Source: a virus
Reading direction: 5' to 3' (one strand)
IMG/VR virus record: IMGVR_UViG_3300029319_000560
Span: 1 to 22,619 of that record
Length of the DNA stretch: 22,619 nucleotides
The translations under genes and the position numbers were made by a program. Positions 1 through 22,619 of the stretch are shown here, in pieces (the stretch's first letter is position 1; each line of letters starts with the position of its first letter). The notes beneath the pieces were generated by a model. That model saw nothing but the letters and a program-made list of their open reading frames with translations. It did no database searches and was not told where the DNA came from.

Positions 1-2
1 GT

Positions 3-101
3 CTTATTGAACTTATAGAAGATGATAATTCTAATAAGTCTTATAGAGCAGTCCTCGCACGGGGAGAGGGTGCATATCTTGTCCCATTGGAGGAATCGTA
101 G
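3..101 (+). CDS. C-terminal end of an unknown protein (partial)
   Basis: An open frame enters from the left edge and stops at TAG 99-101. It gives 32 residues ending in LARGEGAYLVPLEES. The acidic start followed by a short beta-like end looks protein-coding, but there is too little to name a family. The first TTGTCCCAT box (79-87) lies inside its last codons, where it encodes LVP, so the repeat cluster begins within this gene. It could be a chance open frame, since only about 100 bases are visible. Confidence 0.4.
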   Translation, partial: LIELIEDDNSNKSYRAVLARGEGAYLVPLEES

Positions 102-248
102 TCGTACCAATAGATTTCAGTGGGACAACTGTGTGAGACAAAATAGATTGTCCCATTGATTTTGGAGCGTAGGACAACTTTACTTGTCCCATACCTTTGT
201 CCCATACCAAATCAATGTTGTGGAGCGTGATTATAAAGAATGGGACAA
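79..248. repeat. Cluster of TTGTCCCAT boxes, direct and inverted (iteron- or operator-like)
   Basis: The 9-base box TTGTCCCAT occurs exactly at 79-87, 148-156, 184-192 and 197-205 on the plus strand. It occurs exactly inverted (ATGGGACAA) at 240-248. One-mismatch inverted copies lie at 120-128 (GTGGGACAA) and around 170-178 (TAGGACAAC), and a weaker one around 134-141 (TGAGACAA). A second element, TGGAGCGT, repeats at 163-170 and 221-228. The ends carry an 8-base inverted pair, GGGGAGAG at 61-68 and CTCTCCCC at 258-265. Several boxes could pair into hairpins (120-128 with 148-156). The density suggests a protein-binding array such as an operator, a replication origin or a packaging site. Which one is inference. 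Confidence 0.75.
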
Positions 249-303
249 TTTCAGCCACTCTCCCCAGAGAAAACACTTATTAACATCAATACAATCAGAA
301 TCT

Positions 304-390
304 ATGACAAAACAACAAAGAATCGAGGCTGCAAAACAACGAATTGCTGAATTGGAACGATTAATTAAAGCTTGGAAAACAAAAAGTTAA
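304..390 (+). CDS. 28-residue coiled-coil peptide
   Basis: A short open frame MTKQQRIEAAKQRIAELERL... to a TAA stop at 388-390. It is almost entirely charged with a heptad-like pattern (I, A, I, L, L spacing), so a single amphipathic helix or short coiled coil is likely. The frame stays open upstream to an ATG at 184, but that extension runs through the TTGTCCCAT boxes and has no protein-like pattern, so the ATG at 304 is preferred. No clear ribosome binding site is visible. Phages often carry such mini-proteins. Function unknown. Confidence 0.45.
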   Translation: MTKQQRIEAAKQRIAELERLIKAWKTKS

Positions 391-396
391 TACAAT

Positions 397-410
397 GATA
401 ATGTGATAAT
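397..410 (+). promoter_or_regulatory. Possible promoter -10 region upstream of the RHH-like gene
   Basis: TGTGATAAT at 402-410 resembles an extended -10 box, in a very AT-rich 38-base gap before the ATG at 429. A good -35 box at the right spacing is not evident, so this is only a candidate. Confidence 0.25.
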
Positions 411-428
411 ATAAATTTAAAAATATTT

Positions 429-713
429 ATGGCTGAAGCTGGAAAGAAACCTCATGGAAACAAAAAGTATTACCATGTTCTCATAGATATAAATAGAGGT
501 GAATTATTTGATGATTACATTCGTAATAAATTAAAAGTTAAACCTACTTCTTGGATCAGAGATGTTGTTTATAAATTTTTAGAAGACAAGATTGACAAAG
601 AAGTGTATGATGAAGCATTAAAAAAAGACCAGGAAAATTGGAATAGAGCCATTCAAAACCGTTTACAAGGTAGAGCTTTAGCCAAAATTCTTAATTCAAT
701 TAGAAAAAAATGA
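429..713 (+). CDS. Small ribbon-helix-helix-like protein, putative DNA-binding
   Basis: A 94-residue basic protein. Residues 14-20 (YYHVLID) form a likely beta strand. A helix at about 24-36 (GELFDDYIRNKL), a turn with KPTS, and a second helix at about 41-53 (SWIRDVVYKFLED) follow. This strand-helix-helix order is that of ribbon-helix-helix (Arc/MetJ/CopG) repressors. The C-terminal 40 residues are a charged helix (NWNRAIQNRLQGRALAKIL). The family call is by pattern only. It sits about 180 bases downstream of the TTGTCCCAT array, so an autoregulatory role on those boxes is a reasonable guess. Its stop overlaps the next gene as ATGA, implying co-translation. It resembles, from memory, small hypothetical proteins of marine cyanophages. 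Confidence 0.7.
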   Translation: MAEAGKKPHGNKKYYHVLIDINRGELFDDYIRNKLKVKPTSWIRDVVYKFLEDKIDKEVYDEALKKDQENWNRAIQNRLQGRALAKILNSIRKK

Positions 714-988
714 AAGATCGTCAAAAATTAGCAAGATTGAAAAAAATTAGGCGTGATAACTTAGAGAAAAATCTTTTAGAAGTTCAGTTAAAGGGATATG
801 ACCATTACATATTTTTTAACGAAAGAGGTAAAGCCCAAGTAATTTCTAATGGTAATTGGGTTAAAGAACATATTAGAACTGCTGTTCTTAAATTTAATTA
901 TGAAGTTGATAAAATTGATAAATTATTTGTGGCTGATTTTACTGATTACGAGCTTGACCTATACGAAAAAACTTTTTTAAAGGATTAG
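710..988 (+). CDS. Hypothetical protein, 92 aa
   Basis: Starts in an ATGA overlap with the ribbon-helix-helix-like gene, so the two are probably translated together. The first 25 residues are strongly basic (MKDRQKLARLKKIRRDNLEK). The rest alternates beta and helical segments (GYDHYIFFNERGKAQVIS, then an acidic C-terminus). There is no signal peptide, membrane segment or motif that I recognise. The basic N-terminus and linkage to a putative DNA-binding gene would fit a nucleic-acid-associated role, but that is speculation. Its last 50 bases overlap the 3' end of the convergent minus-strand gene. Confidence 0.65.
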   Translation: MKDRQKLARLKKIRRDNLEKNLLEVQLKGYDHYIFFNERGKAQVISNGNWVKEHIRTAVLKFNYEVDKIDKLFVADFTDYELDLYEKTFLKD

Positions 989-1229
989 TTGGTTTGTTTT
1001 TCCTCATCTCCGTTACAACACGATTAGCTTCTAATTCAATCAATCTGTTAAGCAATGAGGCCATAAAAATATCTTGGTCAAATTTTTTTCTTACAAGGTG
1101 CGTGCAATATCTTTTTAATCCATCTAAGTCATTTGACTTCATAAGTTCTCTACATTGCATTTCAACTTCTAGTTCCAACTCTGGAGGTGCTGGTTCTATA
1201 TCAATGTTGAGAAATTTAGTAATTTTCAT
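939..1229 (-). CDS. Hypothetical protein, 96 aa, helical
   Basis: The N-terminus (MKITKFLNIDIEPAPPELEL) is followed by acidic and amphipathic helices (EMQCRELMKSNDLDGLKRY, then DIFMASLLNRLIELEANRV) and a basic tail. I prefer this strand to the opposing open frame at 994-1236 because the composition is protein-like and its start overlaps the upstream minus-strand gene as ATGA (1226-1229), a typical phage coupling. From memory it resembles a small conserved cyanophage protein of unknown function. The 3' end overlaps the convergent gene ending at 988. Function unknown. Confidence 0.65.
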   Translation of the reverse strand: MKITKFLNIDIEPAPPELELEVEMQCRELMKSNDLDGLKRYCTHLVRKKFDQDIFMASLLNRLIELEANRVVTEMRKNKPTNPLKKFFRIGQARNQ

Positions 1230-1387
1230 GGTGTAGGAAAGAGTTGTTTTTCAAGAACATCAACTGCTCTATCATCAAGGTTGTTAGATGTCTGTTTACA
1301 AATCGCTCGTAACAGATCAACAATTAATCTTTTACAGGCAGTCGTGGTCAAAAACGTTAATAATATAGTTTTTAAAATTTTATACAT
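1226..1387 (-). CDS. Hypothetical small protein with hydrophobic N-terminus, 53 aa
   Basis: ATG at 1387, stop TGA at 1226-1228 overlapping the next ATG. The product begins MYKILKTILLTFLTTTACKR, a positively charged start plus hydrophobic stretch, and continues with RLIVDLLRAICK and an acidic segment NNLDDRAVDVLEKQLF. The N-terminus could be a signal anchor, and the TTAC motif is only a poor lipobox. The exact start/stop coupling to the 96-residue gene supports its reality. It is divergent from the exported-protein operon that begins at 1455. Function unknown. Confidence 0.6.
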   Translation of the reverse strand: MYKILKTILLTFLTTTACKRLIVDLLRAICKQTSNNLDDRAVDVLEKQLFPTP

Positions 1388-1401
1388 GACATAACTATGT
1401 G

Positions 1402-1433
1402 TTACTTTCCAAACATAGCTAAAATGCTAGTAT
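1402..1433 (+). promoter_or_regulatory. Candidate promoter for the 1455-3440 operon
   Basis: In the 67-base divergent gap, TGCTAGTAT at 1425-1433 resembles an extended -10 box. TTTCCA at 1406-1411 could serve as a weak -35 at 16 bases. A near-palindrome ACATAACTATGT lies at 1389-1400 and could be an operator or part of the opposing promoter. Confidence 0.3.
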
Positions 1434-1454
1434 TAGACAAGATACTACGCTTTT

Positions 1455-1883
1455 ATGGCAGAACAAGAGAAAAAAGAACCTGTATTAACAAAAGATCCAA
1501 TCGAAGATGAAAAGCCTGATTATCAAGAAAAAATTACCTTTTTAATTTCTACTATTGCCCAAGCGTTTATTCTAGCTTGGTGTCTATTAGTGCTTTCTCT
1601 AGGATATATAAAACTACCTAACAGATTATTTGGCTTGGATATTCCAGATCAACCTAGAGTGGATAGTACATTTGCTGCTGGACTTCTCGGTAACATTCTT
1701 GGAGGTTTAGGCATTTCGGTTAACGCAGCACAAGGAGCCAAGAAGAAAAAGAAAGAAGATGGAAATGGTAGTAATAGTAACTCTTCTGGTAGCGTTTCGA
1801 CTATAATAATAAAACAGCCACTTGAGATCGTCACATCTAAACCTGACGTTATCAAAGTTGACCCTAATTCATCCAAAAAATGA
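1455..1883 (+). CDS. Small membrane protein, 142 aa, first gene of exported-protein operon
   Basis: Acidic and charged N-terminus (1-26), a strong transmembrane helix at about 27-51 (ITFLISTIAQAFILAWCLLV...), then a conserved-looking loop (IKLPNRLFGLDIPDQPR). A glycine-rich hydrophobic segment follows at about 70-92 (FAAGLLGNILGGLGISV), then a KKKKK patch and a Ser/Asn-rich linker to a polar C-terminus. Two hydrophobic segments and a basic patch could fit a holin-like or membrane-adaptor protein, but I see no proof. It overlaps the next gene as ATGA (1880-1883). From memory, similar sequences occur as hypothetical proteins in marine cyanophages. No Shine-Dalgarno sequence is visible. Confidence 0.75.
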   Translation: MAEQEKKEPVLTKDPIEDEKPDYQEKITFLISTIAQAFILAWCLLVLSLGYIKLPNRLFGLDIPDQPRVDSTFAAGLLGNILGGLGISVNAAQGAKKKKKEDGNGSNSNSSGSVSTIIIKQPLEIVTSKPDVIKVDPNSSKK

Positions 1884-2407
1884 AAAAATTTCTTCCTTTG
1901 CTTTTACTAGCATTTCCAACAGCTAGTTTTGCAGACGTAACACATTCAATCCAATCGGTAGCCTCAGTATCTACTCTGGGAGCATCAGCCACTAGCGAGC
2001 GTATTGCAGGGGCTATAAGTGTTGCTGGTACGAACGTAACACCAAAAGCAAACACAGTAGCTGGTCAAATAGGTTCTCTTGATTTGTCTGATAATGGTAT
2101 TGCTAGTGGTGTTCCAACTATTGATTACGACACCAGCTTCAATATTGTAAATACAGGTGATGCCTTTTCTGTTAGTGAATCATACATTGCAGCAGACGCA
2201 GTACCTAGCTTACTATCTGCCACAGTAACAAATGGGGCAGTTCCATCACTGCCTCTCCTTGGTAAAAACACAGTAGTATCTGGTGGCGATCCTGGTTCTG
2301 TAGCAATCACAATGGATAGTGGACAAGCACTGACGGTTAACCTAGCTGATATGGGTGCTGGTACTACCGCAACGCTCCAATCAACTATTACTCTTGGCCT
2401 CGATTAA
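1880..2407 (+). CDS. Secreted protein with signal peptide, GDAFS-motif family, 175 aa
   Basis: Classic signal peptide MKKFLPLLLLAFPTASFA with a likely cleavage after SFA at residue 18. The mature protein is rich in Ser, Thr, Ala, Gly and Val and has almost no Lys, Arg or Cys, as expected for an extended beta structure. A motif around residue 93 (TGDAFSVSESYIAAD) is shared with the next gene (EGDAFSLTENFMAPG), so the two appear to be paralogues. The stop and next start share an A (TAATG, 2405-2409). The product is predicted to act in the periplasm or outside the host cell. Role unknown. Homologues in cyanophages are recalled, not verified. Confidence 0.8.
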   Translation: MKKFLPLLLLAFPTASFADVTHSIQSVASVSTLGASATSERIAGAISVAGTNVTPKANTVAGQIGSLDLSDNGIASGVPTIDYDTSFNIVNTGDAFSVSESYIAADAVPSLLSATVTNGAVPSLPLLGKNTVVSGGDPGSVAITMDSGQALTVNLADMGAGTTATLQSTITLGLD

Positions 2408-2838
2408 TGAAATGGTGGCTATGTCTGCTTGTTGTTTTTAGTCCAAATGCCTTTGCTGAAACTCCTAGATTTGGTGCGAACCAGATTCAAAGCAACTCAA
2501 GGAGTATTTCAAAAATAGATGAAGTTATTATTACTGAAAACTATAACTCAGGTTATGCGTACTCAGTTACAGGATCTAATATCAAAATCAAAGATGGTAC
2601 TGTTATCTCTCCTGAAGCCACTTACACAACAAGTCAGAATACAGGTAATGCAGGTGCAGTTAATTTTGAATGGATAACACCAGATCTAACAAGCAAACCA
2701 CAGTGGGAGATCGTTTCAGAAGGAGATGCCTTTTCTCTAACAGAAAACTTCATGGCTCCTGGTTTAGACGCAGTAAGCATAATAAATCGAACACAAACAA
2801 TAGAAACAACACAAACTTCTACAACCTTATTTCAATAG
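2407..2838 (+). CDS. Secreted protein with signal peptide, paralogue of the preceding gene, 143 aa
   Basis: Signal peptide MKWWLCLLVVFSPNAFA with a probable cut after AFA at residue 17. The mature part is Ser/Thr/Asn-rich and beta-like, and carries EGDAFSLTENFMAPG near residue 105, matching the motif in the upstream gene, followed by a Thr-rich end (TIETTQTSTTLFQ). The last part of the reading frame overlaps a different frame that encodes the third exported protein. Start by TAATG coupling. The tight packing of three signal-peptide-like genes suggests their products work together at the envelope. Function unknown. Confidence 0.75.
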   Translation: MKWWLCLLVVFSPNAFAETPRFGANQIQSNSRSISKIDEVIITENYNSGYAYSVTGSNIKIKDGTVISPEATYTTSQNTGNAGAVNFEWITPDLTSKPQWEIVSEGDAFSLTENFMAPGLDAVSIINRTQTIETTQTSTTLFQ

Positions 2839-3440
2839 GACTTTTATTTGCTAGTCCTGTTTATGCCGAAACAACTATTAGTAATCCTCAGTCCAGTACA
2901 CAGTCCACAATAGTAAATCAAGGCTTTCAAAGTATAAGCGGTTCTTTCCCAACTCATAGATATAGCAACGGTATTCAATGCCAAACACCTACTCTCAGTT
3001 TTAATCCGTTTATAACAAAAGGAGAATATTACAACACTCCAAGAAGCACCATACAAAGAACAAATATATATAACCAAGCAAAGGATAGTGAAACTGGACA
3101 GCTAACAAATCCAGGTGAAATACTTTACATAGCAGAACAGGAAAGGTTAGACCAGATAAACCATAACTTTTCTTATGGAGCGACTATCAGTATTCAAGTT
3201 CCATTAGGAAAACGATTTGATGATGAGTGCATAAAAGCAGCCCAAACTTATAGAAAGTATCAGGAGTTTATGCTTGATGCTAAAAAGCTAGAGGTAAATC
3301 TTAATCGCTTAAAAATATGTGCCGAGCAACTAAAACTAGGTGTTAAGTTTGTAGGAGATGATGCTGTTAGTTGTAGGAATGTTGTATTGACCACCGTTCC
3401 AAATCAAGTTATCCCACATACTCATAAATTAAAGCAGTAG
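2670..3440 (+). CDS. Secreted cysteine-containing protein, start uncertain
   Basis: The convincing part begins with a signal-peptide core ISIGLLFASPVYA followed by ETTISNPQ at about base 2829. The only ATG in frame upstream is at 2670, giving 256 residues and an unusually long, basic 66-residue leader that overlaps the previous gene by 169 bases. The alternatives are a GTG at 2703, or a non-standard ATT/ATA start near 2829-2837 overlapping the TAG of the upstream gene. The mature region has four cysteines (GIQCQ, DDECI, KICAE, VSCRN), a pattern NPGEILYIAEQ, a helical stretch and a C-terminal PHTH. It resembles, from memory, a conserved cyanophage protein of unknown function. I am sure of the gene but not of its start. 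Confidence 0.7.
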   Translation: MDNTRSNKQTTVGDRFRRRCLFSNRKLHGSWFRRSKHNKSNTNNRNNTNFYNLISIGLLFASPVYAETTISNPQSSTQSTIVNQGFQSISGSFPTHRYSNGIQCQTPTLSFNPFITKGEYYNTPRSTIQRTNIYNQAKDSETGQLTNPGEILYIAEQERLDQINHNFSYGATISIQVPLGKRFDDECIKAAQTYRKYQEFMLDAKKLEVNLNRLKICAEQLKLGVKFVGDDAVSCRNVVLTTVPNQVIPHTHKLKQ

Positions 3441-3510
3441 GCAAGCACGGTTAAACTTGCCCACCTAGACACCCTATCTGTCGCCATGTTAGATAAGGTT
3501 ATTTTATTCT
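3440..3510. terminator. Convergent intergenic hairpins, possible two-way terminator
   Basis: Two inverted repeats separate the plus-strand and minus-strand operons. GGCAAG (3440-3445) pairs with CTTGCC (3456-3461). ACCCTATCT (3471-3479) pairs with AGATAAGGT (3491-3499) apart from one position, which is a G-U wobble on the minus-strand RNA. The second stem is followed by T-rich TTATTTTATT on the plus strand. The stems are short, so termination strength is uncertain. Confidence 0.4.
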
Positions 3511-4157
3511 ACCTTTTCTTTCTTCTTTGTCAGCTTCTTTATAATATTTTTTACTAAGGGTTTGACAATATTAAGTAGTAATGGAGTAGTGGCAGCAACA
3601 GAAGCAATAACAGCAGTAGATACAACAACACTAGCTGTCGGTATGTACTGGTCAACAAACGGTACTTCTTCCCAGATTGCATCACAGGAACCCTCCAATA
3701 GCCCACGCTCATATTTTACCAGCCTTTCTAATCTAAGCTCATTTCTCCAATCGCCAGATCTATATGGTGCGTTTTTTGGTGGACAAGGTACTAACTCAAT
3801 CTCTTCTTCCTCTTCTTTTTGTCCTAAATTAATATTTACTCCACTTGCTTTTGGTTGAAAATTATATGTACCTTCTGTTTCTATAGTGTCTTGTGCGTCA
3901 TAAACAATAGGTCTAAATGTTTTAGCTTCTGGTTGTACTTTAATTGGTTGTGTACCAGCGATTGCCTGACCATTAGGACAAGTAGCATAAGCTTTTCTAC
4001 CATGAAAAATTATAGTTGGATTTTCTGATAGTTCTATATCTCTATTAGTTAAATCACACGCAGGGTTCTCTCCTACCAATACAGTTTCAGGTACATATGG
4101 CGTTTCTGGTATATTTATTTTTGGTATTTTTATCTCAGGAACTTTAATCGTAGGCAT
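3504..4157 (-). CDS. Membrane-anchored Pro-rich protein, 217 aa
   Basis: The N-terminus is a run of K-I/V-P units (MPTIKVPEIKIPKINIPETP), suggesting an extended polyproline-like arm. A middle domain follows with paired cysteines (PACDLTNRD, YATCPNGQAIAG), then an acidic EEEEE stretch, CPPKNAPYRSGDWRNE, and a hydrophobic segment near the C-terminus (ASVVVSTAVIASVAATTPLLL) before a very basic tail (KNIIKKLTKKKEKVE). The tail anchor suggests a membrane protein with most of its mass on one side. An AAGAAAAGAG sequence just before the ATG is a plausible ribosome binding site. It overlaps the preceding zinc-ribbon gene by 14 bases. From memory, cyanophage homologues exist. Function unknown. Confidence 0.75.
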   Translation of the reverse strand: MPTIKVPEIKIPKINIPETPYVPETVLVGENPACDLTNRDIELSENPTIIFHGRKAYATCPNGQAIAGTQPIKVQPEAKTFRPIVYDAQDTIETEGTYNFQPKASGVNINLGQKEEEEEIELVPCPPKNAPYRSGDWRNELRLERLVKYERGLLEGSCDAIWEEVPFVDQYIPTASVVVSTAVIASVAATTPLLLNIVKPLVKNIIKKLTKKKEKVE

Positions 4158-4305
4158 CTCTTTTCTTCAATATTTCTACTTCAGAAAAGCATTTAGGACA
4201 GGATAAATTAGTCATCACTGAAAACTCAGGATAGCCATTCATTCCATCTTCAATATCAATATCGCCACCTATTATCAATTCTGTATCGCACCAATAACAT
4301 TTCAT
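4144..4305 (-). CDS. Small zinc-ribbon-like protein, 53 aa
   Basis: ATG at 4305, stop TAA at 4144-4146. It starts MKCYWCDTELIIGGD and ends with MTNLSCPKCFSEVEILKK, so CxxC and CPxC pairs frame an acidic middle: a four-cysteine zinc-ribbon arrangement (Cys3, Cys6, Cys36, Cys39). It starts two bases after the stop of the upstream 180-residue gene and overlaps the downstream gene by 14 bases, as expected for an operon. Zinc binding is inferred from the cysteines, and the target is unknown. Confidence 0.75.
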   Translation of the reverse strand: MKCYWCDTELIIGGDIDIEDGMNGYPEFSVMTNLSCPKCFSEVEILKKRDAYD

Positions 4306-4307
4306 AA

Positions 4308-4850
4308 TTAACAGTCGTTAAAGTCAGAGGCCATATTACCTCCTATCTTACCGCCTTCTCTCCTTGCTGTGTTGGTTGCAAATCCAGATAAGAACCAGCC
4401 AACTATAGGAACATTAGCTAATGAACTAGATAAACCTGTTCCAGTAGCTACTGACGTTCCAATAAGTTGTCCTGTAGATTCACCTTTTGCTCTTTCTTTT
4501 ATGCAAGCTATTTGCTTTGCTGTAAGCTCACCACTATTTATAACAGCTACATCCTTTTCTCCAGCTACTTTTTGTGTCTCTTTTGTAGATAAAGCCTTAC
4601 TAGCACCTAAAAATCCTGCTGGTTTCCTTGTATTTTCTATAGAAGCGATAATCCTTGGGTCGTGCATCTTATGTCTTATTCTATAACTATCTTTATCAGC
4701 TTCAATTTCATAAGTAGAATATTTACTAACAGGTAAATCAAACATTGGTAAATTCGATTTTTTACTTAAAAGACTGATTGTATAAAAGTTGGAAGCAACA
4801 AAGACAGTTCCAAGTCCTATTGATATACCTTTAATAATATTGCTATTCAT
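4308..4850 (-). CDS. Membrane-anchored protein, 180 aa
   Basis: The N-terminal hydrophobic segment (IIKGISIGLGTVFVASNFYTI, about residues 5-25) is a signal anchor. A soluble middle follows (TYEIEADKDSYRIRHKMHDP), then a C-terminal glycine-rich region with a hydrophobic patch (NVPIVGWFLSGFATN, then GGKIGGNMASDFNDC) that ends in cysteine. A second cysteine occurs in KQIACIKERA. The glycine-zipper look suggests membrane insertion or oligomerisation, but this is inference. It starts in an ATGA overlap with the upstream 40-residue gene. Cyanophage homologues are recalled from memory. Function unknown. Confidence 0.75.
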   Translation of the reverse strand: MNSNIIKGISIGLGTVFVASNFYTISLLSKKSNLPMFDLPVSKYSTYEIEADKDSYRIRHKMHDPRIIASIENTRKPAGFLGASKALSTKETQKVAGEKDVAVINSGELTAKQIACIKERAKGESTGQLIGTSVATGTGLSSSLANVPIVGWFLSGFATNTARREGGKIGGNMASDFNDC

Positions 4851-4969
4851 CTTTTTTTCTCCACTTTTTCATATACAAAATCATGTTGAAGTCCAAACCA
4901 ATTAATCTTTTCTAAAGAACCATGTACTTTTTTTGGATTGTTTTGATAAGCAATAGCTTTCATTTTCAT
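4847..4969 (-). CDS. Hypothetical peptide, 40 aa
   Basis: ATG at 4969, with a second ATG at 4963. The product MKMKAIAYQNNPKKVHGSLE... ends EKVEKKR and its TGA overlaps the ATG of the next gene (4847-4850). The exact coupling and position between two membrane-protein genes make it credible despite its size. It contains an aromatic core (INWFGLQHDFVYE) and no recognised motif. Confidence 0.55.
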   Translation of the reverse strand: MKMKAIAYQNNPKKVHGSLEKINWFGLQHDFVYEKVEKKR

Positions 4970-4986
4970 AATGATTTGATGTGACT

Positions 4987-5217
4987 TTAGAGTTTAGGGA
5001 GAGATTTAGTAGGTATAGATGGTCCTGTTACGTCAGGTAGACCTTTATCTAATACTTTCGGCATCAGTCCAGATACGTTACCCATTATCTCTTTCATGAC
5101 TTGGTTTTTAAAATTCTCAGATGTTAAATACTTGTAACCGAAGTACGCTCCACCACTCATGGAAGCTACCATTACAAATGAAACAATACTCAGAATTTGA
5201 CAGATGCGGTTTAGCAT
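4987..5217 (-). CDS. Small membrane protein, 76 aa
   Basis: One transmembrane helix at about residues 8-28 (ILSIVSFVMVASMSGGAYFGY) is followed by an amphipathic stretch (SENFKNQVMKEIMGNVSGLM) and a Pro/Ser/Lys-rich tail (GPSIPTKSLPKL). It is probably a single-pass envelope protein. No ribosome binding site is seen. Its start overlaps, head to head, a possible short plus-strand membrane peptide. It lies in the same minus-strand set as the 180- and 217-residue membrane proteins. From memory, similar proteins occur in cyanophages. Function unknown. Confidence 0.65.
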   Translation of the reverse strand: MLNRICQILSIVSFVMVASMSGGAYFGYKYLTSENFKNQVMKEIMGNVSGLMPKVLDKGLPDVTGPSIPTKSLPKL

Positions 5218-5314
5218 TTACTTAAAAAGTCTAGTGTTACTTTTCATTATAGCCGTCACTATTCCATACGTCACATTAGGATTTTTAACAAGACAAATGG
5301 CAACTATTAAGTAG
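5204..5314 (+). CDS. Possible 36-residue membrane peptide, opposite strand to its neighbours
   Basis: ATG at 5204 opens MRFSIYLKSLVLLFIIAVTI... ending TRQMATIK before TAG 5312-5314. It is one clear hydrophobic helix with basic ends. It fills the only stretch between the 76-residue gene and the zinc-finger peptide that has no other gene (5218-5306), but its strand is against the local direction and there is no ribosome binding site. It may be a chance frame. Confidence 0.3.
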   Translation: MRFSIYLKSLVLLFIIAVTIPYVTLGFLTRQMATIK

Positions 5315-5420
5315 CCAGCTTTCTACGATAAAATCTTGTCTTACAAGCATTAGAACAATATTTTCTTCTTTGTTCTGTTGTAGCAAACACTTTACCGCAG
5401 CATTTACACTCCTTTTCTAT
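5307..5420 (-). CDS. Zinc-finger-like peptide with no standard start codon, about 37 aa
   Basis: The frame gives EKECKCCGKVFATTEQRRKYCS, then NACKTRFYRRKLAT and TAA at 5307-5309: a CxxC...CxxxC zinc-finger pattern (CKCC, YCSNAC) with a basic tail, like many small DNA-binding zinc peptides. There is no ATG, GTG or TTG in frame; the frame opens after a TAG inside the upstream gene. The best candidate start is the ATA at 5420-5418, just before GAAAAGGAG, which overlaps the TAA of the upstream coiled-coil gene. It could also be reached by a -1 frameshift, or an ATG may have mutated to ATA. The coding nature is fairly clear, the start is not. Confidence 0.5.
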   Translation of the reverse strand: MEKECKCCGKVFATTEQRRKYCSNACKTRFYRRKLAT

Positions 5421-5590
5421 TATTTCGCAATAGACTTTTTTTCGGTTTCTGCCTCTGCTCTATCAATTAACACAGCTTCAAGACGCATAATCTCGTCACG
5501 ACAGTTATTGGCAACTTGTACAGCTTGTTCTTGATTATTTTTTAATTCTTGTATGCGTTGTTGTAGTTCTGCGTCTGTTTTACGAGCCAT
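5420..5590 (-). CDS. Coiled-coil protein, 56 aa
   Basis: ATG at 5590 gives MARKTDAELQQRIQELKNNQ... then RDEIMRLEAVLIDRAEAETE, a highly charged, heptad-patterned single helix with one cysteine, ending in TAA 5420-5422. No hydrophobic segment. It is the first gene of the minus-strand cassette, just downstream of a plausible promoter. A short coiled coil suggests a protein-protein adaptor. Function unknown. Confidence 0.6.
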   Translation of the reverse strand: MARKTDAELQQRIQELKNNQEQAVQVANNCRDEIMRLEAVLIDRAEAETEKKSIAK

Positions 5591-5612
5591 AAGTCAATAA
5601 TGTGTTTCTTAT

Positions 5613-5641
5613 AGTGTAACAGCAGCGTACTAAGGCGTAAA
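5613..5641 (-). promoter_or_regulatory. Candidate promoter for the minus-strand small-gene cassette
   Basis: Read on the minus strand, TTTACG (5641-5636) and TACACT (5618-5613) are 17 bases apart. TACACT is preceded by TGT, forming an extended -10 (TGTTACACT). It lies 23-50 bases before the ATG at 5590, in the 70-base gap between the fibre genes and the cassette. Confidence 0.35.
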
Positions 5642-5660
5642 GTGTTGTTATTTTTTCAGT

Positions 5661-7007
5661 TTATGCAGCTTCTAAGATTTGTATTCTTGATTCGAGTGCA
5701 GTATTTTTTGTTGATAACTCTTGTATTGCTTTTACTAAAACAGGAATAAGTTTGCCTTGTTTAACTTCTAGCTGATCTGGGTTTGAATCATATACTAAAT
5801 CAAGATATTCTGCACCTGTTTGTACTTCTTGTAATTCTTGTGCAATAAAACCAGCCCTTACTGTACCATCTTTATGTGGTATGCCTTCTCTTGTTTGCCA
5901 TTTAAATTGGCGAGGTTTAAGGGTATTAACAAAATCTAATCCTACAGGTAAATCAACTATATCCGTTTTATCTCTTCTGTCTGATAAAGAACTTATTGAA
6001 GTATCAGCACAACGTAAGTTAGTAATACTGCTACTACCTAAAGTAATTTCATAATCTACAGTTGCACTACTAGCTGATGCAAAAGCACCTAAAACCATAT
6101 TATATTTTCCTGTAGTAATTGCTGATCCAGCGCCATGTCCAACACAAGTGTTCATAGATCCATCAAAAGTACCAAAAGTTCCAGTTATTTCACCACCAGC
6201 AGCCCTACCTACACAAACATTTGATTGACCAGCAGTACAAGCATCTAAAGCTAAACATCCCACAGCAACATTATTTGCTCCTGTAGTATTAGCTGTGCCA
6301 GCAAGGCGACCTACAAAAACATTCTCACCTCCTGTAGTAGTAGCTTTACCTGCTTGATACCCAACAAATGTATTCTCAACACCTGTAGTATTACCTGCAC
6401 CTGCTTCATAGCCTATAAAAGTTAAACCATCTACTCCTGCTACAGTTTTCCCTGCGTCATAACCAATCATGACGGAATTACTACCAGTATGAGCATAACC
6501 AGCCAACCAGCCAATATAAACACTACCTTGACTACTGGTTAATGAATAGCCAGCTTTTACTCCAAGAGCAACATTTTTACTGCTACTGGTTGCACTGTAT
6601 AGACTCTGATAACCTATAGCAACATTATTCCATCCATTACCAGTTTTTAATGCCTCAGAACCAACACTGGTATTAAAATTACCAGTTGTTATAGCAGTAC
6701 CAGCGTCATATCCAAAAAGAGTATTATTATTTGGATTTGTACCATCAAAGCTATCGCCAGCTTGAGTTCCTCCTACGGTGTTAAATTGTGCGTCTGAACT
6801 TACACCAGAAGAAAGTCCTGTCAAAGCAGATCCATCACCAGAAAATGATGTAGCAGCACACGCTCCAGTAATAGTTACACCAGTTGATGTAGTTGCCAGC
6901 TTTGCAGATCCACTATGTTTTAAGGTGACAGAAGAATCAGACGCAAGTGATATTGCATCGTCCGTACTTTGTCTAGATTGTATATCATCTACTTTTAGTG
7001 TTGACAT
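5661..7007 (-). CDS. Tail fibre/adhesin with YadA-like repeats and C-terminal S74 self-cleaving chaperone
   Basis: 448 residues. Residues 1-65 are an attachment module shared with the next two fibre genes (MSTLKVDDIQS, then SVTLKHSGSAKLATTSTGV). About 95-310 is a series of roughly 20-25-residue units of the type NVAIGYQSL/NTFVGYQAG, typical of a left-handed beta-roll in trimeric adhesin heads. From about 343 begins an S74 peptidase intramolecular chaperone: SLSDRRDK supplies the Ser-Asp site, then GFIAQELQEV and a C-terminal coiled coil (LVKAIQELSTKN...). S74 domains trimerise a fibre and cut themselves off. This gene ends the fibre run. Host receptor binding is the likely role. Confidence 0.85.
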   Translation of the reverse strand: MSTLKVDDIQSRQSTDDAISLASDSSVTLKHSGSAKLATTSTGVTITGACAATSFSGDGSALTGLSSGVSSDAQFNTVGGTQAGDSFDGTNPNNNTLFGYDAGTAITTGNFNTSVGSEALKTGNGWNNVAIGYQSLYSATSSSKNVALGVKAGYSLTSSQGSVYIGWLAGYAHTGSNSVMIGYDAGKTVAGVDGLTFIGYEAGAGNTTGVENTFVGYQAGKATTTGGENVFVGRLAGTANTTGANNVAVGCLALDACTAGQSNVCVGRAAGGEITGTFGTFDGSMNTCVGHGAGSAITTGKYNMVLGAFASASSATVDYEITLGSSSITNLRCADTSISSLSDRRDKTDIVDLPVGLDFVNTLKPRQFKWQTREGIPHKDGTVRAGFIAQELQEVQTGAEYLDLVYDSNPDQLEVKQGKLIPVLVKAIQELSTKNTALESRIQILEAA

Positions 7008-7039
7008 AGTGCTTTACTACTTTAATTTGATTTTACTAT

Positions 7040-7047
7040 TATTTATA
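7040..7047 (-). promoter_or_regulatory. TATAAATA box upstream of the 448-aa fibre gene
   Basis: On the minus strand TATAAATA occurs at 7047-7040, 33 bases before the ATG. The same octamer lies 32 bases before the 246-residue fibre start. It matches the T4 late promoter core or a sigma-70 -10-like box, but in AT-rich DNA chance is possible. Confidence 0.3.
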
Positions 7048-7063
7048 TAATTTGTCTTCTTGA

Positions 7064-7834
7064 CTAGGTTGCAACAAGTCTAAAGCCACCAAACCAAGTA
7101 TATTTTGTTTCTGTTTCTTGCGATGAACCTTCATCATGGTATGCTTGCAAACGTACAGTATCGCCTACTGCTAAAGTAAGCACTTTTGAAATTTGTACCA
7201 TAAAAATATGATTATTACCAGTATTCCGTGCTATATACTCTGAATAATAAGTTGGATTAGTATTATTGTGTGCTACTCCAAGGCGTATAAGATCATTTTC
7301 CTGTATATCATCTATTCCAACAGAGCCAAAAACATAATAAATACCAGCCTGACCAGATTGTGCTGTGAAAAGACCTGTTGATTCATCCCATCCACTACTG
7401 TTACCGCTTGGGTTTACAGGACTTGTAGCAAAATTAGTAAGAGAAGTCCATGATGATGAGTATATGGTGGTAACCGCATCTTGTTCTCCGTACCAGCAAG
7501 GAGGTGCTGCACCCCCACCAACACCAGTTAAATTAGAACCATCAATAGCTGGTAAAGCACCTGTTAAATTTGCTGCTGGTAGAGAAGTAAGATTTGCTCC
7601 ACTAATCGCCGGTAATGTACCAGTAAGATTAGCTGCTGGCAAAGCTGTAAGGCTTGCTGCTGATCCTGAAAACTCTGTAGCTGTGCAAGTTCCTGTAACG
7701 CTTACACCAGTTGATGTAGTTGCCAGCTTTGCAGAACCGCTATGTTTAAGACTAACACTTGAATCTGATGCAATAGATACTGCATTATTAGAGTTAGATG
7801 GATGTTGTATTTCTTCGACTTTTAGTGTTGACAT
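7064..7834 (-). CDS. Tail fibre with shared N-terminal module and C1q-like head, 256 aa
   Basis: The N-terminal 40 residues closely match the 448-residue fibre (STLKVEEIQ, SVSLKHSGSAKLATTSTGV). A linker of repeated AANLTG/LPAI(S/D)G units follows. The C-terminal 140 residues form a jelly-roll resembling C1q/TNF-like heads (GIYYVFGSVGIDDIQENDLI, VLTLAVGDTVRLQAYHDEG, YTWFGGFRLVAT). Such heads trimerise and bind receptors. Two glycines and aromatic patches at the expected strand ends support this, though the fold is by eye. A 35-base gap with a TAAAAT box (7864-7859) lies upstream. Confidence 0.8.
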   Translation of the reverse strand: MSTLKVEEIQHPSNSNNAVSIASDSSVSLKHSGSAKLATTSTGVSVTGTCTATEFSGSAASLTALPAANLTGTLPAISGANLTSLPAANLTGALPAIDGSNLTGVGGGAAPPCWYGEQDAVTTIYSSSWTSLTNFATSPVNPSGNSSGWDESTGLFTAQSGQAGIYYVFGSVGIDDIQENDLIRLGVAHNNTNPTYYSEYIARNTGNNHIFMVQISKVLTLAVGDTVRLQAYHDEGSSQETETKYTWFGGFRLVAT

Positions 7835-7869
7835 AATAATTAAAAGTGCATTGTTTTTATTTTACCCTC

Positions 7870-8151
7870 TTAACTTGGCTTTGTCGGCCATGTAATATTA
7901 TCTGGGTCGGATTGTGTTGGTACATCTCTAAGAGCTTGGCGATAGGTCTTCCAATCATCACTTACAGCAGCTCCTGTTTCAGTTGTTTTAGTTACAACCC
8001 AATCCGTTGCAGCCAATTTTGCGTTTCTTTCTAATCTTATCGCTACCCATTTTTGTGCCATAATTTCTGCATCTGTTGGTTGTTCTGCAATTATTTGTGC
8101 AACTTCTTCATCAGTCATTGCAACTAGGACACCATTTACATACTTGTTCAT
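7870..8151 (-). CDS. Tail fibre assembly chaperone-like protein, 93 aa
   Basis: Contains the hallmark string of phage tail assembly chaperone proteins (Phage_tail_APC-type): AIRLERNAKLAATDWVV, then WKTYRQALRDVPTQSDP and a final WPTKPS. The N-terminus (MNKYVNGVLVAMTDEEVAQI) is typical too. Such proteins are encoded next to fibres and help them fold or attach. A strong AAGGAGAG ribosome binding site lies just before the ATG, overlapping the end of the 246-residue fibre gene. Position between paralogous fibres fits a helper acting on one or several of them. Confidence 0.75.
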   Translation of the reverse strand: MNKYVNGVLVAMTDEEVAQIIAEQPTDAEIMAQKWVAIRLERNAKLAATDWVVTKTTETGAAVSDDWKTYRQALRDVPTQSDPDNITWPTKPS

Positions 8152-8891
8152 TAGCTCTCCTTGTATCTGTAAAGTAAAAATTCGCTGCCAGGTTCAATAT
8201 CATAAGTATATTGGAAATAAATTCTTATTCCTGATATTCTGTTTGAAGCTTGAGGATGAGCAGAATTATTTAAAGAACCAGCAAAAATGTTATAAGGTGT
8301 TTCATCACTCGTAGCAAATAACTTCCCCTCTGCCCAACCATAATAATCTGTACTAAATTCAATATCTAATGCACACCTCGTAAAAGCACTATAGGGTTGA
8401 AACATTGGTATAGAATTTGTATATCCATTATAATGAGTATTGTCAGAGCTTATTGCATTATTCCTATATTGATAACCATTAGATGTAGTCATCACTGAAC
8501 TACCACCATTTAAAAAGAATCTAATAAAAAATACTTCATTATTAGCTTGTATTTGACCTGAAAGTAAAACTTTTTTACTATAAAGTTTATAAATGTAACC
8601 ATAATCTAAACCTGTAAAATCAACAGTATATGTACTAGATGAAATTGTTGTTTTGCTTACAAACTCTAAAGCACCACCGCCACCAACACCAGTTAGGTTT
8701 GAGCCGTCAATAGCTGGTAAAGCACCTGTTAAATTTGCTGCTGGTATAGAAGTTAAACTTGCTCCTGACCCTGAAAAAGTTGTTGCTGTACAAGAACCAT
8801 CTACTTCTAGCACACCAGTTCCATTAGGTTTAATTCTTACGTTTCCGTTTGTAGTGTTAGTTTGAATTTCGTCAACAATTATTTTTGACAT
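8151..8891 (-). CDS. Tail fibre with shared N-terminal module, 246 aa
   Basis: Starts MSKIIVDEIQTNTTNGNVRI..., a variant of the same module as the two genes downstream, then IPAANLTGALPAIDGSNLTG, nearly identical to the linker in the 256-residue fibre. The C-terminal 165 residues differ: a beta-rich, aromatic domain (TYTVDFTGLDYGYIYKLYSK..., FFIRFFLNGGSSVM, GSEFLLYRYKES) that looks like a carbohydrate-binding beta-sandwich but matches no named family by eye. The stop shares a base with the chaperone gene start. It is likely another receptor-binding protein with an exchanged head. Confidence 0.8.
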   Translation of the reverse strand: MSKIIVDEIQTNTTNGNVRIKPNGTGVLEVDGSCTATTFSGSGASLTSIPAANLTGALPAIDGSNLTGVGGGGALEFVSKTTISSSTYTVDFTGLDYGYIYKLYSKKVLLSGQIQANNEVFFIRFFLNGGSSVMTTSNGYQYRNNAISSDNTHYNGYTNSIPMFQPYSAFTRCALDIEFSTDYYGWAEGKLFATSDETPYNIFAGSLNNSAHPQASNRISGIRIYFQYTYDIEPGSEFLLYRYKES

Positions 8892-8922
8892 TTTTAGAAA
8901 CTTTTTTCTTTATTATAAATCA

Positions 8923-8930
8923 TATTTATA
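8923..8930 (-). promoter_or_regulatory. TATAAATA box upstream of the 246-aa fibre gene
   Basis: TATAAATA on the minus strand at 8930-8923, 32 bases before the ATG at 8891, inside a 52-base AT-rich gap after the 894-residue fibre gene. The match in sequence and spacing to the box at 7040-7047 supports a shared promoter, tentatively. Confidence 0.3.
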
Positions 8931-8943
8931 AATATATCCACTT

Positions 8944-11628
8944 TCAAACAAACGTCATGGTAGAGCTTGCAGTCACTGTAAGAGTAACACCAGAAGCAAT
9001 AATCAAAGGACTAGCTGCAACATAGTTAAAATTAGCTGTTGTAGTAAAGCTGTTATCCATTTGGTTTTCTGCTTCAACAAATAATTTTTCATTACTACTA
9101 CCAACCAACCCACTAGCAGCAGCAGCCCATGTTAACCCACCAGTATTACCTGACTGAGCAGTTAAGACATAACCGTCAGTGGGTGTATTACTAATCTTCA
9201 AATTAGCTTCATCAACTACGTTATCAGCAATAGTTAAAGCAGTACTACCAGTGACTTCTCCTGTATGAGTAGCGTTAGCTGTTGGTTGATCTACCCAGCT
9301 AGTACCACCCGATCCATCTGATTTTAAGACTTGACCGTTAGAGCCATATCCTGAAGGTAAGGTGTAAGTGATATTACCAGAAAAATCAGCGTGGGCAGGG
9401 GCTTTTATACTTGCATAATGAGCATTACTTACTTCACAGTAAAGACGCAACTCAGATTGTGAGCCTGTATTTTTGACACCTAAAATACCGCTTGATATAA
9501 ACTTACTGTTCATATCCAAATCACCACCTAATTGTGGTGTTGTATCACTTACCAAATCAGTAATATATCCAGCACCGTTAGTAATCGCATTATTGTTAAG
9601 AGAAATGTTTGCTGAACCGTCAAAAGCAACTCCAGCTATATTTCTTGCAGTAGCAAGTGTAGCTGCGGTTGTAGCTGCAATACCAAGAGCATCTATATCT
9701 GATTTTGTTTGATCTGCTGTAGCTCCAGTTTCGATACCATTTAGTTTTGTGTGGTCAGCATCAGTAAATACATTACTATCAGTAGCACTTTCTACTAAAG
9801 TTCTAATCTCTGCTGCGGTTTGATCGGCTGTTGCTGATGCCTCAATACCTGATAATTTTGTTTGCTCTGCGTCCGTGAAAGCATTTGTATTACTGTTACT
9901 TTCGTATGCTGTTTTTATTTCAGTAGCAGTCTGATCCGCAGTCGCACCACTTTCTATTGCATTTAATTTTGTATGGTCTGCGTCTGTAAAAGTATTAGAG
10001 TCTGTAGCTGCTTCTACTGCTGCTGCTATCTGTGCAGCCGATATTGCTCCTGTATTACCATTAACAGATAAAACCTGATCTGTAGGTGTTAATAATTCTG
10101 TAAAATCTGCCATTGTTCCAGCAGCTCCGCTATTTCTTACATAAGACTTATTCTGATCTGATCTGACAACAATATCTCCTTCTTGTGTCGTAAGATTTAA
10201 ATGTGCAGATTCATTTGCTGCTGTTTGTACCGTAGTCAAAGCTATTGCACTAACATTAAATGTTGTACCAGACAGTGTTAAACCTGTGCCAGCAGTGTAT
10301 GTTGTGTCACTACTATTGGCATCAACATAAGCTTTTACTGATTGTTGTGTTGGTACTTTAGTAGCACTGTCAGATGCCATGTTATCCTCATCAACAACAA
10401 AACTCATTGCAGCAGTTGAAGTATCGGTATTCATTACCGCACCAGCAGCATCTACATTAGTTGCATCTGTGACATCCGCACTAGCTTCTATTCCTGTTAA
10501 CTTAGTCTTTTCAGCGTCAGTAAAGGCATTAGTATTACTTTCGGCTTCATATAAAGATTTTATTTCTGCACCTGTCTGATCAGCAGTGGCAGCAGTTTCA
10601 ATGTTATTTAGCTTTGTATGATCTGCGTCAGTGAATACATTGGAATCTGTAGCTGCCTCTACAAGAGTTCTTATTTCACTAGCTGTCTGATCTGCGGTGG
10701 CACTAGCCTCCACCCCTGACAATTTAGTTTTTTCTGCATCTGTGAAGGCATTTGTATCTGAATTGTTTTCGTATGCTGTCTTAATTTCTGCGTCAGTTTG
10801 ATCTGCGGTGGCATTACTTTCAATACCGTCTAATTTTGTTTTATCTGCTGAACTCATTGAACCAGCAGCAGATGTTGTAGCTGCTGAAATACTGATAGCT
10901 GGAGTCGATCCACCTGATGAGCTTATTGGTGCGGAACCTGTAACTGAAGTTACTCCACCAGCAGAACCAGATGCAGCAGATGTTATTCTTCCCTGTGCGT
11001 CAACTGTAATATTTGTATTTGTATAACTACCAGCAGTAACAGAAGTATCAGCTAATTTAGCAGCAGTAACAACATCATTATCTATAGTAAAGGTTGCACC
11101 AGAATTACTAACAACAATATCTCCCTTATCTCCATCACTGATCGCTCCGTCTGCTCCGTCTGCTCCATCTGCTCCTGCTGGCCCTTGAATACCTTGAATA
11201 CCTTGAATACCTTGGATTCCCTGTATTCCTTGATCACCTTTTGGAATTGTAAAATCAAAGGTAGCAGCATTAGACGACCCAGAATTAGTAACAGTTGCAG
11301 AAGATCCAGCAGCACCTGTAGTCACTGTTCCAATAGCTATAGTTGCAGCAGCACCGTCAGAACCGTCATTTCCTGCTGGTCCTTGTATTCCTTGACTTCC
11401 AGTACTACCAGTATCACCTCTCGGAATTGTAAAGTTTAGTGTAGCTGCTGTTGTACTTCCAACATTAGTAACCGAAGCATTTGTACCAGCGTTTCCTGTG
11501 GTTACTGTACCTATAGTGACTGTTGCAGAACCTTCTCCTTGCGGTCCTTGAGCACCAGCCTCACCTGCTGGACCTTGTGGCCCTTGGCTAATAATTTCAA
11601 CAATGGCAATAGGATTAGATGAACTCAT
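8944..11628 (-). CDS. Collagen-like repeat tail fibre, 894 aa
   Basis: Short lead, then Gly-X-Y collagen-like segments at about 16-33, 70-93 and 130-168, separated by two copies of a beta module (34-69, TVTIGTVTTGNAGTN... and 94-129, TIAIGTVTTGAAGSS...). From about 262 to 385 and again from about 550 to 645 there are roughly 37-residue repeats of the form TKLxGIExxATADQTxxEI..., in two alternating subtypes (..TAYENNSDTNAFTD and ..TLVEAATDSNVFTD). The C-terminal third is beta-like and ends SSTMTFV, with no S74 domain. Starts in ATGA overlap with the adaptor gene, with GAAGG about nine bases upstream. This is probably the central or side fibre shaft. Confidence 0.85.
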   Translation of the reverse strand: MSSSNPIAIVEIISQGPQGPAGEAGAQGPQGEGSATVTIGTVTTGNAGTNASVTNVGSTTAATLNFTIPRGDTGSTGSQGIQGPAGNDGSDGAAATIAIGTVTTGAAGSSATVTNSGSSNAATFDFTIPKGDQGIQGIQGIQGIQGIQGPAGADGADGADGAISDGDKGDIVVSNSGATFTIDNDVVTAAKLADTSVTAGSYTNTNITVDAQGRITSAASGSAGGVTSVTGSAPISSSGGSTPAISISAATTSAAGSMSSADKTKLDGIESNATADQTDAEIKTAYENNSDTNAFTDAEKTKLSGVEASATADQTASEIRTLVEAATDSNVFTDADHTKLNNIETAATADQTGAEIKSLYEAESNTNAFTDAEKTKLTGIEASADVTDATNVDAAGAVMNTDTSTAAMSFVVDEDNMASDSATKVPTQQSVKAYVDANSSDTTYTAGTGLTLSGTTFNVSAIALTTVQTAANESAHLNLTTQEGDIVVRSDQNKSYVRNSGAAGTMADFTELLTPTDQVLSVNGNTGAISAAQIAAAVEAATDSNTFTDADHTKLNAIESGATADQTATEIKTAYESNSNTNAFTDAEQTKLSGIEASATADQTAAEIRTLVESATDSNVFTDADHTKLNGIETGATADQTKSDIDALGIAATTAATLATARNIAGVAFDGSANISLNNNAITNGAGYITDLVSDTTPQLGGDLDMNSKFISSGILGVKNTGSQSELRLYCEVSNAHYASIKAPAHADFSGNITYTLPSGYGSNGQVLKSDGSGGTSWVDQPTANATHTGEVTGSTALTIADNVVDEANLKISNTPTDGYVLTAQSGNTGGLTWAAAASGLVGSSNEKLFVEAENQMDNSFTTTANFNYVAASPLIIASGVTLTVTASSTMTFV
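9700..10845 (-). repeat. Coding tandem repeats of about 111 bases in the fibre gene
   Basis: About seven copies of a 37-residue unit with core ATADQT and FTDAxxTKL, in two blocks separated by a unique region near 10080-10430. Adjacent units alternate between subtypes, suggesting duplication of a two-unit (about 222-base) block. Exact boundaries were judged by eye. Confidence 0.7.
11143..11236 (-). repeat. 9-base tandem repeats in collagen-like coding region
   Basis: On the plus strand CCTTGAATA occurs three times in perfect tandem (11183-11209), followed by three degenerate copies. A second set of TCTGCTCCG-like units precedes it (about 11149-11176). They encode GIQ and GAD collagen triplets, so copy changes would stay in frame and only alter shaft length. 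Confidence 0.75.
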
Positions 11629-11969
11629 GCTGTGTAACCTTCACTTATAAATAGTTTACCCTCTAAAACATAAAATTTATCACCGTTAGGATCTGTTAAT
11701 TTTACGTCATAATCAAGAATAGCTAAAGAAAAATTTTCAGTATCAGTATCACTTAATTTTAAATCAACCAATCCATTAGTTCTATCTGTATAAGTAACAC
11801 TAAAATTAGCAAATAAAGTACTGCGGTCATTATTATAAACTGATGCTGCAACAGTGTATCCTGTAATATCAGTTACTACGCCAGCAGAGTCTTTGAATCT
11901 TAATTGAAGAGGAAAATCTGCCCTTCTTTGAACTGTGAAATTTTTTCTACCAGTTTTGTAAACTGCCAT
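11625..11969 (-). CDS. Baseplate/fibre adaptor-like protein, 114 aa
   Basis: A single immunoglobulin-like beta domain: FTVQRRADFPLQLRFKDSAG, ITGYTVAASVYNND, GLVDLKLSDTDTENF, LDYDVKLTDPNGDKFYVLEG. This order resembles the N-terminal adaptor domain of phage upper-baseplate proteins (BppU-like). The location between an S74 fibre and the collagen-like fibre supports a linker between tail tip and fibres. It shares one base with the upstream gene (TAATG) and overlaps the next gene as ATGA. Confidence 0.65.
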   Translation of the reverse strand: MAVYKTGRKNFTVQRRADFPLQLRFKDSAGVVTDITGYTVAASVYNNDRSTLFANFSVTYTDRTNGLVDLKLSDTDTENFSLAILDYDVKLTDPNGDKFYVLEGKLFISEGYTA

Positions 11970-13153
11970 TAACTTGCCTCAAGTGCAGCGACTTTAGCTT
12001 CTAATGTTTCTATCTTAGCAACTGCTTCCTGTAATGCTTTTGTTAAAACAGAAACTATTGCATCTAAATTTAAAGTTTGTAAAGCATTTTCAACATCTTT
12101 TTCACGATTAACAGCACTTGGTATGATTTCTTGTACTTCGTGTGCTAAAAATCCTTCTCTTATCTCGTCACTACCTTTAAGAACACCATAATCTTTATAT
12201 TTATATGTAATAGGTTTTAAATTTTTTACTTTATTTATTCCAGAATCTGTTTGTAGAGTAATACTTTCTTTAATTCTATAATCTGATACTCCTAAAGTTA
12301 CATCACCAACAAAGTTAGTATCAACCCAAGCTTCGAGGTGGTTTGCCTTGCCAGTACCTTCTCCAGAATCATCCCAATAAAAGTTATAGGGATTTGCTAC
12401 AGATGCGTTTGCTGCTGTACCTTTTCTGCTTGTTAAACCTCTTTGAAATATTGTTCCATTATCAAGAGTTACACTACTGCCAGTGTGTCCTTGCCATACA
12501 TACGCTCCATCTGAATTAATTTGCCATCTTTCGGTATTAGTAGTTCTAAACGATATAGGTGCTGCCTGTTCTGTCATTATTTGTAACTGTCCTGTACCTC
12601 TATGTATTAATGAAGAATCAGTATCTGGTCCAGTGTCTCCTCTTTGTAATCTCAAGCCATAATCTGTGTAAGTAGTTGTATCAGTAACAAAATCCAGATA
12701 TGCTTCTTCATTGTTAACACCTGTTTTTAATTGTACAAAAGCCTCTCCACTGGTGGGTTCAACATTAATATGACCTTTAACATCAATTCCATCAACTTTA
12801 AATAATGCTGTATTTGCACCGTTATTAGATACTCCTATTTGATTAGCAGCACTTCTATAAAAACCTGTATTTATTGAATTAGTAAAAGTATATGAAGGAT
12901 TAGATGCTGTTCCGTTAGGACCAAAGAAACTACCATCAGTAAGGCTTATAAAATCTAATTTATCTGATGCGTTAGCTTTATAAAAAGACATTTTACTTGT
13001 TGCCTCATCTGCATACCACATATATTTGTACTTTTGGGTAGGTACAGTACCAAATCCATTATTAATACTAATTGCATCAAAAATATTATTTAAATCAGTT
13101 CTTACTGCTGCACCAGAAGCATTATCAACTACAAAATCTGCTGGTTTTGCCAT
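11969..13153 (-). CDS. Tail fibre with C-terminal S74 self-cleaving chaperone, 394 aa
   Basis: N-terminal MAKPADFVVDNASGAAVRTDLN... is a typical phage fibre start (virion attachment). The central region is beta-rich (FYRSAANQIGVSNNGANTAL, TERWQINSDGAYVWQG). The C-terminal 100 residues are an S74 chaperone: GVSDYRIKES with the Ser-Asp site at about 293, GFLAHEVQEIIP, then a coiled coil (LTKALQEAVAKIETLEAKVA). It should trimerise, then cleave before the Ser to release the chaperone. A TATAAT box lies directly after the J-like stop codon, 20 bases before its start, so it may have its own promoter. Confidence 0.85.
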   Translation of the reverse strand: MAKPADFVVDNASGAAVRTDLNNIFDAISINNGFGTVPTQKYKYMWYADEATSKMSFYKANASDKLDFISLTDGSFFGPNGTASNPSYTFTNSINTGFYRSAANQIGVSNNGANTALFKVDGIDVKGHINVEPTSGEAFVQLKTGVNNEEAYLDFVTDTTTYTDYGLRLQRGDTGPDTDSSLIHRGTGQLQIMTEQAAPISFRTTNTERWQINSDGAYVWQGHTGSSVTLDNGTIFQRGLTSRKGTAANASVANPYNFYWDDSGEGTGKANHLEAWVDTNFVGDVTLGVSDYRIKESITLQTDSGINKVKNLKPITYKYKDYGVLKGSDEIREGFLAHEVQEIIPSAVNREKDVENALQTLNLDAIVSVLTKALQEAVAKIETLEAKVAALEAS

Positions 13154-13168
13154 TTTAACTTAAGTTTT

Positions 13169-13181
13169 TTCTATTATACTA
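13169..13181 (-). promoter_or_regulatory. TAGTATAATAGAA element (possible promoter -10)
   Basis: The 13-mer TAGTATAATAGAA begins with the stop codon of the J-like gene and contains a perfect -10 box TATAAT, 20 bases before the next ATG. An identical 13-mer follows the tail terminator stop at 21235-21247. No good -35 box was found. Confidence 0.4.
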
Positions 13182-16100
13182 CCCTTCACCATATCCGAAA
13201 GCACTATATGTAAATTCTCTCGCTACAAAACCTCCTGTTGCTCCGTTTTTAATATTTACTACAAATTGAGTTGAGGTCACACTGGTAATAGTAAAGAAAT
13301 CTCGATCTTGCATATCATTTATATTAATAGAAATTACTGGTTTAAAAACTGTGCTACTGCCACCAACAATAGTAGTTCCTGTAAAAAACTTTTTATTAAA
13401 AGTAACTGTAGTTGCACCACTTCCAGAACTTGTTAAAACTCCGTTTGTTGCACTCGAATTATCTATACTTCTTTCTGTTCTTGGTCTAAATATTATATCA
13501 ACACCTAGCTCTTCAATATCTACATTTTCATAAGTACTTGCATTTTGTATATCGATTTTAAAAGATAAAGTTCTTGCAATTATATCTGTATTTGCAAATG
13601 TCTCAAAATATTGGAAAGTGCAGTTTGAAGTCGTAATTGTTTGAGAAGTACCTGATGTAAAAGTAAAAGTATTTGTGGAAATAGAAGTTATGACATACGT
13701 TCCATCAACTCCAGCACCAGAAGTTGCATCAAAAATAATAGTATCACCGACTGATCTTCCATGAGTATTACTTGTAATAGTTACAGTCGTTCCAGATTGT
13801 GTATATACAGCACTAATATTTGTACTACTTGTAGTGCTTTTAGCAACTTTGAATATAAGATCAGCACTTTTATTAACTGTACCAGAACCAGTAAAATTAC
13901 TTTCAGGCCAATCATCTATGTTATCTGTAAAAGAATCCCATTGAGTTGCAGTGTTAAAACCAGATTTCTTAAAATGTGGCTCTAGGTGTAATCTAAAAAC
14001 ATCACCCAAATCAATGCTATTGGAATGAGAAGCAAAAGTATAGCTTCCAGTTGTATAACCAGTTTCTAATCTTAAACCACTAATACTAGAGTCATATACT
14101 GTGTTTACTTTTGATCCAGCAAAATTATTTGTATGTTCTCTTATTTGTGCAGCTAATTTATTACCTGATGTAATTGTTCTGTTTATAACAACAGAAGTTG
14201 GTGTAACAGATTCATTATCTGCTACATCAACAAAAGTTACAAAATATTCACCACTTTGATAATCATTAATAGTAATTTGGTCGAAATTGCCATCAACTTC
14301 TCTTAATAAATTTGCATTTTGAGGAGTTGCAGTACCATCTGAAGTGAGAGCATATTTTACTTTTACCTTACCGCCAAATAAAACATCTTTATCTGTAGAG
14401 CGATCAAATTTTAAAATTAAATCATCACCACTTTCTTCAAATCTTAAATTACTTACATTAGAAGGTGCTGCTGATAGTCCAACTGCTGTAAGTGATTGAT
14501 CTGCAATACTCGTACTTAATCTATTAAAACTATCAATAGATCTTACAGAAAAATCATACACACCTTCTTTATTGTTTAAAAGAATAAACTGATTTGTTAA
14601 AATATTTTCCACTACTGGCGAGCCACCATTTAATTTATAACTTACTTGATATTTTTTAGCTCCATTTACAAGTCCAATATTAAGAACGATTCTACTGGTT
14701 GCCCTACTATTAACAACAATAAGTTCCTCTTTTAATTCTTGAATTTCTGGTGCATCTAATGGATCAAGTAAGGTTGTTGACGGTCTACCTATACCAACAC
14801 TATTACTTAAATCATCAATAAACGTGTATTTATTATCGTCATAAACAATCGCTGTTATTGAAAACACAAAATTATCTTTTTGCTTAATATTTGTAATTCT
14901 GAATTTTCTATGTTGTACATTACCAGTTTTAACAGCCCAAACCGTTCCAGCTTGCGGTAATGGACTCAAAGCACTTGATAATGTAACTGTACTACCACTT
15001 ACTGATTGTATAGTTTTTTCTTGTACTCCTCCATTAATATCAATTATTAAAAAACTATCACCAGCAATACCTACAGTTGTCTCTGTACTATCATCAACTA
15101 CTACTTCTGTTGAACTTGTAACTGCATTTATTCTGCCACTTGCTCTTATAGTTTCTTTCAATCTATCAGCAATTTTTATTACCATTAAAGGTTCTAATAT
15201 AGAAGCTGCTTCTAAACCACATTCAAAAGTTACTATCTCTGATTCAAAATTTGAATTATAAAGAATTGATCTTCCAAAACGCTGTGCTTGATATTTGTTT
15301 GTTGTATATAAAGCTTGTATATTTGTTTGATTTAATCCGTACTTATCTATTAATGATTGACTAGATCGTACAGATATTTGATCTAACTCCTGTATATCAT
15401 TGTTAAAATAAGAAACATTGACTTGTGTAAATTTCTTATCTTTGTCCGTTCCAGAATAATTAAAAGCACCATCTACAACATTTGCATTAGTGAATAAATA
15501 TGAAGTAACTGTATCTGGTTTATCTAAGGCAATTTTTAAAGATCCATTTTTATAGTACAAACTTGCCCTCATTACACCAGCAACTTCCTTAATAACAGTT
15601 AATCCTTTTTTTCTTGTCTTAATAACACCATTAAAAGAATATCTAGGTATTTGTTGGCCATCAGGAGTATTAATTAGTTCAGAACAATATTCACTTGCTG
15701 CATAAAAAGAAGCTTTATCAATCGTAGCTTCATCTATTTGTAAACCATAGTCTTCTGTTATAAGTGCATATAAAATCCAAGCTGGATCGCTTGTCCATGC
15801 TTTATCCGTTTTAAATGTACCGTTAAAGCTTCCACTAAAAGTTAGTCTGCCAGTTGCTAACTCAACTGTTGAATTGTGTGGAATTTTAACTTTAATTCCT
15901 CTTATAAAATATTTTCTTTGAGGTATATTAGGAAACTGCTCTGCTGAATATCTAAAACCAATATAAGCAGATTTAGGAAACTCTGTAATTGTTGCAATTT
16001 GTGGTAAAACAGCTTGTAGACCTGCAAAAGTAAATGCTGTAAATCTTTTTTCACCTTCTTCATATATATTTAGACCGCTATCAGCAAAAGGATGACTAGC

Positions 16101-16976
16101 ACCAGCAGTTAAAAAACTTGCTCTAAATTCAGCATCTAATCTTAAAACATCAACACTTATTGGATAAGTATTACTTCTTGCTGTTGCAGTTACATATTTA
16201 TCAAAAGGAATATCTATTCTGTAGTCTTTACTATATGTACCAATTGAAACACCGTTTATTTGATCTTCAATACTTGTCGAAGTTCCATCACTTTTTAGAA
16301 TTTCGTTTCCATTTTTATCTCTCATTCTAATTTTTATATGAACATTACCTGATGCACCGTTTGTGAAATGAGCATTTGGTTGGATACCTAACGGTACAGA
16401 AGATCCATCATCCGCACCTATTTGTCTTAAACTATTCCATCTTAAAGTTACAATAACTGCCCTTGGTGTGTTATTTACACCAGATCCAGCATTTACTGTG
16501 CCTGTTATTTTATTAGCTTCAGCATTATTTGTGGAATTATTTACACCCGCTGGGTCAATATTATGAACTGTGTCAGGAGTTAAATTAACTGTTGGTGGAT
16601 TAGCAATTCTAAGCTCATTTATACCTCCCATAAATTCTTGTGGATCAGTACCTGTTCTAATTGCTAATGATGTATTTGGTATATTTTCAACCCCTGTAGA
16701 ACTACGAATTACACGACCATCTAAAAAAATGTCTTGTTGTGCTTGTTGTATATATGTTCTTTCAGCAGCAAGTATTTGAGGATCAGTTGATGTGCTTGGA
16801 GATAAAAGAGTGCTTGGTAAAGAGGTACTGTTTTTAGATGGTGTAGCAAAACCTTCAATTTCTGCTCCATCAGAAACTAAATCTAAAAGAGTAAAAAACT
16901 GTACAGCTTTTAAAAAATCGTTTGGTAAATCCTCTTGTAAATTAAAATTATTTATATTGGTGATTTCTCTAGCCAT
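13179..16976 (-). CDS. J: Tail tip attachment protein J-like (host specificity), 1265 aa
   Basis: The long protein at the end of an M-L-K-I order is the lambda J counterpart, the central tip protein that contacts the host receptor. The N-terminal half carries features common to the family: GFATPSKNSTSLPSTLLSPS, a beta-rich middle, TEDYGLQIDEATIDKASFYA, then RYSFNGVIKTRKKGLTVIKE. From about residue 740 two fibronectin-III-like domains appear (DAPEIQELKEELIVV, then GLSAAPSNVSNLRFEESGDD). The C-terminal third is unlike lambda and probably contacts the fibres or the receptor. Length is similar to lambda J. It follows the I-like gene by three bases. Confidence 0.9.
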   Translation of the reverse strand: MAREITNINNFNLQEDLPNDFLKAVQFFTLLDLVSDGAEIEGFATPSKNSTSLPSTLLSPSTSTDPQILAAERTYIQQAQQDIFLDGRVIRSSTGVENIPNTSLAIRTGTDPQEFMGGINELRIANPPTVNLTPDTVHNIDPAGVNNSTNNAEANKITGTVNAGSGVNNTPRAVIVTLRWNSLRQIGADDGSSVPLGIQPNAHFTNGASGNVHIKIRMRDKNGNEILKSDGTSTSIEDQINGVSIGTYSKDYRIDIPFDKYVTATARSNTYPISVDVLRLDAEFRASFLTAGASHPFADSGLNIYEEGEKRFTAFTFAGLQAVLPQIATITEFPKSAYIGFRYSAEQFPNIPQRKYFIRGIKVKIPHNSTVELATGRLTFSGSFNGTFKTDKAWTSDPAWILYALITEDYGLQIDEATIDKASFYAASEYCSELINTPDGQQIPRYSFNGVIKTRKKGLTVIKEVAGVMRASLYYKNGSLKIALDKPDTVTSYLFTNANVVDGAFNYSGTDKDKKFTQVNVSYFNNDIQELDQISVRSSQSLIDKYGLNQTNIQALYTTNKYQAQRFGRSILYNSNFESEIVTFECGLEAASILEPLMVIKIADRLKETIRASGRINAVTSSTEVVVDDSTETTVGIAGDSFLIIDINGGVQEKTIQSVSGSTVTLSSALSPLPQAGTVWAVKTGNVQHRKFRITNIKQKDNFVFSITAIVYDDNKYTFIDDLSNSVGIGRPSTTLLDPLDAPEIQELKEELIVVNSRATSRIVLNIGLVNGAKKYQVSYKLNGGSPVVENILTNQFILLNNKEGVYDFSVRSIDSFNRLSTSIADQSLTAVGLSAAPSNVSNLRFEESGDDLILKFDRSTDKDVLFGGKVKVKYALTSDGTATPQNANLLREVDGNFDQITINDYQSGEYFVTFVDVADNESVTPTSVVINRTITSGNKLAAQIREHTNNFAGSKVNTVYDSSISGLRLETGYTTGSYTFASHSNSIDLGDVFRLHLEPHFKKSGFNTATQWDSFTDNIDDWPESNFTGSGTVNKSADLIFKVAKSTTSSTNISAVYTQSGTTVTITSNTHGRSVGDTIIFDATSGAGVDGTYVITSISTNTFTFTSGTSQTITTSNCTFQYFETFANTDIIARTLSFKIDIQNASTYENVDIEELGVDIIFRPRTERSIDNSSATNGVLTSSGSGATTVTFNKKFFTGTTIVGGSSTVFKPVISININDMQDRDFFTITSVTSTQFVVNIKNGATGGFVAREFTYSAFGYGEG

Positions 16977-16979
16977 AAT

Positions 16980-17519
16980 TTATGTACTATCAGCTACTTG
17001 TACTGTATCAGCACCAGCACTGATAACAACAGAACCTACTAAACACTCTCCAAAAACCAAAGGAGCAGCACCACCAGCTTTTGTAGTGTTAGCATTTTGA
17101 TTGCCAAGGAAAGATTCTACTTGTGGATCTGATCTACTTTCTGGAGGAACTGGTGCAAGTAAATCAGCTAAAAATTGCAAACCAGTAACAGCAAGAGCAG
17201 AATATAATGCTTGCAATGAAGTTAGTGAAGTATTAATAAAACCAGCAAATAAAGTTCCTAAAAAAGTAAAAAACAAGTTTCCACTAATTAGAGGTATTAC
17301 TTTTATATCTCCTTCTCCCTTTATAATTAAATTTGCAAATGTTATATCTACATCATTCATTACAATGCTATAACAAGCTTCTGATAAATGTTGTTGGCAG
17401 TCTGGATAATTTACTTTAATAAAACTAAATACTTGATCTACATTTGAAACATCAGCTTCAAACTCTTTTACACCACATAATTTTTTTAAAGGCCCATATA
17501 ATTTAATTTTTCTAATCAC
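16980..17519 (-). CDS. I: Tail assembly protein I-like, 179 aa
   Basis: Residues 1-75 form a ubiquitin-like beta-grasp domain (MIRKIKLYGPLKKLCG, then GDIKVIPLIS). A hydrophobic Gly/Ala-rich segment (NLFFTFLGTLFAGF, then ALYSALAVTGLQFLADLL) and the family C-terminus APLVFGECLVGSVVISAGAD follow. I-like proteins act in tip assembly and are not found in the lambda virion. The start is GTG, in a GTGA overlap with the K-like stop. The membrane-like segment is also typical of the family. Confidence 0.85.
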   Translation of the reverse strand: MIRKIKLYGPLKKLCGVKEFEADVSNVDQVFSFIKVNYPDCQQHLSEACYSIVMNDVDITFANLIIKGEGDIKVIPLISGNLFFTFLGTLFAGFINTSLTSLQALYSALAVTGLQFLADLLAPVPPESRSDPQVESFLGNQNANTTKAGGAAPLVFGECLVGSVVISAGADTVQVADST

Positions 17520-17851
17520 AATTCTGTCTCCTCAAAGTGCCAATTATCATCTTGGATCGAATAAATGTACCAATCCATCATATAGATCTTACAGTTACTT
17601 ATATCAGCTTCAGAAGGCTCTGCACTGCCTTCTACATGAGAATGAAGAACCGCTAATATATCTGCGCCACTATCTTCACAAGCTGCAAAATCTAAAGGGT
17701 CAATAGCAAAGGTAATATCATCTTGAACATGAGAGGCAATATTTTTACAGGGATAAAAAAATTCATTGCCACCTCTTTCTACCAACAAACCACAACCTTC
17801 TGCTGGTTTGCACTTTAAAAAATGTTTTTTAGCATCTTCTTTCCAAGTCAT
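17516..17851 (-). CDS. K: Tail tip protein K-like, JAMM-peptidase domain only, 111 aa
   Basis: The N-terminal JAB/MPN domain of lambda K is present: Glu25 in GLLVER, then LHSH (His70, His72), with Ser80 and Asp83 in PSEAD, the full JAMM zinc site. Lambda K also has a C-terminal NlpC/P60 peptidase domain. Here the protein ends right after the JAMM domain at 111 residues, so that domain is absent. Zinc-dependent proteolysis is predicted; the substrate is unknown. Coupled by ATGA to the L-like and GTGA to the I-like gene. Confidence 0.85.
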   Translation of the reverse strand: MTWKEDAKKHFLKCKPAEGCGLLVERGGNEFFYPCKNIASHVQDDITFAIDPLDFAACEDSGADILAVLHSHVEGSAEPSEADISNCKIYMMDWYIYSIQDDNWHFEETEL

Positions 17852-18456
17852 GTAAGAACAAAACTACCAACAGCAGGGAATCTATCTTTTGTTATCTGAT
17901 TTCTCGGTAATTGTAAACTTTCAAAATCTAATGTATTTACAAGTTCAAAACTACAAATTTCTTTGTTTTCAACAATTTTTCTATTAATTTCAAACTTTTG
18001 CTGTTCTAATTCTTTTGATGTATCTGGTGTTCCATAAGGATTTGCAGCAGGGTTGCCACCGATAGGAGCAAAATTAGCAGCATCAATAAATTGAGCCATT
18101 GTTCTAGTTCTTAAAATAATTGCTTTTTGTAAATCATTAAATGGTGTTTGAGCATTAACAAGCTCTAATATCGTAGTAAATGAACTAGCAGTATTAGCAA
18201 AGGTCATTGTAGGTCTTGCCATTACTGTATTATCACCTGTCTCAAATCCTTCAGCCTGACAAGCAATAGCTGTGTATGAATTACCTTTCCAAATAATATC
18301 TGTGTTTATTTCGTTTGTACCATTATGAAATCTGTATAAAGTAGTAGCTGATGAATCTGTAGCTGAATAATGTAAACCAGATACAAGTTGTAATTCAAAT
18401 AATTCAATAATTGTTATGCTATCTAATTTTTGTAACTGCTCAACTGGTATCGTCAT
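17848..18456 (-). CDS. L: Minor tail protein L-like, 202 aa
   Basis: The family pattern is clear: LDSITIIELFELQL, YRFHNGTNEINTDIIWKGN, YTAIACQAEGFETGDNT, then ILRTRTMAQFIDAANF and LVNTLDFESLQLPRN. L forms part of the tip hub near M and the tape measure. Lambda L binds an iron-sulfur cluster through C-terminal cysteines. Here the protein ends just after the LPRN stretch, and only two cysteines remain in all (near 65 and 168), so the cluster region appears to be missing. Overlaps neighbours as ATGA. Confidence 0.85.
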   Translation of the reverse strand: MTIPVEQLQKLDSITIIELFELQLVSGLHYSATDSSATTLYRFHNGTNEINTDIIWKGNSYTAIACQAEGFETGDNTVMARPTMTFANTASSFTTILELVNAQTPFNDLQKAIILRTRTMAQFIDAANFAPIGGNPAANPYGTPDTSKELEQQKFEINRKIVENKEICSFELVNTLDFESLQLPRNQITKDRFPAVGSFVLT

Positions 18457-18803
18457 GGCTGAAATACCTCCTCAAATGTTGCTTGTATTCTAGCCCTATT
18501 TATATAAGGCATAGATTTATTCCAAGATCTACAAAAAAACTGTGATGAAGAACTTTGCCCTGGTGGTGTAAAAGTAAAGCTATCACTATTTTTTGCTCTA
18601 GTATCTAAAAATGTTTCTATGATGTCTGCATCTGTTTCAGAAACTTCAAAAGTAAGTTGATATACTTTAGGATTTTGATTTAAACCAAAAACATTTCTTG
18701 AGATATAACCATCTCCAAACTGTACTTCAACATTTCTTGGTGATGATCTCTTCTGAACTCCATAAGTGGGTTTTATATTTACATCGTTATCAAAATTAGC
18801 CAT
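18453..18803 (-). CDS. M: Minor tail protein M-like, 116 aa
   Basis: Matches the Phage_min_tail family along its length: NVEVQFGDGYISRNVFGLNQ, YQLTFEVSETDADIIETFL, SFTFTPPGQSSSS, FFCRSWNKSMPYINRA and the terminal ATFEEVFQP. The FGDGY, TPP and FEEVF signatures make this a confident call. M bridges the tail tube or tape measure end and the tip. One-base overlap (TAATG) with the tape measure stop. Confidence 0.9.
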   Translation of the reverse strand: MANFDNDVNIKPTYGVQKRSSPRNVEVQFGDGYISRNVFGLNQNPKVYQLTFEVSETDADIIETFLDTRAKNSDSFTFTPPGQSSSSQFFCRSWNKSMPYINRARIQATFEEVFQP

Positions 18804-20647
18804 TATGCAAGTAAACCTCCACTACGTTTTTGTTTTACTATTTCTAATTGTATTGCAGTAGCTAGAGCCTCGCCAAATTGCTGACCATCACCTTCACTTT
18901 GTACAGACGAACCAGAAGCATCTACATTTACTACGATATTTGTTGAGCCACCAAGAGCGTGATTTGGTGTAATTCTTCCAGATACGCCTGGACTAAACAT
19001 TTCAGGCCCACGTTCTCCTACCATATAGCTATTACCAGCTTTAACAGGACCACCTTCTGCTCTGTTTTGGAAGTATTTTCCAACTTTTCCAGGAAGAGCA
19101 CTGAGCATAGAATTTACACCATACTCAAGAAGTGATCTTTGAATCTGTGCAAATACACTACGAGCAACATCACCAAGAGTTTTAGTGCCATTTATTGCAC
19201 CTTCTATCGCATCAACTAAACCTGTTTCTACTGTTGAAGCAATACTTGAATATAATTCATTTAATTTATTTAGTTCATCTCTTGTTTTTATAAGATTCTC
19301 AAGTTGTTTTACTTGCTCTGGTGTTAAATCTTTAACTGCAATTCCCATTTCTTTTGCTGTTGCAAGTTTTAATTTTTCAATCTCTGCTCCTTGTTGGCCT
19401 AATAAAAGTTGATTTTGTAAGAATGTATTTTGATCTTCTAAACTCTTTGTTGCAGAATCAAATTGTTGATTTCTAAGTTTTTCTAATTCTATTCCTTTTC
19501 CTGTTTTAGCTAAAAGTTCCTCTCTTGCTAAAATTTCAGATTTTAATTGATTTATTCGATTTTGTTTATTTTTATTAGCTGCTCTTCCTTTAACAGTAGT
19601 TCCTTCTAATGTTTCAAGCTCACTTCTCATATCTCCAAGCTGCTTGTCTCCTGTTAAATTTGCAAGTCTTCTATTCTCTGCTCTTTGTGCATCAACTAAA
19701 AACATTGACATAAATGGAGCGATAGCTGCTTGTATTCTTGTCATTGCTTTTTTAAATTGATTTCCAGCTAAACGACTAGCTTCTGCAAACTCTGTTAAAT
19801 TTTTAACTCCCTGCTCTCCTATAACTTGATTCATTTCCTCAGTGACCATCGCTAATGCAACATGAGCACCATGCGTTTTTTCTATCAATAAAAGTCTTTT
19901 TTCTTCTACAGAACCAGCTAGACCTAAAGCACCAGTAACAGCCTGAACATTAGGATTTAGTTCGTCAAATGCTTTACCAAGCTCTGACATATTTTGTGCA
20001 AGAGTTGTTAACTGTTGAAGAACAGCAGTAGCAACAAGTCCTCCTGCAAAACCGCCCATCTGTCCTCCAATTTTAGTTCCTGCAAAACCACCAGTAAAAC
20101 CAGCTAGACCTCCAAGTGGGCCTTGTCCAAATAACAATGGAAACGCACCAGAAATAAGTCCGCTTGTAAGGGCTGCTTTATTGCTTCTGTTGTTAAATTT
20201 ATCAAGTTTATTTCCTTGACTTTGTGCTTTATTGTTTTCATTTTGTGCTTGTGTATTTTTTATAAGTTGATTTGTTTCTCTTCCTAGTGCTGTAGCTTGT
20301 TTAGTTGAAGCTGCTAATGCGTCTTTATGTGCTTTTGTTCCGATTGTTAAACTATTTGCATATTCTTCTAAAGCGTCTGCTGCTGCCATTTGTTGATTGG
20401 CAGTTTTACCGAAAGCTCCTTGAGATTTATTAACAGCTTTGACAAGATCGTCCATATCTTGTCTGTATTTTTTTAATTCATTACGAGCACCTTTTCCTCC
20501 TGCACCCCCTGTATTTCGAGGATTCATTATGTCTATCTGACGGATATTATCTACACTTTTTGTTAGTTCTTTTACTTTTGTATTTAATCTATCAAGACCA
20601 GATTGGCCTTTTACCCTTAAATTTATATTTACACCGTATTCGGCCAC
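18803..20647 (-). CDS. Tape measure protein, 614 aa
   Basis: Position between chaperone and M-like gene, a start rich in short repeats and charged helix (INLRVKGQSGLDRLNTKVKE), and long coiled coils (LAREELLAKTGKG, NTFLQNQLLLGQQG) identify the tape measure. A Gly-rich hydrophobic segment at about 155-205 (FPLLFGQGPLGGLAGFTGG...) resembles the membrane-penetrating region used during DNA ejection. The C-terminus (RAEGGPVKAGNSYMVGERGPEMF) is a common tape measure motif. At about 0.15 nm per residue the tail would be near 90 nm, an inference from length. Start codon is GTG. Confidence 0.9.
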   Translation of the reverse strand: MAEYGVNINLRVKGQSGLDRLNTKVKELTKSVDNIRQIDIMNPRNTGGAGGKGARNELKKYRQDMDDLVKAVNKSQGAFGKTANQQMAAADALEEYANSLTIGTKAHKDALAASTKQATALGRETNQLIKNTQAQNENNKAQSQGNKLDKFNNRSNKAALTSGLISGAFPLLFGQGPLGGLAGFTGGFAGTKIGGQMGGFAGGLVATAVLQQLTTLAQNMSELGKAFDELNPNVQAVTGALGLAGSVEEKRLLLIEKTHGAHVALAMVTEEMNQVIGEQGVKNLTEFAEASRLAGNQFKKAMTRIQAAIAPFMSMFLVDAQRAENRRLANLTGDKQLGDMRSELETLEGTTVKGRAANKNKQNRINQLKSEILAREELLAKTGKGIELEKLRNQQFDSATKSLEDQNTFLQNQLLLGQQGAEIEKLKLATAKEMGIAVKDLTPEQVKQLENLIKTRDELNKLNELYSSIASTVETGLVDAIEGAINGTKTLGDVARSVFAQIQRSLLEYGVNSMLSALPGKVGKYFQNRAEGGPVKAGNSYMVGERGPEMFSPGVSGRITPNHALGGSTNIVVNVDASGSSVQSEGDGQQFGEALATAIQLEIVKQKRSGGLLA

Positions 20648-20681
20648 AGCAAAAACAAAACTTTATTTTAGTGTACCGCTT

Positions 20682-20846
20682 TTAGCGTTTTCTTGCTCGT
20701 GATTTATTTTTTGCATCTTCATAGGCTTTATCTTCATATTCTTTTTTTAACTCATAATAAGCAAGCCAATTTATATATTCTTCTTGCGTTAATTTACTGG
20801 TAAGTTCTTGAATAGTCATTCCTAGTTCTGAAGCTAAGAAAAACAT
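20682..20846 (-). CDS. Tail assembly chaperone, second frame (GT-like extension), 54 aa
   Basis: Starts at ATG 20846 as MFFLASELGMTIQELTSKLT, with EEYINWLAYYELKKEYE and a basic end. This is the characteristic C-terminal part of GT chaperones (ELGxT...EEYxxWxAYYEL). The reading frame continues upstream without a start as ARNDWFF, so it is probably reached by a +1 shift near the end of the G-like gene (AAA AGC TAG becomes AAA GCT AGA), giving a fusion of about 177 residues. It may alternatively be translated alone from the ATG. It sits immediately before the tape measure, as expected. Confidence 0.7.
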   Translation of the reverse strand: MFFLASELGMTIQELTSKLTQEEYINWLAYYELKKEYEDKAYEDAKNKSRARKR

Positions 20847-20862
20847 AAAAAACCAATCGTTT

Positions 20863-21216
20863 CTAGCTTTTTAAATCTGCTTTCGCTTCCTCCAATTTAT
20901 ATTGAGCACCAGAATTTAACATTGCAAGTTGAATTTCCTGCAAAACACCAGCATTTATTTCTCTTCTCAACGATGCTCTATGCCCATCTTGAAATAATCT
21001 TTTGCCGTCTTTGTTTAATGCTTTTTGAATCATAAGATTTAAAGCAAAATCTTCACTTGATGCTGATTCTCCAGACATTCCAACGATTGATTCTCTTTCT
21101 GCAATAGTTAATGGATTCCAGTATATTTCTAAAACTGTTTCATCTCCATCTTTCAGTTCATACAAATATTTTTGTTGAACACCAAATTTGTTCTTGAGAA
21201 GTTCTATTGCTTCCAT
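20863..21216 (-). CDS. Tail assembly chaperone (G-like), 117 aa
   Basis: Position before the tape measure and the pattern of G-like chaperones: MEAIELLKNKFGVQQKYLYE, EIYWNPLTIAERESIVGM, ALNLMIQKALNKDGKRLFQD, REINAGVLQEIQLAML and a charged end. These proteins coat the tape measure during tail assembly. The stop TAG at 20863-20865 is preceded by TTA AAA AGC, which could allow a frameshift into the downstream T-like frame. A TATAAT element precedes the start. Confidence 0.8.
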   Translation of the reverse strand: MEAIELLKNKFGVQQKYLYELKDGDETVLEIYWNPLTIAERESIVGMSGESASSEDFALNLMIQKALNKDGKRLFQDGHRASLRREINAGVLQEIQLAMLNSGAQYKLEEAKADLKS

Positions 21217-21234
21217 AAATTTATTAGATTGCTA

Positions 21235-21247
21235 TTCTATTATACTA
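21235..21247 (-). promoter_or_regulatory. TAGTATAATAGAA element (possible promoter -10)
   Basis: Identical 13-mer to that at 13169-13181, again starting with the upstream stop codon, with TATAAT at 21244-21239, 23 bases before the chaperone ATG. A promoter here would separate the chaperone and tape measure from the connector genes. Confidence 0.4.
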
Positions 21248-21673
21248 GGCGTTTGCTGAAAATTGACAAGATATTATTCCAATGAAATGACTTCTATCCT
21301 CTATTTCCAATGGAGTTGGACCATTTATATCTAATACTCTAGGCTTGCAACCAAAAGTATCTGTATAATCAGAAGCATTTACTGAAGTTAAACCATCAAT
21401 AACTGCTTCACATACTTCAGATAAAACAGAAGTACCTTTCGATTTTGGAACGTAAACATTGCACTGAATAACACCAGCATAGTAAGTTGAAGCTGCACCT
21501 TGATTCTGCAAAGTTGATTGGTTAAAATCTACACTCATTAAAATATATTTTTTAGTTTTTCCAGGAGTTGTAAAATGCACATTGTCATAAACCATTGAAA
21601 TAGTAGGATCAACGTCTGAAACCTTGTCTGTCACAGCTTTTTCAAATGCTGCCCTTGTATTAACTAAAGTCAT
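21245..21673 (-). CDS. Tail terminator protein, 142 aa
   Basis: Positional and pattern call. MTLVNTRAAFEKAVTDKVSD, TPGKTKKYILMSVDF, YYAGVIQCNVYVPKSKGTS, VCEAVIDGLTS, and the C-terminal HFIGIISCQFSANA are typical of the U/DUF4128-type terminator that caps the tail tube and joins it to the head. It lies downstream of the HK97 gp10-like gene, with which it overlaps as ATGA. Here the next gene is the chaperone rather than the usual major tail tube protein. Confidence 0.75.
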   Translation of the reverse strand: MTLVNTRAAFEKAVTDKVSDVDPTISMVYDNVHFTTPGKTKKYILMSVDFNQSTLQNQGAASTYYAGVIQCNVYVPKSKGTSVLSEVCEAVIDGLTSVNASDYTDTFGCKPRVLDINGPTPLEIEDRSHFIGIISCQFSANA

Positions 21674-22212
21674 TTAGAAAACTCCGTATATTTAACACTT
21701 GGTTCAGAAGAACCAAATCCTTCAGTAACACCACCACCAACAAATAATCTTCCTTTATCTGACATATTTTCTTTTATCATTTTGCCTAAAGAACCCTGAA
21801 TAAACGATTGAACTTTACCACCTTCTAAAGCATATACTGAATATTTAGCTCTATTACCAATAAATACTGCTTTTTTATAATTAAATGCTCTTTTTACAGG
21901 AAATCTCTTTTTAATTTCAGGGTTTTTAGGTGGTGTTTGCTTTGAATAAGGAGGACCTGCTTTTTTTCTTGTGAAATAATCTAAACTACGTTCATACTTA
22001 ATTGATTTCCAGGGTTCAAAATTTTCTGCTATTTCTGTAGGTTGAATAGCACTGGTTGATGCTTCCCAACTAGAAGCAAAAAATCCTGTCCATACTGGGC
22101 TTCTTTTTCTTGTAGATAACTTAGCATGAACGTCTTTTATAAGTTTATTAAAATCTCTACTAATTTTTTTATCTAAATCTTTAGGTAAATTTCTTACATT
22201 TCTTATCGTCAT
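21670..22212 (-). CDS. HK97 gp10-like neck/tail completion protein, 180 aa
   Basis: Characteristic elements: KRSPVWTGFFASSWEASTSA near the N-terminus, YFTRKKAGPPYSKQTPP, and AVFIGNRAKYSVYALEGGKV towards the C-terminus. In HK97 gp10-type proteins the SPVxTGxxxxSW and IxNxxxYxxxLE motifs flank the fold. It is basic and acts in the neck connecting head and tail. It shares one base with the stop of the head-closure gene (TAATG) and overlaps the terminator gene as ATGA. Confidence 0.8.
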   Translation of the reverse strand: MTIRNVRNLPKDLDKKISRDFNKLIKDVHAKLSTRKRSPVWTGFFASSWEASTSAIQPTEIAENFEPWKSIKYERSLDYFTRKKAGPPYSKQTPPKNPEIKKRFPVKRAFNYKKAVFIGNRAKYSVYALEGGKVQSFIQGSLGKMIKENMSDKGRLFVGGGVTEGFGSSEPSVKYTEFSK

Positions 22213-22598
22213 TAGAACCGCACCAAAACACTAAATAAATAGACCTGTCCACCCTTTTTGGTATCAATATCAACTATCTGTGCAACTCTATTAGATCCAC
22301 CAAAACTTAATGTAATTTCATCATCCATATCTACTTGATTATTACCTATAAGATCAGGTGTAATATATAATCTTGCTTGTCTCATCTCTTGACCAGTTTC
22401 TTCTTCTGATCTTATAAAAGATATTGGAACTTTTAAATCTGAATAAGTAGTATCTATAGTAACTTGCTCTCCAGTTTCTACGTTATAACTTGAAAGTCCT
22501 TTTTTTGTATAGACAATGGTTGAATCAAAAGAAGCACCTAGATCAGAAACAACCTGTTTGGCAACACTTCTAAATAATGAATCTAATTGACCTGCCAT
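22212..22598 (-). CDS. Head closure / head-tail connector protein, 128 aa
   Basis: MAGQLDSLFRSVAKQVVSDLG..., VPISFIRSEEETGQEMRQAR, DEITLSFGGSNRVAQIVDID and GGQVYLFSVLVRF form a small beta-barrel of the head-closure (gp16/FII-like) type: two strands with an insertion and a C-terminal hairpin. The order before an HK97 gp10-like gene supports it. A good AGAGGA site sits just before the ATG. Genes for capsid, portal and terminase should lie beyond the right edge. The family name is less certain than the structural role. Confidence 0.65.
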   Translation of the reverse strand: MAGQLDSLFRSVAKQVVSDLGASFDSTIVYTKKGLSSYNVETGEQVTIDTTYSDLKVPISFIRSEEETGQEMRQARLYITPDLIGNNQVDMDDEITLSFGGSNRVAQIVDIDTKKGGQVYLFSVLVRF

Positions 22599-22619
22599 TA
22601 TCCTCTAACTACCCTCATC

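Follow-up and report, generated by a model that had tools for sequence, protein, structure and literature searches.

What does a dense cluster of short repeats do at the end of a phage primase-helicase gene, and which protein reads it? The question is raised by the left end of the window, the 22,619-base IMG/VR contig analysed here. A first-pass annotation had described at least five exact 9-base boxes and two to three near-exact copies at 61–265, in both orientations, together with a second repeat present twice and a flanking inverted pair. It had set this array apart from ordinary coding DNA, likened it to iterons or clustered operators, and suggested the product of 429–713 as its binder.

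The dense array is real, and it is more ordered than was first seen. The 9-base word TTGTCCCAT occurs exactly five times (79+, 148+, 184+, 197+ and 240−), with a single-mismatch copy at 120−. The whole window holds 12 matches, compared with a mean of 5.1 and a maximum of 11 in shuffles, and six of these lie within 170 bases. Eight TGTCCCA-type boxes (six exact and two with one mismatch) make up the core at 80–247, in the order + − − + / − + + −, which is a mirror image about the array centre (Table 1). The eight-box layout placed at position 80 has 2 mismatches in 56 positions; the next-best site in the window has 29, and the minima in 20 shuffled windows were 28–31. The flanking inverted pair, GGGGAGAG and CTCTCCCC, is symmetric about the same centre as the boxes, and is extended to CCTCGCACGGGGAGAGG ... 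CCCCCCGCACGAGG in relatives of the L154 type (L denotes a locus in our collection). The second repeat, TGGAGCGT, is also present twice; the place of the copy between boxes 7 and 8 is kept in relatives, and L139/L141 and relatives of the L154 type have a left-hand copy (TGGARCGKGATT) between boxes 1 and 2. The separation from coding DNA had to be corrected, as box 1 falls within the 3′ end of the primase-helicase gene. An antisense open reading frame at 31–276 is probably spurious, because the length differences of the central spacer among relatives are not multiples of three. The array has no match in Rfam.

Table 1 Features of the repeat array and its surroundings (window coordinates)
Feature	Position	Strand	Basis or remark
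Primase-helicase gene, 3′ end	3–101	+	last 32 codons (3–98) and stop (99–101); body beyond left edge
Left outer arm GGGGAGAG	61–68	+	inside primase gene; exact inverted pair with 258–265
Box 1, TGTCCCA	80–86	+	layout fit
Box 2, TGTCCCA	121–127	−	layout fit
Box 3, TGTCTCA	134–140	−	layout fit, relatives; degenerate in window, exact in L139–L141
Box 4, TGTCCCA	149–155	+	layout fit
TGGAGCGT element, copy 1	163–170	+	repeat in window
Box 5, TGTCCTA	170–176	−	layout fit, relatives; degenerate in window, exact in L139–L142
Box 6, TGTCCCA	185–191	+	layout fit
Box 7, TGTCCCA	198–204	+	layout fit
TGGAGCGT element, copy 2	221–228	+	
Box 8, TGTCCCA	241–247	−	layout fit
Right outer arm CTCTCCCC	258–265	+	exact inverted pair with 61–68
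AT-rich flank, candidate DNA-unwinding region	266–428		
Small ribbon-helix-helix/RelB-antitoxin-like protein, usually downstream	429–713	+	weak DUF6290 and RelB matches

The gene in which the array begins is represented in the window by its last codons, where residues 679–710 of a 710-amino-acid protein from a relative (L116) align by tblastn with 90.6% identity. In relatives, this primase-helicase has significant Pfam matches to PriCT_2 and AAA_25 and a weak match to Prim-Pol, and its N-terminal part is primase-like. Its best match among solved folds is the RSF1010 RepA hexameric helicase (1nlf, E = 3 × 10−10). An AlphaFold model of the full-length protein, of moderate quality (pLDDT 77, pTM 0.44), predicts a C-terminal winged helix composed of helices 633–643, 651–655 and 664–676 followed by two strands, in which 664–676 is the predicted recognition helix. 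Nothing closely related to the primase turned up in the collection of phage isolates, where the best matches were 23–29% identical over 27–40% of the protein. Immediately upstream of the primase, in divergent orientation, nearly all loci encode a 200-amino-acid protein (1856–2458, minus strand, in L116) that is possibly a single-stranded-DNA-binding or replication accessory protein.

We collected several hundred related IMG/VR loci using first the downstream proteins and afterwards the primase as queries; the primases of these relatives are 57–100% identical. Wherever a locus extends beyond the primase stop codon, the array is found 3′ of the primase, with some arrays overlapping or sitting within the gene end, and there is no array in loci that have a homologue of 710–988 and lack this primase. 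With a layout-fitting script, one eight-box scheme fits 136 of the 143 distinct arrays. An outer box is separated from a tandem pair by 41–45 nt, the tandem boxes by 12–14 nt and the next box by 14–16 nt (27 in one array); the second half mirrors this spacing, with an inner gap of up to 25–27 nt. The seven arrays that the script left unfitted do not necessarily lack the layout: in two of the three read by hand (L338 and L275), boxes stand at the expected places. In the third, L330, boxes 3 and 6 are both inverted in place with the mirror symmetry retained, and L326 gives the same motif signal.

Box spacing is a conserved property of the array, a point that a comparison of related phages had been proposed to check: in dozens of contigs of the window's own clade it is identical to the base. 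Within that clade, the boxes are 98% conserved compared with 87% for the spacers (P = 3 × 10−12). The layout is kept whether the DNA is coding or not, because the whole array lies within the primase reading frame in L210 and L211, and its first half does so in L147. A search for further boxes, also proposed at the outset, found them concentrated at the array locus in the 20 contigs examined, apart from an isolated exact match or two outside it in G002 and a few others, and with no second array in any of the 20. Among cultured and single-cell viruses, no array above background was seen in the sampled regions of S-CBS4, S-EIV1, Vibrio phage 1.076, MED4-117, P-HS2 and AG-345-A17 (a single-cell virus); the sole above-background signal in the isolate regions sampled was a low-complexity CAGCAGC run in MED4-117. 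A DNA search with window positions 1–300 found no match in phage isolates. One spring-water phage (MW202711, L384) has seven ACGTTCA/TGAACGT boxes spaced by about 15 nt at 5000–5105, within UOF80850, a distant primase/RepA-like gene annotated as repA; they may be repeats in the coding sequence or, as with lambda O, an origin inside the gene.

The box word itself changes in concert between lineages, being TGTCCCA, TGTCCTA, TGTCCCC or TGTCCAG, with TTTCCCA in one locus, and the word tracks a single residue of the predicted recognition helix. Residue 668 is arginine in 99 of 100 arrays with TGTCCCA, TGTCCTA or TTTCCCA, lysine in all 22 with TGTCCCC, and histidine or glutamine in all 21 with TGTCCAG. 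On a tree of the helicase domain, from which the winged helix was left out, box position 7 changed three times and each change coincides with one at residue 668 (two from R to K and one from R to H/Q); a formal sign test needs more than three independent changes. The sister loci L211 (K, TGTCCCC) and L212 (R, TGTCCCA) capture such a switch at about 90% protein identity. Across 757 alignment columns, only 668 and 684 have this convergent pattern, and we set column 684 aside as a specificity position because it is gap-prone and outside the recognition helix. The correspondence has an exception in L210, which combines K668 with TGTCCCA, and the TGTCCTA word arose without a change at 668. Together, the predicted winged helix and the covariation of residue 668 are comparative evidence that the C-terminal domain decides origin specificity. 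Judging from alignments and the structural model, the boxes are apparently read by the primase-helicase's own C-terminal winged helix.

The earlier suggestion that the 429–713 product binds the boxes is very probably wrong; the box word instead tracks residue 668 of the primase-helicase. Copies of the 429–713-type protein that differ at 1 of 107 residues stand beside TGTCCAG in L242 and beside TGTCCCC in L219, so this protein is very unlikely to be the reader; moreover, no homologue appears in over 3 kb of downstream sequence in L208, L210 and L211, where arrays are present. The near-identical copies beside different box words also weigh against the idea that the boxes are clustered operators through which a regulator, either this protein or the primase-helicase as an autorepressor, controls downstream transcription. 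Such a role would suit the small ribbon-helix-helix/antitoxin-like product of 429–713 and the position of the array in the window's clade, directly upstream of the operon start at 429. However, L147- and L154-type loci have other genes in between, L210 and L211 carry the array within the primase gene itself, and a promoter and terminator scan gave no excess over shuffles. An autorepressor would have its primase promoter 2 kb upstream, and a rigid mirror order of eight sites exceeds what operators usually need. We consider control of transcription an unlikely function of the array. The near-identical homologues in L242 and L219, lying beside modules of different specificity, point to recent recombination near the putative origin between phages.

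A stem-loop, rather than the geometry of protein-bound boxes, could be the signal, as in a pRN1-type origin that forms a hairpin or cruciform. The place of the array downstream of a primase-helicase gene matches pRN1 (PMC4234260), and the strand folds better than dinucleotide shuffles (z = −3.9 in the window and −6.7 in L154). This folding tendency is explained by the boxes: when they were kept and the spacers shuffled, the advantage disappeared in nearly all 20 representatives (z mostly −1.6 to +0.7), leaving no large stem-loop beyond the contribution of the repeats themselves, and the hairpin reading is therefore unsupported. The exceptions are L356 (z = −3.9) and L289 (z = −2.3); in the L356 array, unlike in most relatives, single-strand pairing involves the spacers in addition to the boxes. 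The central spacers between the two halves measure 11, 20–22, 31–32, 44, 52–53, 65 and 76 nt, close to multiples of about 10.8, a fit equalled by 20 of 20,000 random sets; the test is supportive rather than exact, because the seven length classes depend on one another to some degree. Spacers that vary yet stay in helical phase suit a bound protein rather than a stem-loop, and we regard a hairpin origin as very improbable. Symmetric multi-site arrays are also found at centromere-like and recombination sites, and a partition, packaging (cos/pac) or recombination site would account for the symmetry. The terminase gene, however, is about 12 kb from the array in a 42.5-kb contig with direct terminal repeats (DTR), no partition or recombinase gene was found adjoining the array, and the box word follows the primase-helicase; a site of this kind is equally hard to credit.

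Of the two readings offered at the outset, an iteron-like origin is best supported. As at a classical iteron origin, the short words are clustered and concentrated at one site, and the covariation suggests the identity of the initiator. We think it likely that 61–265, with its core at 80–247, is a phage replication origin bound by the winged helix of the upstream primase-helicase, because the array is primase-linked, apparently self-read, symmetric, in helical phase, AT-flanked and concentrated at one locus. We propose that the C-terminal winged helix of the primase-helicase would contact each 7-base box, and that the boxes form two inverted four-box half-sites on one face of the DNA helix. 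Two sets of subunits may then come together as head-to-head hexameric helicases that open the AT-rich DNA alongside and prime bidirectional synthesis; the two inverted half-sites suggest that two helicase rings would be loaded in opposite directions. The flank to the right of the array is about 75% A+T, compared with 56% for the array and 65% for the window. It is AT-rich on this side only, and there is no unwinding element between the half-sites. Just right of the array, a micro-ORF at 304–390 (plus strand) encodes 28 amino acids (MTKQQRIEAAKQRIAELERLIKAWKTKS) and has 24 distinct conserved variants in relatives. The GC-skew analysis suggested as a check for an origin was run, with AT skew, on two DTR contigs (42.5 and 39.8 kb) and one 39.0-kb contig; it found no turn at the array and no usable signal, and is uninformative because skew follows gene strand. 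The central fibre protein of the tail module is nearest to those of the Prochlorococcus siphoviruses MED4-117 and P-HS2 (30–32% identity), and the phage is best explained as a marine tailed phage, as yet uncultured, whose tail module resembles that of Prochlorococcus siphoviruses.

Several known replicons share parts of this arrangement. The alpha protein of satellite phage P4 is a primase-helicase that recognizes its own ori and crr through short repeats in both orientations, and P4 uses a second, distant site. The present system resembles it in having a primase-helicase, its own putative origin and short repeats in both orientations; it differs in helicase family and in the single site seen in the contigs searched. 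In RSF1010 (RepA/RepB′/RepC, oriV), a separate initiator, RepC, serves the iterons. The helicase described here has the RepA fold and likewise a primase partner, but this partner is fused to it in a single protein that has a predicted DNA-reading domain of its own, and no RepC-like family occurs among the neighbouring proteins searched. Like pRN1 ORF904, a primase-helicase with a C-terminal winged helix and a putative stem-loop origin just downstream of its gene (PMC4234260), it pairs such a domain with a putative origin in that position; unlike it, ORF904 has an SF3 helicase and a stem-loop origin. The passages of PMC7581432 on SaPI Rep–ori and the putative SCCmec Cch2 origin, which cite Ubeda et al. 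2007, describe a helicase whose C-terminal domain recognizes a cluster of short repeats immediately 3′ of the helicase gene, and suggest binding as two hexamers. Here, too, the repeat cluster lies directly downstream of the gene of the putative initiator-helicase. We do not claim membership of the SaPI family because the helicase is of another type: AAA_25 with PriCT_2 and an RSF1010-RepA/RecA fold, fused to a primase, rather than a D5/AAA+ Rep of the SaPI Rep or D5–Primase_Cterm families. A further difference is the rigid mirror arrangement of eight sites, which is conserved throughout the family.

An origin read by its own helicase is of a kind already known; what would be new is such a self-read origin with a RepA-type primase-helicase, an unusually rigid eight-site geometry and a natural recognition series. 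No description of such an origin was found in the literature searched, a coverage that excludes most subscription journals. A fuller account, which we hold in even balance with its negation, is that a RepA-type helicase-primase fusion recognizes its own origin through the winged helix, with opposed hexamers on a phased eight-site palindrome, and that specificity has switched through a single-residue code, in which R goes with TGTCCCA, K with TGTCCCC and H or Q with TGTCCAG, creating mutually blind replicons among co-occurring ocean phages.

The locus would supply an origin and a probable initiator for a phage group that is not represented by any cultured isolate in the phage collection we searched. 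A helicase class believed to rely on separate loaders or initiators would here locate its own origin. The naturally matched box words and recognition residues offer a ready means of testing how specificity for an origin evolves, and how initiator geometry, in half-site symmetry and helical phase, may persist while sequence drifts.

Follow-up and report, generated by a model that had tools for sequence, protein, structure and literature searches.

A conserved module of exported and membrane proteins in marine cyanophages is a candidate for late host lysis or egress

We report that the window, a viral contig of 22,619 bases, carries the siphovirus version of a known cyanophage gene cluster. Its seven genes, g1 to g7, very probably constitute a conserved module of exported and membrane proteins, which marine cyanophages of each of the three tailed morphotypes carry either complete or partially. 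We think it likely that it acts on the host envelope late in infection and outside the virion. Given its export signals, its probably late expression, its apparent absence from virions and its sharing between morphotypes, lysis or egress is the best fit among known phage functions, and we assign a probability of roughly 0.45 to the reading that this is a late lysis/egress module that disrupts the outer membrane. Among the ocean's main primary producers, a large share falls victim to marine cyanophages; we regard the module as a good candidate for the means by which these phages break out of their host cells.

Gene content and export signals

The first-pass annotation had described four tightly packed plus-strand genes at 1455-3440, a membrane protein followed by three exported proteins, and the open reading frames and their junctions bear this out. 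The membrane protein g1 (1455-1883, 142 aa; DUF6450/phrog_2714, Syn9 gp161, T4-GC 218) shares an ATGA with g2 (1880-2407, 175 aa, Sec-exported; phrog_564, Syn9 gp167, T4-GC 237), which in turn shares a TAATG with g3 (2407-2838, 143 aa, Sec-exported; DUF6322/phrog_650, Syn9 gp166, T4-GC 236). The supposed overlapping end between g3 and the exported g4 (2670-3440, 256 aa; phrog_848, Syn9 gp165, T4-GC 235) is in fact an out-of-frame dual-coding overlap of 169 nt. In Pfam scans g1 scored 26.3 bits against a DUF6450 cut-off of 25 and g3 scored 84 bits against a DUF6322 cut-off of 30.6; g2, a distant paralogue of g3, stayed below the latter cut-off at 17.3 bits. A hydrophobicity scan of g1 places one hydrophobic segment at about residues 30-50 and a second, weaker one elsewhere, with a basic C-terminal half; one such segment is found in 130 and two in 42 of 190 homologues. 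Judged by topology only, g1 is putatively holin-like, holins being small proteins of 1-3 transmembrane segments which make the inner membrane permeable.

The signal-peptide cores noticed at first reading, ending SFA, AFA or VYA before an acidic residue, are all there: TASFA before D in g2, PNAFA before E in g3 and SPVYA before E in g4, the last of these behind a basic extension of about 50 residues. A simple Sec-signal rule was satisfied by 196 of 207 g2 and 204 of 216 g3 homologues, compared with 43 of 218 control ORFs, an excess which indicates that the g2 and g3 signals are not chance. The same rule was satisfied by 4 of 222 g4 homologues, as it reads the first residues only and the g4 core lies at about residues 50-66. 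Four near-conserved cysteines mark the mature part of g4. A lipobox was found in none of 207 g2, in 1 of 216 g3 and in 11 of 222 g4 homologues, and hence there is no classical o-spanin among g2-g4.

The cassette of three genes and a membrane protein was real as far as it went, and its extent was underestimated, for the module comprises seven genes with a minus-strand arm at 3504-5217. Convergent to g4 lies g5 (3504-4157; phrog_570, Syn9 gp164, T4-GC 234), with a C-terminal hydrophobic segment; it is followed by g6 (4308-4850; phrog_605, Syn9 gp163, T4-GC 219), which has an N-terminal hydrophobic segment and a Gly-rich C-terminal hydrophobic stretch, and by the small g7 (4987-5217; phrog_568, Syn9 gp162, T4-GC 414), with one N-terminal hydrophobic segment. 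A small minus-strand ORF of 53 aa (4144-4305) sits between g5 and g6. Profiles seeded with window and Syn9 sequences matched all seven window genes, which correspond to Syn9 gp161-gp167 and to T4-GC 218, 414, 219, 234, 235, 236 and 237 of S-SM1.

The module is therefore not undescribed, as had been suggested: Sullivan et al. 2010 (PMC3037559) had already reported the cluster as conserved among T4-like cyanophages and of unknown function. They found T4-GC 218/219/234/235/237, often together with a "plasmid stability" gene, clustered in all studied cyanophages except S-PM2. They described the members as hypothetical proteins, grouped presumably for functional reasons. "Plasmid stability" is the database name of g7; as a function we reject it, since it is without Pfam support. 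We note that PMC9602691 builds a function on this name for g7/gp162 (window 4987-5217; gp162 25591-25854).

The remainder of the window holds a lambda-type tail set (tape measure, gpJ-like protein, fibres) on the strand opposite the cassette. These tail genes are syntenic with those of the Prochlorococcus siphovirus MED4-184, so the host of the window phage is probably a marine picocyanobacterium. The module adjoins the tail-fibre genes, and the minus-strand tail-fibre region (5661-7007 and 7064-7834) includes a Peptidase_S74 intramolecular chaperone and a C1q-like domain. On the other side lies a possible accessory gene (1226-1387, minus strand) for a 53-aa protein of phrog_2738, relatives of which adjoin the module in MED4-184 and P-SSP7 and stand beside the terminase small subunit in Syn5, which has no module. 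Further upstream, at 60-250, several copies of TGTCCCAT/ATGGGACA occur within about 200 bases and are possibly operator-like repeats.

Distribution and gene order

That related proteins recur in marine cyanophages with contractile tails had been stated in the first-pass annotation, and it proved correct, with the gene order also shared: tblastn detected g2, g3 and g4 in 85, 396 and 411 phage records respectively, all of them cyanophage or marine-virus entries. With a podovirus-type g4 query and a looser cut-off the count was 444 records. Within IMG/VR, relatives numbered 116 and 114 in the first two scans and at least 584 in a scan with a T4-like g4 profile. The order g1-g2-g3-g4 is kept in 61 of 61 siphovirus-type contigs, and the exported g2-g3-g4 arm is convergent with g5 in all 61 of these as well as in 37 of 37 T4-like loci. 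Iterated profiles found g1, g3, g4 and weaker g5 matches in the T7-like P-SSP7, P-SSP10 and S-RIP1, where the module genes lie between the tail-fibre genes and the terminase. The earlier suggestion of a cassette common to several morphotypes is thus upheld, with myovirus, siphovirus and podovirus carriers all represented.

The module is replaceable rather than universal, as the cyanophages that lack it (S-PM2, Syn5, P60, P-SS2) indicate. The genes g1, g3 and g4 are jointly absent from S-PM2, P-SS2, S-CBS1, S-CBS2, S-CBS3, P60 and Syn5, and across the eight records tested the three occurred, or were missing, as a group; this joint absence points to a functional link among them. A bacterial origin was considered and rejected, a scan of bacterial genomes having yielded eight loci in MAGs, a single-cell genome or large phage-like contigs. 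These module-bearing contigs are assigned to Nonlabens, Formosa, Lewinella, a euryarchaeon and other genomes, and are probably mis-binned or co-assembled phage DNA.

The g3/g4 overlap

Selection keeps the dual-coding overlap of g3 and g4 (2670-2838, plus strand, g4 in the -1 frame relative to g3) open. At synonymous third positions of g3 where a T would make a stop in the g4 frame, T was found at 0 of 1203 sites within the overlap and at 976 of 2066 upstream of it, these counts coming from sequences related by descent and not from independent events, with the pattern holding in separate phage lineages. T occupies 33-39% of neutral third-base sites in the overlap and 34-56% of both kinds of site upstream, and the third frame contains stops in 140 of 140 sequences.

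In siphovirus-type phages the g4 ATG precedes the g3 stop by 169 or 172 nt; in T4-like phages the distance is usually 166 nt. In 140 of 141 sequences no other start codon lies near enough for the g4 signal core. The A of this ATG stands at the third base before an invariant TGG, and 80 of 80 and 71 of 72 sequences retain it, where codon usage would predict 61 and 30. By our reading of the sequences, podoviruses retain the overlap with the g4 start at different Trp-linked sites; in the podovirus-like S37-C6, as in MED4-184, the overlap is nearly lost and the start adjoins the signal.

Three other explanations of the open frame were rejected. Expression of g4 by frameshifting from g3 fits less well than a start, as the open frame usually begins just before the fixed and protected ATG. 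With a non-canonical g4 start at the ATA over the g3 stop, nothing would require the upstream frame to lack stops. If the g4 extension were constrained as protein, synonymous change in g3 should be lowered, and over the overlap as a whole it is not (ratio 1.18, falling around the g4 ATG); the extension is hence held open without being conserved in sequence.

The overlap appears in some GenBank annotations, such as that of Syn9, and we found no published discussion of it or of its selection. Elsewhere g3 is unannotated (P-SSP10, 43241-43636) or the annotated g4 start is too late (S-RIP1, 5806-6444; P-SSP7, 38615-39235), apparently because gene callers avoid the overlap, which suggests that the annotated start sites in P-SSP7 and S-RIP1 are wrong. 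We consider the g3/g4 overlap a clear natural example of dual coding that has been retained in unrelated types of phage.

Timing of expression

The cyanomyovirus late promoter has been described as NATAAATA (PMC2984593). Among distinct T4-like loci, [AC]TAAATA occurs at -50 to -10 before g2 in 52 of 59 and before g1 in 47 of 53, these two genes heading the two arms of the module in such loci; the internal genes account for 0-2 cases, and random control windows for 66 of 6000 (about 1%). Among the genes checked in Syn9 and S-SM1, the motif was found ahead of about half of the late structural ones and ahead of 1 of 21 regarded as early; neither phage shows a clear late motif in front of g2, although g1 of S-SM1 is preceded by one. 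In siphovirus-type phages the region upstream of g2 showed no such motif, and late timing in the window phage would be an extrapolation from the T4-like relatives. From these motifs, the module is probably made late in infection. We found no published report of T4-type late promoters on both arms.

Virion status and predicted structure

In the S-SM1 record the label "virion structural protein" is given to some proteins that have no T4 name; T4-GC969, GC344 and GC112 carry it, and the module genes are labelled "hypothetical protein". T4-GC969 has been published as detected in virions. The module genes of S-TIM5 are likewise without a virion label. On the strength of these annotations the module proteins apparently lie outside the virus particle, and the first-pass annotation's idea of selection on a function outside the virion is favoured by export together with the missing virion label in S-SM1.

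It is highly improbable that the module encodes virion components with unusual export-like leaders, a reading which would suit the late promoters and the adjoining tail-fibre genes of the window phage and which is opposed by Sec signals with AxA sites, which the capsid or tail proteins of a tailed phage would not be expected to carry, by the lack of a virion label in S-SM1 and S-TIM5, and by homologues across unrelated virion types.

AlphaFold2 gave g3 a pLDDT of 72.5 and a pTM of 0.43, with long strands at residues 9-30 (N-terminal) and 102-124 (C-terminal), and g4 a pLDDT of 66 and a pTM of 0.31, with long strands at 48-68 and 85-106 and a helix at 115-156. These models are too weak for fold assignment: Foldseek returned no significant PDB match for either, and against BFVD mainly the same family and T7-like cyanophage gp165. 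A PDB sequence search with the g3 and g4 alignments gave no match. The mechanism proposed below is not based on the models.

Function

We suggest that the module would work as follows. g1, with g7, would supply inner-membrane parts that are holin-like or serve as anchors; g2, g3 and g4, Sec-exported and predicted to be beta-rich, would come together in the periplasm or at the outer membrane and contribute to breaching the latter, which is the job of a spanin done without a lipoprotein; and g5 and g6 may be membrane-anchored partners. Localisation, assembly and outer-membrane disruption are all inferred.

In phage T7, the holin and spanins are located between the tail-fibre and terminase genes. 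The podovirus module occupies the same site, which counts in favour of lysis. An overlapping, out-of-frame pair of exported genes is moreover the commonest layout of two-component spanins (PMC6139136). In that survey, 20 phages with Prochlorococcus or Synechococcus as isolation host had no spanins that could be recognised, among its spanin-less phages being P-SSP7, P-SSM2, S-SM1, Syn9 and many T4-like cyanophages; it remarked that the outer membrane may be fragile. We confirmed the module in P-SSP7, P-SSM2, S-SM1, S-RSM4 and Syn9, among others. The correlation is incomplete, however, as the spanin-less list also includes several cyanophages without the module. Against lysis stand the lipobox counts given above, the existence of cyanophages without the module, the missing clear late motif before g2 in Syn9, S-SM1 and the siphovirus type, the lack of a significant structural match and the position of the module among replication genes in T4-like phages, and no endolysin was found in or adjoining the module.

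Superinfection exclusion or surface remodelling had been put forward alongside lysis in the first-pass annotation; here g2-g4 would build a structure, periplasmic or on the outer surface, that blocks the adsorption or DNA entry of other phages. Export, the lack of a virion label and occurrence in same-host phages across morphotypes would all suit it, and there is a published proposal of LPS-type exclusion by other genes of cyanophages (PMC2984593). We nonetheless judge it unlikely, because its T4-like carriers have late rather than early promoters, seven conserved parts are a large apparatus for the purpose, and the terminase/fibre position in podoviruses fits lysis at least equally well. Among the suggested functions, the late promoters of the T4-like relatives speak for lysis or egress and against early exclusion.

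We also think it unlikely that the module is a channel, or a secretion or uptake device, in which a g4 oligomer in the outer membrane, anchored by the other parts, would change transport in the infected cell. The g4 model is a long predicted beta hairpin with a helix, its weak top Foldseek matches, none significant, include the oligomeric hairpin pores aerolysin and lysenin, and genes for CsgGF pores are known from other marine phages (PMC9004378); yet the model is of low confidence and there is no family match to known pores. An extracellular fibre or adhesive coat polymerised outside the cell from g2 and g3, small Ser/Thr-rich beta proteins, seems very unlikely: the two are paralogous, exported and beta-rich, but they have no sequence match to known pilin, curli or appendage families, and their structure matches are not significant.

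With seven named genes, late promoters, a lysis-like position and overlap, and carriers of small genome such as P-SSP7, the lysis question is directly testable.

Comparison with known systems

The Syn9 gp161-gp167 cluster resembles the window locus in having homologues of all seven genes, an exported g2-g3-g4 unit with g5 convergent to it, and the g3/g4 overlap. It differs in that g1 heads the g2-g3-g4 arm in the window and belongs to the other arm in the T4-like type, and in that the T4-like module lies among replication genes and the window module beside tail-fibre genes. MED4-184 shares the tail synteny and has g1-g2-g3-g4 with convergent g5 and g7, whereas its g3/g4 overlap is nearly lost, its g4 has its own TTG start beside the signal, and no g6 was found.

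The viral CsgGF curli pore of pelagimyophages and Melnitz (PMC9004378) also consists of exported marine-phage proteins, with a suggested role in lysis timing; it is a different gene set, and Pfam scans of the window and Syn9 module proteins gave no match to CsgG or CsgF.

The two-component spanins (lambda Rz/Rz1, T7 18.5/18.7), whose paired genes may be embedded, overlapped or separated, share with the module an out-of-frame overlapping pair of envelope-directed genes, lateness, the terminase/fibre region in podoviruses and, as proposed here, the task of breaching the outer membrane. No sequence similarity of the module to Rz/Rz1-type spanins was found. An i-spanin has an N-terminal transmembrane segment and a periplasmic coiled coil; in g4 a hydrophobic segment with a cleavage-like AxA follows the first 50 or so residues, and a low-confidence model shows a helix at 115-156. 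The module further differs from spanins in having no lipoprotein, in being predicted beta-rich rather than coiled-coil, and in its extra conserved partners. We advance, as a tentative and somewhat doubtful generalisation, that most marine picocyanophages, whatever their tail type, may breach the outer membrane by means of shared, late, Sec-exported, beta-rich and non-lipoprotein g2-g4 proteins and their membrane partners, a lysis system unrelated to Rz/Rz1 in which one signal sequence is dual-coded inside a partner gene.
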